A stretch of DNA of 64,000 bases, taken from Salinispora arenicola. Its GTDB lineage: Bacteria > Actinomycetota > Actinomycetes > Mycobacteriales > Micromonosporaceae. Location of the stretch: assembly GCF_006716065.1 (NCBI RefSeq), contig NZ_VFOL01000001.1, positions 3,348,001-3,412,000 of the forward strand. The letters run 5' to 3'. Under the pieces are notes generated by a model. That model was not told where the DNA came from and did not search any database. It saw nothing but the letters and a program-made list of their open reading frames with translations. A program made the translations under genes and the position numbers. Positions within the stretch are counted from its first letter, which is position 1. Each line of letters starts with the position of its first letter. Positions 1-64,000 of the stretch are shown in pieces.

Positions 1-1144
<1,144 letters not shown>

Positions 1145-1196
1145 GCACGCGCAGGCAGCTCGCGGGCGACCCGGTGACGAAGGGAGGGTCGGCCCG

Positions 1197-2396
1197 GTGA
1201 ACATCCGCACCCTCGACGACCTGCTCGCCGAGGAGGTAAAGGGTCGGCGGGTGCTGGTCCGCGCCGACCTGAACGTCCCGCTCGACAAGCAGACCGGCCA
1301 GATCACCGACGACGGCCGGATCCGGGCCGTGCTGCCGACCCTGGGCGCGCTGGTCCAGGCCGGAGCCAAGGTGGTCGTCTGCTCCCATCTGGGGCGGCCG
1401 AAGGGCAGCCCGGATCCCGCGTTCAGTCTGCGCCCGGTCGCCGGGCGGCTCGGTGAGCTGCTCGGTGCGCCGGTGCACTTCGCCGAGGACACGGTCGGCG
1501 ACTCGGCCCGGTCCACCGTGGCGGGTCTGGCCGACGGTCAGGTCGCCCTCCTGGAGAACCTTCGGTTCAACCCGGGGGAGACCAGCAAGGACGAGGCGCA
1601 GCGGGGGGCGTTCGCCGACCAGCTCGCCGCGCTCGCCGACGCGTACGTGGACGACGCCTTCGGCGCGGTGCACCGCCGGCACGCCAGTGTGTACGACGTG
1701 CCGGCCCGGCTGCCACACGTGGCCGGCCGGCTGGTGCTGCGCGAGGTGGAGGTGCTCGGCACGCTCACCGGGGAGCCGGACCGCCCGTACGTGGTGGTGC
1801 TGGGCGGTTCCAAGGTCTCCGACAAGCTGGCGGTGATCGAGGCGCTGCTGCCGAAGGTCGACCGGCTGCTCGTCGGCGGCGGCATGTGCTTCACCTTCCT
1901 CAGGGCGCAGGGCTACGAGGTGGGTTCCTCGCTGCTGGAGGAGGAGATGGTCGAGACCTGCCGGAGCCTGCTGGAGCGCGCCGACGGGAAGATCATGCTT
2001 CCGGTCGACGTGGTGGCGGCGGACGCGTTCGCCCCCGACGCCCCGCACGACACGGTGCGGGCCGACGGGATTCCCAGCAAGCGGGTCGGTCTCGACATCG
2101 GACCGGAGACTGTGGCCGGTTTCGCCGCTGCGCTGCGCGGCGCGCGGACGATCTTCTGGAACGGCCCGATGGGCGTGTTCGAGATGGCGGCGTTCGCGCA
2201 CGGCACCCGCGGCGTCGCCGAGGCGATCGCGAACGCCGACGCGTTCACCGTGGTCGGCGGCGGTGACTCCGCAGCCGCGGTGCGGGCACTCGGCCTCGAC
2301 GAGCAGGCGTTCAGCCACATCTCCACCGGCGGTGGCGCCAGTCTTGAGTACCTGGAGGGCAAGACCCTCCCCGGCATCGCGGCCCTGGAGAACTGA
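1197..2396 (+). CDS. pgk: Phosphoglycerate kinase
   Basis: Cytosolic kinase that transfers phosphate from 1,3-bisphosphoglycerate to ADP, the first ATP-yielding step of lower glycolysis. The 399-residue length fits the family. Visible motifs are the N-terminal substrate-binding [10 protein letters not shown], the SHLGRPKG loop, the hinge region [11 protein letters not shown] and the C-terminal nucleotide site [10 protein letters not shown] plus GGGDSAAAV. The GTG at 1197 follows an AGGGAGGG site at about 1180-1187. The stop TGA (2394-2396) directly abuts the ATG of tpiA, so translation of the two is probably coupled. Confidence 0.97.
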
Positions 2397-3188
2397 ATGG
2401 CCAACACCACCCGCCGGCCGCTGATGGCCGGCAACTGGAAGATGAACCTCAACCACCTCGAGGCGAACCTGCTGGTGCAGAAGCTCGCCGCGAGTCTGAC
2501 CGCGAAGCAGCTCACCGATGTCGAGGCGGTGGTGCTACCGCCGTTCACCGACCTGCGGACGGTACAGACCGCCGTCGACGGGGACAAGCTGCTGGTCGGC
2601 TACGGCGCGCAGGACCTTTCCCCGCACGTGTCGGGGGCGCACACCGGCGACATCGCCGGGCCGATGCTGGCGAAGCTGGGCTGCACGTACGTGGTGGTCG
2701 GCCACTCCGAGCGGCGGGCGGACCACCACGAGGACGACGCGGTCGTCAACGGGAAGGTGCAGGCGGCCCTCACCCACGGCCTCACCCCGATCCTCTGCGT
2801 GGGGGAGGGGCTGGAGATCCGGGAACTGGGCAGCCAGGTCGCGCACTGCAGCGACCAGCTCGACGCCGCCCTCAAGGGGCTCTCCGCCGAGCAGGTGGCC
2901 CAGGTCGTCGTCGCGTACGAGCCGGTCTGGGCGATCGGCACCGGCAAGACGGCTACCCCGGAGGACGCCCAGGAGGTGTGCGGGGCGCTCCGTCAGCGGC
3001 TGGCCGGGAACTACGGCCAGGACACGGCCGACCAGGTTCGGATCCTGTACGGCGGGTCGGTCAAGTCGTCCAACGTGGCAGCGATCATGGGCCAGTCGGA
3101 CGTGGACGGGGCTCTTGTCGGCGGTGCCAGCCTCGACGCCGAGGAGTTCGCGAAGATCTGCCGGTTCCCGGAGCACACTGCCGGCTGA
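2397..3188 (+). CDS. tpiA: Triosephosphate isomerase
   Basis: Interconverts dihydroxyacetone phosphate and glyceraldehyde 3-phosphate in the cytosol. The 263-residue TIM barrel shows the N-terminal GNWKMN (catalytic Lys), the electrophile His in VVGHSERR, the catalytic Glu in [12 protein letters not shown] (loop 6) and the phosphate-binding YGGSVKSSN and [10 protein letters not shown]. The ATG follows the pgk stop codon with no gap. A complete family member with no odd residues seen. Confidence 0.97.
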
Positions 3189-3283
3189 TCGCTCGCTATC
3201 CTTGACTCCGCCCGTCCGCCGGTCGGTGCCACCGTGCCCGTTCTGCCCGGGCGAGGATCGCAACGAGAGGACTGTCCCCAGCC

Positions 3284-3544
3284 ATGCCGATCTGGTTCGC
3301 GTACACGTTGATCGTGTTGCTGGTCATTACGAGCGTCATGCTCGTTTTGTTGATCCTGCTACACCGGGGTAAAGGTGGTGGGATGTCCAGCATGTTCGGC
3401 GGCGGGGTCAGCTCCAGCCTGGCGGGGTCGTCGGTCGCCGAGAAGAACCTGGACCGCTACACCGTCCTGGTGGGCATCGTCTGGTTCGCCTGCATCGTCG
3501 GGCTGGGTCTCTGGCTGCGCCTGCAACAGGCCAGCGTCGGCTGA
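3284..3544 (+). CDS. secG: Preprotein translocase subunit SecG
   Basis: Small non-essential subunit of the SecYEG translocon in the plasma membrane. The 86-residue product has two hydrophobic segments (about 4-26 and 60-80) that flank a glycine-rich loop, HRGKGGGMSSMFGGGVSSS, the SecG hallmark. It lies 95 bases after tpiA, as in many actinobacteria, and is followed by a strong hairpin at 3568-3599. GAGAGG at about 3264-3269 is a rather distant ribosome binding site for the ATG. Confidence 0.93.
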   Translation: MPIWFAYTLIVLLVITSVMLVLLILLHRGKGGGMSSMFGGGVSSSLAGSSVAEKNLDRYTVLVGIVWFACIVGLGLWLRLQQASVG

Positions 3545-3567
3545 GTAGCCCGTCGCGTCGTCAGTCC

Positions 3568-3599
3568 GCGCGCGGTCCGTCTCCTGACGGGCCGCGCGC
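3568..3599. terminator. Terminator hairpin between secG and pgl
   Basis: GCGCGCGGTCCGTC (3568-3581) pairs with GACGGGCCGCGCGC (3586-3599) around the loop TCCT: 14 pairs with one G-U in RNA. There is no T-run, as is common in high-GC actinobacteria. It sits just after secG; pgl ends towards it from the other strand 160 bases away, so it may serve both directions. Confidence 0.7.
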
Positions 3600-3761
3600 A
3601 GTCCGTTTCACCCACCCACCCCGGCCGCGTGTCGCCGCTCTCCGGCCGCCCGGCGCGGCTGGTCGCGCGGCCGGCTGCCGCCGACAGTCGATTGCCGAGA
3701 TCCGAAGCCCCGACGGTGCGGTCGCTCGGACCGGAGACGACGGGGCGGGCGCTGTGGCGGC

Positions 3762-4532
3762 TCAGCGCAGGCTGCGGAAGCGGGCGGGTAGGTCGGCCGC
3801 GGCAGCCCGGTCCAGCAGCCAGAGCGTCCGGCTGAGCCCCTGCACTCCGGCGGCCGGTAGCTGCACCGGCCCCGCACCAGCCAGTGCCATGCCCACCGCG
3901 CGTGCCTTGTCCGCGCCGCTGGCGATCAACCACACCTCCTCGGCGGTGTTGATCGTCGGTAGGGTGAGGGTGGTGCGGATCGGCGGTGGTTTCGGGCTGC
4001 CCCGGACGGCACTGACCGGCCGGCTCTCGTAGTGCACCGGATGCTCCGGGAAGACCGACGCCACATGCCCGTCCTCCCCGATCCCCAGCAGGAGCACGTC
4101 GAAGTGGGGGAGAGCGGCGGTGCCCGGGCGAGCCGCCCGGGCGAGTTCCGCCGTGTACCGGGCGGCGGCCTCCTCCGGGTCGCCGCCGGCTGGGTCGTCC
4201 GAGGCCGGCATCGGGTGCACCCGCGCCGGGTCCAGCGGCACCGTGTCCAGCAGCGCCGCCTGTGCCTGCGTCGCGTTGCGCTGTGGGTCACCGGCGGGCA
4301 GGAACCGCTCGTCGCCCCACCACACGTCCACCCGGGACCAGTCGACCGCCTCCCGGGCCGGCAGCGCGGCCACCGCGCGGTAGACGGCCGCGGCGATCCG
4401 CCCGCCGGTCAACACCACCGACGCCTGGCCGCGCCCGGCCTGGGCGTCCAGGAGCCGGACCAGCAGCCGGGCGGCCACCGCCTGCGCCAGCAGATCGGCG
4501 TCGGCGTGGACAGCGACACTCGCCTCACTCAT
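3762..4532 (-). CDS. pgl: 6-phosphogluconolactonase
   Basis: Hydrolyses 6-phosphoglucono-delta-lactone to 6-phosphogluconate, the second step of the oxidative pentose phosphate pathway. The 256-residue protein has the NagB/SugarP-isomerase fold; VDVWWGDERFLP and the GIGEDGHVASVFP active-site loop (general-base His) are typical of bacterial Pgl. The start ATG at 4532 overlaps the opcA stop by four bases (ATGA), so it is last in the tkt-tal-pgi-zwf-opcA-pgl operon. An upstream in-frame extension reads through opcA sequence and is rejected. Confidence 0.95.
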   Translation of the reverse strand: MSEASVAVHADADLLAQAVAARLLVRLLDAQAGRGQASVVLTGGRIAAAVYRAVAALPAREAVDWSRVDVWWGDERFLPAGDPQRNATQAQAALLDTVPLDPARVHPMPASDDPAGGDPEEAAARYTAELARAARPGTAALPHFDVLLLGIGEDGHVASVFPEHPVHYESRPVSAVRGSPKPPPIRTTLTLPTINTAEEVWLIASGADKARAVGMALAGAGPVQLPAAGVQGLSRTLWLLDRAAAADLPARFRSLR

Positions 4533-5542
4533 GCCCGTGCGACTCCAGGGTGCGTGCTGATCCCCGCCTCGGCCCGACGGGCCTCCGTCGGATCCTTCCA
4601 CACATGTACCCGCTGCGCAGGGCGGTGCTCCAGCCCGGTGAGCCCCGCCGCGGCACCGAGCGCCTCCGCGTACACCTGGTCGGCGTCGAGTCGGCGCAAC
4701 TCCTCGGCCAACTCGTCTCCGAGCGGCCGGCGTACCAGCGGCAGCAGGCGGTCCTCCTGCCCGGAGCGCCGGAACACGGCCATGCCGTCGTTGCGGGTCA
4801 GCGTCAGCTCGTCGCCGTTGGCACAGCGCAACTGCACCTCGTGCATCCGGGGGTACTCGTCGGCGTGCCGCCACTGCGGGTCGATCCCCAGCCGGGCCGC
4901 CAGCCAGCCGCGCATCAGCGCGGCCGTCGGATCGGTGGACGGTGCCACCACCGTGGCTTCGGTGACCTGCGCCTCGGTGGTGTCGAACGCGCCCGCCACG
5001 AGGGTGCGCCACAACGTGATCCGGGTCCAGGCCAGGTCGGTGTCACCGGGCGCGTAGTCGTGCGCCCGCCGCCGCAGCGCCTCGATCGGGTCGTCGGCTT
5101 GTGCGGCGTCGGTGATCCGCCGGTCGGCGACCACGCCGAGGAAGTCGGTGGCGATCTCGGCCGGCGGGTCGGCGTGCCACCAGGTCACCACCGGCACGTC
5201 CGGCACCAGCAGCGGCATCACCACCGACTCGGCGTGCAGGGCCAGCCGTCCGTACATCCGGGCCACCACCGCCTCACCGGGGCCGAGCCGACCACCCACG
5301 ACGATCTCCGCGTCCAGCCGGTTCCGGTCCCGATCCACGTCCGAACGAACCACGATCAACAACCGGCACGGGTGGGCGGCGGAGGCGATCGTCGCCGCGG
5401 CCTCCGCCTCGCGGACCCGCTTCTCGTCGACCACCACGATCAGGGTGAGCGCCATGCCGCTGGCCACCCCGCCGGCGCTGCGCCGCTCAGCGGCGAGCGC
5501 CTTGACCACCTCGTTGCCGGTGGTGTCCCACAGCCCGATCAC
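4529..5542 (-). CDS. opcA: Glucose-6-phosphate dehydrogenase assembly protein OpcA
   Basis: OpcA-family partner of glucose-6-phosphate dehydrogenase. In actinobacteria and cyanobacteria it is needed for the assembly or allosteric activation of Zwf. The 337-residue product begins VIGLWDTTGNEVVKAL from a GTG at 5542 with a GGGAGG site nearby, and keeps the conserved VPDVPVVTWWHADPP segment. A longer in-frame reading from 5644 overlaps the 3' end of zwf and lacks family support. It lies 34 bases after zwf and overlaps pgl by four bases, consistent with a shared transcript. Confidence 0.93.
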   Translation of the reverse strand: MIGLWDTTGNEVVKALAAERRSAGGVASGMALTLIVVVDEKRVREAEAAATIASAAHPCRLLIVVRSDVDRDRNRLDAEIVVGGRLGPGEAVVARMYGRLALHAESVVMPLLVPDVPVVTWWHADPPAEIATDFLGVVADRRITDAAQADDPIEALRRRAHDYAPGDTDLAWTRITLWRTLVAGAFDTTEAQVTEATVVAPSTDPTAALMRGWLAARLGIDPQWRHADEYPRMHEVQLRCANGDELTLTRNDGMAVFRRSGQEDRLLPLVRRPLGDELAEELRRLDADQVYAEALGAAAGLTGLEHRPAQRVHVWKDPTEARRAEAGISTHPGVARA

Positions 5543-5576
5543 AGGAGCCTCCCGGTCTGCTCGCGTCGCTCGCTGG

Positions 5577-7094
5577 TCACGCCCGCCGCCAGGCGCGGCC
5601 CTCCCGGGCCAGCATCTCATCGGCGGGGCGGGGGCCCCACTCACCGGACCGGTAGGGCTCCGGCGTGGCGCCCGCCCAGGCCCGCTCCAGCGGGTCCACC
5701 ACCGCCCAACTCTGTTCGACCTCGGCGGCGTCCGGAAAGAGAGTCCGGTCGCCGATCAGCACGTCCAACACCAGCCGTTCGTACGCCTCCGGGCTGGCCT
5801 CGGTGAATGCCTCGCCGTACTGGAAGTCCATCGCGATGTCGCGGACCTCCATCGCGCTGCCGGGCACCTTGGAGCCGAACTTGAGTACCACGCCCTCGTC
5901 CGGTTGAACCCGGATGACGAGCTGGTTGTTGCCCAGCGACTCGACGTCGGCGTCGTCGAACGGCAGGTGCGGGGCCTTCTTGAACATGACGGCGACCTCG
6001 GTCACCCGCCGGGGCAACCGCTTGCCGGTGCGGATGTAGAACGGAACCCCCGCCCACCGGCGGTTCTGGATGCCCAGCCGCACCGCGACGTACGTCTCGG
6101 TGGTCGAGTCCGCTGGGACGTCCTTCTCGTTCAGGTAGCCGATCGCGCGTTCGCCGCCCACCCAGCCGGGTAGGTACTGGCCACGTACGGTTCCCTGGCT
6201 CACATCCTCGGGCAGGGTGATGGCCTTGAGTACCTTGAGTTTCTCGGCGCGGATCTCGTCGGCGTCGAAACTGGTGGGTTCCTCCATGGCCACCAGCGCG
6301 AGCAGCTGAAGGAGATGGTTCTGGAGCACGTCGCGGGCGGCGCCGGCCGTGTCGTAGAACCCGGCCCGGCTGCCGATTCCCACGTCCTCGGCCATGGTGA
6401 TCTGGACCGAGTCGACGTACTTCGAGTTCCACAACGGCTCGAACAGGTTGTTGGCGAACCGTAGGGCGAGGATGTTCTGGACGGTCTCCTTGCCCAGATA
6501 ATGGTCGATGCGGAAGACGTCCCGGCTGGTGAAGACGTCGTCGACCAGATTGTTGAGTTCCGTCGCGGAGGGCAGATCGTGCCCGAACGGCTTCTCGACG
6601 ACGACCCGACGCCACCCGCCGCACGTGGCGTTGTCCGCCATTCCGGTACGGGCGAGTTGCTTGAGCACCACCGGGAACGCAGCCGGGGGGATGGCGAAGT
6701 AGAAGGCGGCGTTGCCGGGGATGCCGTGTGACTGTCGTAGTGCCTGCAGTGTGGACGCCAGCCGGTCGAACGCGTCGTTGTCGTCGAACGACCCGCCGAC
6801 GAACTTGATGTTGCCGGCCAGCCGCGCCCACACCTCGTCCCGCCACGGTGTGCGGGCGTACGCCTTCGCCGCCTTGTGGGCGAGCGACTCGAAGTCGCCG
6901 TCACCCCAATCCCGTCGGGCGAAGCCGAGCACGACGAAGCTCGGGGGAAGCAGCCCCCGGTTCGCGAGGTCGTACACCGCCGGTAGCAGTTTTTTGCGGG
7001 CCAGGTCTCCGGTGACGCCGAAGATGACCAGGGCACAGGGTTCCGGGATGCGTGGCAGCCGTCGATCCTGCGGGTCGCGCAACGGGTTTGTCAC
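5577..7094 (-). CDS. zwf: Glucose-6-phosphate 1-dehydrogenase
   Basis: Oxidises glucose 6-phosphate to 6-phosphogluconolactone with reduction of NADP+. The 505-residue length is typical. The N-terminal dinucleotide motif is [13 protein letters not shown], the substrate and catalytic signature is [13 protein letters not shown] (catalytic His), and [10 protein letters not shown] is the conserved coenzyme-site Lys/Pro segment. The start ATG gives [10 protein letters not shown]. It lies 31 bases after pgi and just before opcA, whose product assists it. Confidence 0.96.
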
Positions 7095-7125
7095 ACCGTC
7101 TCCTCGCTCCGCCTCGTTACATCCG

Positions 7126-8805
7126 TCATCGTCGCTTGGGCAGCGCGCCGGTCACCTCCAGCAGCTGGGCCACACCCGCGGACCGGTCGGTCAGGTGCAG
7201 CCGCAACACCGGACGCTTCCGGTCGGCCAGGGCCTGCCGGTCGCCGGCGGCCTGCGCCGCCTGCAGCTCCCCGAAGCTGTACGGCTTTCCGGGCACCGGC
7301 AGGTCAACGTCGACCGTACCCGTTACCTGAAGGAAGCTGCCCACCTGTGGGCCACCCTTGTGATATTGCCCGGTGGAGTGCAGGAACCGCGGGCCCCAAC
7401 CGAAGGTCACCGGCCGGCCGGCCGCCTCGGCCAACATCGGACGTAGTCGGGCCGCGTCGGCGTCGGTGATCCGATCGAGGTAGGCCATGACCGCGAGGTA
7501 GCCGTCGCCGCCGAGGTTGTCGACCAGCCAGCGCAGTGCGCCGGCCAGGTCGTTCGGCACGCCCGCCGGGGCGTATACCTCGATCGCGCCCTCGGTGAAT
7601 GACGGCTGCTCCGTCGGCGCACCCGAGTCCAGGATCTTGTTGGTGTTTTCCTTGCTCTCGGTGACGTTCGGCTGGTTGAACGCGTCGATGCCGAGCACCA
7701 CGCCGGCGATCGCGATCGCGTACTCCCAGGCGAGGAACTGTGCCCCCAACGGCCCGTTGACCGCCACGTCCGGCGTGCCGCCGCCAGCCTCGCCGACAGT
7801 CGGTGCGCCGCCGCCGGGCTCTCCGACGGTCAGGGCGCCGCCGTAGCTGATGGTGAGCACATCCTCGCCGCTGGTGCCGGGGCCGTTCGGGGACTCGACG
7901 ACGACAGGCAGGATGCCGATCCCGGACTTGCCGGTCGACTCCGCGATCAACTGCTCGGCCCAGTCACCGAGCCCGTCGATTCCGGTGCCGTCCGAGACCA
8001 ACGCCACCTTGTCCCGGCCGCCGGTGGCCGCCGCACCCAGCGCGGCACCCAGCGCGAGCGCCGGATTCTCCCGCTCCGCGGTCAACGATCCGGCGAGCGC
8101 GTCCGCCTGGTCCAGCAACTCGGTGACCTCGACCCCGGCCAGCGCCGTCGGGACAAGTCCGAACGCGGTCAGCGCGGAGAACCGCCCGCCGACGTTCGAA
8201 TCGGCCAACACGGTGAACGCTCCCATCTCGGCGGCGGTCGTCGCCAGTGGCGAGCCCGGGTCGGTGACGATCACGAAGTGTCGCCCCGCCTCCGCCTCGG
8301 ACATGCCCGCGTCCAGGAACGCCTGCCAGTACGCCCGGCGCTGACTGTCGGTCTCCACGGTCGAACCGGACTTGCTGGCCACCACGACGACCGTCCGCTC
8401 CAGCCGGTCGGCCAGCGCCGCCCGGACCTGACCCGGGTCGGTGGTGTCCAGGATGGTCAGCGGCCGGCCGAGGGTCCGGGCGATCACCTCCGGGGCCAGC
8501 GACGAACCGCCCATCCCACACAGCACCACGTGATCCAGGTCGCCCAGCTCCGAGGTCAGCTCGGCGAGCTGAGGAAGCAACTCCCGGCTCCGGGTGTGGG
8601 TGTCGACCCAGCCCAGCCGGATCCGCGCCTCGGCCTCGGCCTCCGGGCCCCAGAGCGTGGGGTCCTTCGCGACGAGCCGGCCCGGCACATCGTCCGCCGT
8701 CACCGCCTCCCTGATGGAGGCGGGTGCGGCCCGGTCGACCACGTCCGCCCCGCGTACGGTGAGTCCGGCAGCGGCCTCGACGGGCTGCCCGAGAAGCTCG
8801 CTCAC
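7126..8805 (-). CDS. pgi: Glucose-6-phosphate isomerase
   Basis: Interconverts glucose 6-phosphate and fructose 6-phosphate, linking glycolysis to the pentose phosphate genes around it. The 559-residue protein is the actinobacterial SIS-domain type. [14 protein letters not shown] and [13 protein letters not shown] are the sugar-phosphate binding loops of the first SIS half; the second half contains EWAEQ-like helices and [13 protein letters not shown]. The GTG at 8805 overlaps the tal stop (GTGA). An oddity is a short Gly/Pro-rich insertion of two near-identical TVGE-GGG units in the middle of the protein (about 7785-7845), absent from the Pgi proteins I can recall. Confidence 0.93.
7785..7845 (-). 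repeat. In-frame tandem repeat inside pgi
   Basis: Two roughly 27-30-base units encode [10 protein letters not shown] and [10 protein letters not shown] back to back between two core strands of glucose-6-phosphate isomerase. The near identity suggests a recent slip-strand duplication in a surface loop. It keeps the frame, so the enzyme is probably still functional. Confidence 0.6.
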
Positions 8806-9980
8806 GCGTTGCCCCCCGCCCGCTCGGCGGCCTGCGCGTTGCTTCTGGCGGCGTCGCCGGGGTGGTCGGTGCCCTGGTCGGCGGCGGCGAGGGACCTGCG
8901 GACGCCTTCGAGTAGCTGGTTCCAGCTCGCCTCGAACTTCTCCACCCCCTCGCGTTCCAGGGTGTCGATCACGTCGGTCATGTCGACACCCGCCGACGCC
9001 AGGCCCGCGAAGACCGTCCGGGCCTCGTCGTAGGCCGCGGTCACCGTGTCGCCACTGGTCTCGCCGTGCTCGGCGTAGGCGTTGATCACCGGCTCGGGCA
9101 TCGTGTTGACCGTGCCGGGGGCGATCAGCTCTTCGACGTAGATCACGTCCCGGTAGTCCGGGTTCTTCGTCGAGGTGGAGGCCCACAGCGGTCGCTGCGG
9201 GTGCGCCCCGGCGTCGGCGAGCGCCTGCCACCGGTCGGAGGCGAAGACCTGGCTGTAGCGCTCGTAGGCCAGTCGGGCGTTGGCGACCGCGGCCCGACCG
9301 CGCAGCTTGCTGGCCTGCTCCGAGCCGATCTTCTCCAGCCGCTTGTCGACCTCGGTGTCGACCCGGGAGACGAAGAACGACGCCACTGAGCCGATCTTGG
9401 ACAGGTCGTGGCCGTTCGCCTTGGCCTGCTCCAGGCCGGCCAGGAACGCCTCCATCACCGCCGAATAGCGGTCCAGGCCGAAGATCAGGGTGACGTTGAC
9501 GCTGATCCCCTCGGCCAGGGCCGCGGTGATCGCCGGGAGCCCGGCCTCGGTGGCCGGGATCTTGATGAACAGGTTCGGTCGGTCGACCAGCCACCAGAGC
9601 GCCCGCGCCTCGGCGACGGTCTTGTCCGTCTCGTACGCCAGCCGGGGGTCCACCTCCAGCGAGACCCGTCCGTCCACGCCCGCCGACGCCTCGTACGCCG
9701 GTCGCATCACATCACAGGCCCAGCGCACGTCGTACGCGGTGAGGTTGCGCACCGCCTCCTCGACGGCTATCCCGCGCATGGCGAGGTCGTGCAACTGCCA
9801 GTCGTACTCCTCGGCGTCGCCCAGGGCCTTCGCGAAGATCGTCGGGTTGGTGGTCACGCCGACCAGGTGCTTCTCCCGGCGCAACCGGTCCAGCTCGCCG
9901 GAGCTGAGTCGTATCCGTGAAAGATCATCGAGCCAGACCGCCACGCCCGCGGCGGTGAGCTCACCCAGCCTGTCCGTCAT
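8802..9980 (-). CDS. tal: Transaldolase
   Basis: Transfers a dihydroxyacetone unit between sedoheptulose 7-phosphate and glyceraldehyde 3-phosphate in the non-oxidative pentose phosphate pathway. The 392-residue length matches the longer actinobacterial TalB-like subfamily. The N-terminal [11 protein letters not shown] and GVTTNPTIF are signatures, and the Schiff-base lysine lies in [11 protein letters not shown]. It starts 15 bases after tkt and its stop overlaps the pgi GTG by four bases. Confidence 0.96.
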
Positions 9981-9995
9981 GCCGCCTCGCTCCCC

Positions 9996-12155
9996 TCAGT
10001 TGCCGGTCGGATTACCGGTGATGTCGCCGACCCGGGTCAACGCGGCGTGCGCCGCGCCCACGATCCGGTCCGGGGTGAAGCCGAACTGCTCGAAGAGCAC
10101 GTTGTGCGGGGCGCTCGCCCCGAAGTGCTCCAGACTGATGCTCTCGCCGCAGTCGCCGACGAGGGCCCGCCAGGACATCTCGACGCCCGCCTCCACGCTC
10201 ACCCGTGCCCTTACCCCGCGCGGCAGAACCGACTCCCGGTACGCCTCGTCCTGGGCGTGGAACCACTCCTGACAGGGCATGGACACGACCCGGGTGGGGG
10301 TGCCGTCGGCCTCCAGCCGTTCCCGGGCGGTGAGGCAGAGCTGCACCTCGGAGCCGGTGCCGAGGAGGATCACCTGCGGTTTGCCGCTGGACGCCTCGGC
10401 CAGCACGTAGCCGCCGCGGGCCACCCCCTCCGCGCTGTTGAGCACGGACCGGTCCAGGGTCGGCAACGGCTGGCGGCTCAGCGCCAACGCGGTCGGCCGG
10501 TCGGTGTGCATCAGGGCCTGCCGCCACGCCCAGGCGGTCTCGTTCGCGTCCGCGGGGCGCACCACGTCCAGGCCCGGTATCGCCCGCAGCGAGGTCAGGT
10601 GCTCCACCGGCTGGTGGGTCGGGCCGTCCTCGCCGAGGCCGATCGAATCGTGCGTCCAGACGTAGATCACCGGCAGCTTCATCATCGCCGCGAGGCGTAC
10701 CGAGGGGCGCATGTAGTCGCTGAAGACAAGGAACGTGCCACCGTACGGGCGGGTGCCACCGTGCAGGGCGATCCCGTTGAGGATGGCTGCCATCGCGTGC
10801 TCACGAATGCCGAAGTGCAGCGTGCGGCCGTACTCGTTGCCGGGGAAGTCCTTGGTGGCGTGCTCGGCCGGGATGAAGGACGGTTCACCCTTCATGGTGG
10901 TGTTGTTGCTCTCCGCGAGGTCGGCCGAGCCGCCCCACAGCTCCGGCAGGACCGGTGCGAGCGCGGTGAGGACCTTGCCGGAGGCAGCGCGGGTGGCGAT
11001 GCCCTTCGCGTCGGCGGGGAACGCGGGAAGCGCGTCCGTCCAGCCTCGGGGCAGCGTCCGGGTGGCCATCCGGTCCCAGAGTGCCTTGCGTTCCGGGTTC
11101 GCCTGCCCCCAGGCGTCGAACGTCTCGGTCCACTCGCGCTGGGCCGCCATGCCGCGCTCCAGCACCTGGCGGGTGTGCTTGAGCACGTCCTCGTCGACCT
11201 CGAAGGTGCGCTGTGGGTCGAAGCCGAGGAGTTCCTTCGTCGCGGCGACCTCGTCGGCACCGAGTGCCGAACCGTGGATCTTGCCGGTGTTCCGCTTGTT
11301 CGGCGCCGGCCAGCCGATGATGGTGCGCAGCGCGATGAACGAGGGACGGCCGGCCTCGCCCCGCGCGGCCAGCAGCGCCCGGTACAGCGTGGCCACGTCC
11401 TCGTGGTAGTCGTCCTGGTCCGCGTCGCCGCGTCGCCAGTCGACCGTCTGTACGTGCCACCCGTACGCCTCGTACCGGGCCACGATGTCCTCGCTCTTGG
11501 CGATCCGGGTGTCGTCCTCGATCGAGATCTCGTTGTCGTCGTAGATCACACAGAGGTTGCCCAGCTGCTGGTGGGCGGCGAGGGCGCTGGCCTCGTGGCT
11601 GAGGCCCTCCTCGATGTCACCGTCGGAGGCGATACACCAGATGTCATGGTCGAAGACCGAACTGCCCGGCTCCGGCTCGGGGTCGAACAGGCCGCGCTCG
11701 CGGCGGGCGGCCATCGCCATTCCGACGGCGTTGCCGAGGCCCTGTCCGAGCGGGCCGGTGGTGGTCTCCACACCCGGGGTGTGCCCGTACTCGGGGTGGC
11801 CCGGGGTGAGTGAGCCCCACTGCCGAAGTGCCTCCAGGTCGGACAGGCTCAACGGGTAGCCGGCGAAGAAGAGCTGGATGTAGAGGCTGAGGCTGGAGTG
11901 CCCGGCGGACAGCACGAAGCGGTCTCGGCCGGGCCAGGTCGGATCGGCGGGGTTGTGGCGCAGCACTCGGTTGAAGAGCAGGTAGGCCACGGGCGCGAGG
12001 CTCATCGCGGTGCCTGGGTGGCCGTTGCCGGATTTCTCCACGGCGTCCATGGCCAGTACGCGGACCGTGTCGACAGCCCGACGGTCGAGGTCGGACCAGT
12101 TCAGTGTAGGAAGCTCGGGTCGGTTGTCAGCCACGTTGGTTGTGCTCCTCGACAT
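9996..12155 (-). CDS. tkt: Transketolase
   Basis: Thiamine-diphosphate enzyme that moves two-carbon units between sugar phosphates. The 719-residue product shows the family order: GNGHPGTAMSLAP at the N-terminus, the ThDP/metal motif ASDGDIEEGLSHEA with NEISIED, the pyrimidine domain with LHFGIREHAMAAILNG and the DSIGLGEDGPTHQP loop. The ATG at 12155 is chosen because it starts MSRSTTNVAD; a longer in-frame reading from 12221 adds 22 residues with no family support. It heads the six-gene minus-strand pentose phosphate operon. Confidence 0.95.
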   Translation of the reverse strand: MSRSTTNVADNRPELPTLNWSDLDRRAVDTVRVLAMDAVEKSGNGHPGTAMSLAPVAYLLFNRVLRHNPADPTWPGRDRFVLSAGHSSLSLYIQLFFAGYPLSLSDLEALRQWGSLTPGHPEYGHTPGVETTTGPLGQGLGNAVGMAMAARRERGLFDPEPEPGSSVFDHDIWCIASDGDIEEGLSHEASALAAHQQLGNLCVIYDDNEISIEDDTRIAKSEDIVARYEAYGWHVQTVDWRRGDADQDDYHEDVATLYRALLAARGEAGRPSFIALRTIIGWPAPNKRNTGKIHGSALGADEVAATKELLGFDPQRTFEVDEDVLKHTRQVLERGMAAQREWTETFDAWGQANPERKALWDRMATRTLPRGWTDALPAFPADAKGIATRAASGKVLTALAPVLPELWGGSADLAESNNTTMKGEPSFIPAEHATKDFPGNEYGRTLHFGIREHAMAAILNGIALHGGTRPYGGTFLVFSDYMRPSVRLAAMMKLPVIYVWTHDSIGLGEDGPTHQPVEHLTSLRAIPGLDVVRPADANETAWAWRQALMHTDRPTALALSRQPLPTLDRSVLNSAEGVARGGYVLAEASSGKPQVILLGTGSEVQLCLTARERLEADGTPTRVVSMPCQEWFHAQDEAYRESVLPRGVRARVSVEAGVEMSWRALVGDCGESISLEHFGASAPHNVLFEQFGFTPDRIVGAAHAALTRVGDITGNPTGN

Positions 12156-12392
12156 ATGGGCGGAACCCTCACCGGTGACCTTATCGAGCGGTCCTAAACG
12201 TCCGCCCAGGGATCCGTGCATGCTGTTCTCCCGGTTGCGGGTGGTTCGTCGTGTGCGAGTGTGACGCCTCGCACCGTTGCCGGGTCACCAGGGCGGCCGT
12301 AACGGCGACGCGTAGGGTGGGGCGGTGGTGGTCCCCGTAGCGGGACCCGATCGATCTTGACTTCCCCCGCCGACGCCGGAAGGTGGCAATCC
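12156..12392. promoter_or_regulatory. Divergent control region between tkt and ctaB
   Basis: This 237-bp intergenic stretch must hold the promoters of the tkt operon (minus) and of ctaB (plus). GAGGG lies upstream of the tkt ATG and GGAAGG upstream of the ctaB GTG. A TAGGGT hexamer near 12313 is a possible -10 for ctaB. No clear operator is visible. Confidence 0.4.
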
Positions 12393-13346
12393 GTGAGCAT
12401 GATCACCGAGCGCCCCGTCAGCGACACCGCCGGGCAGTCGGTCGGTGCGACGGACGGGACGGTCGGCAAGCGGCGCGAGATACCGGCGGTGGTCGCGGCG
12501 TACGTGGCGCTGACCAAGCCGCGGATCGTGGAGCTGCTGCTGGTCACCACCGTGCCGGCGATGATGCTCGCGCACGGTGGCCTGCCGCCGCTGTGGCTCG
12601 TGGCGGTGGTGCTGGTGGGTGGGTCGCTGGCGGCCGGCGCGGCCAGTGTCCTCAACTGCTACATCGACCGGGACATTGATCAGGTGATGCGGCGCACCAA
12701 GCGCCGTCCGTTGCCGACGCACACCGTCTCACCCCGCAACGCGTTGATCTTCGGTCTGGTGTTGGCGACGGTCTCGGTCACCCTGCTGGCCGTGTTCACC
12801 AACGCCCTGGCCGCCGGGCTGACCCTGGGCGCGATCCTCTACTACGACCTGATCTACACCGCCTGGTTGAAGCGCACCACTACGGCGAACACGTTCTGGG
12901 GCGGCGCCTGCGGGGCCGCGCCGGTGCTGATCGGCTGGGCTGCGGTGACCGGTTCACTCGCGCCGGCCGCGTGGGCGTTGTTCGGGGTCGTCTTCTTCTG
13001 GCAGATGCCGCATTTCTACCCGCTGGCGATGAAGTACAAGGACGACTACGCCCGGGCGGGCATCCCGATGTTGCCGGTGGTGGCGTCGACCCGGCGGGTC
13101 AACGCCGAGATTCTTGTCTTCGCCTGGCTGACGGTGCTGGTCTCGCTGGTGGCCTGGCCGCTCGGGCTGGGTCCGGTCTATGGGCTGCCGACCCTCGTCG
13201 TGGGGGCTGTCTTCCTGATCGAGGCGCACAAGCTCTGTCGTCGGGCGTCGCGGGGGGAGGCGGTCAAGCCGATGCGGCTGTTCCACTGGTCCACCACCTA
13301 CCTGACCGTCGTGTTCGCCGCGGTTGCGCTGGACGCGCTGATCTGA
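12393..13346 (+). CDS. ctaB: Protoheme IX farnesyltransferase
   Basis: Membrane UbiA-family prenyltransferase that makes heme O from protoheme IX and farnesyl diphosphate for cytochrome oxidase. The 317-residue protein has about nine hydrophobic segments. The Mg-diphosphate motif [21 protein letters not shown] lies after the second segment, and the second acidic motif region [13 protein letters not shown] follows. The GTG at 12393 has GGAAGG nine bases upstream; an ATG at 12399 and an upstream ATG at 12357 are alternatives. The next heme A enzyme, ctaA, is nearby at 15.0-16.0 kb. Confidence 0.93.
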
Positions 13347-13439
13347 CGTCGGCACCGGACACGGTGGCGTAGTCACTTGGCCCGGTTCATCCGGCTTAGT
13401 CATTGATGTCAGGAAATCCCCGGGTAGTCGGAAACCCGT

Positions 13440-13604
13440 CACCCCGGTTTACCTTTTTGAAACCTCGTTGCCTGACGTTGCGAAAATTATGCACATAAAT
13501 TAGGACAAAGGGATTGCTATCGTCCATCGTCTTGGGGTAACTGGCATCACAAAAGGTTCACCGAACTCGCCCGCGCGAGTGGAAGTCTGCTTAGGCTTCG
13601 CGTC
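13440..13604 (+). promoter_or_regulatory. AT-rich upstream region with inverted repeat and leaderless -10
   Basis: The stretch 13440-13560 is markedly A+T-rich compared with its surroundings. An inverted repeat ACTCGC-CCGC-GCGAGT spans 13565-13580, just upstream of TAGGCT (13592-13597). That hexamer lies seven bases before the ATG at 13605, the spacing of an actinobacterial leaderless promoter. The repeat falls near the -35 position and could be an operator. Confidence 0.45.
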
Positions 13605-13940
13605 ATGGCAGATCGTTCCGATACGACGCTGACGGCCGAGCAGGCCGCCAACGGTCCGGCCCCCAGCGGCCTGGTCGCCGGCATCAAGTCGTTCGCCGCC
13701 GGGCACGGCGGGGCGAAGGCGGTCATCGAGTACGTCGGCAAGCGCGGCGCGCGCATCGTTCTCGTCGGCGCTGACGGGGTCTGGGGCGACCAGTTCGCGG
13801 ATGACACCGTCGTCGCACGGCAGGCGTGCGCCAAGGCGGGTGTCACCGTCGAGAACGAGTGGGAGCGTGAGCTCATGGACCAGATGCGTCCGAGCAACGA
13901 CCTCTGGCGGTCAATGGCCCGTCGCACGATGGCGCGCTGA
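13605..13940 (+). CDS. Conserved hypothetical protein (111 aa), leaderless
   Basis: I do not recognise this gene. The product is soluble with no signal peptide or membrane segment. It has an Ala/Gly-rich N-terminal half with SGLVAGIKSFAAGHGGAKAV, a beta-alpha stretch GKRGARIVLVGADGVWGDQF in the middle, and a basic C-terminus ending in a run of Arg/Met/Ala. There are no Cys residues apart from one in ARQACAKAG. No Shine-Dalgarno is seen; a -10-like TAGGCT sits seven bases before the ATG, so the message is probably leaderless. It is separated by 12 bases from the ATP-grasp gene and may share its transcript. Confidence 0.75.
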   Translation: MADRSDTTLTAEQAANGPAPSGLVAGIKSFAAGHGGAKAVIEYVGKRGARIVLVGADGVWGDQFADDTVVARQACAKAGVTVENEWERELMDQMRPSNDLWRSMARRTMAR

Positions 13941-13952
13941 GGTATCTCGGCG

Positions 13953-14870
13953 GTGTCGACCGATCCTCATCAGCCCATCCGGAGCCGGGTCGCCCTGGTG
14001 ACCTGCGCGGCCCTCCCCGAACTCGACGACGACGACCGTCTCGTCCACGCTTCACTCGCGGCCCGTGGGGTCACCGCCGAGGCCGTGGTCTGGGACGACC
14101 CGGCCGTCGACTGGGGGTCCTACGATCTCGTGGTCCTCCGCTCGCCCTGGGACTATCCCTCCCGCCGGGATGACTTCGTCGCCTGGGCGGCGACGGTGCC
14201 GGCTCTGGCCAACCCGGCGGACATCGTCCGGTGGAACACCGACAAGCGTTACCTCGACCAACTCTCCGCCGCCGGGGTGGCCACGGTGCCCACCACCTGG
14301 ATCGAACCCGGTCAGGAGTGGGCCCTGCCCGCGGAGCCCGGGGAGTACGTCATCAAGCCCTCGGTCAGCGTGGACAGCCAGGACACCGGCCGGTACGACC
14401 TGGCCGACCCCGAGCACCAAGAACTCGCCCGGGCGCACGTCCGGCGGCTCGGCTCGGCCGGGCGGGTGACCATGGTTCAGCCGTACCTGTCGTCCGTCGA
14501 CACCGACGGCGAGACCGCGTTGCTGTTCCTCGCTGGCCCCGATGGGCTGCGGTTCAGCCACGCAATCCGTAAGGGCGCGATGCTGACCGGCCCGGACCTG
14601 GGCGCGGAGAGCCCGCGCAACCCCGAGCGGATCAGCGCCCGCACCGCGACCCCGGAGCAGGTGGCGGTGGCGGAGAAGACTCTCGCCGCCGTGCCGGGTG
14701 GAGCGGAGCGACTGCTCTACGCCCGGGTCGACCTGATCCCCGGTGGGGGTGACGCGCCGGTCCTGGTCGAGTTGGAACTGACCGAGCCGTCACTCTTTAT
14801 CGGCTACGCCGAGGGTGCCCCGGACCGTCTCGCCGAGGCCATTCTTACCCACCTGCGTCGCCAGCCCTGA
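13953..14870 (+). CDS. ATP-grasp domain protein (RimK/glutathione synthetase-like)
   Basis: The 305-residue protein looks like a stand-alone ATP-grasp carboxylate-amine/thiol ligase. The N-terminal half resembles a pre-ATP-grasp Rossmann fold (RVALVTCAALPELDDDD, VLRSPWDYPSRRDDF). The central part has the ATP-binding GEYVIKPSVSVDSQDT (Lys of the grasp), then a flexible VQPYLSSVDTDGE segment, and the C-terminal ALLYARVDLIPGG...VLVELELTEPSLF carries the metal-binding acidic residues. The substrate is unknown; I infer ligase activity only from the fold. The start is GTG, 12 bases after the preceding gene. Confidence 0.8.
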   Translation: MSTDPHQPIRSRVALVTCAALPELDDDDRLVHASLAARGVTAEAVVWDDPAVDWGSYDLVVLRSPWDYPSRRDDFVAWAATVPALANPADIVRWNTDKRYLDQLSAAGVATVPTTWIEPGQEWALPAEPGEYVIKPSVSVDSQDTGRYDLADPEHQELARAHVRRLGSAGRVTMVQPYLSSVDTDGETALLFLAGPDGLRFSHAIRKGAMLTGPDLGAESPRNPERISARTATPEQVAVAEKTLAAVPGGAERLLYARVDLIPGGGDAPVLVELELTEPSLFIGYAEGAPDRLAEAILTHLRRQP

Positions 14871-15016
14871 CCCCGCGCGAGGTCCGGATCCGTTGCGCTG
14901 ACGGGTCGCGCGATGCAGACCGTCCGGCGGCCTACTCGGGCTGGGCCGGGTGTCGTGCTCGGCCTGGCTGGGTTGCCCGCAGCCGGCATCTGCACGGCAT
15001 CGACGGCCTCGCGCCT

Positions 15017-15976
15017 TCAGACGGCAACGGGGGCCGCGGACTCCGTCGGGGCGTCGTGGGTCGAGGCGGCGTCGTGGGCCGAGGTGGCCGGCCGGCGTTC
15101 CCGGGTCGACCGGAGCACCGCGAGAGTGGCCAGCAGCACCAGGCAGGAGCCGAGCATGTGGGCGCCGACGAGCAGCGCCGGCAGGTTCGTGAAGTACTGC
15201 ACGTAGCCGATCACGCCCTGCCCCGCCTCGACCGCCACCAGCACCAGCGCGGCCCGGGCGGGGCCGGCGGCGCCGGCGGCCCGGAACGCGAAGACCAACG
15301 CGATCGACAGGCCGATCAACAGGAACACCCCGTCGGCGTGGATCTGCGAGGCCTGCTCGGGGTCGAGGCCGTTGCGGGCCGCGCCACCGTCACCGGCGTG
15401 CGGGCCGCTGCCGGTGACCCAGGTGCCGATCACGAGTACCGCCGCGCTGACCACGGTGGTGATCACCGCGAGTGTGCGCAGCGGGCCGGGCACCACCAGC
15501 ACCGCCGGGCCGTCCGGTTCGGTGGTGCGCCGCCAGAGGACGTACGCGACGGCGATCACGACCATTGAGGCGAGGAAGTGCAGCCCGACCACCCACGGGT
15601 TGAGGTTGGTGAGAACGGTGATCCCGCCGATGACCGCCTGCGCCGGGATGCCGAGTAGGACCGCGACCGCGAGCGGCAGTAGACCCCGCCGGCGCGGCCG
15701 GTGCAGCAGGACGGCCACCACCACGGCGAGAGCGACGATGCCGACCGCGAAGGTCAGTAGCCGGTTGCCGAACTCGATCGCCCCGTGCAGGCCCATCTCC
15801 GGCGTCGCGGTGTACGACGCGTCGGTGCACCGGGGCCAGGTCGGGCAGCCCAGGCCGGAGGCGGTCAGCCGAACCGCCCCGCCGGTAACGACGATCATCA
15901 CGTTCGCGACAATGTTGGCGAGGGCCAGCCGGCTGAGCGCAGTGGTGGAGACCGAGAACCGGGCGGCGGTAGTCAC
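15017..15976 (-). CDS. ctaA: Heme A synthase (COX15/CtaA family)
   Basis: Membrane enzyme that oxidises the C8 methyl of heme O to give heme A for aa3-type cytochrome oxidase. The 319-residue product has eight hydrophobic segments. Conserved histidine positions are visible in MGLHGAIEFGNRLLT, VVGLHFLASM, ASQIHADGVF and LLVGAHMLGS, and the GCPTWPRC cysteine pair lies in the first extracytoplasmic loop. The GTG at 15976 has AGGA about eight bases upstream; longer in-frame readings run into the sufR control region. Its partner ctaB is 1.7 kb away on the other strand. Confidence 0.92.
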   Translation of the reverse strand: MTTAARFSVSTTALSRLALANIVANVMIVVTGGAVRLTASGLGCPTWPRCTDASYTATPEMGLHGAIEFGNRLLTFAVGIVALAVVVAVLLHRPRRRGLLPLAVAVLLGIPAQAVIGGITVLTNLNPWVVGLHFLASMVVIAVAYVLWRRTTEPDGPAVLVVPGPLRTLAVITTVVSAAVLVIGTWVTGSGPHAGDGGAARNGLDPEQASQIHADGVFLLIGLSIALVFAFRAAGAAGPARAALVLVAVEAGQGVIGYVQYFTNLPALLVGAHMLGSCLVLLATLAVLRSTRERRPATSAHDAASTHDAPTESAAPVAV

Positions 15977-16056
15977 GGCGCAAATCCTACGCATCGTAGT
16001 GGTGGCCTCTCGGGTGACTCCGCCACCGCGGTGTTCTGGATCACCGGACCCCGGGT

Positions 16057-16085
16057 TTGCGGGCCCCTGGCGAATTACGTAACGT
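16057..16085 (+). promoter_or_regulatory. sufR promoter with palindrome over the -10
   Basis: TTGCGG (16057-16062), a 17-base spacer and TAACGT (16080-16085) form a good promoter, and the sufR GTG follows seven bases later, implying a leaderless message. A perfect palindrome TTACGTAA (16075-16082) overlaps the -10. As SufR proteins usually repress their own operon, this is the natural candidate for its binding site, an inference. Confidence 0.55.
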
Positions 16086-16092
16086 TGGCGTT

Positions 16093-16848
16093 GTGAAAAA
16101 CGCGGCGGGGGTCTCCGGGCGCTGGCTGGCGCCCATCGGGGTCGTCGGTGGGTCAGCCGCATCCGACCCATCGACCCGCGACCGGGTCACCCAACTACTG
16201 CTGGAGCGGGGCGCCACCACCGCCGCGCAATTGGGGCATGCGCTCGGGCTCAGCTCCGCCGCGATTCGGCGGCACCTTGACGCGATGCTCGCTGAGGGAG
16301 ACGTCGTCGCCCGCGAGCCCGCGCCCCGAGGCCACCGGGGACGTGGCCGTCCAGCCAAGGTCTTCCTGCTGACCGAGGCAGGCCGAGTTCGCTGCGGCAC
16401 CCACCACTACGACAACATGGCCACGGCCGCGCTGCGGTGGATCGCCCGCGGCGGGGGGCCGACGGCGGTTGCCGCCTTCGCCGCCGAGCAGGTCTCCGCC
16501 CTGGAGGCCCGCTGCCTGGCCGCCCTGGAGCACGCCGGCGACGACCCGCTCGCTCGCGCGGAGGCACTCGCCGAAGCCCTGACCGCGGAGGGCTACGCTG
16601 CCAACGCGTCCACGATCGCCTCGGGTGGCCAGTTGTGCCAGCACCACTGCCCCGTGGCGCACGTGGCCGCCGAGTTCCCTCAGCTGTGCGAGGCCGAGAC
16701 CGCGGTGATCTCCCGTCTGGTCGGCACCCACGTGCAGCGCCTGGCGACCATCGCGCACGGCGACGGGGTGTGCACGACGCACATTCCGGCCCAGCCGGGG
16801 CGCACCCAGTCCAGTAAGACCGTCACCACTGTGAGGACAGATAGATGA
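16093..16848 (+). CDS. sufR: SUF operon transcriptional regulator SufR
   Basis: ArsR/DeoR-like winged helix-turn-helix regulator that in related bacteria carries a 4Fe-4S cluster and represses the suf genes when iron-sulfur supply is adequate. The 251-residue protein has an N-terminal HTH ([24 protein letters not shown]) with a basic wing ([14 protein letters not shown]). The C-terminal cluster-binding part contains [17 protein letters not shown], then QLCEAE, and a late Cys in DGVCTTHI. The GTG at 16093 appears leaderless. Its stop overlaps the sufB ATG by four bases, so it is first in the operon. Confidence 0.93.
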
Positions 16849-18275
16849 CCGAGCAGATCGTTCAGCCCCTGACCCAGGAGGAGCAGCTCGCCGCCCTCGG
16901 TCGCTACGAGTACGGCTGGGCCGACCCCGACGTGGCCGGAGCTGTCGCTCAACGTGGCCTCAACGAGGCAGTGGTACGGGACATCTCGGCCAAGAAGGCC
17001 GAGCCGGCCTGGATGCTCGACCTGCGGCTGAAGGGTCTGCGGTTGTTCGACCGCAAGCCCATGCCCGCCTGGGGCGCCGATCTCACCGGGATCGACTTCG
17101 ACAACATCAAGTACTTCGTGCGCTCCACCGAGAAGCAGGCGACCAGCTGGGAGGACCTGCCGGAGGACATCAAGAACACCTACGACAAGCTGGGCATCCC
17201 CGAGGCGGAGAAGCAGCGGCTGGTCGCGGGCGTGGCGGCGCAGTACGAGTCCGAGGTCGTCTACCACAAGATCCGCGATGATCTGGAGGAGCAGGGCGTC
17301 GTCTTCCTCGACACCGACACGGCCCTCAAGGAGCACGAGGACCTCTTCAAGGAGTACTTCGGCACGGTGATCCCGGTTGGCGACAACAAGTTCGCCGCCC
17401 TCAACACCGCTGTCTGGTCCGGCGGCTCGTTCATCTACGTGCCGAAGGGTGTGCACGTGGAGATCCCGCTCCAGGCGTACTTCCGGATCAACACGGAGAA
17501 CATGGGCCAGTTCGAGCGGACGCTGATCATCGTCGACGAGGGTGCGTACGTGCACTACGTCGAAGGCTGCACCGCACCCATCTACTCCTCGGACTCGCTG
17601 CACAGCGCCGTGGTGGAGATCATCGTCAAGAAGAACGCCCGCTGCCGGTACACCACCATCCAGAACTGGTCGAACAACGTCTACAACCTGGTCACCAAGC
17701 GTGCCGTGTGCCACGAGGGCGCAACCATGGAGTGGATCGACGGCAACATCGGCTCCAAGGTCACCATGAAGTACCCAGCCGTGTTCATGACCGGTGAGCA
17801 CGCCAAGGGCGAGGTGCTCTCGGTGGCCATGTCCGGCGAGGGCCAGCACCAGGACGCCGGCGCCAAGATGGTGCACGCCGCACCGCACACCAGCAGCACC
17901 ATCGTCTCGAAGTCGATTGCCCGCAGCGGCGGCCGCACCTCGTACCGGGGTCTGGTGCAGGTGCTGGAGGGTTCGCACAGCAGCAGGAGCACCGTGAAGT
18001 GCGACGCGCTGCTGGTCGACACCATCTCCCGCTCGGACACCTACCCGTATGTCGACATCCGCGAGGACGACGTGTCGATGGGGCACGAGGCAACCGTCTC
18101 GAAGGTCAGCGAGGACCAGCTCTTCTACCTGATGAGTCGGGGACTGAGCGAGGACGAGGCGATGGCGATGATCGTCCGCGGCTTCATCGAGCCGATCGCC
18201 AAGGAACTCCCGATGGAGTACGCGCTGGAGCTCAACCGCCTGATCGAGCTGCAGATGGAGGGCGCGGTCGGCTGA
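16845..18275 (+). CDS. sufB: Fe-S cluster assembly scaffold SufB
   Basis: Core scaffold of the SufBCD complex on which iron-sulfur clusters are built from SufS/SufU-derived sulfur. The 476-residue product has the usual N-terminal region and C-terminal beta-helix core, with [40 protein letters not shown] (conserved Cys) and the C-terminal [22 protein letters not shown] typical of SufB. The start ATG overlaps the sufR stop. No intein, which some actinobacterial SufB genes carry, is present. Confidence 0.96.
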
Positions 18276-18354
18276 GGCCGCCGAGGCCGCGGCGGGTCGC
18301 GCCCGACCCGCCTCCGTTACTGACACCGTCGTCGCAGAACAGACCAAGGAAAAG

Positions 18355-19551
18355 ATGACTACCCAGGCTTCCGCGCCGCCCAGCACCAAGTCGCAGGCGC
18401 TCCGCTCATTCGATGTCACCGACTTCCCGGCCCTCACCGGCCTGGAGGAGGAGTGGCGTTTCACCCCACTCAAACGTCTGCGGGGCCTGACCGGCGGGGT
18501 GCCGGCCAGCACGGGCGCGGTCCGGTACGAGTACGGCGACCTGCCCGCGGGCGTCACCGTCGAGCGGACCACGAAGGACGATCCGCGAATCGGCAGCGTA
18601 CTCACGCCGGTCGACCGGATCAGCGCGCTCGCGTACCGCGGTGCCACGCAGGCGCAGCTGGTGCGGGTGGCCGACGAGGCCGTGGTGGCCGAGCCGGTGA
18701 CGCTGCGGGTGGTGGGCCAGGGCGTGGACGATCTCGCCTTCGGGCACACCTTCGTCGAGGTGGGTCGGTTCGCCGAGGCGACGCTGGTGCTCGAGCACGT
18801 CGGATCGGCGACTCTCGCCGACAACGTCGAGGTCTCGGTGGCCGACGGCGCGAAGCTGACCCTGGTCACCGTCGCTGACTGGGCCGCCGACGCGGTGCAG
18901 GCGCAGCACCTGAAGGTGCGGCTGGGGCGGGCCGCGCGGGTGCTGCACGTCCAGGTCAGCCTCGGCGGCGACGTGGTCCGGCAGTACACCACCGTCGACT
19001 ACACCGAGCGTGGCGGCGAGGCTGAGCTGTACGGTGTCTACTTCGCCGACGAGGGGCAGCACCTGGAGCACCGGCAGTTGGTTGACCACTCGGTCCCGGA
19101 CTGCCGTAGCTACGTGGGTTACCGGGGTGCTCTACAGGGTGAGAGTGCCCGCACCGTCTGGGTCGGTGACGTGCTGATCCGTGCCGAGGCGACCGGTACC
19201 GACACCTACGAGATCAACCGGAATCTGCTGCTCACGGACGGTGCGCGGGCGGACTCCGTGCCCAACCTGGAGATCGAGACCGGGGAGATCGCCGGCGCCG
19301 GCCATGCGAGCGCGACGGGCCGCTTCGACGACGAGCAGCTGTTCTACCTGATGGCCCGGGGCATTCCGGAGGCCGAGGCACGGCGTCTGGTGGTCCGTGG
19401 CTTCTTCGGCGAACTGCTGAACAAGATCCCGGTGGAGTCCCTGCGTGAGCGCCTCGGCGCGGCGATCGAGGCCCGGCTGGCCGGCGGGGGGAGCGAGTTC
19501 GCGGACCCATCACGTGTGACCGGGGACGTCGCCGCGAAGGCCGGTGCCTGA
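18355..19551 (+). CDS. sufD: Fe-S cluster assembly protein SufD
   Basis: Structural partner of SufB in the SufBC2D scaffold complex. The 398-residue length and the C-terminal GRFDDEQLFYLMARGIPEAEARRLVVRGFF segment mark the SufB/SufD family; the N-terminal LTGLEEEWRFTPLKRLRGL is typical of SufD. It starts 79 bases after sufB, preceded by AAGGAAAAG. The stop overlaps the next ATG (TGATG), which indicates coupling to the Rieske ferredoxin gene. Confidence 0.95.
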   Translation: MTTQASAPPSTKSQALRSFDVTDFPALTGLEEEWRFTPLKRLRGLTGGVPASTGAVRYEYGDLPAGVTVERTTKDDPRIGSVLTPVDRISALAYRGATQAQLVRVADEAVVAEPVTLRVVGQGVDDLAFGHTFVEVGRFAEATLVLEHVGSATLADNVEVSVADGAKLTLVTVADWAADAVQAQHLKVRLGRAARVLHVQVSLGGDVVRQYTTVDYTERGGEAELYGVYFADEGQHLEHRQLVDHSVPDCRSYVGYRGALQGESARTVWVGDVLIRAEATGTDTYEINRNLLLTDGARADSVPNLEIETGEIAGAGHASATGRFDDEQLFYLMARGIPEAEARRLVVRGFFGELLNKIPVESLRERLGAAIEARLAGGGSEFADPSRVTGDVAAKAGA

Positions 19552-19894
19552 TGATCCGGATCTGCTCCACCGACGACGTGCCGAAGGGCGCCGCGGTCAG
19601 TGCCGACGTCGACGGTACACAGCTTGCGATCGTGCACGGCGAGGACGGCAACTTCTACGCCGTCTACGACGAGTGCTCGCACGCCTCGGTGGCCCTCTCC
19701 GAGGGTGAGGTCGAGGGCTGCACGTTGGAGTGCTGGCTGCACGGTTCGCGGTTCGACCTGCGTACCGGTGAGCCGACCGGGCTGCCCGCCACCGAACCCG
19801 TACCCGTCTACCCCGTCGAGATCCACGACGGCGACATCTACATCCCAGCGGGCGCCGACGGCCGCCCGATGCCGAGCAATGGAGTGACCCGATA

Positions 19895-19895
<1 letters not shown>
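19551..19895 (+). CDS. Rieske [2Fe-2S] ferredoxin within the suf operon
   Basis: Small soluble 114-residue ferredoxin of the kind annotated as a non-heme iron oxygenase ferredoxin subunit. The Rieske ligands are plain: CSHASVALS (Cys-x-His) and CTLECWLHGSRFDL (Cys-x2-His). No signal peptide or membrane anchor is present. It is coupled to both neighbours by one-base stop/start overlaps (TGATG before, TAATG after). This placement between sufD and sufC is common in actinobacteria; the role may be to supply electrons for cluster assembly, which is inference. Confidence 0.92.
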
Positions 19896-20668
<773 letters not shown>

Positions 20669-20693
20669 CGACATCGAGGAAGGGTCGGTCACG

Positions 20694-21998
20694 ATGACCA
20701 CCATCGCGATTCCACCGGGCATGCCGCAGTACGGCGACGTGCCACGCTACGACGTGGCGGCGGTGCGCGCCGACTTCCCGATCCTGGACCGGACGGTCAA
20801 CGGGCACCCGCTGGTCTACCTGGACAGCGCGAACACGTCGCACAAGCCACGGCAGGTGCTCGACGTACTGCGGGAGCACTACGAGCGGCACAACGCCAAC
20901 GTGTCGCGTTCGGTTCACACGCTGGGCACCGAGGCCACCGAGGCGTACGAGGGGGCGCGGGCCAAGGTCGCCGCCTTCATCAACGCTCCGAACCCGGACG
21001 AGGTGGTGTTCACCAAGAACTCCACCGAGGCGATCAACATCGTGGCGTACGCCTTCTCGAACGCGTCGCTGCGCCCCGACGCCGACCCGCGGTTCCGGTT
21101 GGGCCCCGGAGACGAGGTGGTGATCTCCGAGATGGAGCACCACTCGAACATCGTCCCGTGGCAGCTGATCTGCGAGCGTACCGGCGCCACGTTGCGCTGG
21201 TTCCCGGTCACCGACCACGGTCGACTCGACGAGTCGGGTCTGGCGGACCTGGTCACCGAGCGGACGAAGATCGTCTCACTGGTGCACATGTCCAACATCC
21301 TCGGCACGGTCAACGCCACGTCCCGGATCACCCAGCGGGTCCGTGAGGTCGGCGCACTGCTGCTGCTCGACTGTTCGCAGTCGGTGCCGCACATGCCGAT
21401 GGACGTGGTCGACTACGACGCGGACTTCATCGTCTTCACCGGGCACAAGATGTGTGGCCCGACCGGTATCGGAGTGCTCTGGGGCCGGTCCGAACTGCTC
21501 GCGGCGATGCCGCCGGTGCTCGGCGGCGGGTCGATGATCGAGACGGTGGCGATGTCGGGGTCGACCTTCGCCGCGCCGCCGGCCCGGTTCGAGGCGGGCA
21601 CCCCACCGATCGCCGAGGCGGTCGCGCTGGGCGCGGCGGTGGACTACCTGTCCGGCGTCGGCATGCGGGCCATCCAGTGGCACGAGAAGCATCTCACGGC
21701 GTACGCCCTGGACGCTCTGGCGACGGTGCCCGGGTTACGGGTCTTCGGGCCGACCGTGCCGGTGGGTCGGGGTGGCACGATCTCGTTCGCGCTGGGCGAC
21801 ATTCACCCGCACGACGTTGGGCAGGTGCTCGACTCGCTGGGTGTGCAGGTGCGGGTCGGTCACCACTGTGCCCGTCCGGTCTGCACCCGGTTCGGCGTGC
21901 CCGCGATGACCCGGGCCTCGTTCTACCTCTACACCACCACGGAGGAGATCGACGCCTTGGTGGCGGGTCTGGAGCGGGTGCGGAAGGTGTTCGACTGA
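20694..21998 (+). CDS. sufS: SufS-type cysteine desulfurase
   Basis: Class II pyridoxal-phosphate enzyme that removes sulfur from cysteine and passes the persulfide to SufU. The 434-residue product has the group II landmarks: NTSHKPRQVLD near the start, EMEHHSNIVPWQ, the PLP lysine in FIVFTGHKMCGPTGIGVLWG, and the persulfide-forming cysteine in GHHCARPVCTRFGVPA. The gap from sufC is 25 bases with an AGGAAGGG site. Its stop codon shares one base with the sufU start. Confidence 0.96.
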   Translation: MTTIAIPPGMPQYGDVPRYDVAAVRADFPILDRTVNGHPLVYLDSANTSHKPRQVLDVLREHYERHNANVSRSVHTLGTEATEAYEGARAKVAAFINAPNPDEVVFTKNSTEAINIVAYAFSNASLRPDADPRFRLGPGDEVVISEMEHHSNIVPWQLICERTGATLRWFPVTDHGRLDESGLADLVTERTKIVSLVHMSNILGTVNATSRITQRVREVGALLLLDCSQSVPHMPMDVVDYDADFIVFTGHKMCGPTGIGVLWGRSELLAAMPPVLGGGSMIETVAMSGSTFAAPPARFEAGTPPIAEAVALGAAVDYLSGVGMRAIQWHEKHLTAYALDALATVPGLRVFGPTVPVGRGGTISFALGDIHPHDVGQVLDSLGVQVRVGHHCARPVCTRFGVPAMTRASFYLYTTTEEIDALVAGLERVRKVFD

Positions 21999-22474
21999 TG
22001 CAGGTTGATCAGCTCTACCAGGAGATCATCCTGGACCACTACAAGCACCCGCACGGCCGGGGGCTGCGCGACGCCGACGACCCGGCGGCGTCCGTGGCCG
22101 AGGCACACCACGTCAACTCGACCTGCGGTGACGAGGTCACCGTCCGGGTGTCCACCGACGGCGCGGTGCTGCACGACATCTCGTACGACGGGATGGGCTG
22201 TTCGATCAGCCAGGCCTCGGCGAGCGTGCTGCACGAGTTGCTCGCCGGCCGTCCGGCCGGTGAGGCGCTCGCGGTGCACGCGGCGTTTGTGGCGTTGATG
22301 TCCGGCCGGGGCGAGGTCACGCCGGACGAGGAGGTACTCGGTGACGGGGTGGCGTTCGCGGGCGTCGCCCGCTACCCCGCCCGGGTGAAGTGCGCGCTGT
22401 TGCCGTGGATGGCGTTCAAGGACGCCGCGGCACGCGCCGGTGTGGGCGCGAGCCCGACGGAGGTTCAGGGATGA
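21998..22474 (+). CDS. sufU: Zinc-dependent sulfurtransferase SufU
   Basis: Accepts persulfide sulfur from SufS in Gram-positive SUF systems. The 158-residue protein begins MQVDQLYQEIILDHYKHP and has the three conserved cysteines of the U-type family in NSTCGDEV, GMGCSISQAS and VKCALLPWMAF. The ATG overlaps the sufS stop by one base; in the same frame a much longer reading runs through sufS and is rejected. The stop overlaps the next ATG (ATGA). Confidence 0.95.
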   Translation: MQVDQLYQEIILDHYKHPHGRGLRDADDPAASVAEAHHVNSTCGDEVTVRVSTDGAVLHDISYDGMGCSISQASASVLHELLAGRPAGEALAVHAAFVALMSGRGEVTPDEEVLGDGVAFAGVARYPARVKCALLPWMAFKDAAARAGVGASPTEVQG

Positions 22475-22884
22475 GCGAGAACACTGCCACCGAGGCCACT
22501 GCTGAGGGCGCGACCAGCGGCACGGCCCCGAACGGTGTGCCGCCCGCCGCGAAGGCGGGCAAGGCCGCCGTCGCCGACGTCGAGGAGGCGATGAAGGACG
22601 TCGTCGACCCCGAGTTGGGCATCAACGTGGTCGACCTGGGCCTGCTGTACGGCGTCCATGTCGACGACGACAACATCGCCACCCTGGACATGACGCTCAC
22701 CTCGGCTGCCTGCCCACTGACCGACGTGATCGAGGACCAGGCGAGGTCTGCCCTGACCACCGGGCCGGGCGGCGGCCTGGTCAACGAGATCCGGATCAAC
22801 TGGGTGTGGCTTCCGCCGTGGGGCCCGGACAAGATCACCGACGAGGGACGCGAGCAGCTCCGCGCGCTGGGCTTCAACGTCTGA
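22471..22884 (+). CDS. sufT: SUF-associated DUF59/MIP18 family protein (SufT-like)
   Basis: A 137-residue member of the DUF59 (MIP18/PaaD) family, linked to iron-sulfur cluster maturation or transfer. After a low-complexity Ala/Thr-rich N-terminus (about residues 1-30), the core shows EEAMKDVVDPELGINVVDLGLLYG and the conserved TLTSAACPLTDVIEDQ with the family cysteine. It is the last gene of the suf operon, with an ATGA overlap to sufU. Catalytic details are not established for this family. Confidence 0.9.
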   Translation: MSENTATEATAEGATSGTAPNGVPPAAKAGKAAVADVEEAMKDVVDPELGINVVDLGLLYGVHVDDDNIATLDMTLTSAACPLTDVIEDQARSALTTGPGGGLVNEIRINWVWLPPWGPDKITDEGREQLRALGFNV

Positions 22885-23034
22885 CCAGCAGCGTCCGTCG
22901 GGGAAACCGGTGGACGTGGGCGTCCCGGCGGTGCAGGATCGCGGAGTGATCGAGACGTACCCGTTGCCGGTTCCTGTCCGTGCGGCCGTGGCCGCGCGTC
23001 GACAGCGGACCCGGCCCGGGGCCGGCTCGGCCCG

Positions 23035-23748
23035 ATGTCCACGACCGTGACCGGGATGTTTCTGGCCGGGCTGGCCGCCGGGTTCGGAGTGGCCATCCCG
23101 GTCGGCGCCATTGCGGTGCTCGTCATGGGGCTGGCTGCGCAAAACTCGTTCCGGGTGGGGGCCGCCGCGGCCCTCGGCGTCGCCACGGCCGACGGCCTGT
23201 ATGCGGCCATCGCCGCGCTCGGTGGCGCCGCGCTGGCCGCGGTACTCGCCCCGGTCGCCGGCCCCCTACGGGTGGTCGCCGCGGTGGTACTGCTCGCCCT
23301 GGCGGCTTACACCGCGGGGCGGGCCCTGCGTTCCGCCCGGCCGACCGCGGTGGCCGACGTCAACTCCGGCGCCGAAGCGAGGTCGGACGATCCGGCCGCC
23401 GCCAGCGCCTCGTCCGCGCGCCGTCGGGGACTGGAGACGCCACCGCGGGCCTTCGCCGGGGTGCTGGCGTTGACCCTGCTGAATCCTGCCACCGTCGTCT
23501 ACTTCGCGGCGCTCGTGCTCGGCCGTCAGGACTCCGCCGCCCCGGCTCTGTCGATCGCCGGGGCGTTCGTGCTCGGGGCGTTCCTCGCCTCGGCGAGCTG
23601 GCAACTACTGGTCGCCGGGGGCGGCACACTGGTCGGCCGGATCCTCACCGGTCCGCGCGGCCGGCTCGGCACGGCGCTGGTGTCCAGCACCATCATCGCC
23701 GCGCTTGCCGTCACCATGCTCCTGGCGGCCGGACCCGACGTGGGCTAG
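23035..23748 (+). CDS. LysE-type amino acid exporter family protein
   Basis: The 237-residue membrane protein has about six hydrophobic segments and the N-terminal GFGVAIPVGAIAVLVMGLAAQ characteristic of the LysE/RhtB translocator family. A later transmembrane segment contains LALTLLNPATVVYFAALVLG, the typical NP motif. A hydrophilic Ala/Ser/Asp-rich loop of about 45 residues separates the halves. Substrate cannot be told; amino acid or metabolite efflux is the family role. Start chosen at ATG 23035; an upstream GTG is possible. Confidence 0.85.
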   Translation: MSTTVTGMFLAGLAAGFGVAIPVGAIAVLVMGLAAQNSFRVGAAAALGVATADGLYAAIAALGGAALAAVLAPVAGPLRVVAAVVLLALAAYTAGRALRSARPTAVADVNSGAEARSDDPAAASASSARRRGLETPPRAFAGVLALTLLNPATVVYFAALVLGRQDSAAPALSIAGAFVLGAFLASASWQLLVAGGGTLVGRILTGPRGRLGTALVSSTIIAALAVTMLLAAGPDVG

Positions 23749-23762
23749 CCAGACCGTAGGGG

Positions 23763-23768
23763 TAGGTT
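23763..23768 (+). promoter_or_regulatory. -10 element of a leaderless promoter
   Basis: TAGGTT lies six bases before the GTG at 23775, and no ribosome binding site precedes that GTG. The spacing is that of leaderless actinobacterial messages. Confidence 0.5.
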
Positions 23769-23774
23769 CGGGGC

Positions 23775-24476
23775 GTGCGTAGTAGGCCCGCAGCGGGCGG
23801 AGGCCGGTGGGTCGACGTGGACCCGGCTCGGGTCGCCCGATGGGTCGAGGGTTTCGCTGACCGGCACGGTCCGTCGACATGCACCCCGCAGGAGTACGGG
23901 CTGCTGCTGACCGCCCCGGACGGCGCGACCGCCGAGTTGCACGCCCCACCCGGCGTGCCCGCCGCCGAGTTGCACGCTCCACCCGGCGTGCCCGGCGCAG
24001 CCGACCTGGACGGGTTCCTGGCGGCCGTGTCCAGGCCCCGGCGGATCGGCCTGCTGCTCGCCCGTAAGGGTGCGGTGGCCGTGGGCATCGCCGCGGGAGC
24101 GAAGCTGGTCGTGTCCAAGGTGGACACGCGCTACGTGCAGGGCCGCACCGCTGCCGGCGGTTGGTCGCAGCAGCGGTTCGCCCGGCGGCGGGACAACCAG
24201 GCGAAGGCCGCCGTGGCGGACGCGGTCGAGGTGACCGTGCGCCTGCTGCTGCCGGAGGTGCCGACACTCGCCGCCCTGGTCTGCGGCGGTGACCGGCGGG
24301 CAGTTGACGCGGTACTCGCGGACCGCCGGCTGGCTCCGCTGAGCGTGCTGCGCGCCGAGCGCCTGCTGGCCGTTCCGGAACCCCGGCACGCCGTGCTGCT
24401 CGCCGCCATCCCAGCCGCCCGAGCCGTGCACGTCCTTGTCCGCGATCCCGATCCGGATTCGCCGGTCAAACCCTGA
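23775..24476 (+). CDS. acVLRF1-type peptidyl-tRNA hydrolase (Vms1-like release factor)
   Basis: Actinobacterial member of the eRF1/Vms1-like release factor superfamily, thought to release nascent chains from stalled large ribosomal subunits. The key motif is GRTAAGGWSQQRFARRRDNQ in the middle of the 233-residue protein, with the GxxQ-type catalytic glutamine, followed by helices of the release-factor domain (VCGGDRRAVDAVLAD). The start GTG looks leaderless. The N-terminal third carries an 11-codon tandem duplication (AELHAPPGVP twice). Function is by family resemblance. Confidence 0.8.
   Translation: MRSRPAAGGGRWVDVDPARVARWVEGFADRHGPSTCTPQEYGLLLTAPDGATAELHAPPGVPAAELHAPPGVPGAADLDGFLAAVSRPRRIGLLLARKGAVAVGIAAGAKLVVSKVDTRYVQGRTAAGGWSQQRFARRRDNQAKAAVADAVEVTVRLLLPEVPTLAALVCGGDRRAVDAVLADRRLAPLSVLRAERLLAVPEPRHAVLLAAIPAARAVHVLVRDPDPDSPVKP
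23931..23996 (+). repeat. 33-bp direct tandem repeat inside the acVLRF1-type gene
   Basis: Two adjacent 33-base copies (23931-23963 and 23964-23996) differ at only two or three positions and encode AELHAPPGVPA and AELHAPPGVPG. The frame is kept. A recent slippage duplication in a loop before the catalytic domain is the simplest reading. Confidence 0.85.
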
Positions 24477-24617
24477 TCCGCCCCCGGTATCGCCGCCCTC
24501 GAGGTCAGTGATCGCCGGCCAGTCGCTACCCGTGCCGGTTCGACCGACGGCATCGGCTCCCACAGCTGTTGACGATCTTGCCGGCTAATCAGCAGGACCG
24601 GGTGGGCGGTGCCCCGG

Positions 24618-24683
24618 TACAATTGCCGCGTGCTGCTCTGCGAAGGCTGAACCGCCCCGCACCGACGGTCCTTCGGCCCGCCG
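24618..24683 (+). promoter_or_regulatory. Possible attenuator leader of the ABC-F gene
   Basis: TACAAT (24618-24623) is an excellent -10 and places transcription start at about 24630, on a GTG that opens a six-codon reading frame. Just after its stop, GCACCG (24659-24664) can pair with CGGTGC, enclosing a smaller GG/CC-TTC stem. There is no T-run. The arrangement recalls ribosome-controlled leaders of antibiotic-resistance ABC-F genes, but is unproven. Confidence 0.35.
24630..24650 (+). CDS. Putative leaderless leader peptide (6 codons) upstream of ABC-F
   Basis: GTG CTG CTC TGC GAA GGC TGA encodes MLLCEG. Its first base coincides with the transcription start predicted from the TACAAT six bases upstream, so a ribosome could start on it without a Shine-Dalgarno. 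It ends 86 bases before the ABC-F ATG, with a GC-rich hairpin between. A chance reading frame cannot be excluded at this length; the support is position only. Confidence 0.3.
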   Translation: MLLCEG

Positions 24684-24736
24684 GTGCTTTCGCGTGCCCT
24701 GAGTCAGCCCTCCACCCCGAGAGCGAGTTCTCCGAC

Positions 24737-26341
24737 ATGATCACTGCCACCGGCCTGGAACTCCGCGCCGGATCCCGGATTCTGCTGTCCGACACCACCC
24801 TGCGGGTGCAGCCGGGCGACCGCATCGGCCTGGTCGGCCGCAACGGCGCCGGAAAGACCACGACGCTGAAGGTGCTGGCCGGTGAGGGCCAGCCATACTC
24901 CGGCCAGATCGACCGCCGCAGCAACATCGGGTACCTGCCGCAGGACCCGCGTACCGGCGACCTGGATGTGACCGGGCGGGACCGCGTCCTCTCTGCCCGT
25001 GGCCTTGACCAGCTGATGACCCGGATGGCGGAGCTGGAGGCGCAGCTCGCCGAGGCTGCCGACGACAAGCTGGTCCGTCGCTACGGCGCGCTGGAGGACC
25101 AGTTCGCCTCGCTCGGTGGGTACGCGGCCGAGGCCGAGGCCGCCCGTATCTGCGCCAACCTCGGGCTGCCCGACCGGGCGCTGGCCCAGACCATCGGCAC
25201 CCTCTCCGGCGGCCAGCGCCGCCGGATCGAGCTGGCGCGGATCCTGTTCCGCGACGCGGGCGAGAACGGCGGTGGCGTCCTGTTGCTCGACGAGCCGACC
25301 AACCACCTGGACGCCGACTCGATCACCTGGTTGCGCGGGTTCCTCGCCAACCACAAGGGTGGCCTGATCGTGATCTCCCACGACGCCGCCCTGCTGGAGG
25401 CCGTGGTCAACAAGGTCTGGTTCCTGGACGCCACGCGTTCCGTGGTCGACGTCTACAACCTGGGGTGGAAGGCGTACCAGGAGGCGCGGGAGACCGACGA
25501 GCGGCGTCGCCGCCGGGAGCGGGCCAATGCCGAGAAGAAGGCCGGTGCGCTGATGGCGCAGGCCGACAAGATGCGGGCCAAGGCGACCAAGACGGTCGCC
25601 GCGCAGAACATGGCCCGGCGAGCGCAGCGGCTGCTCTCCGGCCTGGAGGAGGTACGGGTTGCCGACAGGGTGGCGAAGGTACGTTTCCCCACCCCCGCGG
25701 CGTGCGGCCGGACCCCGCTGACCGCGAGTGCCCTGTCGAAGTCGTACGGATCGCTGGAGATCTTCACCGACGTGAACGTGGCGGTTGATCGCGGTTCCCG
25801 GGTGGCGATCCTCGGTCTCAACGGTGCCGGCAAAACCACCCTGTTGCGGATTCTTGGTGGCCTGCTGGAGCCGGACACCGGCGAGGTGCGGCCCGGACAC
25901 GGGCTGCGGCTGGGCTACTACGCCCAGGAGCATGAGACGCTGGATGTCCAGCGGACGATTCTGGAACACATGCGCAGTGCCGCACCGGAGCAGAGCGACA
26001 CCGATCTGCGTCGGATCCTCGGCGCTTTCCTGTTTTCCGGGGAGGACGTCGACAAGCCCGCCGGGGTGCTTTCCGGCGGGGAGAAGACCCGGTTGGCACT
26101 GGCTACTCTGGTGTGCTCCGGCGCGAATGTGTTGCTGTTGGACGAGCCGACGAACAATCTCGATCCGGTCAGTCGTGAGCAGGTTCTGGACGCTATTGCG
26201 CGCTATCCCGGGGCGATCGTGTTGGTTACGCACGATCCCGGTGCGGTCACGGCGCTCAAACCGGACCGGGCCATCCTCCTGCCCGACGGTGACGAGGACG
26301 CCTGGAGCGATGACCTTCTGGAGCTGGTCGAGCTGGCCTGA
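24737..26341 (+). CDS. ABC-F family ATP-binding protein
   Basis: A 534-residue soluble protein with two ABC nucleotide-binding domains and no membrane segments, the ABC-F layout. Domain 1 has GRNGAGKTT, LSGGQRRR and LLLDEPTNHLDAD; a charged linker with ERRRRRERANAEKKAGALM lies near residues 245-330; domain 2 has GLNGAGKTT, LSGGEKTR and LLLDEPTNNLD. Such proteins act on the ribosome as translation factors or antibiotic-protection proteins. The ATG at 24737 starts MITATGLEL; an in-frame extension from 24569 is rejected. Preceded by a possible leader peptide. Confidence 0.9.
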   Translation: MITATGLELRAGSRILLSDTTLRVQPGDRIGLVGRNGAGKTTTLKVLAGEGQPYSGQIDRRSNIGYLPQDPRTGDLDVTGRDRVLSARGLDQLMTRMAELEAQLAEAADDKLVRRYGALEDQFASLGGYAAEAEAARICANLGLPDRALAQTIGTLSGGQRRRIELARILFRDAGENGGGVLLLDEPTNHLDADSITWLRGFLANHKGGLIVISHDAALLEAVVNKVWFLDATRSVVDVYNLGWKAYQEARETDERRRRRERANAEKKAGALMAQADKMRAKATKTVAAQNMARRAQRLLSGLEEVRVADRVAKVRFPTPAACGRTPLTASALSKSYGSLEIFTDVNVAVDRGSRVAILGLNGAGKTTLLRILGGLLEPDTGEVRPGHGLRLGYYAQEHETLDVQRTILEHMRSAAPEQSDTDLRRILGAFLFSGEDVDKPAGVLSGGEKTRLALATLVCSGANVLLLDEPTNNLDPVSREQVLDAIARYPGAIVLVTHDPGAVTALKPDRAILLPDGDEDAWSDDLLELVELA

Positions 26342-26377
26342 CGCGGGGTTCGGGTGGAACACCGTCCTATCGGGTAG

Positions 26378-26399
26378 CCGACATTGCATAGCGTGTCGG
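26378..26399. promoter_or_regulatory. Inverted repeat between ABC-F and HTH gene
   Basis: CCGACA (26378-26383) and TGTCGG (26394-26399) are perfect 6-base arms around a 10-base centre. It follows the ABC-F stop by 36 bases and precedes the HTH gene by about 96. It may be a weak terminator or an operator; it lacks a T-run. Confidence 0.4.
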
Positions 26400-26495
26400 T
26401 TGGCGAATAGTTGATATCTGGCGCATGATCGTTCGAGGCGGTCTAATAGGTGGGACCGTATCCGAACCGAACAGTCTGGGACGTGAGGACACAGC

Positions 26496-26723
26496 ATGGC
26501 AGCCACTGGCACAGCCACCAGCACTGAGAAGGGTCGCCGGATCGTCGGGGCCGAGCGCCAGACGCTCGCCAAGGACCTGGTCAAGCGGTACACCTCGGGG
26601 GAGAGCATTCGTGCGCTCGCGGCCTCGACCGGTCGCTCCTACGGATTCATCCACCGGGTGCTCACCGAGTCCGGCGTGCAGCTGCGACAGCGCGGCGGGG
26701 CCCGGCGTCGCAAGAAGGCGTGA
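26496..26723 (+). CDS. Small helix-turn-helix protein (75 aa)
   Basis: A short, very basic protein whose core (AKDLVKRYTSGESIRALAASTGRSYGFIHRVL) is a helix-turn-helix of the resolvase/Sigma-like type found in many actinobacteria as a conserved stand-alone gene. Flanks are a Thr/Ala-rich N-terminus and a C-terminal RGGARRRKKA tail, apt for DNA contact. A TGAGGA site precedes the ATG. No partner domain exists, so it probably binds DNA as a small regulator or chromatin-associated protein; its targets are unknown. Confidence 0.8.
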   Translation: MAATGTATSTEKGRRIVGAERQTLAKDLVKRYTSGESIRALAASTGRSYGFIHRVLTESGVQLRQRGGARRRKKA

Positions 26724-26769
26724 AGCGCCCATCAGCGTCGCCCATCAGCGCCGTTCCCCGGGCCGCCCG

Positions 26770-27537
26770 GTGACTGCCGAGGCGACCGGGGTCCGGCTGG
26801 AATGCGATGGGTCGGTCGCCACTCTGACCCTGTGTCGGCCGGATGTGCTCAACGCACAGAATCCGGCCATGTGGCAGGCGATGCGCGACGTCTCCCGGGA
26901 GCTACCCGGCGACGTGCGTGTCGTGGTCGTCCGCGGCGAGGGCCGGGCCTTCTCCGCCGGCCTTGACCTGTCGGTGGCCGGTGCTTCCGGGCCCGGTTCC
27001 TTCGCCGAGATGTCCGCCCTGCCCGACCAGGAGTGCATGGACCAGATCGCCGGGTTCCAGGCCGCCTTCAACTGGCTGCATCGACCCGACCTGGTGTCGA
27101 TCGCGGCGGTGCAGGGGCACGCGATCGGCGCTGGTTTCCAGCTGGCGCTCGCCTGTGACCTGCGGGTGCTCGCCGAGGACGCCCGCTTCTCCATGGCCGA
27201 GGTGACACTCGGCCTGGTCCCCGACCTGGCCGGCACCAAACGTCTGGTGGAGCTCGTGGGCTACGCGCGAGCCCTGGAGATCTGCGCCACCGGGCGGCGG
27301 TTGGACGCCGCCGAGGCGGACCGGATCGGCCTGGCGACCCTGGTCGTGCCCGTCGGTGAACTGGACGACGCGGTCGGTGACCTGACCGCTGGGTTGCTCG
27401 CCAACGACCGGAACGCGGTCGTGGAGATCAAGGCGTTGCTCGCTGGCGCGTCCGGCCGTACCCATGTCGAGCAGCAACGGGCGGAGCGGGAGGCGCAGAC
27501 CCGACGGCTGCGGGAACTCGTCGGCAGGGGAGAGTAG
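26770..27537 (+). CDS. Enoyl-CoA hydratase/isomerase family protein
   Basis: Crotonase-fold enzyme of 255 residues. RAFSAGLDLSVAG is the first oxyanion-hole segment and VQGHAIGAGFQLALACDLRV the second; FSMAEVTLGLVPDLAGTKRL carries the position of a catalytic glutamate. Typical partners are acyl-CoA substrates in fatty acid degradation, but the precise substrate is unclear. GTG at 26770 gives VTAEATGVRLECDG; a longer in-frame reading through the HTH gene is rejected. It lies 46 bases after that gene. Confidence 0.85.
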   Translation: MTAEATGVRLECDGSVATLTLCRPDVLNAQNPAMWQAMRDVSRELPGDVRVVVVRGEGRAFSAGLDLSVAGASGPGSFAEMSALPDQECMDQIAGFQAAFNWLHRPDLVSIAAVQGHAIGAGFQLALACDLRVLAEDARFSMAEVTLGLVPDLAGTKRLVELVGYARALEICATGRRLDAAEADRIGLATLVVPVGELDDAVGDLTAGLLANDRNAVVEIKALLAGASGRTHVEQQRAEREAQTRRLRELVGRGE

Positions 27538-27638
27538 CAAGGTCTGACCGGGAAGATTCGGGTTACCGCCAGGGTTGTCACAGGCGTCGGGAGAATCGAC
27601 CCGGAGGTTGTGGTCGGCCCGATGACCCGGAGGTGACC

Positions 27639-29627
27639 TTGTCCAATTCGATGTCCGGCGGCGGCATGGGCGGGTGGAGCATGCTCCGGTCGATGCGCAG
27701 CCACGACGAGATCTCCGCGCACCGGCTCCAGCACGGGGTAGCGCGCCGGATCCTCGGCTTCGCCCGGCCGTACCGGCGGGACATCGTCGTCTTCCTGGCG
27801 ACCGTCGTGCTGGCCGCGATGATCGGGGTCGCCACCCCGGTGCTCGCCGGTAACGTGATCGACGCCATCTCGCGAGGCGGCAGCGAGGCATCCTCCCTGG
27901 TCGTCCGGCTGGCACTGGTGATCGCCGCGCTCGCGGTGGCCGACGCGCTGCTCTCACTGGCCCAGCGCTGGTATTCGGCCCGGATCGGTGAGGGCATCAT
28001 CCTCGACCTGCGCACCCGGGTCTACGACCACGTTCAGCGGATGCCGCTGCAGTTCTTCACCCGGACGCAGACCGGCGCGCTGGTCAGCCGCCTCAACAAC
28101 GACGTGCTCGGCGCGCAGCGTGCGTTCACCTCGACCTTGTCGGGTGTGGTCAGCAACGTCATCCAGTTGGTGCTCACCGCGGCGGTGATGTTCACCCTGT
28201 CCTGGCAGATCACCGCACTGTCGCTGATGTTGCTGCCGGTGTTCATCATCCCCGCTCGGCGGGTCGGGCGACGGCTCGCCGAGATCACCCGCGAGTCCTA
28301 CAACCTCGACGCGAAGATGAACGCGACGATGACCGAGCGGTTCGGCGTCTCCGGCGCGCTGCTCGTCAAGCTCTTCGGCCAGCCCGACGTGGAGGCGCGC
28401 CGTTTCGCCGGGCGGGCGGAGCGAGTCCGGGACATCGGCATCCAGTCCGCGATGTACTCGCGAACCTTCTTCGTGGCGATGCTGCTGGTCGCTTCGCTCG
28501 CGCAGGCGCTCACCTACGGGCTCGGCGGGTGGCTGGCGGTCACCGGCAGCGTCAGCGCCGGCACCGTCGTGACGCTCGCGTTGCTGCTCACCCGGCTCTA
28601 CGGGCCGCTCACCGCACTGTCCAACGTTCGGGTCGACGTGATGAGCGCGCTGGTCTCGTTCGACCGGGTCTACGAGGTGCTCGACCTGCGGCCGTCGATC
28701 ACCGAGCGGGCCAGGGCCGCGGTGGTGCCGCGGGGCGACGGCCGGGTCGAGTTCCGGGCGGTGCACTTCCGCTATCCGAGCGCTGCCGAGATCTCGCTGG
28801 CCTCCCTGGAGGAGGTCGCCGCCCTCGACCGTACGGCGACCGAGCCGGTACTCAAGGGCGTGTCGTTCACGGTCGAGCCGGGCCAGATGGTCGCCCTGGT
28901 CGGGCCGTCCGGTGCCGGCAAGTCGACGCTGTCCATGCTGATCTCCCGGCTCTACGACGTGACCGATGGCCAGGTGCTGGTCGGCGGAGTCGACGTCCGC
29001 GATGCGACGCTGGACTCCCTGCGCGACGAGATCGGCGTCGTCACGCAGGACTCACATCTGTTCCACGAGACGATCGCCGAGAATCTGCGATACGCCAAGC
29101 CAACGGCAACCGACGACGAACTGTGGGCTGCCCTGGCCGGTGCCCAGGTCGCGGACCTCGTACGGGCGCTGCCGGACGGACTGGACACGGTGGTGGGCGA
29201 GCGCGGCTACCGCTTCTCCGGTGGGGAGAAGCAGCGCATCGCCATCGCTCGGGTCCTGCTCAAGGCCCCCTCGATCGTGATTCTCGACGAGGCCACCGCG
29301 CACCTGGACTCGGAGAGCGAGGCAGCGGTGCAGCGGGCGCTGTCGGTGGCGTTGACGGGGCGGACCGCGTTGGTCATCGCGCACCGGCTCTCCACGGTGC
29401 GGGAGGCCGACCAGATTCTCGTACTCGACCAGGGACGGATCGTCGAGCGAGGGCGGCACGAGGAACTGGTGGCCGTGGGTGGGCTCTACGCCGAGCTGTA
29501 CCGGACGCAGTTCACGGTCTCCGACTCGCCCACGCCGTACCAGGACGTGGCCGGGCCGGAACCGGTGACGCTGCCGATGCGCTCCTACGTCGCCGACGAG
29601 GCACTGCCGCCGGCCGCCGCCAACTAG
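27639..29627 (+). CDS. ABC exporter, fused membrane and ATPase domains
   Basis: A 662-residue half-transporter. The N-terminal part (about residues 40-350) has six membrane segments of the ABC type 1 exporter fold; the C-terminal ATPase shows GPSGAGKSTLSML, the Q-loop VVTQDSHLFHETIAENLRY, signature FSGGEKQRIAIARV, and Walker B IVILDEATAHLD. It probably works as a homodimer in drug or lipid export. Start is unclear: GTG 27633 lies inside the GGAGGTGA Shine-Dalgarno, so I prefer TTG 27639, with ATG 27651 as alternative. Confidence 0.88.
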   Translation: MSNSMSGGGMGGWSMLRSMRSHDEISAHRLQHGVARRILGFARPYRRDIVVFLATVVLAAMIGVATPVLAGNVIDAISRGGSEASSLVVRLALVIAALAVADALLSLAQRWYSARIGEGIILDLRTRVYDHVQRMPLQFFTRTQTGALVSRLNNDVLGAQRAFTSTLSGVVSNVIQLVLTAAVMFTLSWQITALSLMLLPVFIIPARRVGRRLAEITRESYNLDAKMNATMTERFGVSGALLVKLFGQPDVEARRFAGRAERVRDIGIQSAMYSRTFFVAMLLVASLAQALTYGLGGWLAVTGSVSAGTVVTLALLLTRLYGPLTALSNVRVDVMSALVSFDRVYEVLDLRPSITERARAAVVPRGDGRVEFRAVHFRYPSAAEISLASLEEVAALDRTATEPVLKGVSFTVEPGQMVALVGPSGAGKSTLSMLISRLYDVTDGQVLVGGVDVRDATLDSLRDEIGVVTQDSHLFHETIAENLRYAKPTATDDELWAALAGAQVADLVRALPDGLDTVVGERGYRFSGGEKQRIAIARVLLKAPSIVILDEATAHLDSESEAAVQRALSVALTGRTALVIAHRLSTVREADQILVLDQGRIVERGRHEELVAVGGLYAELYRTQFTVSDSPTPYQDVAGPEPVTLPMRSYVADEALPPAAAN

Positions 29628-29783
29628 CCAGGCCGTTGTCCCCGACCGGTGTCCGCGGAGTTCGTCCCCGGCGACAACCCCACCTGGTCAGCCCGGTGGC
29701 CCACCCGGTCAGTTCAGTGGCCCGCGGGCTGCCGGTGCCGCGCGGATGCGTGACCGCGCTCGGATCACAGGGGTGGGTCGGCC

Positions 29784-29819
29784 GCGTGGGCTGTGGGGAC
29801 CGGTCACTACAGCCCACGC
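29784..29819. terminator. Hairpin between convergent ABC exporter and SDR genes
   Basis: GCGTGGGCTGT (29784-29794) pairs perfectly with ACAGCCCACGC (29809-29819), an 11-bp stem with a 14-base loop. The right arm overlaps the last codons of the SDR gene. It could stop transcription from both sides. Confidence 0.5.
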
Positions 29820-30568
29820 AACGCGCCACCGTCCACCGGTAGCGTGATCCCGGTCAGGTAGCTGGCAGCGGGGGAGAGCACAAACGCCGCCACCCGGCCG
29901 AACTCGGCTGGTTCACCGAGCCGGCGTAGCGGGATCTCCGCCTCCGCCGCGGCACGGGCCTGCTCCGGGTCACCACTAGCGGCGAAAAGCTGCGCGTTCC
30001 GGTCGGTCAGGATCCGCCCCGGCAGCAACCCCACCACGCGTACGCCGCGGGGGCCGTACTCCTCTGCCATGTCCTTGGCGACCCCGGCCAGGCCGGGCCG
30101 TAGGCCGTTGGAGATGCCCAGTCCGACCAGCGGTTCCCGGGCGGAGGCGGACAACACCAGGCCGATCGCCCCACCGTCGGTCAGCGTGGCGGCGACGGTC
30201 CGCGCCATCCGGACGGTGCCGAGGAAGATCGTCTCGAAGGAGCTGCGCCACTGCTCGTCCGTCACCGTTGCCGCGCTACCCAGCGGTGGGCCGCCGACGG
30301 ACACCAGCGCGCCGTCGAGCCGTCCGAACGTGTCGTGGGCGGTCGCCGTCAGCCGCTCCGGTAGCCCCGGATCGGAAAGGTCGGCGGCCACGCCGACGGC
30401 GTGCGCGGGGCCGCCGAGGCGGTCGGCGGCGGCGGTCACCGCCACGGCGTCCCGGGCGGTGAGGACGACACGAGCCCCGCTGGAGACAAGCGCCTCGGCG
30501 GTCGCGTAGCCCAGACCCCGGGAAGCGCCGGTGAGGACGTACACGCGGTTGGTCAGTCCGAGATCCAT
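29807..30568 (-). CDS. Atypical short-chain dehydrogenase/reductase
   Basis: A 253-residue Rossmann protein. VYVLTGASRGLGYATAEAL is the NAD(P)-binding motif and VSVGGPPLG replaces the usual NNAG. The canonical catalytic YxxxK is missing: at its place the sequence reads ISNGLRPGLAGVAKDM. The C-terminal GITLPVDGGALRGL ending is normal for the family. Start ATG at 30568 gives MDLGLTNRVYVLTG. Its activity as an oxidoreductase is therefore uncertain, although other SDRs with SN.LR at this place are known to be common in actinobacteria. Confidence 0.85.
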   Translation of the reverse strand: MDLGLTNRVYVLTGASRGLGYATAEALVSSGARVVLTARDAVAVTAAADRLGGPAHAVGVAADLSDPGLPERLTATAHDTFGRLDGALVSVGGPPLGSAATVTDEQWRSSFETIFLGTVRMARTVAATLTDGGAIGLVLSASAREPLVGLGISNGLRPGLAGVAKDMAEEYGPRGVRVVGLLPGRILTDRNAQLFAASGDPEQARAAAEAEIPLRRLGEPAEFGRVAAFVLSPAASYLTGITLPVDGGALRGL

Positions 30569-30608
30569 GCTCTGATCCTGCCGCACCGCTCGCCGCCGAT
30601 CGGGGCCG

Positions 30609-31115
30609 CTACGGTCGGCGGCGAGCGGGACGCAGGAGGCGTACCCGTCCGGCGAACTGAATCGCGACGGCGCTGCCGGCGTGCCCCCAGGACGGCAGCC
30701 GGCGTGGCCGTGGCGGGCGGCCCGGCTTCGGGTAGCGGTGCCCGGCCTGCCAGACGGCCAGTTCCTCCGCACCCAACGGCGGCAGCTCACCGACGGCGCG
30801 CAGGTCCCGGGCAAGATCCCAGCCGTCGCGGTGGGCGCCGGCGGTCGGTCGCCCTTCGGCCCAGCGCCCGAACACCTCCGGCCACCGTGGGCCCAGGCCG
30901 GCGGCGAGCAGCGGCCAGTTCCGGGCCACCTCGCCGGCCCGCTTCCGAAGAAGAGCGCGTCGCGCGGCGGCGAGCGGTTCCGGGGTGAAGCCCGGTGGCG
31001 GCGGGGCACCGGCAGCCAGGGCGGCGACGAGGGCGGCCTGTCGTGCGGCCAGGGTGGGTACCGCTGGGCCGGTGGTTCGCGCCGCCGGTACGCCGACGGG
31101 GCCGGTGGGAATCAT
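30609..31115 (-). CDS. Probable partner protein of the DUF692/MNIO enzyme
   Basis: A 168-residue protein that I cannot place with certainty. It is encoded directly after the MNIO gene with an ATGA overlap. The middle part (LLRKRAGEVARNWPLLAAGL, then GPRWPEVFGRWAEGRPT and ARDLRAVGELPPLGAEELAVW) recalls the helical partner proteins (DUF2063/MbnC-like) that accompany MNIO enzymes and bind their peptide substrate. The C-terminus is basic and proline-rich. No membrane segment or metal motif is seen. The partner role is inferred from position and weak resemblance. Confidence 0.6.
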   Translation of the reverse strand: MIPTGPVGVPAARTTGPAVPTLAARQAALVAALAAGAPPPPGFTPEPLAAARRALLRKRAGEVARNWPLLAAGLGPRWPEVFGRWAEGRPTAGAHRDGWDLARDLRAVGELPPLGAEELAVWQAGHRYPKPGRPPRPRRLPSWGHAGSAVAIQFAGRVRLLRPARRRP

Positions 31116-31930
31116 GTGACCACCGGGAATCCGCTGACGGCGGCGAGCGTGTCCAACTCGGCGCGGAGGACAGCGGCCGGGGGATAGTTCCCGTCCCGTT
31201 CCAGCAGCAGGGCCGGCGGCCGGCGGCGCGCGCACAACTCGCCCACCAGGTCGAGTGCACCCCGGGGCACGGGATCGGTGTGCGTGTCGTGGTAGTAACC
31301 GTCCCGCTCGGCCCCGCCGGCCACGTGAGCGTACGCGACCCGTTCCAGCGGCAGCCGGTCCAGCAGGTCGAGCGGGTCGGTGCCGCGGTTGCGGGCGTTG
31401 GCATAGACGTTGGCAACGTCGAGCAGCAAATGGGCGCCGGTTCGGTCCAGGATCTCGGTGAGGAACGCGGCCTCGTCCAGTTCGTCGTCGGGCCAGTCGA
31501 AGAGCGCGGCGATCGGTTCCAGCGCGATCGGCACCGGCAGCTCGGCCTGGGCGCGGGCGACGTTGGTGCAGACCGCCGTCACCGCCTCTCTGCTGCGCGG
31601 CAGGGGTAGCAGGTGCCCGGCCTCCAACCCACCGGCACGGACGAAGGCGATGTGCTCACTGACCAGCGTTGCGTCGGTCAGGACCGCCACCGCGGCCAGG
31701 TGGGCTACTCGGGCGGGGTCGACCGGCTCGGCGCCGCCGAGCGAGAGCCGCACTCCGTGGGGGACGACGGCCACGCCGCGTTCACGCAGGTCGGGGAGCC
31801 CCGCCGGCAGCGGACCGGCGGTCGGCACCGATTCGGCGATCACCTCGACGAAACGTAACCCGGGGAGTTCGGCGACGAAGCCAGCGATTTCGGGCCGCCA
31901 GCCGATACCCACCCCAATCGGACCGGTCAT
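31112..31930 (-). CDS. DUF692 family multinuclear non-heme iron oxidase (MNIO)
   Basis: TIM-barrel enzyme of the MNIO family (relatives MbnB and TglH), which oxidise Cys, Asp or other residues in peptide substrates. The 272-residue product keeps the metal-ligand motifs: PHGVRLSLGG, VSEHIAF, IALEPIAALF, LLLDVANVYANARN, AHVAGG, YYHDTHTDPVP and LLERDGNYP. The ATG at 31930 overlaps the stop of the upstream membrane-protein gene (ATGA); a GTG at 31939 is an alternative start. The reaction here is unknown. The Gly/Cys-rich tail of that neighbour is the obvious candidate substrate. Confidence 0.88.
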   Translation of the reverse strand: MTGPIGVGIGWRPEIAGFVAELPGLRFVEVIAESVPTAGPLPAGLPDLRERGVAVVPHGVRLSLGGAEPVDPARVAHLAAVAVLTDATLVSEHIAFVRAGGLEAGHLLPLPRSREAVTAVCTNVARAQAELPVPIALEPIAALFDWPDDELDEAAFLTEILDRTGAHLLLDVANVYANARNRGTDPLDLLDRLPLERVAYAHVAGGAERDGYYHDTHTDPVPRGALDLVGELCARRRPPALLLERDGNYPPAAVLRAELDTLAAVSGFPVVT

Positions 31931-32841
31931 CCTCCGCACCCGCCACCGCCACCACCACCACTACTGCCACCACCGTCACCGCCACCACCGTCACCGCAGC
32001 CGCCAGTTCCGTAGGCCGCGCCTCCGCCAGCTGGTGACCCGCCGGCCAGGGACTGCTGCTGGATCTGCGCCTGCTCGGCGAAGCTCGGATCCATCGCCCA
32101 CAGGGTGGCCGTGCCGAAGAGGGCGACGCCCATCGCGGCTCCGCCAGCGCCGTAGGTGGCATAGGCCGGTTTACGGCGGGGCGCCAGGTGCGTGTATCGG
32201 TGGCGTAGCCGGCGTAGGACGTGGTCGGCGGCGCGGGTGCGCCATGGACGCCGGTAGAGCAGCACTGTCACGATCAGCAACGGGAGTTGGGTCAGTGCCA
32301 GCCAGCCGACGGGCCGTCCGTTCGCCAGACCGGCCCCGAGCCGCAGCGTGCCGATCGCGAACAGGACGGTAAGTAGCAGTGCCGCGTTGCGTAGGGCGGC
32401 CCGCTGCCTGGCGGACAGCGCCAGGCCGTGTTGCTCCAGGTCGACGCGTAACTGGTGGACGGCCTGTCGTACTGCCTGGTCTCCGCTCAGCTCTTGGGCG
32501 TCAAGGCCCCTGTGGGCGGCGCGGTGGATGGCCTGGTCCAGTGGAGTGCTGCCGATGGGCAGTGCGCCGCTGGTGGTCAACCGCCGCTCCGGGCGCACGT
32601 CGACCGCTCCCTCGGTGCGCAGCCCCGCGAGAGATGCCCAGACAGCCAGCGGCGTACCGCCGCTGAGGTAGGCGACCTGCTGGGGGCTGAGCAGGCCGGC
32701 GTCGTACGCCGATCCGGTCAGGACCTGGTGTCGATGTATGAGTGCGCCGACGACGAGCACGGCGGCGGTCACCAGGTACAGCTGGAGGAAGACCGGGCCG
32801 GGGATGCCCCAGGTATCGCCTGGGGCGGCGAGGACGGTCAC
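31927..32841 (-). CDS. TIGR04222-like membrane protein with Gly/Cys-rich C-terminal tail
   Basis: A 304-residue membrane protein. A first hydrophobic segment (about residues 14-35) is followed by a cytosolic region with YDAGLLSPQQVAYLSGG, then two adjacent membrane segments (about 150-200) and a further one near 245. It ends in a low-complexity tail: residues 280-304 are nearly all Gly with Ser, Asp and just two cysteines, C282 and C302. This matches my memory of the TIGR04222 family, found next to DUF692 genes. GTG 32841 has AGGAG six bases upstream. The gene overlaps the MNIO gene. Confidence 0.8.
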   Translation of the reverse strand: MTVLAAPGDTWGIPGPVFLQLYLVTAAVLVVGALIHRHQVLTGSAYDAGLLSPQQVAYLSGGTPLAVWASLAGLRTEGAVDVRPERRLTTSGALPIGSTPLDQAIHRAAHRGLDAQELSGDQAVRQAVHQLRVDLEQHGLALSARQRAALRNAALLLTVLFAIGTLRLGAGLANGRPVGWLALTQLPLLIVTVLLYRRPWRTRAADHVLRRLRHRYTHLAPRRKPAYATYGAGGAAMGVALFGTATLWAMDPSFAEQAQIQQQSLAGGSPAGGGAAYGTGGCGDGGGGDGGGSSGGGGGGGCGG

Positions 32842-33068
32842 AGGATGCTCCTGTCGTGGGGTGGAGTCCATTGTGGGCCACGTGGTCAGCACGATGAAGC
32901 GGGCGCCATGGTGAGGCGACGACGAGGAGATCGAGAGTCCACGTCGGTGACGAGCGTGGCCAGGCGGGTGGCCGGGTGGCGGCGGGCTCGAGCGGTGGTG
33001 GGCATTCGGCCTGCTCCCGGGGGTAGCAGGCAGTCAGACCGTGATTCGGCGGACAGCCGGTGGGCGCG

Positions 33069-33641
33069 TCAACGACGGCGGACGGCCTCTTCGACCAGGT
33101 TGAGTACCGGTCCGAGGTCGCCGGCCGGTCGGCCCATCGCCAGGTGCAGGACCAGGCCGTCGTATGCCAGCTCAAGGAACTGGGCCAGCACGTCGATGGA
33201 GATGTCGTCGCGGAGCACTCCCGCCTCCCGCTGGCGACGCAGGCGATCGCGGGTGGCTTCGGCGATGGCTGCGGACCGTTCGGCCCACCGCCGGGCGAAT
33301 GCGGGGTCGGTGCGGAGCCGGCGCGAGACCTCCAGCTGGCTGCCCAACCAGCCGGTCGTGTCGGGGGAGACGGCCCGTGCCAGCAGGTCCCGCATCACCT
33401 GCACCAAGCCGTTGCGGGCGACGGTCTCGACCATCGCCGCCGCGTCGTCCTCGGCCACGGCGAGGAAGAGTGAGTCCTTGTCGCGGAAGTGGTGGAAGAT
33501 CGCGCCACGGGACAGCCCGGTGGCTTCCTCGAGACGGCGCACGGTGGCGCCCTCGTATCCGTGCCGGGCGAAGCAGACCCGGGCGGCGGTGAGAATCTCC
33601 TGCCGGCGCGCGTCGAGTTGGTCCTGGCTTACTCTGGGCAC
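33069..33641 (-). CDS. acnR: TetR-family regulator of aconitase (AcnR)
   Basis: A 190-residue TetR protein very close in sequence to corynebacterial AcnR, the repressor of the aconitase gene. The N-terminal HTH reads RHGYEGATVRRLEEATGLSRG and AIFHHFRDKDSLFLAVA; the C-terminal part (LVQVMRDLLA, SRRLRTDPAFARRW) also follows AcnR. The GTG start at 33641 is preceded 34 bases upstream by a palindrome found also before acn (36-39 kb). Unlike in corynebacteria the two genes are not adjacent but 2.5 kb apart. Confidence 0.88.
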   Translation of the reverse strand: MPRVSQDQLDARRQEILTAARVCFARHGYEGATVRRLEEATGLSRGAIFHHFRDKDSLFLAVAEDDAAAMVETVARNGLVQVMRDLLARAVSPDTTGWLGSQLEVSRRLRTDPAFARRWAERSAAIAEATRDRLRRQREAGVLRDDISIDVLAQFLELAYDGLVLHLAMGRPAGDLGPVLNLVEEAVRRR

Positions 33642-33674
33642 GGGTCGATCGTGTCAGGCCGCTCCGTGTCATGC

Positions 33675-33693
33675 AAACCGTACGTACGGCTTG
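33675..33693 (-). promoter_or_regulatory. Candidate AcnR operator upstream of acnR
   Basis: On the minus strand CAAGCCGTACGTACGGTTT, containing the perfect 12-bp palindrome CCGTACGTACGG (33678-33689). It shares 17 of 19 bases with the element in the acn promoter at 39106-39124, in the same orientation. A TACGGT hexamer inside it could be a -10, so binding would shut the promoter. Confidence 0.7.
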
Positions 33694-33831
33694 GACTTCG
33701 AACACAGCTGACCCGGCCGTCCGCGTGTCCCTATGCGCCCTCGACGTTCGTCCTACCAGCACTTACCCTGTTTGTCACAAAAAATTGACCAAAAGGCTGC
33801 TAGGGCCTGTCGGGCGAACACCTGAGTCCCG

Positions 33832-33837
33832 TAAGGT
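33832..33837 (+). promoter_or_regulatory. -10 element of a leaderless promoter (HAD gene)
   Basis: TAAGGT is six bases before the GTG at 33844, with no ribosome binding site in between. The spacing fits a leaderless message. Confidence 0.5.
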
Positions 33838-33843
33838 GCCGGA

Positions 33844-34488
33844 GTGCCGCTGCTCCTTCTCGACCTGGACAACACCCTGCTCGATCGGGAAAACCTCTTC
33901 CGATCCTGGGCTGAGCGCTTCCTGGTCAAGGTCGGCGCGCCACCAGGCGACCTCGACTGGCTGCTCGCGGTCGACGGGGACGGGCTGACCGACCGGTGGG
34001 ATGTGGCCGACGCGATCCGTAACCGCTATGCGTTGAGCGTCCGGTCGGTCGATCTGGTGGAGGAACTGCACGACGGCACGCTTGCCGACACCCGACTGGA
34101 TCCACTGGTGGCCTGCGCGCTACGGATCGCCGGCGAGGTCGGTTGGATGCCGGTGGTGGTGTGCAACGGAGCGGTGCGGCAGCAGGAGGGCAAGATCCGG
34201 CGGACCGGGTTGGACCGGTACATCGCCGACTGGGTCATTTCCGAGGAAGTCGGCGTCAGTAAGCCGAACCCGCGGATCTTCGCGTTGGCCGCGCAGCGCG
34301 TCCGCATGCCGCTGCGGGGCGCCTGGGTGGTCGGCGACGGCCCGGAGGCGGACATCGGCGGTGCCGCGGCAGCGGGTCTGCCCAGCGTCTGGCTGCACCG
34401 GGGACGTACCTGGAATGACAGTCGGTTCGCCCCGACCTACACCGCCGACGGCCCGATCGCCGCCGTCGCCGCCGTGCTCGCGGCATAA
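33844..34488 (+). CDS. HAD-superfamily hydrolase
   Basis: A 214-residue phosphatase-type protein. Motif I is LLDLDNTLLDR (nucleophile Asp), motif III is the Lys in GVSKPNPRIF, and motif IV is VGDGPEADIGGA. Motif II, normally ending in Ser/Thr, reads VVVCNGAV, with Cys in that place. A helical cap lies between motifs I and II (about residues 18-90). Substrate unknown; small phosphorylated metabolites are usual. GTG start, apparently leaderless. Divergent from acnR. Confidence 0.88.
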   Translation: MPLLLLDLDNTLLDRENLFRSWAERFLVKVGAPPGDLDWLLAVDGDGLTDRWDVADAIRNRYALSVRSVDLVEELHDGTLADTRLDPLVACALRIAGEVGWMPVVVCNGAVRQQEGKIRRTGLDRYIADWVISEEVGVSKPNPRIFALAAQRVRMPLRGAWVVGDGPEADIGGAAAAGLPSVWLHRGRTWNDSRFAPTYTADGPIAAVAAVLAA

Positions 34489-34642
34489 TACCGGTTGCCT
34501 CGCCGTGATTCGGCGGTGAGCATGGGACCGCACAGTGCATCCCGGGCGTATGGCCCGGTCGAGGAGAGGGGGTCGGTCATGGCCGTCTTCACAGGTCACT
34601 TCCACCTGACTCCAGCAGCCTCGACCAAGGGACTTCACCGCA

Positions 34643-35569
34643 GTGCGCGATCACGACTTTCCGGCGCCGGAGCGCCGTACCCGCGGCAGACGCCGCTTCG
34701 ACGATGACGAACCACACCTCGCCAAGCGCGGGCGGAAGGCCGAACCGCAGCCCGTTGACCTCGACCCGCTGCCGGACGCCGGGACGTGGTCGTCCTGGGA
34801 CGACGCGGTCCACGGTCCGCGACCGTACCCCGCCTGGCTGGTAACGGAGCTGGCCGCCAGAGACACCGAGCTGGGCGTGCTCAAGACCGGCAAGGAGGCG
34901 GACGTCCATCTCGTCCGCCGCGCCGTTCCCGACACCGATCGGTCCTGCCTGCTCGCGGCCAAGCGATACCGCGATGCCGACCACCGGCTGTTCCACCGGG
35001 ACGCGGGATATCTGGAGGGGCGGCGGGTCCGCCGATCCCGGGAGATGCGGGCGATGACCCGGCGAACCGCGTTCGGTCGGCAGATGATCGCCGGACAGTG
35101 GGCAGCGGCCGAGTTCGCCGTGCTCGGCCGCCTGTGGGAGATCGGTGCGCGGTACGGCACGATTACCGTGCCCTACCCGGTCCAACTCCGCGGCACCGAG
35201 CTGATGCTGGAGTTCCTCGGAGACCCCGACGAAAGTCTGGCGGCCCCACGGTTGGCGCAGCTGCGACCGGGGGAGGCGGACCTGCGTGACCTGTGGGGAC
35301 AACTCGTCGAGGCGCTGATGGTACTCGCCCGAGCCGGCCACGCACACGGAGACCTGTCGCCCTACAACCTGCTGGTACACGAAGGGCGCCTGGTGCTCAT
35401 CGACCTGCCTCAGGTCGTGGACCTGGTCGCCAACCCGCAGGGACCGGAGTTCCTGGCCCGGGACGTGCGGGTGGTCGCCACCTGGTTCGCCGCCCGTGGC
35501 CTGCCGGCGGCGCTGGCCGACCCGCTCGCCCTCACCGAACAGCTCCTCCGGGAGGCGGGCCTGCGCTGA
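34643..35569 (+). CDS. RIO1-like serine protein kinase
   Basis: A 308-residue RIO-type kinase. After a basic, disordered N-terminus (about residues 1-50) comes LGVLKTGKEADVHLV (nucleotide loop), AAKRYRD (ATP-site Lys), the catalytic loop HAHGDLSPYNLLV and the metal site LVLIDLPQVVDLV. Bacterial RIO kinases have unclear targets, perhaps ribosome-linked. GTG start with AAGGGA ten bases upstream. It lies 154 bases after the HAD gene on the same strand. Confidence 0.88.
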   Translation: MRDHDFPAPERRTRGRRRFDDDEPHLAKRGRKAEPQPVDLDPLPDAGTWSSWDDAVHGPRPYPAWLVTELAARDTELGVLKTGKEADVHLVRRAVPDTDRSCLLAAKRYRDADHRLFHRDAGYLEGRRVRRSREMRAMTRRTAFGRQMIAGQWAAAEFAVLGRLWEIGARYGTITVPYPVQLRGTELMLEFLGDPDESLAAPRLAQLRPGEADLRDLWGQLVEALMVLARAGHAHGDLSPYNLLVHEGRLVLIDLPQVVDLVANPQGPEFLARDVRVVATWFAARGLPAALADPLALTEQLLREAGLR

Positions 35570-35610
35570 ACGAACCTTGCTCGCGTTGGGTGGCCCGCGC
35601 CGGAGACCGC

Positions 35611-35633
35611 TCAGCGGGGCGGCCTTCCGCTGA
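35611..35633. terminator. Small hairpin between convergent RIO kinase and DUF2630 genes
   Basis: TCAGCGG (35611-35617) pairs with CCGCTGA (35627-35633) over a nine-base loop. It lies in the 140-base gap between two converging genes. Weak support as a terminator without a T-run. Confidence 0.35.
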
Positions 35634-35709
35634 CCGAGGTGGTCCTGGGCAGTCGGCGCGGCAGCCCGGCACCACCACGGCGGCGGACCGGGAGGGTTCG
35701 GTGCCTGCC

Positions 35710-35958
35710 CTACTGGAGGTAGCGCGCCACCTCGGGGGCTGGGCGTACGCCCTGTGCGTCCGGATCGCCGTGGGTGGTGCGGGCGGCACGGCGACGGCGT
35801 AGCAGGTCCCAGCACTGGTCCAGTGACTCCGCCAGATCCCGCAGCCGGTTGCGGCTCTCCTCGTCGGTGCCCTCCTCGTTGGCCTGGGCCTCGGTGCGGA
35901 GCCGGTGTTCCTCGTCGACCAGTTCGGAGATCCGCTTCAGGATGGTCTTGTCGTCCAT
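35710..35958 (-). CDS. DUF2630 family protein
   Basis: An 82-residue soluble protein of the actinobacterial DUF2630 family, recognised by MDDKTILKRISELVDEEHRL at the start, SLDQCWDLLRRRRAAR in the middle and DAQGVRPAPEVARYLQ at the end. It is largely helical and may form a coiled-coil. No function is known. The ATG at 35958 fits the family; a longer in-frame start at 36006 is less likely. Confidence 0.85.
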   Translation of the reverse strand: MDDKTILKRISELVDEEHRLRTEAQANEEGTDEESRNRLRDLAESLDQCWDLLRRRRAARTTHGDPDAQGVRPAPEVARYLQ

Positions 35959-36081
35959 GAACACGAGCCTGGCACAGCGTGGCGATGTCGCGCCCAGGAT
36001 CGGCATGCTGCCCCGACGGCGTGCCGATCGGCCGAGCGGTACCCGCGGGTACGCGGTGGGATCCAGCCTCGGTGACAGTGC

Positions 36082-36113
36082 GGCAGGGCCCCCACCGATG
36101 TGGGGGCCCTGCC
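36082..36113 (-). terminator. Strong terminator downstream of acn
   Basis: GGCAGGGCCCCCAC (36082-36095) pairs perfectly with GTGGGGGCCCTGCC (36100-36113) around CGAT, a 14-bp GC-rich stem. It lies 38 bases after the acn stop on the minus strand and before the DUF2630 gene. Confidence 0.85.
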
Positions 36114-36150
36114 CGATACCGCTCAGCCGAGTAGTCGGCGTTGCACTCCG

Positions 36151-38997
<2,847 letters not shown>

Positions 38998-39105
38998 GTC
39001 GTACTCCTTCACACCAGTGGCCGTGAGCAGTCCTTTGCAGTCTGTCGCACCGGTGCTGGCGGTGCCGTGCTTAGGTGGCCCTTACCCGCACTGACTGCAC
39101 GCCAA

Positions 39106-39136
39106 AAACCGTACGTCCGTCTTGCTATTCATGCAA
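39106..39136 (-). promoter_or_regulatory. acn promoter with overlapping AcnR-type operator
   Basis: On the minus strand, TTGCAT (39136-39131), a 17-base spacer and TACGGT (39113-39108) form a good promoter. CAAGACGGACGTACGGTTT (39124-39106) covers the spacer end and the -10 and matches the acnR element at 17 of 19 bases. Repressor binding there would block RNA polymerase. The leader to the GTG is about 105 bases. Confidence 0.7.
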
Positions 39137-39291
39137 CCTCGGCTCGTGGACCGGGGTGAGGTCGGCGGCTCGGATGTCGTGCCGGGTGTCGGTGCAGGCA
39201 TCGGGCCCGCAGCGTGACTGATCAACCCGACTGCTGTTTTGGTTTGCGTCATTCCAGAGTCAAATCCCGTAATGGGCTGCACTATCGAGTA

Positions 39292-39450
39292 ATGGACACA
39301 TTGATCTTCGCGGTGATACTCCTCAGCGTCTGGCTCACCGCACGGGGCAGCCGGCGCAGGACGGTCCTTGCCGTGTGGACGGTTGCCTTGTGCGCCACCC
39401 TGCTGCTGTTCATCCACCATTCGGCAACGAAACTGCCGCTGAACTTCTGA
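39292..39450 (+). CDS. DUF5993-like small membrane protein (52 aa)
   Basis: A 52-residue protein with two hydrophobic segments (MDTLIFAVILLSVWLTA and LAVWTVALCATLLLFIHH) flanking a basic RGSRRR loop. It sits 15 bases before the DsbB-like gene. Short proteins of the DUF5993 family are found in just this place, so it is probably a companion of that membrane oxidoreductase. No ribosome binding site is obvious; the ATG at 39292 is the best start. Confidence 0.7.
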   Translation: MDTLIFAVILLSVWLTARGSRRRTVLAVWTVALCATLLLFIHHSATKLPLNF

Positions 39451-39465
39451 TCGATCGAGGCGTTC

Positions 39466-40059
39466 ATGACCAATCGTCTGGGTTTTTGGCTCGCGCACCT
39501 GTTCGTGCTCAGCTACTGCGGTGTGCTGCTGGCTGCGTTCGGGGTGCAGTTCGTGACCGGAGAGCTTCCGTGCCCGCTGTGCATCCTGCAGCGGATGGCC
39601 ATGATGCTGGTGGTGTGCGGGCCGCTCTACATCATCGGGCGGGCCCGTCGTGGTGACGTGACGCTCGCCGACTACGCCATGGGTTACGGGCTGAGCATCG
39701 TTGCCGCCGTCGCCGGCGCCGCCTATGCGGCCCGCCAGATCCTGCTGCACATCGTACCGCCAGATCCTGGTTACGGATCGCCCGTTCTTGGGTTGCACCC
39801 GTACACCTGGGCGTTTATCACGTTCTGCGTCGTGCTGGTGTTCTGCGGGGTGAGCCTCGTGTTCGGCCGCGAGCTGGTACCGCGTGGCGTGCGGTTCGGC
39901 TGGCCGTCAAAGGTGGTCATCGGGCTGTTCCTGGTGATCGTGGCGGCGAACCTGGTGGCAGTGTTCGTCCAGGAGGGCTTCCACTGGTTCCTGCCGGCCG
40001 ACCCAACTCGTTACGAGATCTTCGACGACCTGTCGCTTGTGGGCGACGCTCGGGGCTGA
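39466..40059 (+). CDS. DsbB-like disulfide bond formation membrane protein
   Basis: A 197-residue protein with four to five hydrophobic segments. The first periplasmic loop has the redox pair as GELPCPLCILQRMAM, the DsbB signature with the quinone-site Arg. The second loop (HIVPPDPGYGSPVLGLHPY) contains no cysteine, whereas E. coli DsbB has its second pair there. The other cysteines lie within membrane segments. It may oxidise a DsbA-like partner by another route; no dsbA is seen in the window. Confidence 0.85.
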   Translation: MTNRLGFWLAHLFVLSYCGVLLAAFGVQFVTGELPCPLCILQRMAMMLVVCGPLYIIGRARRGDVTLADYAMGYGLSIVAAVAGAAYAARQILLHIVPPDPGYGSPVLGLHPYTWAFITFCVVLVFCGVSLVFGRELVPRGVRFGWPSKVVIGLFLVIVAANLVAVFVQEGFHWFLPADPTRYEIFDDLSLVGDARG

Positions 40060-40192
40060 GTCAGGACTGAGTTGTCGCGATCTGGTGATCTTGGGATTGA
40101 GGGCGCCGCTGACGCAGGCGTTGCTGGCGGCTCGGCGCTGGTGCTCGCAGTTGGCCCTGGACCTGTGGTCATCGGTACTGGCGCACCAGGTG

Positions 40193-40227
40193 GTCCGGCC
40201 CCCTCCGCCACGCGGAGGGGGCCGGAC
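40193..40227. terminator. Strong bidirectional hairpin between DsbB-like and beta-helix genes
   Basis: GTCCGGCCCCCTCCGC (40193-40208) pairs perfectly with GCGGAGGGGGCCGGAC (40212-40227) around CAC: a 16-bp stem between two convergent genes. It ends 15 bases before the stop of the beta-helix gene. Confidence 0.85.
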
Positions 40228-40241
40228 TGGCTACCCGTTGA

Positions 40242-42500
40242 TCAGCCGAAGCAGTTCTCGATCCGGTCAACGCTGCCCTTGCAGTTGGTCGGGTCGTTCC
40301 CCTTGACCGCGGACTTGTTGTCCACCGTCACCTTGCCCAGTGCGCTGAACACACCACCCGGTTCGAGGGTGGAGCGGTTCTTCGTCACCTTGGTGGCGGT
40401 CAGGTCGACACTGCCCGCGACGTTGAAGATCCCGCCGCCGGAGATACCAGCGAGGTTGCCGGAGACCGAGCTGTTGCGGAACGTGACCGCGCTGAGGAGG
40501 TTGAACACGCCACCCCCGAAGACGCCGGCCTTGTTGTCCCGGACCTTGCTCTTGTCCACGTTGGCAATCGCACCGAGTGCCAGAGCCAGACCTCCACCGT
40601 CACCGATGGTGGTGTTGTCGGCAACCTCCATTTCCTTCAGGTAGAGGTTGCTCCCTTCGACCGCCGCGATCCCGCCACCGGCGAGGAGCGCCAGGTTCTT
40701 GGCGACTATCGACTGCTTGACGGTCGTTTCGCCGCCGATGTCGAACAGACCACCGCCGAAGCCGAGAACCTCGTTACCGGTAACCTCGGCCTTTTCGACC
40801 GTGACATAACCGGGCTCGATGTCCTTGCGGTCGACGAACGCCGCCCCGTTGGCGATGCCGCCACCGCCGATAGCGGCGCCGTTGTCCATCACCCTGGACG
40901 AGGAGACCCGCAGCACGCCGGCGTTGAAGATGCCGCCGCCGTAGTGGAAGGCGTCATTGTTGGCCACGGTGGTGTGGTAGAGGCTGGTCTTGCCGAAGTT
41001 GGCGAGCCCGCCTCCGACACCGCCGGCGAGGTTGTGCTCCAGGTAGGACTTCTCGAACTCGGCGGTGCCGCCGGCCTGCACGAGGACACCGGCGCCGTCG
41101 CTTGACCTGTCGTGCCGGAGGACCTTGGGCTTCTCCTTCTTCGCGGCTGGTGCCTTGTCGCCCCATCCGCCGGCTGGTGCCTGTTCTGCGGCTGGTGCCC
41201 GGTCGGTCCATCCGGGAGCCGGTGCCGCGTCGGTGGCTGGTGCGCCTTCAGTGGCCGATCGGCCGGCTGGTGCCCGGTCGGTCCAGACGGGTGTCGGCGC
41301 CGCGTCGGTGGCTGGTGCCTGTTCTGCGGCTGGTGCCCGTCGGTCGGCCGGTGCGCCTTCCGCGGCTGGTGCCTTGTCGCCCCATCCGCCGGCTGGTGCC
41401 TGTTCTGCGGCTGGTGCCCGGTCGGTCCATCCGGGAGCCGGTGCCGCGTCGGTGGCTGGTGCGCCTTCAGTGGCCGATCGGCCGGCTGGTGCCCGGTCGG
41501 TCCAGACGGGGGCCGGTGCCGCGTCGGTGGCTGCTGCCACACGCCCGGCTGGTGCCAGGCGGTCGGCCGGTGCGCCTTCCGCGGCTGATGCCTTGTCGGC
41601 GGCTGGTGCCCGGTCGGTCCATCCGGCAGCCGGTGCCGCGTCGGTGGCTGGTGCGCCTTCGGTGGCCGATCGGCCGGCTGGTGCCCGGTCGGTCCAGACG
41701 GGGGCCGGTGCCGCGTCGGTGGCTGCTGCCACACGCCCGGCTGGTGCCCCTTCTGCGGCGCGTGCCGCGTCGGTGCCTCGAGCTGCGGCACCCGGCTCGG
41801 CCTGCAACAGCGGCAGGAACGGCTTGCCGGCCTTGGCCGCCTCGCCCGCCGCGACCGAGTTCGAGAAGCGCGACCACACCGCCTCCGGCGTGTTCGCGCC
41901 CCGCTCGCCCTCCAGGGTCTTCCCACCCTTGATGGTCAGGCCCTCGACCTTCAGGTGCCCGCCCCGGCCGACGTTGAGAATTCGGAAGAAGTCGGCCTGA
42001 CTGTCCCGGACGATCTTGGTGTTGTAACCGGCAAGCGTGATCGGTTCCTTGATGATCGGCAGGCCGTTGCCGTGTTTGTCGGAACGGGTCAGCGTGTAGG
42101 TGCAGTCCTTGGCCAGCTTGAGTACGCCGCCCTGGTTGCTGTTGGCGTAGACGATCGCCTGGATCAGCTGGTCGGTATTGCAGGGCACCTCCTTCCCGTG
42201 CCTCTTCTTCCCGCGGTTTCTGTCGTCTCGATTGCCGTCCGAGTCGCCCCTGTGGTTGGCTTCCCAGCCGCCCACGCGGCCCGCGCCAGGGTCGTCGGCG
42301 ACCTGCTCGCCGTTCTTGGTGATCTGGGCTGTGTTCCAGGCCAGGTCCCGGGCACCGGCTCCGGCCCCGGTGAAGCCAACTGCGGCGATGCTGACCACCC
42401 CGGTGAGGCCGGCGACGCCGCTGGCGAGCCAGAGCTTGCGTCGTCGTTTCGACGCGGCCTCCGGGTCGATGGCGTTGTTCTGAGCTTGGTAGTTGGACAT
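40242..42500 (-). CDS. Secreted right-handed beta-helix protein with Ala/Pro-rich repeats
   Basis: A 752-residue exported protein. An N-terminal basic stretch and hydrophobic segment (about residues 18-50) look like an uncleaved or Sec signal. Residues 105-200 (PCNTDQLIQAIVYANSNQGG, TLAGYNTKIVRD) resemble the first rungs of a polymorphic-outer-membrane-type helix. Residues 241-453 are an Ala/Pro/Trp-rich repeat with WTDRAPA and GGWGDKAPA units. Residues 460-735 form regular rungs with GGG[IL]xN turns. It ends with a Cys pair (NCKG...ENCFG). A paralogue at 42849-44447 lacks the repeat. Function unknown; cell-surface role inferred. Confidence 0.75.
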   Translation of the reverse strand: MSNYQAQNNAIDPEAASKRRRKLWLASGVAGLTGVVSIAAVGFTGAGAGARDLAWNTAQITKNGEQVADDPGAGRVGGWEANHRGDSDGNRDDRNRGKKRHGKEVPCNTDQLIQAIVYANSNQGGVLKLAKDCTYTLTRSDKHGNGLPIIKEPITLAGYNTKIVRDSQADFFRILNVGRGGHLKVEGLTIKGGKTLEGERGANTPEAVWSRFSNSVAAGEAAKAGKPFLPLLQAEPGAAARGTDAARAAEGAPAGRVAAATDAAPAPVWTDRAPAGRSATEGAPATDAAPAAGWTDRAPAADKASAAEGAPADRLAPAGRVAAATDAAPAPVWTDRAPAGRSATEGAPATDAAPAPGWTDRAPAAEQAPAGGWGDKAPAAEGAPADRRAPAAEQAPATDAAPTPVWTDRAPAGRSATEGAPATDAAPAPGWTDRAPAAEQAPAGGWGDKAPAAKKEKPKVLRHDRSSDGAGVLVQAGGTAEFEKSYLEHNLAGGVGGGLANFGKTSLYHTTVANNDAFHYGGGIFNAGVLRVSSSRVMDNGAAIGGGGIANGAAFVDRKDIEPGYVTVEKAEVTGNEVLGFGGGLFDIGGETTVKQSIVAKNLALLAGGGIAAVEGSNLYLKEMEVADNTTIGDGGGLALALGAIANVDKSKVRDNKAGVFGGGVFNLLSAVTFRNSSVSGNLAGISGGGIFNVAGSVDLTATKVTKNRSTLEPGGVFSALGKVTVDNKSAVKGNDPTNCKGSVDRIENCFG
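41143..41760 (-). repeat. In-frame 219-bp tandem repeat in the beta-helix gene
   Basis: Near-identical blocks begin at 41143, 41362 and 41581, exactly 219 bases (73 codons) apart. The first two are the same for about 145 bases; the third lacks about 33 bases near its start. Each block is itself built of about 10-codon Ala/Pro modules. All length changes keep the frame, which suggests selection for an open, variable-length spacer. Confidence 0.9.
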
Positions 42501-42563
42501 TGGAGCTCTCTGCCCTCTCCTCGTACCAGACAGGGTCGCGTCGCCCCACAGCGAGCGTCCCTA

Positions 42564-42603
42564 CTACAAATCGGTTGTAGCTCCCATCAACACCGTATGA
42601 GAA
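42564..42603 (-). promoter_or_regulatory. Conserved promoter and inverted repeat, first beta-helix gene
   Basis: An inverted repeat CTACAA-ATCGG-TTGTAG (42564-42580) lies 64 bases upstream of the start codon, and on the minus strand TTCTCATACGGTG (42603-42591) lies just upstream of it. TACGGT could be a -10. Both elements recur at the same distance before the paralogue (44509-44549), while the flanks do not match. Confidence 0.55.
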
Positions 42604-42780
42604 TTTTCCTCACCTTGTGCGTTTATCTGAGATAAACCCACATATGGGTCGCAGCAGGATGGTTTCGGACGAGAACTGTTATTGGTGTAGTTCAGCCGTG
42701 ACTGCTAGGTGGGCGCACTAAGGGATGTAGTAGGCGCATATCACATTGCTGGTATGCATCAGGACGTCCCGGGTGATACG

Positions 42781-42815
42781 GGGCTCCTCCGGCCGCACGT
42801 CGGCCGGAGGAGCCC
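42781..42815 (-). terminator. Terminator downstream of second beta-helix gene
   Basis: GGGCTCCTCCGGCCG (42781-42795) pairs perfectly with CGGCCGGAGGAGCCC (42801-42815) over CACGT. The 15-bp stem lies 33 bases after the stop codon of the paralogue. Confidence 0.8.
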
Positions 42816-42848
42816 GCTCTATGTGGTGGTGCACTCATCAGGGGTGTC

Positions 42849-44447
42849 TCAACCGAAGCAGCGTTCCGGGATGACCGGGCTGCCCGTGCAGTTCGTCGGC
42901 CGGTTCTTCTTGACCGCGGACTTCTCGTCGATCTCGACGCCGTCGTTGGTGGTGAAGATGCCGCCCGGCGGTGTGGTGGCGAAGTTGCCGGTCACCGTGC
43001 TCCGGATCAGGGAGACCTGGCCGAAGGCGTTGACGATGCCACCGCCCACCGCGAACGGACCGATCGCCCGGTTGCCGACGATCTCGCTGTCCCGCAGGGT
43101 CACGTATGCCTGCGCGTTGAACAGGCCGGCGCCGCCCACGCCCTCGGCCACGTTCGCCTTGAGCACGCTCTTCTCAAGGATCGCGGTGGCGTCGTCGGCC
43201 ACTGCGAGGCCGCCCGCAACGCCCGCGGCGACGTTCCGCTCGATCATTACCTCTTCCAGGTACAACCGGGATCCGTCGACGCCGAGCACTCCACCGGCGT
43301 CCCGACCCGCGGTGTTTTCCGTAACCTCGCTACGAGTGACACTCGTGTCGCCCGAACGGTCGAGAATGCCGCCGGCCAGGCCGAGGGTCTGGTTGTGGCT
43401 GATCGTGCTTCTCCACACCCAGACGGTGCCGCCCTTGTCGCCGAAGCCCAACGAGCCGTTGGCGAATCCGCCACCACCTAGGCGAGCGTTGTTCTGCTCG
43501 ATCTTCGCCCACTCGATCCGCAGGACGCCGACGTTGAAGACGCCGCCGCCGAACCCAGTGGCGCTGTTGTGCTCGACCGAGGACTTCCGGATGGTGGTGG
43601 TGCCGTAGTTGGCGATGCCACCGCCGTTCCGGCCGTGGTTCAGTATCACCGAGCTGTCCTGGATGTTGGCCTCGCCACCGCGTTGGACCAGGATCCCCGC
43701 GCCGTCGCCGTGTCGGCCGACCGCTCCCGCGGCCGTTGACCCGGCTACGGTCGGTTTGGTTACCCGGGCAACTCCGTCCTGCGCCGAGAGGGTGAGCGGT
43801 GGCGCCGCCTCGAGTGTCGGATAGTGGTCCCAGCGGGGCGTGGTCTGACCGCCTTTGACGGTCACGCCCTGGAGGGTCAGGTGGCCATCGCGCCCGACGT
43901 TGAAGATCCGGAAGTGTTCGGCGTTGGCCGCGCGGACGATCGTGGTGTCGTAGCCCTTGAGGACGATCGGCTCCTTGATCACCGGCAGGCCGTTACCGTG
44001 CACGCTTCGGGTCAGCTCGTAGGTGCAGCCCTTGGCCAGCGTCAGCTCGCCGCCACGGTTCTGGTTGGCGTGGACGATTGCCTGGATCAGCTTGTCGCTG
44101 TTGCAGGGGATGTTCTTCGCGCGCCGCGCGGGACTCCGGTGGTCGTCTCGGCCGCTCTGGTCGCCACCGCTCCACGTCCCCTCGCCCTGGCTGTCGTTGG
44201 CCGTGCCGGCCTTGGTGGGGCCGGCGTCGCCGACGTTCTGTCGGGCGTTGGCCTGAGCCTCCGTAGCCTCCGTCTGGCCGGCGCTTCCGGCCGTCTTGTC
44301 GTCTCGGGTGACGGCACCGCCGAGGGCGGCCAGGCCGACGACGCCGGTCAGGCCGACGATGCCGGCGGCGACCCAGAGTGTCCGCCGCCCCCGCTTCGGG
44401 GGGCCGGCATTGGCCCCGCCGTCAGGAGTTGTTACGTCAATGGACAT
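42849..44447 (-). CDS. Secreted right-handed beta-helix protein (paralogue without repeat)
   Basis: A 532-residue paralogue of the preceding protein, alike along its whole length except that the Ala/Pro repeat is absent. The N-terminus has a basic stretch then a hydrophobic segment (TLWVAAGIVGLTGVVGLAALGG). IPCNSDKLIQAIVHANQNRGG and GNGLPVIKEPIVLKGYDTTI are shared with the other copy, followed by GGG-turn rungs and a C-terminal Cys pair (NCTG...ERCFG). Probably exported and surface-attached. Function unknown. Gene duplication with later repeat gain in the other copy is inferred. Confidence 0.75.
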   Translation of the reverse strand: MSIDVTTPDGGANAGPPKRGRRTLWVAAGIVGLTGVVGLAALGGAVTRDDKTAGSAGQTEATEAQANARQNVGDAGPTKAGTANDSQGEGTWSGGDQSGRDDHRSPARRAKNIPCNSDKLIQAIVHANQNRGGELTLAKGCTYELTRSVHGNGLPVIKEPIVLKGYDTTIVRAANAEHFRIFNVGRDGHLTLQGVTVKGGQTTPRWDHYPTLEAAPPLTLSAQDGVARVTKPTVAGSTAAGAVGRHGDGAGILVQRGGEANIQDSSVILNHGRNGGGIANYGTTTIRKSSVEHNSATGFGGGVFNVGVLRIEWAKIEQNNARLGGGGFANGSLGFGDKGGTVWVWRSTISHNQTLGLAGGILDRSGDTSVTRSEVTENTAGRDAGGVLGVDGSRLYLEEVMIERNVAAGVAGGLAVADDATAILEKSVLKANVAEGVGGAGLFNAQAYVTLRDSEIVGNRAIGPFAVGGGIVNAFGQVSLIRSTVTGNFATTPPGGIFTTNDGVEIDEKSAVKKNRPTNCTGSPVIPERCFG

Positions 44448-44508
44448 CAGAGCATTCCGCCCTTTCAGCTACCAGACGGTCCGCACCGGATGAGGGTGGT
44501 GCGACCTG

Positions 44509-44549
44509 CTACAAATCGGTTGCAGCCTCCGATGACCACCGTATGAGAA
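44509..44549 (-). promoter_or_regulatory. Conserved promoter and inverted repeat, second beta-helix gene
   Basis: CTACAA-ATCGG-TTGCAG (44509-44525) is the same repeat as before the paralogue, with one arm mismatch, 62 bases from the start codon. TTCTCATACGGTG (44549-44537, minus strand) repeats the possible -10 region. Conservation in otherwise diverged upstream DNA suggests a shared regulator. Confidence 0.55.
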
Positions 44550-44575
44550 GATGTTTCGCGGAGAGGATGTATCCG

Positions 44576-44605
44576 AAAAAACCCCGCATTCGGCTCACCT
44601 CGGGG
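44576..44605 (-). terminator. Hairpin with T-run upstream of the second beta-helix promoter
   Basis: On the minus strand CCCCG (44605-44601 complement) pairs with CGGGG before a run of six T (44581-44576). The stem is only 5 bp, but the T-run is unusual in this genome. It would act as a second stop after pepP. Confidence 0.4.
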
Positions 44606-44655
44606 CGGGTAGTGCAGCCGGAGCGGGGCGCTCGAAACGTGGCTACCTACACGAA

Positions 44656-44710
44656 AGGCCCCGCCGCGGCGCCAGCGACTCATACGGTCGCAGGCGCCGC
44701 GGCGGGGCCT
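44656..44710 (-). terminator. Very strong terminator downstream of pepP
   Basis: AGGCCCCGCCGCGGCGCC (44656-44673) pairs perfectly with GGCGCCGCGGCGGGGCCT (44693-44710): 18 bp. The loop can add a further GCGAC/GTCGC stem after one mismatch. It begins 16 bases after the pepP stop. Confidence 0.88.
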
Positions 44711-44725
44711 GGCTCGGTCTCGACG

Positions 44726-46204
44726 TCAGCCCGGCAGGCGCGGGCCAGCCTCCCGTTGCTCGGCCAGCCAGGTCTCCACGTCACCGGCCGTACGAGGCAG
44801 CCCGGCGGAGAGGTTCACCGTGCCGGTCGCTGTGACCAGGACATCGTCCTCGATCCGGACGCCGATGCCGCGTAGTTCCTCCGGGACCAACTCGTCCTCG
44901 GGCTGGAAGTACAGGCCCGGCTCCACGGTGAGCACGTAGCCCTCGCCGAGCGTTCCGTCGCGGTACATCTCCGCGCGAGCGTTCGTACAGTCGTGCACGT
45001 CGATGCCCAGCATGTGCCCGAAACCGTGCAGCGTCCACCGCCGGTACACCGCCGACTTCTCGTCCATCGCCTCGTCGACGCTGACCGGTAGCAGACCCAG
45101 GTCGGCCAGGCCCTCAGCGAGCACTCGCATACAGGTCAGGTGCACATCCTTGAACGCCACGCCGGGCCGGATGAACTCGATGCCGGCTTGCTGCGAGGCG
45201 TACACGATGTCGTAGACCTGGCGCTGTAGCGCGGTGAACCGGCCGCTCACCGGGAGCACCCGGGTCACATCGGCCGTGTAGAGGTGGTGGTTCTCCACTC
45301 CCATGTCCATCAGCAGCAGCTCACCCGGGCGGGTGGAGCCGTGGTTGTGCACCCAGTGCAGAATCGTGGCGTGCTCGCCGGCACCGAGGATCGAGCCGTA
45401 GCCGACGTCGTTGCCGTCGTGCCGGGCCCGTAGCGCGAAGATGCCCTCGAGTAGCCGCTCGGAGACCCCCCGGTCGGCCGGCAGCGCCCGGGCCACGTCC
45501 TCGAAACCCCGGACGGTGGCATCCACTGCGTCCTGAAGCTGGGCGATCTCCCACTCGTCCTTGACCAGCCTCAGCTCCGAGATCGCGATGGCCAACTCCC
45601 GGTCGCGGGCCGGCTGCCCCCGCTCCCGCTGCCCGTCGTACGAACGGATCGCGGCGTCGACCTGGGCATCGAAGCCGCGCAGCACCCGCGTCCGGGCCGG
45701 GGCGAGGCCGGCCAACGCTGCGTCCAGTTCGTCGAGGTCGGCGGTGGCCAGGCCCAACTCGGTCGCCTTCTCCGCCAGGGTGTGCCGCCGGCCGAGCCAC
45801 AGCTCGCCGTGGCGACTGCGGAAGAACTCGTCGGTCTGTCGGGACGAGTGGGGACGCAGGTAGAGGACGGGCTCGTGCCCGGAGGCGGTCGGATGTAGCA
45901 CGAGCACGCTGTCTGGGGCATGGTCGCCGGTCAGGTACGCGAAGTCGGTGCCCGGACGGAACCGGAACGTGGTGTCGTTGGCGCGTGTCTTCTCGCCGCC
46001 GGTGGGGATCACCAGGGTCTCGCCCGGGAAGGCCGCGGAGAGCGCCGCCCGACGCTTGGCGTAGTTCGGCACCTCCGGACGCGGGCTGACCGGCAGCGCA
46101 GTGTCCCGCCAGCCCTGCCGCATGAACGCGAGGAGCGCCTGCGGAAAGGCCGGATCGTGTGACTCCGTGCCCTCCGGACTGCGGTTGACGCGTTCCTCGG
46201 TCAT
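44726..46204 (-). CDS. pepP: Xaa-Pro aminopeptidase (M24B)
   Basis: Manganese-dependent aminopeptidase that removes N-terminal residues preceding proline. The 492-residue protein has an N-terminal AMP_N domain (RRAALSAAFPGETLVIPTGG, TDFAYLTGD) and the C-terminal pita-bread fold. The metal ligands are visible in LLMDMGVENHHLYTADVTR (two Asp), LHGFGHMLGIDVHD (His), VLTVEPGLYF (Glu) and VRIEDDVLV (Glu). ATG 46204 has AAGGGAG five bases upstream, so this start is preferred to 46219. Confidence 0.94.
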   Translation of the reverse strand: MTEERVNRSPEGTESHDPAFPQALLAFMRQGWRDTALPVSPRPEVPNYAKRRAALSAAFPGETLVIPTGGEKTRANDTTFRFRPGTDFAYLTGDHAPDSVLVLHPTASGHEPVLYLRPHSSRQTDEFFRSRHGELWLGRRHTLAEKATELGLATADLDELDAALAGLAPARTRVLRGFDAQVDAAIRSYDGQRERGQPARDRELAIAISELRLVKDEWEIAQLQDAVDATVRGFEDVARALPADRGVSERLLEGIFALRARHDGNDVGYGSILGAGEHATILHWVHNHGSTRPGELLLMDMGVENHHLYTADVTRVLPVSGRFTALQRQVYDIVYASQQAGIEFIRPGVAFKDVHLTCMRVLAEGLADLGLLPVSVDEAMDEKSAVYRRWTLHGFGHMLGIDVHDCTNARAEMYRDGTLGEGYVLTVEPGLYFQPEDELVPEELRGIGVRIEDDVLVTATGTVNLSAGLPRTAGDVETWLAEQREAGPRLPG

Positions 46205-46324
46205 CACCACTCCCTTCACGTTGCTACTGGTCCCGACGGTATCCGACGCGGTTGGGTCGGCGGCCGGGGCCCGTTCGGCAGACGGCCGCTACGGTCGTGA
46301 CAGGGGCGTGGAAAGATGACGACC

Positions 46325-48286
46325 ATGTGCGGACTCCTGGCCTTCTTCAGCGCGCGCGGGGATGCCGCGGCTCACCGCGATCACATCGCCGGCGCGTTGG
46401 AATGCCTGCATCATCGTGGCCCGGACGAGACCGGGGTTGAGGTTGTCGGCGACGCGTCCGGACGGTATGCGGACGGTGTGTTCGCCCACAAGCGGTTGGC
46501 GATCATCGATGTGGCGTCCAGTCACGAGCCGTTGCCCTACGCGGGCGGACGCTACCTGCTGACCTTCAACGGCGAGATCTACAACTACATCGAGCTGCGG
46601 GAGGAGTTGGCCCGCGACTACGGGGCGCAGTTCGCCACCTCCGGTGACGGGGAGGTGATCGTCGCCGGCTACCACTACTGGGGTGAGCAGGTGCTCAGCC
46701 GGCTGCGTGGCATGTTCGCCTTCGTGATCTGGGACCGACAGGAACGGCGTGCGTTCGGTGCGCGCGACTACTTCGGCATCAAGCCGCTGCACTATCTGGA
46801 GACGGCCGACGGTCTCTACCTCGCCTCGGAGAAGAAGGCGCTGTTGCCGTTCGCGCCGGCCAACTACCACGGCGACGCCGGCATCGACACGGCCAGCCTC
46901 AGCCACTACCTGACCTTGCAGTATGTGCCGGAGCCCGGCACCCTGCACCAGGGGATCCGTCGTATCGGCTCGGGGGAGTACCTGACCTGGACTCCCGGCG
47001 GCCGGATCGATGTCCGTCGCTGGTATCGGCCGGTGTTCCGACCCGCCCCGGTGTCGGACGAGCAGAAGCTCTACCACGAGATCCGGGAGAGACTGCGGGA
47101 CAGCGTCCGGATTCACATGCGCTCGGATGTCCCGGTCGGTTCGTTCCTGTCCAGCGGGATCGACTCCACCGCCGTGGTGGCCCTGGCCCGGGAGTTCAAC
47201 CCGAACATTCTGACCTTCACGGTCGGCTACGACGTGCCCGGCTACTCGGAGATCGACGTAGCCCAGGAGTCGGCCCGCCACCTGGACGTCACCACCATTC
47301 CCACCAAGATCGGGCCGCAGGACATGATGGCGGCGCTGCCGAAGATCGTCTGGCACCTGGACGACCCGGTCGCCGACCCGGCGCTGGTGCCGCTCTACTT
47401 CGTGGCGCGTAAGGCCGCCGAACACGTCACGGTGGTGCTCTCCGGCGAGGGCGCCGACGAGTTCTTCGGCGGGTACACGATCTACCGGGAGCCGCTGTCG
47501 CTGAGCACAGTCAACGGACTTCCCGACGGTGTGCAGAAGGGGCTGCGGGCGGTCTCGAAGGCGATCCCGCAGGGGGTCAAGGGCAAGAGCTTCCTGGAGC
47601 GCGGCACCACCCCCATCGAGGCGCGTTACTACGGCAACGCCCGAATGTTCACCGAGGAGGAGAAGCAGCACCTGCTGCGCCGCTACGACCCGTCGGTGCG
47701 CTACACCGACATCACCGCCCCGATCTACGCCGAGTGCACCGAACTCGACGACGTCACCAAGATGCAGTACGTGGACCTCTACACCTGGCTGCGGGGCGAC
47801 ATCCTGGTCAAGGCCGACCGGATCTCGATGGCGCACTCGCTGGAGGTGCGGGTGCCGTTCCTCGACCGGGAGGTCTTCGACGTGGCGTCGAAGATCCCGG
47901 TCGACCTCAAGCTGCCCCCGCGCTCCGACGCCACCAAGTACGCGATGCGCCAGGCGTTGCAGGGAGTGGTCCCTCCGGCCATCGTCAACCGCCGGAAGCT
48001 GGGCTTCCCGACCCCGACTCGGGTGTGGCTGCGGGGTGAGATGTACGAGTGGGCCCGGCACATGCTGGCCACCTCCGGTGCCGGTGACCTGATTGACCTG
48101 TCGTACGCGCTGCGGCTGCTCGATGAGCACAAGCGGGAGGAGGCCGACCACTCCCGCAAGGTCTGGACCGTGCTGATCTTCTGCATCTGGCATGCGATCT
48201 TCGTTGCCAAGACCCTCGACCCGGGGATCCAGCGCAACCAGTCGGCCCTGCTGACGAAGCCGGTGGTCGGCAGCATGGTGCGCTGA
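46325..48286 (+). CDS. asnB: Glutamine-hydrolysing asparagine synthetase
   Basis: Makes asparagine (or amidates a related acid) from aspartate, glutamine and ATP. The protein of 653 residues has an N-terminal class II glutaminase with the nucleophile Cys2 (MCGLLAFFS), RLAIIDVASSHEPL and NGEIYNYIELR; the C-terminal synthetase has the ATP-binding SSGIDSTAVVAL and GEGADEFFGGY. ATG 46325 is required for Cys2 to be exposed, although an ATG nine bases upstream is in frame. It resembles the long actinobacterial AsnB. It adjoins the metabolite cluster, but probably is a housekeeping gene. Confidence 0.93.
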   Translation: MCGLLAFFSARGDAAAHRDHIAGALECLHHRGPDETGVEVVGDASGRYADGVFAHKRLAIIDVASSHEPLPYAGGRYLLTFNGEIYNYIELREELARDYGAQFATSGDGEVIVAGYHYWGEQVLSRLRGMFAFVIWDRQERRAFGARDYFGIKPLHYLETADGLYLASEKKALLPFAPANYHGDAGIDTASLSHYLTLQYVPEPGTLHQGIRRIGSGEYLTWTPGGRIDVRRWYRPVFRPAPVSDEQKLYHEIRERLRDSVRIHMRSDVPVGSFLSSGIDSTAVVALAREFNPNILTFTVGYDVPGYSEIDVAQESARHLDVTTIPTKIGPQDMMAALPKIVWHLDDPVADPALVPLYFVARKAAEHVTVVLSGEGADEFFGGYTIYREPLSLSTVNGLPDGVQKGLRAVSKAIPQGVKGKSFLERGTTPIEARYYGNARMFTEEEKQHLLRRYDPSVRYTDITAPIYAECTELDDVTKMQYVDLYTWLRGDILVKADRISMAHSLEVRVPFLDREVFDVASKIPVDLKLPPRSDATKYAMRQALQGVVPPAIVNRRKLGFPTPTRVWLRGEMYEWARHMLATSGAGDLIDLSYALRLLDEHKREEADHSRKVWTVLIFCIWHAIFVAKTLDPGIQRNQSALLTKPVVGSMVR

Positions 48287-48318
48287 GCGGGCGCCGGGCC
48301 AGGTCATCGTCGGGATGC

Positions 48319-48351
48319 GCGTCGGGGTGGCTCCACGAGCCGCCCCGACGC
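48319..48351. terminator. Bidirectional terminator between asnB and the megasynthase gene
   Basis: GCGTCGGGGTGGCT (48319-48332) pairs with AGCCGCCCCGACGC (48338-48351), with one G-U, around CCACG. It lies between the convergent asnB and megasynthase genes. Confidence 0.75.
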
Positions 48352-48465
48352 TCTCCCCTCCGGGCCGATCGGGCTCCCTCGACCCGGTTTCGGCCCTGGC
48401 ATCCCACGACACCCATGGGTGCGTTGCGTGTGTCCTAACCAGCACAACCTCCGTGGCCCGGGTGA

Positions 48466-51400
48466 TCAGTAGGACAGCCCCGGGCAGTACACCCCGCCCT
48501 CCGGTGGGGTGTAGGTGCCCAGCGAGATCAGCGTCTCCAGTCGGAGCAGCGAGAGTCCCCGGGTTCGGGCTGCCCAGCTGAGCAGGTCCGGTGCCAGGCG
48601 GCCAGGGATGCGCAGCCGGGGTGCCGGGCCGGCGGCGTCATGGCGATGCATCAGCGCACCGGCGCCGGCGTACAGCGCACGCGCCGCCGCCTCCGAAACG
48701 GCGGTCAGGTGTCCCAGGTCGGCTAGTCCGGTGGTGTAACCGGCGAGCTCGCCGCTCGTCTTGTCCAGCACCACGTACGGCATCGACCAGTCGAACGCCC
48801 GCTTGGCCGCCATGTGGATCTCACTGTCCCGGGAGTGGCCGTTGATATCGCGGTACAGGGTCTGACAGTCAGCGACGTCCGCCTCAGTCATGGGACGTAC
48901 CTCGAACCCCGCCATGGTGCTGGGAGTCGGTGGGGCGTAACCGACGATCAGGGAGAGCTGTTCCCGAGGCACGAAACCGAGCGACGAGTACAGCCGGTAG
49001 CCCCGAGTGTTGTTGGTGACCTGGACGCCCTGAACGGATGGCCAGCCAAGCCGTTCGCTGGCGGCGATCATCGACTCCATCAGCATCCGTCCCACCCCAC
49101 TGCCCTGCGTGTCGGGGGCCACGCTCAACGGTCCGATGGCGGCTACCTCCTCACCCAGCACCAGGAAGTTGGAGCCCACCACCGACCCGGCTTCGTTGAC
49201 CGCCACCTCGCTCACACAACTCGGTGCGGCGAGTCGTCCTTGGAGCATCTCCAGCACCGCCTGTTCCGAGGACCACTCGGGGGGTAGACCCAGCGACGCG
49301 TTGGTGGCCTCGAACGCCTCGTAGCAGATCCGGGCCAGTTGCGGCAGGTCGGCGGTGGTCGCCGGCCGGATGTGGAGGCGACCACCAGCGGAGCTTGCCT
49401 CCTGCGCACCGGGCGGTGGGAAGTAGCCCACCCGGACGAAGAAGTCGACGTACTTCTCGAACAGGTCCCGGGTCATGGCCGGACAGTCGATGCCGGTGCC
49501 GGCCAGCAACGCGCGCGTCTCGGACGTGTCGACCGTCAGGTAGTGATTGCGTCCGCTGTAGATGGTGGACTCGAAGCCGTCGACCATCGCCACCATGGAG
49601 TTTTCGGGGTTGGCGCGCACCCGCGTGACCCAGGCGTCCCAGCCCAACTCATCGAGGCGATAGCCGAGCGAGCGCAGGGAGTCCATCATGTCGGCGAACG
49701 GCAGATGCACGCTGTTGGCGAGGTGGTGGTTGCGGCCGGCGGCGGCCGCGTCCCGGGACAGCCGCAGGATCGCCGAGCTGACGTAGTCGACGGGAACCAG
49801 GTGGAAGATTCCGGCGGGGTCGGTCGGAACGGCCTGTGCCTGAAGGATGCCCTTCATGCTCAACCAGACGAAGTCGTGCGTCTGGCAACGGCCCTGCTCC
49901 GAGTCGCCGGAGATCTCATCGACCCGGTAGATCGACACCGGGAGTCCGCGCTCCCGGGCGATCTCGATGATCTGCTCCGCGACCAGCTTGGTCTGTCGGT
50001 ACCCGGAGGACAACGCCTCGGCGGGCCCGGGCGGATCAGTCGACGTCAGGGCGACTCCGGGCACCACCTCAGCGGAGAAGACACCCGTGGACGACACGTG
50101 GTGGACCGGCACGCTTCGGTGCCGTGCGGCAAGCCGGAGCACCTCCTCGGTGCCGGACACGTTCGCCGCCTTCAGCGAGGAGTAGGGGTAGAGACTGTTG
50201 ACGGTGGCAGCCGCGTGGTAGACCGCGTCGACTCTGCGGGAGAGGTCGTCGTACCGCTCCGTCGACAGGCCGAACGAAGGGGCGGCCAGGTCGCCGACCA
50301 CCACGGACAAGCGGCTCGGGTCGATCTCGTCCCAGAGCTGGTACCACTGGAGGTTGTCCCGTAGCCGGTCACGTGCCTGTTCGTCGTCGGTGGAGCGGAC
50401 GAGGCAGTGCACGACGGCGTTCGTGGTGTGCATCAGGTCGCGGAGCAGGAAAGCGCCGAGGAAGCCGGTCGCTCCGGTGAGGAAGACCTCTCGGGGCTCC
50501 GCGACAGCCGTGACGACCTCGTCCGCGCAGACGATGTCGGCGGCCAGGGTCACCTCGGCGGCAAAGTCGACCCGGTCGTCGCCACCGTCAGCTGCCGCGC
50601 GGAGCACCCTGCTCAGCAGGTGATCGGAGAGGACCGCCACGGTGGGATATTCGAAGACCAGTGAGGCGGGGAGGTTGATCCCGCTGAGGTCGCTGATCTG
50701 GTTGCGCAGCTCAACCGCGGTGAGGGAGTCGAAGCCCAGGTCCAGCAGGGACTCGTCGGGATCGATCTCGTCCGGGTCGGCGTGCCCGAGCACGGCGGCG
50801 ACCTGGGCCTTGATGGTCTGCACCAGGTGCAGGAACTGTTCCTCCTCGTCGAGGGCGCCGAGTCGGGTCGCCAGCGCGCTGCCGGTCGACTCCGCGCTGC
50901 CGGTCGACTGCGTGTCGCTGGTCGACCGCGCGGTGTCGGCTCCCAGCCCGGCCACGACCGCCCCGTTGACCCGTACGTGGCTGGCCGGCTCCTGGCCCGC
51001 GGGCGGCGGCACGGCAAGGGCCGGTGGGAGCCAGTAGCGCCGTCGCTGGAACGGGTAGGTGGGCAGGTCGACCTCGGGTTCCCCGGTCGGTGGGAAGAGC
51101 TCCTCCCACGCCACGGCGACACCAAGAGCGTGCAGGGCTCCCAGAGCGGTGATCTCGGTGCCCGACCGTCCACGGCGGCTGAACGACACCGCGTGGTGCT
51201 CGTCCGCACCGAGGGTTTCCCGCACCAATGCCGTCAGTACCCCGTCGGGCCCGAGCTCGACGAAGGTGTCGGCGCCCTGCGCTCGAATCGATTCCACCGC
51301 CGACGCGAAACGAACCGGCCGGCGGAGTTGCCCGACCCAGTACTCCGGCGTGATCAGGTCCGCACCGGCGGCCGCGCCGGTCACGGTGGAGACGATCGGA

Positions 51401-54400
51401 ACGGTTGGCCGGTGGTAGGTCAGCGACCCCGCGACGGCGCGGAAGTCGTCGAGGACGGGGTCCATGCGACACGAGTGGAAAGCATGGCTCACCTTGAGCT
51501 GCCTGGTGCGATGCCCGTGCTCGGCCAGCGTCGCGGCGAGCGAGGCCACGGCGTCCTCGTCGCCCGAGACGACGACCGACCGGGGTGCGTTGACCGCGGC
51601 GATTCCCACGCGCGACTCCTCCCCGGCGACCAGGGGCAGCACCTCCTCCTCCGTGGCCTTGACCGCGAGCATCGCCCCACCCGGGGGCAGCGCCTGCATC
51701 AGGGCGCCACGGGCGGTGACCAGACGGGCCGCGTCCGGCAGCGAGAGCACCCCAGCCACATGCGCTGCGGAGATCTCACCGATGGAGTGCCCAGCAAGGA
51801 CGTCGGGGACCACCCCCCAGGAGCGCAGGAGGGCAAACTGGGCGACCTCCAGGGCGAACAGGGCGGGCTGAGTGAGACCGGTTTGGTGGATCCGTTCGTC
51901 GTCCGGCGCGTCCACGGGCGCCAGCAGGACCTGCCGTACCTCCGGAGCCAGATACCGGCACACCTCGTCCAGTTTCTCGGCGAACACGTCGTAGCTGTCG
52001 TGGAGGTGGCGGGCCATACCCTGGTACTGCGCGCCCTGCCCGGTGAAGAGAACCGCCACGGCCCGGCCGGGTGTCGCGCGCGCCGTGGTCAGCCCGGCCG
52101 TCGGCGTACCCGAACCGAGGGCATCCAGACCACGCAGCAGCTGGTTCGTGTCAGCACCCACGATGGCCGCCCGGTGTTCCAGGCCCGCGCGCGAACGAGC
52201 CAGAGCGCGGCCCACGGCGACCGGGCTGAGCTCCGGCGCGTTCCGCGCCAGCGAGGCCAGCCGGGCGGCCTGCGCCCGGAGCGCCGCCGGCGAGCGGGCA
52301 GACAGCATCCAGGCAACCGCGGCGGGTGCCCGGGACGGGCCGACGTTCGCCGTGACCGGCGGCTCCACCGGGCTCTCCTCCAGGACCACGTGGGCATTGG
52401 TGCCGCTGATGCCGAACGCGGAAACCCCGGCACGTCGGGGGCGGCCGGCTACCTGCCACGGTCGGGGCTCGGTCAGTAGGCGTACCTGCCCGGAGGCCCA
52501 GTCGACATGCGGAGACGGTTGGTCGACGTTGAGCGTGGCCGGGAGAGTTCCATGGCGCATCGCCTGCACGACCTTGATGACGCCGGCGGCACCGGCAGCA
52601 GCCTGGGTGTGGGTGATGTTGGACTTGACGGATCCGAGCCACACCGGCTGCTCGGGCGCACGCCCCTGCCCGTAGGTGGCGAGAATCGCCTCGGCTTCGA
52701 TCGGGTCACCGAGAGCCGTTCCGGTGCCATGCGCCTCGACCAGGTCGATGTCGGCGGGATCGAGCCGGGCGGAGGCGAGGGCCTGGCGGATCAGCCGCTG
52801 TTGTGCCTGGCCGTTGGGGGCGGTGAGCCCGTTCGACGTGCCGTCCTGGTTGATCGCGCTGCCCCGGATGACGGCGAGCACCTTGCGTCCAGCCCGGCGT
52901 GCGTCCGAGAGCCGTTCCAGCAGTAGGACACCAGCGCCCTCGCCGAAGGCGGTGCCGTCGGCCGCCGCGGCGAACGCCTTGACCCGGCCGTCCGCCGCGA
53001 GACCGCGCTGTCTGCTGAACGTGATCAGGTCGTCCGGGGTGGCCATTACCGTGACACCACCGGCGAGGGCGAGCCGGGACTCCCCGGAGTGCAGGGACTG
53101 ACACGCCAGGTGAAGTGCCACCAACGAAGCCGAGCAGGCGGTGTCCACGGTGATGGCCGGGCCTTCCAGCCCGAGGGTGTAGGCGACGCGTCCGGACAGC
53201 ACGCTGCCCGAAGTGGCGAAGCCCAGGTAGCCCTCGTACTCCGAGGCCGGCGCGGCGAGGGAACTGTATGTCTGCCCCTTCGTGCCGATGAAGAGGCCGG
53301 TCGGCGAACCGGCCATCCGGCTCGGGTCGATACCGGCCCGTTCGAACGCCTCCCACGCGACTTCCAGGAGTACCCGCTGCTGCGGGTCCATCGCGGTCGC
53401 CTCCCGGGGGCTGATCCCGAAGAAGGCGGCGTCGAAGCCGGCGGGGTCGGAGAGGAACCCGCCCCGGGACACGTAGCTGGTGCCGAGCCGGTCCGGGTTC
53501 GGGTCGATGAGCGTGTCCAGCGGCCAGTTCCGGTCCTGCGGGAGGTCCGAGGTAGCGTCCCGCCCGTCGGCGATCAGCGTCCACAGTTGCTCTGGATCCT
53601 CGACTCCGCCGGGGAATCGGCAGGCCATCGCGACGATCGCGATCGGCTCGTCGGCGTTGGACGAGCCGGCCCGGTCCGGAATGTGGATGCGTTCGGCTGG
53701 GCCGCTCGTCCCGGTCAGTTCGGCGACCAGCCTGGACGCGAGGGCCGCGGGTGTCGGATGGTCGAACACGACGGTCGCTGGGAGCCGTAGCCCGGTCTGC
53801 GCACTGAGTCGCTGGCCGACCCCGACGACGGCCAGCGAACCGAGCCCGAGGTCGACGAACGGCTGATTGGACCTGATCTGGTCGGCGGCGTCCAGACCGA
53901 CGGTCCGCGCCACCTCGGTACGAACCAAATCCAGGACGGTCCGCGTCTGCTCGCTCGGGGGCATCTCCCGCAACTGCCGGGTCCACCCGTCGCCTGACAC
54001 CGGCGTGGTCTCACCGGTTGCGCTGTCCGGGGTGGCCACGCCCAGCAGCCGTGGGTTCGCCGCTGCCAGGAGGTGCCGGGTGATCTTGCCGGTGGTGGTT
54101 CGGGGAACGCGCTCGATGGCGTAGAGCTTGTCGGGCACCTTGTGGTACGCCAGCAGCCGCCGGCAGTGCGCGAAGACCGTTGCCACGTCCATGCCTTCCG
54201 GATCCGGCACCAGATAGGCCACCGGCACCTCACCGAGCACGTCGTGTGGCTCGGCGCCCACCGCCACGTCGGACACCCCGGCGGCGGCGCGCAGCACTTC
54301 CTCGACCTCGACCGGGTGGATGTTCTCGCCACCACGGATGATCAGTTCCTTGCGCCGACCGGTCAGGGTCAGGTGCCCATGGACATCGCGTCGTGCCAGG

Positions 54401-55590
54401 TCACCTGTGCGGTACCAGCCATCGCGGAGAACCGCGGCGGTGGCATCGGGCTGCCGGTGATATCCCAGCATGACGTTGGGGCCGGCGACCCACACCTCGC
54501 CCTGTTCCCCTGCAGGGACGTCCCGGCCCGAATCGGGGTCGACCAGGCGGATGTCCACGCCTGGTACCGGCGGCCCCACGGAGCCGGGGATTCGGTCCCC
54601 GAACGGCCGGTTCGAGGTGATGGCACCGGTCTCGGAGGAACCGTACTGGTCCACCAGCGGCACACCGAACGCCTCCTCGAACCGGCGGCCCAGCGCCGCA
54701 CCACTCGCCGATCCCGCCACGAAGCCCAGCCGCAGCGCGGGGAGATCCGTGGCGCCGTCGGTGACGTGGTCCAACAAATAGTGGTAGGTGGTTGGCACCC
54801 CAGCCAGAAATGTGACGGCCTCCTCGCGCAGGAGCTCACGCACCTCCGACGGGGCGAAGCCGCTCATCAGCCGGGCAGTTGCGCCGACCGCGGTCACCCC
54901 GATCACGCACAGGTTCTGCCCGAGCCCGTGGAACAGCGGCATCGGCCACAACAGACGGTCCTGCTCGGACAGGCCCAGCACCGGCTCGTGACAGGCAGCG
55001 ACCAGCCACAGCGAGCTGCGAAGCGAGTACAGCACACCCTTCGGCCGGCCGGTGGTCCCCGACGTGTAGAGCATCCACGCCGGGTCGTCCAGCGGTGCCT
55101 CGTCGGGGGTCGGCCCGCTCGGCTCGGTGCCCACCAGATCCTCGTATCGCACCGTGTCGGGTGCACCGTGCTCCCCGGGTTCGGCCTCGCCGACGAGGAT
55201 GATCGGTGGTCGCCGACCGGCGGAGTGGGTCCGGCTCACCTGGTCGAGTCGGGCCGGGTCGCACACGATGACCGTCGGCTCGGCGTCGTCGAGGAAGTAG
55301 TCGACCTCGGCCTGGGAGGACTGTGGGTTGAGTGGCACCGCGACACCACCGGCCCGGATCACCGCGAGGCAGCTCTCCACCGCCTCGACGCTGTTACCCA
55401 TCAGGATCACGGCCCGCCCACCGGCTTCCAACCCCAACGCGGCCAAATGCCCGGCCAGTCGGGCGGTCCGTCGATCCAGGTCGCCATAGCTGACGCCACG
55501 CCTTCCGTCGGCGAAGGCGATCTTGTCCCCGCGTCGGACGGCGTGTTGGCCGAGCAGCTCGGACAGCGGCCGGATCAACTCTGCACGCAT
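48466..55590 (-). CDS. Hybrid NRPS-PKS megasynthase, LymA-like (A-T-KS-AT-T-TR-GNAT)
   Basis: A 2374-residue single-module megasynthase. Domains by residue: adenylation 10-510 (YTSGTTGRPKG, YRTGDLA, TGKITR); carrier 550-625 (Ser585 in LGLGSL); ketosynthase 648-1072 (Cys819 in DTACS, His954, His994); malonyl-type acyltransferase 1178-1460 (GHSIGE, HAFH); carrier 1585-1665 (Ser1622 in LGFDSL); thioester reductase 1700-2055 (TGATGFLGAF, Y1864xxxK1868); tandem GNAT 2070-2374. No KR, DH or ER. It would activate an acid, extend once and release a beta-keto aldehyde. This matches the LymA-type assembly line of lymphostin as I remember it. ATG 55590 has AAAGG nine bases upstream. Confidence 0.88.
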   Translation of the reverse strand: MRAELIRPLSELLGQHAVRRGDKIAFADGRRGVSYGDLDRRTARLAGHLAALGLEAGGRAVILMGNSVEAVESCLAVIRAGGVAVPLNPQSSQAEVDYFLDDAEPTVIVCDPARLDQVSRTHSAGRRPPIILVGEAEPGEHGAPDTVRYEDLVGTEPSGPTPDEAPLDDPAWMLYTSGTTGRPKGVLYSLRSSLWLVAACHEPVLGLSEQDRLLWPMPLFHGLGQNLCVIGVTAVGATARLMSGFAPSEVRELLREEAVTFLAGVPTTYHYLLDHVTDGATDLPALRLGFVAGSASGAALGRRFEEAFGVPLVDQYGSSETGAITSNRPFGDRIPGSVGPPVPGVDIRLVDPDSGRDVPAGEQGEVWVAGPNVMLGYHRQPDATAAVLRDGWYRTGDLARRDVHGHLTLTGRRKELIIRGGENIHPVEVEEVLRAAAGVSDVAVGAEPHDVLGEVPVAYLVPDPEGMDVATVFAHCRRLLAYHKVPDKLYAIERVPRTTTGKITRHLLAAANPRLLGVATPDSATGETTPVSGDGWTRQLREMPPSEQTRTVLDLVRTEVARTVGLDAADQIRSNQPFVDLGLGSLAVVGVGQRLSAQTGLRLPATVVFDHPTPAALASRLVAELTGTSGPAERIHIPDRAGSSNADEPIAIVAMACRFPGGVEDPEQLWTLIADGRDATSDLPQDRNWPLDTLIDPNPDRLGTSYVSRGGFLSDPAGFDAAFFGISPREATAMDPQQRVLLEVAWEAFERAGIDPSRMAGSPTGLFIGTKGQTYSSLAAPASEYEGYLGFATSGSVLSGRVAYTLGLEGPAITVDTACSASLVALHLACQSLHSGESRLALAGGVTVMATPDDLITFSRQRGLAADGRVKAFAAAADGTAFGEGAGVLLLERLSDARRAGRKVLAVIRGSAINQDGTSNGLTAPNGQAQQRLIRQALASARLDPADIDLVEAHGTGTALGDPIEAEAILATYGQGRAPEQPVWLGSVKSNITHTQAAAGAAGVIKVVQAMRHGTLPATLNVDQPSPHVDWASGQVRLLTEPRPWQVAGRPRRAGVSAFGISGTNAHVVLEESPVEPPVTANVGPSRAPAAVAWMLSARSPAALRAQAARLASLARNAPELSPVAVGRALARSRAGLEHRAAIVGADTNQLLRGLDALGSGTPTAGLTTARATPGRAVAVLFTGQGAQYQGMARHLHDSYDVFAEKLDEVCRYLAPEVRQVLLAPVDAPDDERIHQTGLTQPALFALEVAQFALLRSWGVVPDVLAGHSIGEISAAHVAGVLSLPDAARLVTARGALMQALPPGGAMLAVKATEEEVLPLVAGEESRVGIAAVNAPRSVVVSGDEDAVASLAATLAEHGHRTRQLKVSHAFHSCRMDPVLDDFRAVAGSLTYHRPTVPIVSTVTGAAAGADLITPEYWVGQLRRPVRFASAVESIRAQGADTFVELGPDGVLTALVRETLGADEHHAVSFSRRGRSGTEITALGALHALGVAVAWEELFPPTGEPEVDLPTYPFQRRRYWLPPALAVPPPAGQEPASHVRVNGAVVAGLGADTARSTSDTQSTGSAESTGSALATRLGALDEEEQFLHLVQTIKAQVAAVLGHADPDEIDPDESLLDLGFDSLTAVELRNQISDLSGINLPASLVFEYPTVAVLSDHLLSRVLRAAADGGDDRVDFAAEVTLAADIVCADEVVTAVAEPREVFLTGATGFLGAFLLRDLMHTTNAVVHCLVRSTDDEQARDRLRDNLQWYQLWDEIDPSRLSVVVGDLAAPSFGLSTERYDDLSRRVDAVYHAAATVNSLYPYSSLKAANVSGTEEVLRLAARHRSVPVHHVSSTGVFSAEVVPGVALTSTDPPGPAEALSSGYRQTKLVAEQIIEIARERGLPVSIYRVDEISGDSEQGRCQTHDFVWLSMKGILQAQAVPTDPAGIFHLVPVDYVSSAILRLSRDAAAAGRNHHLANSVHLPFADMMDSLRSLGYRLDELGWDAWVTRVRANPENSMVAMVDGFESTIYSGRNHYLTVDTSETRALLAGTGIDCPAMTRDLFEKYVDFFVRVGYFPPPGAQEASSAGGRLHIRPATTADLPQLARICYEAFEATNASLGLPPEWSSEQAVLEMLQGRLAAPSCVSEVAVNEAGSVVGSNFLVLGEEVAAIGPLSVAPDTQGSGVGRMLMESMIAASERLGWPSVQGVQVTNNTRGYRLYSSLGFVPREQLSLIVGYAPPTPSTMAGFEVRPMTEADVADCQTLYRDINGHSRDSEIHMAAKRAFDWSMPYVVLDKTSGELAGYTTGLADLGHLTAVSEAAARALYAGAGALMHRHDAAGPAPRLRIPGRLAPDLLSWAARTRGLSLLRLETLISLGTYTPPEGGVYCPGLSY

Positions 55591-55646
55591 GACTTCGTAC
55601 CTTTCGGCTTCGTACTGGGGTAGTCGGTGTTGGCGGGCGGCGCCAC

Positions 55647-56504
55647 TCAGCGCACGGCGCGGATCGTCCTGGTCGGGCAGGAGAACTCCAGCGAACCGTC
55701 GGAGCCCGCCAGTTTCCGCAGTGCGGTACGGGCCGCGTCGGTTGCCTCGGTGCGCCGCTCCGGCGGCACCAGTTCCCACTGCATGCGCGGGGTGACCGTC
55801 CAGGTCCAGTCCAGGTAGTCATCGATCGACTCGAACCGGGACCTCGCTGGGACGTGACGAATTTCGACGTCGGTGAAGCCGGCGGCCAGGACCGCGGCGG
55901 CCGTCGACTCCTCGGAGACCAGCGGTCCGTTGAGACCGAGGACGAGCCGCCACGGATCGTCGACACCCGCCGGGAGATACGTGGACAGCACCTCGGCGAG
56001 GATCTCCGCCGACTCCCAGCCCGCGGCGAGTCGGCCGTTCTCCGTGGGGAAGGTCGTCGCGGCCAACCGCCCACCGCTGCGCAGCGCCGCCGCAGCGCAC
56101 GCCAACGCCTGCTGCGGCTCTGGCAGCAGGAACAGGACCATGCCGGCGCTCAGCGCGTCGAAGGGCTGGTCGACGGTGAAGTTCTGGGCGTCACCCAACC
56201 TGACCTGCGCGCGGTCGGCCAGTCCGCGGGCCTCGATGTCGGCCCCGCACGCGTCCACCATGCCGGGTGCCTGGTCGATGCCGAGCACGAAACCGTCGGT
56301 GCCAACCTGGGCGGCGATGGGAAACAGGCAGGCGCCTCGGCCGCAGCCGAGGTCGAGCACCCGCTCGCCCGGCTTGAGCTCCAGCAGGTCGGCAACCATC
56401 TTGCCCAGTGGGTGGAAGATGATCTGGCCGGCCGACTCGTACTGATCAGCAGACTTGTCGTAGGCGTCCCGAACACGCGAGGTGATGTTGGACTGCTCGG
56501 TCAT
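55647..56504 (-). CDS. SAM-dependent methyltransferase
   Basis: A 285-residue class I methyltransferase. Motif I is VLDLGCGRGACLF, the acidic end of the next strand is LGIDQAPGM, and DAQNFTVDQPFDAL with FLLPEPQQAL follow. Its ATG overlaps the LanB-like stop (ATGA) and it ends 57 bases before the megasynthase start, so all three form one transcript. O-methylation of the enol form of the released keto-aldehyde, giving a methoxy-enone, is the likely job, by inference. Confidence 0.88.
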   Translation of the reverse strand: MTEQSNITSRVRDAYDKSADQYESAGQIIFHPLGKMVADLLELKPGERVLDLGCGRGACLFPIAAQVGTDGFVLGIDQAPGMVDACGADIEARGLADRAQVRLGDAQNFTVDQPFDALSAGMVLFLLPEPQQALACAAAALRSGGRLAATTFPTENGRLAAGWESAEILAEVLSTYLPAGVDDPWRLVLGLNGPLVSEESTAAAVLAAGFTDVEIRHVPARSRFESIDDYLDWTWTVTPRMQWELVPPERRTEATDAARTALRKLAGSDGSLEFSCPTRTIRAVR

Positions 56505-59023
56505 GTTGGTTCTCCTTGACGGTGGCTGTGGTCACGGGTGATGGGGCGTGGCGTCGCGTTCGTGTGCGGGGTCGAGGCCGACGGCCGCACCAGTGCGCCA
56601 AGGCGGATCTCCGCGCAGTGCGGCTGGTCGTCGTGGCGCCACCACAGGTCCTCTGGCGTGGGCAGCATCTCAGACACCACCACGTCGGCCTCGGGAAGGC
56701 GGGCGAGGTCGAGCACGGCCATGGGGTCGGCGAAGTCGACGTACAGCGGCTTCGGCTCGGCGGGATGACGGACGTAGACGTGGCGCGGAAGTCGCTGGTG
56801 AGCCCGGATGCGGTGGATGGCCAACCACTGTCCGTACGCATCGCCGGCCCGCTCCGGGAGGCGCACCCGCCACCGGGCACGTTGCAGCACGACACCGTCG
56901 ACGACGATGCGCGGGGTGTAGGTTCCGAGGTCGATCGAGACCGGGCCGAGCGCCGGGCGGGAGAGCGCCCGGTGCAGGGTGGAGGAGAGATCCCCCGGCC
57001 ACAGCAGCCGGCGTTGGCCACCGACAAGGACGGCATCCGCCGAGGCGGGCACGTGGGCCTCCGCGATCGGCACCACCTCGGCGCGGTCCTTGCCCGACAG
57101 GCCGCTGAGCTCGATCGCGACGCCTGGTAGCTCCGGAGTGACGTGGGCGCTGCGGCGGCGGGAGACGATGGTCGCGGCCGTCTCCGGTGGGACCGCCCGT
57201 CGAACTCTGGCCACGAAGTCGTTCCACAGCCCGTCCGGGTCACTGTGCAGAGGCTGCTCCAGCCCACCGAAGATCGAGCTGCAGTCGTCGTGCAACTCCG
57301 ACAGCACCCAGGTGGCGGTGGCCGGGTCCGGGCCAGCCACCATCAGGTCGGGGCTGGGCAGGCAGGCGTCGTCCGGGCCGAGGGAAACCGTCTCCCACAA
57401 CGGGGCAAGGGCATCCGCGAGCACGTGCCGGTCGAGCTCGACGACCGGTGGCCGATCAGCGACCGCGTCCAGGTCGCCGGCAGCTTTCGTGGTCAGTTCG
57501 TGCAGGATGGCATCCAGCCGGTCGCGCCGATCGCGACGGGCGGGAATCTCCTGGGTGGCGAGTGCCGCGAGTGGGGCCGACGCGCCACGCAGCGCGGTAC
57601 ACAGGGCGTCCCGGGCGTCCTCGCGCGCAAGGAGAGCGGCCAGGAAAGCCAGGGGGAACACGGCCTCGGTGACCTGGCGGATCCGGTCGACGACGGGTGT
57701 GCCGAGGCTGACGCGTTCGCTGAGCGGACTGGACCTGTCCTCGTGGAACAACTCCCGATCGGCGTAGTGCCGTCCACTGTTACGGGAGGCGTCACCGCCG
57801 GCTCGCTCGCTGGCCTGCCGTGCTGCGGTCAGGTGCTCCGCGCGGGCCGGCCACCCGGCCTCGGCGTACCTGTCCCGGCTGTCGGTGAGTTCGACGACCG
57901 CGGGCGTGGGGTGCTCGACGGCGAGCCGGGTCAACGCGTGTAGCTCGGTGGCAGGGAGACGCCAGGGCGAGACGGTCAGCGCCGGGCCCAGTGCCCGGAC
58001 CAGCCGTGCCAGGTGCTCGTCGGATTGATCCGTTGTTCCGGCACGGTCCAGCAGGTCGGCCAGGCGGGATCCGGGTCTGTCGGTCGCCGCCTGCCGCAGT
58101 GCCAGCGCCTCGGCGGCGACGGTGTAGCGACGGCCGTCGACGACCCTTTCCAGTACGCGCTCCGGGCCCGGCTGCCGGAACAGTGGGTTCGGCCAGGCGC
58201 GCTGGGTGCGCAGGGGAGTTTCCCGGGCGGCCTGCCCGCGGAGCTGTTCGACCAGCCAGGCGCTCGCCTCCACCACCACGCGTTCGCGGACTGGTGTCCC
58301 GATCCGTACCGCCTGATCCTGCTCGGGGTCCAGTTTGCTGAACAACACCGGACCGAAGAAGGAGACCGTCTCGCATTTGGTGGCGAAGCGACGGATGTAG
58401 CGATGAAGGGTGTTGAGCCGGCGGCGCAGCGCGCGGGGTGGGTCGGCGCCGGCCGCCGAATCGTCCCACGCGGGGTGATCCGTGGGCGGCGTCCGCAGTG
58501 CGGAGTGGAAGAAGCTTGGGTTCGACACGAACACGGCGTGCCGGAAGGAGTCGGAGTTGGCGGTCGTCGCGGTGCTGAGCCGAGCCTGGCGTAGTGCCCC
58601 GTCGAACTCCGTGCGGACGGTCGCCAGGTGCCTGTCGTGGGCGTCGACCAGCACGTTCCATCGTGAAGCCCACTCCGGCATGCCAGTCGCTGCCAGGATC
58701 GCGATCCCACGCTCGTCCAGCCGGACGCCCGCCTCGACCCGGCGTCGACAGCCCTGCAGCGCGCGGAGGGAGCGTTGACGGGGTTCGACGTCCCGGACGG
58801 CCTCGCGCAGGGTGGGCCAGCACTCGTGGAGGAAGTGGGCGCGCGTCGCCTCGAGGTCCTGCTCTGCGGCGAATACCCGGTCCGCGGCGTCGATGAGCGT
58901 CGCGGTGGCGAGTCCAGCCACCATCTGGACGGGGAAACCGGTGGTACGGAGCAACGTCCACGGTACGGCCTCGACGGTCAACTCCCCCCGCCCCGCCGGC
59001 ACCGTCCAGTTCAGTGCTGCCAT
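56501..59023 (-). CDS. LanB-like lantibiotic dehydratase-family enzyme (possible PEARL)
   Basis: An 840-residue protein of the LanB family, which use glutamyl- or other aminoacyl-tRNA. The N-terminal domain has FVSNPSFFHSAL and RFATKCETVSFFGPVLF; the C-terminal part has PRHVYVRHPAEPKPLYVDF and VVSEMLPTPEDLWWR. No separate elimination (SpaB_C-type) gene is seen. In the ammosamide and lymphostin-type pathways similar proteins add amino acids to the C-terminus of a carrier peptide (PEARLs). ATG 59023 has AGGAGG six bases upstream. It is divergent from the M20 gene. Confidence 0.82.
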   Translation of the reverse strand: MAALNWTVPAGRGELTVEAVPWTLLRTTGFPVQMVAGLATATLIDAADRVFAAEQDLEATRAHFLHECWPTLREAVRDVEPRQRSLRALQGCRRRVEAGVRLDERGIAILAATGMPEWASRWNVLVDAHDRHLATVRTEFDGALRQARLSTATTANSDSFRHAVFVSNPSFFHSALRTPPTDHPAWDDSAAGADPPRALRRRLNTLHRYIRRFATKCETVSFFGPVLFSKLDPEQDQAVRIGTPVRERVVVEASAWLVEQLRGQAARETPLRTQRAWPNPLFRQPGPERVLERVVDGRRYTVAAEALALRQAATDRPGSRLADLLDRAGTTDQSDEHLARLVRALGPALTVSPWRLPATELHALTRLAVEHPTPAVVELTDSRDRYAEAGWPARAEHLTAARQASERAGGDASRNSGRHYADRELFHEDRSSPLSERVSLGTPVVDRIRQVTEAVFPLAFLAALLAREDARDALCTALRGASAPLAALATQEIPARRDRRDRLDAILHELTTKAAGDLDAVADRPPVVELDRHVLADALAPLWETVSLGPDDACLPSPDLMVAGPDPATATWVLSELHDDCSSIFGGLEQPLHSDPDGLWNDFVARVRRAVPPETAATIVSRRRSAHVTPELPGVAIELSGLSGKDRAEVVPIAEAHVPASADAVLVGGQRRLLWPGDLSSTLHRALSRPALGPVSIDLGTYTPRIVVDGVVLQRARWRVRLPERAGDAYGQWLAIHRIRAHQRLPRHVYVRHPAEPKPLYVDFADPMAVLDLARLPEADVVVSEMLPTPEDLWWRHDDQPHCAEIRLGALVRPSASTPHTNATPRPITRDHSHRQGEPT

Positions 59024-59124
59024 GTCGAGCCTCCTGACTGGTCTCGCTTTCGGTTGCCGGCTCGGGTAGGAACGAGAGGGCACAGGTACGTCACCGTGCG
59101 CCGGTCGGTGAAACGGGAGGGAAC
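59024..59124. promoter_or_regulatory. Divergent control region of the metabolite cluster
   Basis: This 101-base gap separates the LanB-like gene (minus) and the M20 gene (plus), each with a good ribosome binding site at its edge. It must hold the promoters for both sides. No clear -10/-35 pair or operator stands out, and it is too short for a precursor peptide gene. Confidence 0.45.
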
Positions 59125-60333
59125 ATGCGGCGGATGAGGCTCAGCCCCGAGGTTCGGCGTCGGTGTCAGGACGCCGTCGACCAGGCCCAGGATCGCCTGC
59201 TCGCCCTGTCGCGGAGCCTGCACGCGGAGCCGGAGACGGCGTTCCGGGAGTACCGCAGCGCGGCCAAGGTGAGCGGGCTGCTGCGCGACGAGGGCTTCGC
59301 CGTCGACGTTGGCGTCGGTGGACTCGACACCGCCTTCACCGCCCGGTACGGCGACGGTCCACTCGTGGTCGGGCTGTGCGCCGAATACGACGCGCTGCCG
59401 GGACTCGGTCACGCCTGCGGACACAACATCATCGCCGCCTCGTCGGTCGGCGCGGCCCTGGCGCTGCGTGAGGTGGCGGCGGAGCTCGACCTCACGGTCG
59501 TCGTGGTCGGCACGCCCGCCGAGGAGGAAGGCGGTGGCAAGATCACCTTGTTGGAGGCCGGGGTTTTCGACTCGGTCTCGATGGCCATGCTGGTCCACCC
59601 GGCCCCCGAGGACAACTGTGCACCCCGCCCGCTCGCCCTGGTCGAGCTGGAGGTCACCTACACCGGACGGGAGTCCCATTCCGCGCTCGCACCGCACCTG
59701 GGCGTCAACGCCGCGGACGCGTTGACCATCGCCGAGGTCGCCGTGGGCGTCGGGCGTCAGCACTTCGAGCCGCGCCAGCAGGTGCACGGCATTGTCACCC
59801 GCGGCGGTGACGTGCCGAACGTGGTTCCGGCGCACACCCGTGCCCTGTACAACCTGCGCGCGGCCGACATGGAGTCCCTGAGCCGGCTGGAGTCGCGGAT
59901 CCGGGCCTGCTTCGCCGCCGGCGCGATCGGCGCCGGCTGTACCCATGAGGTCAGCGCCACGCCCGCGTACGCCGAACTGGTGCACGATTCCTTCCTGTCC
60001 GAGGCGTACCGGTCGGCGGCGACCGAGTTGGGCCGCCCACTGGTCTCCCGCGCGCAGGAGCTGGAGATGCCCACCGGCAGTACCGACATGGGCAACGTGA
60101 GTCGCGCGTTGCCCAGTCTGCAGCCGAGTATCGGGATCAACAGCGGAGACGCCGTCAACCACCAGCCCGAGTTCGCCGCGGCGTGTGTGGCACCCGGTGC
60201 TGATCGGGCGCTGCTGCAGGGCGCCGTCGCGCTCGCCTGGACCGCCGCCCAGGCCGCCCAGGACGAGCAAGCCCGCCAGCGGCTGCTGGACCAGCACCGG
60301 GAGCGTGGCGCATCGAAGGTGGGCCCACGGTAG
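59125..60333 (+). CDS. M20-family metallo-amidohydrolase
   Basis: A 402-residue zinc amidohydrolase of the AbgB/hippurate hydrolase kind. Metal-ligand motifs are HACGHNI, GTPAEEEGGGKI, MLVHPAPED and the late SINSGD-like GINSGDAVNHQPEF; the lid domain has YTGRESHSALAPHLGVNAADAL. GGGAGGG lies just before the ATG. It is the sole plus-strand gene of the cluster, transcribed away from the LanB-like gene. Release of an amide- or peptide-linked intermediate is a plausible role, by inference. Confidence 0.88.
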   Translation: MRRMRLSPEVRRRCQDAVDQAQDRLLALSRSLHAEPETAFREYRSAAKVSGLLRDEGFAVDVGVGGLDTAFTARYGDGPLVVGLCAEYDALPGLGHACGHNIIAASSVGAALALREVAAELDLTVVVVGTPAEEEGGGKITLLEAGVFDSVSMAMLVHPAPEDNCAPRPLALVELEVTYTGRESHSALAPHLGVNAADALTIAEVAVGVGRQHFEPRQQVHGIVTRGGDVPNVVPAHTRALYNLRAADMESLSRLESRIRACFAAGAIGAGCTHEVSATPAYAELVHDSFLSEAYRSAATELGRPLVSRAQELEMPTGSTDMGNVSRALPSLQPSIGINSGDAVNHQPEFAAACVAPGADRALLQGAVALAWTAAQAAQDEQARQRLLDQHRERGASKVGPR

Positions 60334-60455
60334 GGATGGGCAGCCACCCCTACTCGACCGCATCTGTCGGGGCGACCACCTGGCCAGGCGCCGGCGGCGG
60401 CACCGATGCGTCGCCCGCCCTCGACCGGCCGGGCGCCGGGCGGATCGTCTACGTC

Positions 60456-61127
60456 TCATGGCAGTCGCACCACGGTTTCGCCCTCGTCGGTGCCGATCCG
60501 CACCGCGGTGATCTCCGGATCCGCTGTGTCGTCGATAGTCACCGCGAGTCCTTCCAGCCCTGGCCAACGTCGAGCCCAGTCCCGTTCCGGCGCCGGGCCC
60601 GTCGTCAGGCCCGCGAGTGCGGTGGGCCGCACCCGGTGCCCGGCTGCCCGCAGGTCACCTGCCACCCGGCCAGCGCGTTCCGTGGGATTGCCGTAGCTCA
60701 GAAAGAACGGCAGGACCTGGCTGCGCCAGGACAGATCGAACGCGGCCTCCGCCCAGGGCACCCGCTGGCCGTCGGCGCGTACGGACTCGCCCCGCAGCAG
60801 GCCGGGGTCGACTCCGGTGACCTGTTCCACCTGCCGTGCGGTGGACTCGACGTCGTCGGTGAGTACCGCCCAGTTGAGGAAGGTCGGACCGTCCGCGGTC
60901 CGCTCCAGGAACAGGCGGCCGAAGTCGCTGCCGGCAAGCTCCCGCTCGTTGTCGGAGACGAGTAGCTCCAGGTACTGGACGTCGGGGGTGTCGAACGGCA
61001 CGATCCAACTCGCGGTGCCGTCCGGGTTGGGGCTGCCGTCGGTGATCCCGAAGCCGTGTCTGTTCCACAGCAGTTCCCGGAGCGGGGTGATCGTGCGTGC
61101 TCCGAGGATCACGTGGTCGATCCGCAT
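60456..61127 (-). CDS. Glyoxalase-like (VOC fold) protein
   Basis: A 223-residue protein beginning MRIDHVILGARTI, the usual opening of the glyoxalase-like VOC group (PF13468 type), with FGITDGSPNPDGTASWIVPF and QYLELLV after it. Two VOC half-repeats are visible. Some members serve as self-resistance proteins, others as enzymes; the metal ligands here cannot be assigned. The ATG shares its first base with the stop of the FAD enzyme gene (TGATG). Confidence 0.8.
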   Translation of the reverse strand: MRIDHVILGARTITPLRELLWNRHGFGITDGSPNPDGTASWIVPFDTPDVQYLELLVSDNERELAGSDFGRLFLERTADGPTFLNWAVLTDDVESTARQVEQVTGVDPGLLRGESVRADGQRVPWAEAAFDLSWRSQVLPFFLSYGNPTERAGRVAGDLRAAGHRVRPTALAGLTTGPAPERDWARRWPGLEGLAVTIDDTADPEITAVRIGTDEGETVVRLP

Positions 61128-62230
61128 CACGCGGCACCTCCCCGGGCGTGCGTCGGGCACATGCGGTAGGGAAGGGCGTCCCAGTCGGCCGAGAGCAACC
61201 CGGCCGCCATGCCCTTTGCGGAGGCACGGGCCGAGAGCAGCCCGTGACCGGCGTGCCCCGCCGAGATGAAAATCCGTTCGTGACCGGGCACCGCCCCTGC
61301 CAACGGCCGACCGGTGTCGGAGACCGGCCGCAGCCCCGCACGCAGTTCCACGGGAACGGAGTCGGCAAGGCTGGGCATGGCGGCGGTCGCGAACCGGAGC
61401 AGCTGGCCGATGCCCTGCGCGGTGACCTGGTCGGCGAAGCCGGCGTCCTCCTCGGTGGCCCCGACGAGGATGTCGTCGCCGACGCCGGGTGCGAGGTAGT
61501 AGGCGGAGGACAGGATGCTGGGCAGCTTCTCGTCGGTGCGCAGCACCACCATCTGGCCCCGTTGCGGCCGGATCCCGGTGGACGCCGCCAGTCCTTCGGC
61601 GGAACTCCACGCGCCAGCGGCGATCACGACCCGGTCGGCGTGCAGTGTCGCCTCGTCGGTCTGGATGACCGTTGTCCGCCCCTCCTCGCGCACCTCGCGC
61701 ACCTCGCATCCCTGTTGCCAGTCGACCCCCTGGTCACGGCAGCGACCGCGGACAGCGGCCAGATAACGTCGACCGTCGACCATGAGCCCGCCCTCGGCGT
61801 GCAGGTAGTGCCGGCTGGGCGGAAGCTTCAGGCCGGCGGCGACCGCGGTGAGGTCGGCGCCGGTGACCCGGTCGCCGGCGCCCGCCTCCGCCAACAGGTG
61901 GCCGTAGGTGTCGATGTCCTGCTCGCGCAGGGCACGCAGGATCGGTCGCACCACGCTGAACGTGCCGAACTGTGGTTCCAGGCGTGCCACGTCAGCGTTC
62001 AGGTCCAGCTTCGCGGTGCGCAGCCATGAGTAGAACTCGTGATCGTCCAGGTAGCGCAGGGAGGGCACAGCCACGCCGGCCGCGCGGTGGGTCGCGTGTC
62101 CGGGCTCGGCGCCGGCGTCCAGCACCAGGACCGAGGCGCCCTGGCTACTCAACTCCTCCGCCAGGCAGGCACCGACTATCCCGCCGCCGACGATGGCGAA
62201 ATCAGGAGTTGACGACGGTAACGACAGCAT
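61127..62230 (-). CDS. FAD-dependent amine oxidase (DAO/glycine oxidase-like)
   Basis: A 367-residue flavoprotein with the N-terminal FAD motif FAIVGGGIVGACLAEELSSQG, HADRVVIAAGAWS in the middle and PVSDTGRPLAGAVPGHERIFISAGHAGHGLLSA at the end, as in the D-amino acid/glycine oxidase family. It is encoded between tldE and the VOC gene; it overlaps tldE by 29 bases. Oxidation of an amine or amino acid during heterocycle formation is inferred from context. Confidence 0.88.
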   Translation of the reverse strand: MLSLPSSTPDFAIVGGGIVGACLAEELSSQGASVLVLDAGAEPGHATHRAAGVAVPSLRYLDDHEFYSWLRTAKLDLNADVARLEPQFGTFSVVRPILRALREQDIDTYGHLLAEAGAGDRVTGADLTAVAAGLKLPPSRHYLHAEGGLMVDGRRYLAAVRGRCRDQGVDWQQGCEVREVREEGRTTVIQTDEATLHADRVVIAAGAWSSAEGLAASTGIRPQRGQMVVLRTDEKLPSILSSAYYLAPGVGDDILVGATEEDAGFADQVTAQGIGQLLRFATAAMPSLADSVPVELRAGLRPVSDTGRPLAGAVPGHERIFISAGHAGHGLLSARASAKGMAAGLLSADWDALPYRMCPTHARGGAA

Positions 62231-63281
62231 GTCCTGTACCTTCCAGTTCGGCCGCGCTGGCGAGTACCAGCGAGCGGGTGGTCACGTCGCTGTCGCCGTA
62301 GACAGCCGTTCGGGCGCCCGTCAGACCGCGGGCATGACGTAGCAGGTGGATGGGCTTGCCGTGCAGCACGATGACGAAACTGTTGTCGGGGCGGTCGACC
62401 GGTCGGGCCACACAGTGGATTCGGATGGTGCCGTCGCCGTGGTAGCGCTGAAGCCCCTCGACACACCACAGGACCTCGATCGCGTTCGAGGGCGCAGTTC
62501 CGTCGGGCCCATCCAGGTCGAGCCGAACGATCGGCGGCGGGCCACAGGCGGCGGCGTCGTGGTCCCAGACGGCCCTTCCCTGCGGCACGCCGTCCCGCCA
62601 CCGCGCCGGTGGGCAGATCCGGCCGGCATCGACCAGGGTGTTGACCTCGGCTGGATCACCGAGGTCATCCAGGTCGTACCCGGTTGGCACCGCGGGAAGA
62701 TCCCGGATCGTCAGCCCGGGTAGCACCCGGCGACCGGCGAGGCGCTGAGCGGTCTGCCTGCCGTTGCGCGAGGTCAGGGAGAACGCCGCGCCGGCCACGA
62801 GCACGGCCGAGGGCCCGGGGCGCAGGATGAGCGGGCGCTCCCGCCAGTCGTCCGGCGGCTCGGCGTCCGGTTGGTGCGCCAGCCCCGCCAGGTCGTGTCC
62901 CGTGACGGCCGGCACCAACTCGGCCGGTGCACCGTAGCCGACGGTGCCGAGCACGACGGGCCCGGCGGCGGTCTCGACGCGGACCAGCAGGTCGGCGCGA
63001 CCGATGGTCGGCGGGTCGTCACCAGCACACCGTTCGTGGATCGTGGCAACCGCGCTCTGTAGCCCGTCAAGGGTGGTGTCGATCCGGGCGGTGGCATCCG
63101 TGAGCAGTAGTGCCACGTTCTTGGCCGCCTCGTCGGCGACGGATCCGTCGATCCGTCGGGAGTCGACGATTCGTCCGGCCGCGGTCCGGCGCAGGTGCAC
63201 GATGTCCAGCGACACGGTCAACCGTGGGCCACCGGGGGTGGGAGTGAGCAGCCCGGAGGCGCGAAGCCTGAGTTCACGCAT
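62202..63281 (-). CDS. TldE/PmbA-like protein
   Basis: A 359-residue member of the TldD/PmbA superfamily that lacks the HExxxH motif, so it is the TldE-type partner. Landmarks are the N-terminal RIDGSVADEAAKNVA region, a central GRRVLPGLTIRDLPAVPTGY and the C-terminal NAIEVLWCVEGLQRYHGDGT and HGKPIHLLRHA. ATG 63281 overlaps the upstream tldD by eight bases. With TldD it should form the heterodimeric peptidase known for trimming modified peptides such as microcin B17. Confidence 0.78.
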   Translation of the reverse strand: MRELRLRASGLLTPTPGGPRLTVSLDIVHLRRTAAGRIVDSRRIDGSVADEAAKNVALLLTDATARIDTTLDGLQSAVATIHERCAGDDPPTIGRADLLVRVETAAGPVVLGTVGYGAPAELVPAVTGHDLAGLAHQPDAEPPDDWRERPLILRPGPSAVLVAGAAFSLTSRNGRQTAQRLAGRRVLPGLTIRDLPAVPTGYDLDDLGDPAEVNTLVDAGRICPPARWRDGVPQGRAVWDHDAAACGPPPIVRLDLDGPDGTAPSNAIEVLWCVEGLQRYHGDGTIRIHCVARPVDRPDNSFVIVLHGKPIHLLRHARGLTGARTAVYGDSDVTTRSLVLASAAELEGTGHAVVTVVNS

Positions 63282-64000
63282 CTGCCACCGCCCGTATCCC
63301 GACCGATCCCGCCGGGAGCCGGAAACCCGCGTTGGCGAACGACACCAGGACCGGGTACTGCCCAAGCTTTCCGCAGCCACCGGTGGCCCGGAGGTAGCCC
63401 GCGACCTGGTGTGCGTAGGGCCGCAGCTTCGCCAGCGCACTCGTGCCGTCGCCAACGATGCGCAGTGGGCCGAGTCGAGCGGTGGTGCCGTCAGCCCGGT
63501 GCAGAACGGAGATCGGCGCGTGGAAGACGAACGCGCCGGAGGCGATGTTCATCATGTCCAGCCGCAACCCGCGGGGAGCGATCCAGTCCCCGGCAGGCTC
63601 CTCGACCTCGACGCCGGGTTCCACCACCGCCGCGGTGTGCGTCATCCGCGGAATCGCGGGGTGCCGGTAGCTCTGCCTGCGTCCGTGGCCGGTTCTGGTG
63701 GTGTTCAGGCGCAGGGCCAGGGCCAGATCATTCATCGGCCGACCAGTCACACCCCGGTCGATCAGGCGGGTCGTCACACAGTCGGCGCCCTCGTCGTCGA
63801 ACGCGCTGCGGTAGCCGCCAGCGGCCATGTGGCCACCGTCGATGACGGTCAGCCACGGTGGAGCCACTCGGTGCCCGAGCCGCTCACCCAGGTAGCTGGT
63901 GCCGGAGGCGACGACGTCAGCCTCCATCGGGTGACCGACGATCTCGTGGAAGAACGCCCCGGCGAACCCGGGCAGCAGAACGAGGTCGGCGTCCGGGGGC
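63274..64000 (-). CDS. TldD-like metallopeptidase (C-terminal part, runs off window)
   Basis: The fragment continues beyond position 64000; its stop is at 63274. It has the zinc motif HEIVGH in PGFAGAFFHEIVGHPMEADV and the family segments WLTVIDGGHMAAGGYRSAFDDEG, TTRTGHGRRQSYRHPAIPRM and TGGCGKLGQYPVLVSFANAG. With the adjacent TldE-like protein it probably forms a peptidase that degrades or trims a leader peptide. The start and N-terminal third are outside the window. Confidence 0.88.
   Translation of the reverse strand, partial: PPDADLVLLPGFAGAFFHEIVGHPMEADVVASGTSYLGERLGHRVAPPWLTVIDGGHMAAGGYRSAFDDEGADCVTTRLIDRGVTGRPMNDLALALRLNTTRTGHGRRQSYRHPAIPRMTHTAAVVEPGVEVEEPAGDWIAPRGLRLDMMNIASGAFVFHAPISVLHRADGTTARLGPLRIVGDGTSALAKLRPYAHQVAGYLRATGGCGKLGQYPVLVSFANAGFRLPAGSVGIRAVADA

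What the first reader, a model, noticed from the sequence alone, without database searches (positions are those of the whole stretch)
30609..32841. MNIO operon whose likely substrate is the Gly/Cys-rich tail of a membrane protein
Three overlapping genes encode a membrane protein with a 25-residue Gly-rich tail containing just two cysteines (C282, C302), a DUF692/MNIO enzyme with all metal motifs, and a protein resembling MNIO partners. MNIO enzymes modify cysteines in peptides bound by such partners. Here the substrate would be the end of a full-size membrane protein rather than a small peptide, which I do not know to be described biochemically.
Basis: partly seen in the sequence, partly recalled or inferred. 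Interest (0 to 1): 0.85.

Follow-up and report, generated by a model that had tools for sequence, protein, structure and literature searches.

The report
MNIO operon with Gly/Cys-tailed membrane protein
Three overlapping genes encode a membrane protein with a glycine/cysteine tail, an iron enzyme that probably chemically alters that tail, and the enzyme's helper protein; the arrangement is already predicted in print, and this survey adds evidence for it together with clear exceptions.

Summary
On the minus strand lie a TIGR04222 membrane protein (32841-31927, 304 aa, only two Cys: C282, C302), an MNIO enzyme (31930-31112, all nine TglH-type iron ligands) and a partner (31115-30609), joined by ATGA overlaps.

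Antoine et al. 2025 (PMC12452194) proposed TIGR04222 tails as MNIO substrates, with Micromonospora examples. A 2025 preprint (PMC12636315) shows MNIO modification at the C-terminus of a 34-kDa protein.

Added here:
- In Micromonosporaceae, 112 of 112 TIGR04222 proteins directly upstream of an MNIO have at least 2 tail Cys; 109 end in Cys-Gly-Gly-COOH, so C302 is the conserved site, not C282.
- The partner follows the MNIO in 114 of 114 testable loci. Its predicted fold best matches known MNIO partners, and it is fused to the MNIO in most Streptomyces loci.
- Cys-less tails are found mostly away from MNIO genes.

Against: only 9 of 24 MNIO-bearing Streptomyces genomes have a Cys-tailed protein at the locus; one Micromonosporaceae operon has a nearly Cys-less tail.

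No modification has been measured. Verdict: new member of a known, predicted kind.

The parts
31927..32841 (-). TIGR04222 membrane protein, 304 aa, GTG start; three clear TM segments and one weak fourth, predicted N-out with the Gly/Cys tail outside
   Evidence: ORF; NCBIfam TIGR04222 176.1 bits vs cut-off 43; hydropathy and positive-inside
31930..32049 (-). Gly/Ser/Cys low-complexity tail, residues about 265-304, proposed MNIO substrate
   Evidence: translation; tail of this type with at least 2 Cys in 112 of 112 MNIO-adjacent proteins, the window's own included
31936..31938 (-). codon of C302 in the terminal Cys-Gly-Gly-COOH; conserved site
   Evidence: 109 of 112 family tails end CGG; 71 of 71 tails counted in genome-contig loci
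31996..31998 (-). codon of C282; variable position
   Evidence: Salinispora pacifica locus L224 keeps only the terminal Cys
31112..31930 (-). MNIO (MbnB/TglH/ChrH, DUF692) enzyme, 272 aa
   Evidence: PF05114 E 7e-78; nine iron ligands, invariant in 116 of 116 MNIOs surveyed
30609..31115 (-). MNIO partner protein, 168 aa (PME-type 2; relatives labelled PF26136, SCO6045-like C-terminal)
31927..31930 (-). ATGA overlap, membrane protein stop / MNIO start
   Evidence: an in-frame 4-nt start/stop overlap (ATG 89, GTG 14, TTG 1) in 104 of 112 adjacent loci
31112..31115 (-). ATGA overlap, MNIO stop / partner start

Best explanation
The operon makes a membrane protein whose C-terminal Gly/Ser/Cys tail is oxidatively modified in the cytosol by the MNIO, with the partner protein presenting the substrate. 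The conserved target is the Cys of the terminal Cys-Gly-Gly (C302). The tail then ends up outside the membrane, as an anchored modified peptide, perhaps a thiooxazole-type metal (copper) ligand as in bufferins. Shown here: the genes, the enzyme's iron ligands, the partner's predicted fold, the co-conservation of tail Cys with the MNIO, and the MNIO-partner fusions. Inferred: that modification happens; its chemistry; that it happens before the weak fourth TM segment and tail cross the membrane; and the metal-binding role. The chemistry and role are guesses by analogy (about 0.3). The stated confidence is for 'MNIO plus partner modify tail Cys'.
For: Micromonosporaceae sample of 200 genomes: 123 of the 150 listed TIGR04222 matches lie within 3 kb of an MNIO, all 123 on the same strand with the MNIO downstream, at 116 loci. 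112 of 112 immediately upstream proteins (stop less than 300 nt before the MNIO domain) have 2-6 tail Cys; 109 end CGG; 442 of 443 Cys follow Gly or Ser; 366 of 443 precede GG; 102 of 112 have no Cys in the TIGR04222 domain. Controls: Micromonospora paralogues away from MNIO, 0 of 12 have tail Cys; MNIO-less family genomes, 0 of 7 examined pass the strict test; MNIO-less genomes elsewhere in the class, 1 of 20 examined passes, and that one lies at a contig end where the MNIO would sit; MNIO-linked loci outside Micromonosporaceae and Streptomyces, I fetched 15 of 24, and 15 of 15 have a protein with at least 3 tail Cys, 13 of 15 by the strict test. Partner: 114 of 114 testable loci; fold; partner-like domain at 24 of 24 Streptomyces MNIO loci (E 1.2e-13 or better), in the same frame as the MNIO in 17 by script, plus three more printed. 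Precedent: MelH/MelHc modify the C-terminus of 34-kDa MelA1 (PMC12636315).
Confidence: 0.7

Rival explanations
1. The tail Cys act unmodified, as direct metal or disulphide ligands outside the cell, and the MNIO and partner act on another substrate encoded elsewhere.
For: Streptomyces keeps the MNIO and partner domain without a Cys-tailed protein at the locus in 15 of 24 genomes; 12 of 27 TIGR04222 proteins away from an MNIO still have Gly/Cys tails.
Against: Of 27 TIGR04222 proteins examined in MNIO-less genomes, one passes the Gly/Cys tail test, at a contig end; nearly fixed gene order with an in-frame 4-nt overlap in 104 of 112.
Confidence: 0.13
2. The MNIO modifies another part of TIGR04222 proteins, for example the CxxxC near the N-terminus of the tail-less Streptomyces paralogue, and the tail is a spacer or anchor.
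For: Tail-less Streptomyces paralogues carry two Cys 4 residues apart at the end of TM1 in 13 of the 14 printed; G466 is the exception.
Against: 102 of 112 MNIO-adjacent Micromonosporaceae proteins have no Cys in the TIGR04222 domain; MNIOs that act on non-Cys residues are known, so this is not decisive.
Confidence: 0.08
3. The Cys are drift in a GC-rich Gly repeat, and the terminal CGG is kept only because it overlaps the MNIO start.
For: The last codon is GGA in 91 of 112, as an ATGA overlap requires.
Against: 443 Cys against 1 Arg in the tails; the Cys codon at -3 lies outside the start overlap and varies between TGC (98) and TGT (11).
Confidence: 0.02

Closest known systems
TIGR04222-MNIO-PME-type 2 clusters (Antoine et al. 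2025, PMC12452194; abstract, passages and sections 16 and 18 read)
   Same: Same three genes, same family of bacteria, a Micromonospora protein shown as example, C-terminal Cys/Gly/Ser tail proposed as substrate and placed outside; a Micromonospora partner modelled as PME-type 2.
   Different: They report PME-type 2 in at least 10% of such clusters and more than a quarter of proteins without C-proximal Cys. Here the partner is found in 114 of 114 testable Micromonosporaceae loci and tail Cys track MNIO adjacency. A terminal CGG and an MNIO-partner fusion were not found in its main text with the terms searched; figures and supplements were not seen.
MelA1/MelH/MelHc, ChrH subfamily (Chen et al. 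2025 preprint, PMC12636315; abstract, section list and sections 9 and 10 read)
   Same: MNIO plus a separate small partner modify the C-terminus of a full-size (34 kDa) protein near a terminal Cys-Gly motif.
   Different: Different MNIO subfamily, CPACGMG motif, protein with a secretion signal rather than a membrane protein, -4 Da product shown on co-expression.
TglHI / TglA (PMC10880893; passages read)
   Same: Iron ligands of the enzyme; partner fold; C-terminal Cys as target.
   Different: Small scaffold peptide, beta-carbon excision, Cys added to the peptide by an enzyme (abstract start of PMC9016710 in the listing).
Bufferins / captophorins (BufB, HvfB; PMC13097082 passages read)
   Same: The window MNIO's nearest named model is BufB.
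   Different: Below the BufB cut-off (181.7 vs 310 bits); the membrane protein and partner have no Pfam hit, so no DUF2282 precursor and no DUF2063-signature partner.

Membership tests
MNIO (PF05114) | Profile above curated cut-off | tested here: met
   262 bits vs 25
MNIO (PF05114) | Iron-ligand residues of the TglH/MbnB centre | tested here: met
   Nine of nine, invariant in 116 of 116 MNIOs surveyed (ligand list from PMC10880893)
MNIO (PF05114) | Iron-dependent oxidation of a peptide substrate | not testable with these tools
   needs biochemistry
BufB bufferin maturase (NF050167) | Score over equivalog cut-off | tested here: not met
   181.7 vs 310 bits
HvfB (NF003818), ApyH, ChrH, MbnB equivalogs | Score over equivalog cut-off | tested here: not met
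   151.2 vs 360; 103.3 vs 400; 53.2 vs 600; 25.6 vs 325
TIGR04222 membrane proteins | Profile above curated cut-off | tested here: met
   176.1 vs 43 bits, profile positions 1-229 of 229
PME-type 2 partner | Encoded directly after the MNIO and lacking the DUF2063 signature | tested here: met
   position; no Pfam hit for the window protein or two relatives
PME-type 2 partner | Fold related to known MNIO partners (TglI, MbnC) | tested here: met
PME-type 2 partner | Match to NGO1945 (3dee) | tested here: inconclusive
   not among the rows listed
RiPP | Post-translationally modified product | not testable with these tools
   no mass data

The most novel reading that the evidence does not exclude
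A core-genome surface device: the MNIO turns tail cysteines of an integral membrane protein into a permanently anchored metal-binding array outside the membrane, made before the tail and its weak last TM segment are exported, in a conserved chromosomal neighbourhood near aconitase in nearly every Micromonospora/Salinispora-type genome sampled. As far as my searches show, it would be the first MNIO product that is an integral membrane protein.
Probability: 0.35. Interest if true: 0.7.

Novelty: new member of a known kind. Interest (0 to 1): 0.42.

Why it matters
If the tail is modified, MNIO chemistry extends from peptides and secreted proteins to integral membrane proteins, in a chromosomal locus kept by most sampled members of a large actinomycete family. 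That would point to a basic stress or metal role rather than a secondary metabolite. The survey narrows the test to one residue (C302, the terminal Cys-Gly-Gly) and to a three-gene set that can be expressed in E. coli.

Tried and rejected
Chance Cys in a Gly repeat: rejected (443 Cys vs 1 Arg).

Bufferin or methanobactin membership of the enzyme: rejected by curated cut-offs.

Partner by sequence against solved structures: no hit at E<=10. Membrane protein against solved structures: weak matches, best E 0.054, most to the Gly tail.

A composition comparison of Gly-rich tails counted only window-first residues and was badly designed; not used. The overlap count (106 of 112) did not check the reading frame; one search corrects it to 104.

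'AcnR' for the upstream TetR regulator is recalled. The NCBIfam scan gives only TetR-family hits below cut-off.

Rows dropped or not seen: L293 (frame runs on through the tail). Of the 80 GTDB loci, eight gave no TIGR04222 hit: L261 lacks the gene, the other seven start at a contig end. L075 and L177 have no room for the partner. Of 23 TIGR04222 matches I examined 7. One search lists only the best 150 TIGR04222 matches. Of the 33 MNIO matches not beside a listed TIGR04222 match I fetched 17: six pass the Gly/Cys scan, two more have Cys tails that the scan missed (G055, G020), three are exceptions (G058, G113, G075), and six have no partner and no Gly/Cys tail and look like other MNIO kinds or were not resolved.

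Structure of the membrane protein and a Foldseek table for the partner were never obtained.

Full report
OBSERVATION. The first is a TIGR04222 membrane protein (176.1 bits, cut-off 43). The second is an MNIO (PF05114, 262 bits, cut-off 25). The third has no named family in the libraries scanned, but the 120 relatives listed carry the precomputed label PF26136, and several are named 'SCO6045-like C-terminal'. The membrane protein has only two Cys, C282 and C302. The window's genome (5.63 Mb, one contig) has one TIGR04222 and one PF05114 match at E<=0.001. Relatives suggest a Salinispora; this is inferred.

ENZYME. The nine TglH iron ligands (PMC10880893, passages) are all present, and each is invariant in 116 of 116 MNIOs from the family survey, the window's own included. 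The nearest named model is the bufferin maturase BufB, below its cut-off. The two solved-structure sequences found are 3bww and the DUF692 chain of the TglHI entries.

TAIL. In a 200-genome sample of the family, the best 150 TIGR04222 matches and the PF05114 matches were placed against each other. 123 of 150 lie within 3 kb of an MNIO, all on the same strand with the MNIO downstream. In the 112 proteins immediately upstream (the window's own included), the tail has 2 to 6 Cys (2 in 11, 3 in 24, 4 in 42, 5 in 29, 6 in 6). 109 of 112 end in Cys-Gly-Gly; Cys follow Gly or Ser in 442 of 443 cases and precede Gly-Gly in 366; the commonest spacing is six; 102 of 112 have no Cys in the TIGR04222 domain. 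By a strict 30-residue window test 110 of 112 pass; the two misses have 2 and 3 Cys. In named GTDB contigs, which overlap this sample, 71 of 71 tails counted end in CGG, with 1 to 7 Cys (L293 dropped). Salinispora pacifica keeps one Cys, the terminal one (L224).

CONTROLS. Twelve Micromonospora paralogues away from any MNIO have a short tail without Cys. Seven TIGR04222 matches in six MNIO-less family genomes: none passes; one (G074) ends in a Gly run with one Cys (16 weaker matches not examined). Twenty matches, which I chose, in MNIO-less genomes elsewhere in the class: one passes (G278), and its contig ends where the MNIO would be; several others have a few Cys outside a Gly/Cys repeat. MNIO-linked loci outside Micromonosporaceae and Streptomyces: 15 of 24 fetched; 15 of 15 have a protein with at least 3 tail Cys, 13 of 15 by the strict test.

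EXCEPTIONS. Among 24 Streptomyces genomes with an MNIO, 9 have a Cys-tailed TIGR04222 protein at the locus and 15 do not, as far as 1.5 kb around the matches shows. The tail-less Streptomyces paralogues form their own clade. In Micromonosporaceae, G075 has a degenerate tail with one Cys. G058 and G113 lack the membrane protein at the locus and keep only a stub of sequence before the MNIO, while G058 carries a Cys-tailed copy elsewhere. G020 has a Cys-tailed protein, but no partner was found by tblastn. 12 of 27 TIGR04222 proteins away from an MNIO still have Gly/Cys tails; all 27 are in genomes with an MNIO. So the link is strong in most lineages seen but not universal.

TOPOLOGY. K and R density is higher in loops 1 and 3 than in the N-terminus, loop 2 and tail in 63 of 63 aligned sequences, which fits N-out, four TM segments and the tail outside. 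TM4 is weakly hydrophobic (mean 1.25, below the 1.4 used to call TM segments); if it does not span, the tail stays inside. With the tail outside, a cytosolic enzyme would have to act before the tail crosses. That TM4 delays insertion is my inference.

CONTEXT. The upstream TetR gene is found in 113 of 116 family loci and 73 of 80 GTDB loci; the downstream SDR in 73 of 116 (short flanks) and 80 of 80. An aconitase (acnA, over cut-off) lies at 36151-39012 and a SufS-type cysteine desulfurase (over cut-off) at 20694-21998. In one search, 36 same-genus genomes besides the window's own have an MNIO; G175 is the one same-genus genome among the 20 listed of 66 without a match (46 are not listed). This looks like a vertically kept locus, not a mobile cluster. 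SCO6045, the namesake of the partner label, was raised 3.01-fold by H2O2 in S. coelicolor together with cysteine genes (PMC4991794 Table 1, part 1 of section 20 read). I did not verify that SCO6045 is the MNIO fusion.

LITERATURE. TIGR04222 occurs in two held papers. Antoine et al. 2025 describe these clusters, show a Micromonospora protein and a Micromonospora partner, and propose the tail as substrate. Chen et al. 2025 (preprint) show C-terminal modification of 34-kDa MelA1 by MelH with MelHc, and that a seven-residue C-terminal tag is enough on GFP for DybH. Searches listed no paper, by title and abstract start, that reports a modified TIGR04222 protein.

VERDICT.

Noticed in passing
window 33069-33641 (-) and 36151-39012 (-): TetR regulator and aconitase next to the operon; the TetR gene is present in 113 of 116 family loci and 73 of 80 named loci. 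AcnR is a recalled name.
   Followed up: partly
window 20694-21998 (+), 22390-22884 (+): SufS-type cysteine desulfurase (over cut-off) and a SUF-associated/PaaD-like protein (below cut-offs), so Fe-S cluster genes lie about 8 to 10 kb from the operon.
   Followed up: no
   Followed up: partly
L344, L347, L353-L365: Streptomyces MNIO loci without a Cys-tailed protein nearby, most with the partner fused; substrate unknown.
   Followed up: partly
L380, L386 and similar: Tail-less Streptomyces TIGR04222 paralogues share a CxxxC at the end of the first TM segment in 13 of 14 printed.
   Followed up: no
L293 3267-6305: Frame runs through the Gly/Cys tail into neighbouring genes: an indel in the tail repeat or an assembly error.
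   Followed up: no
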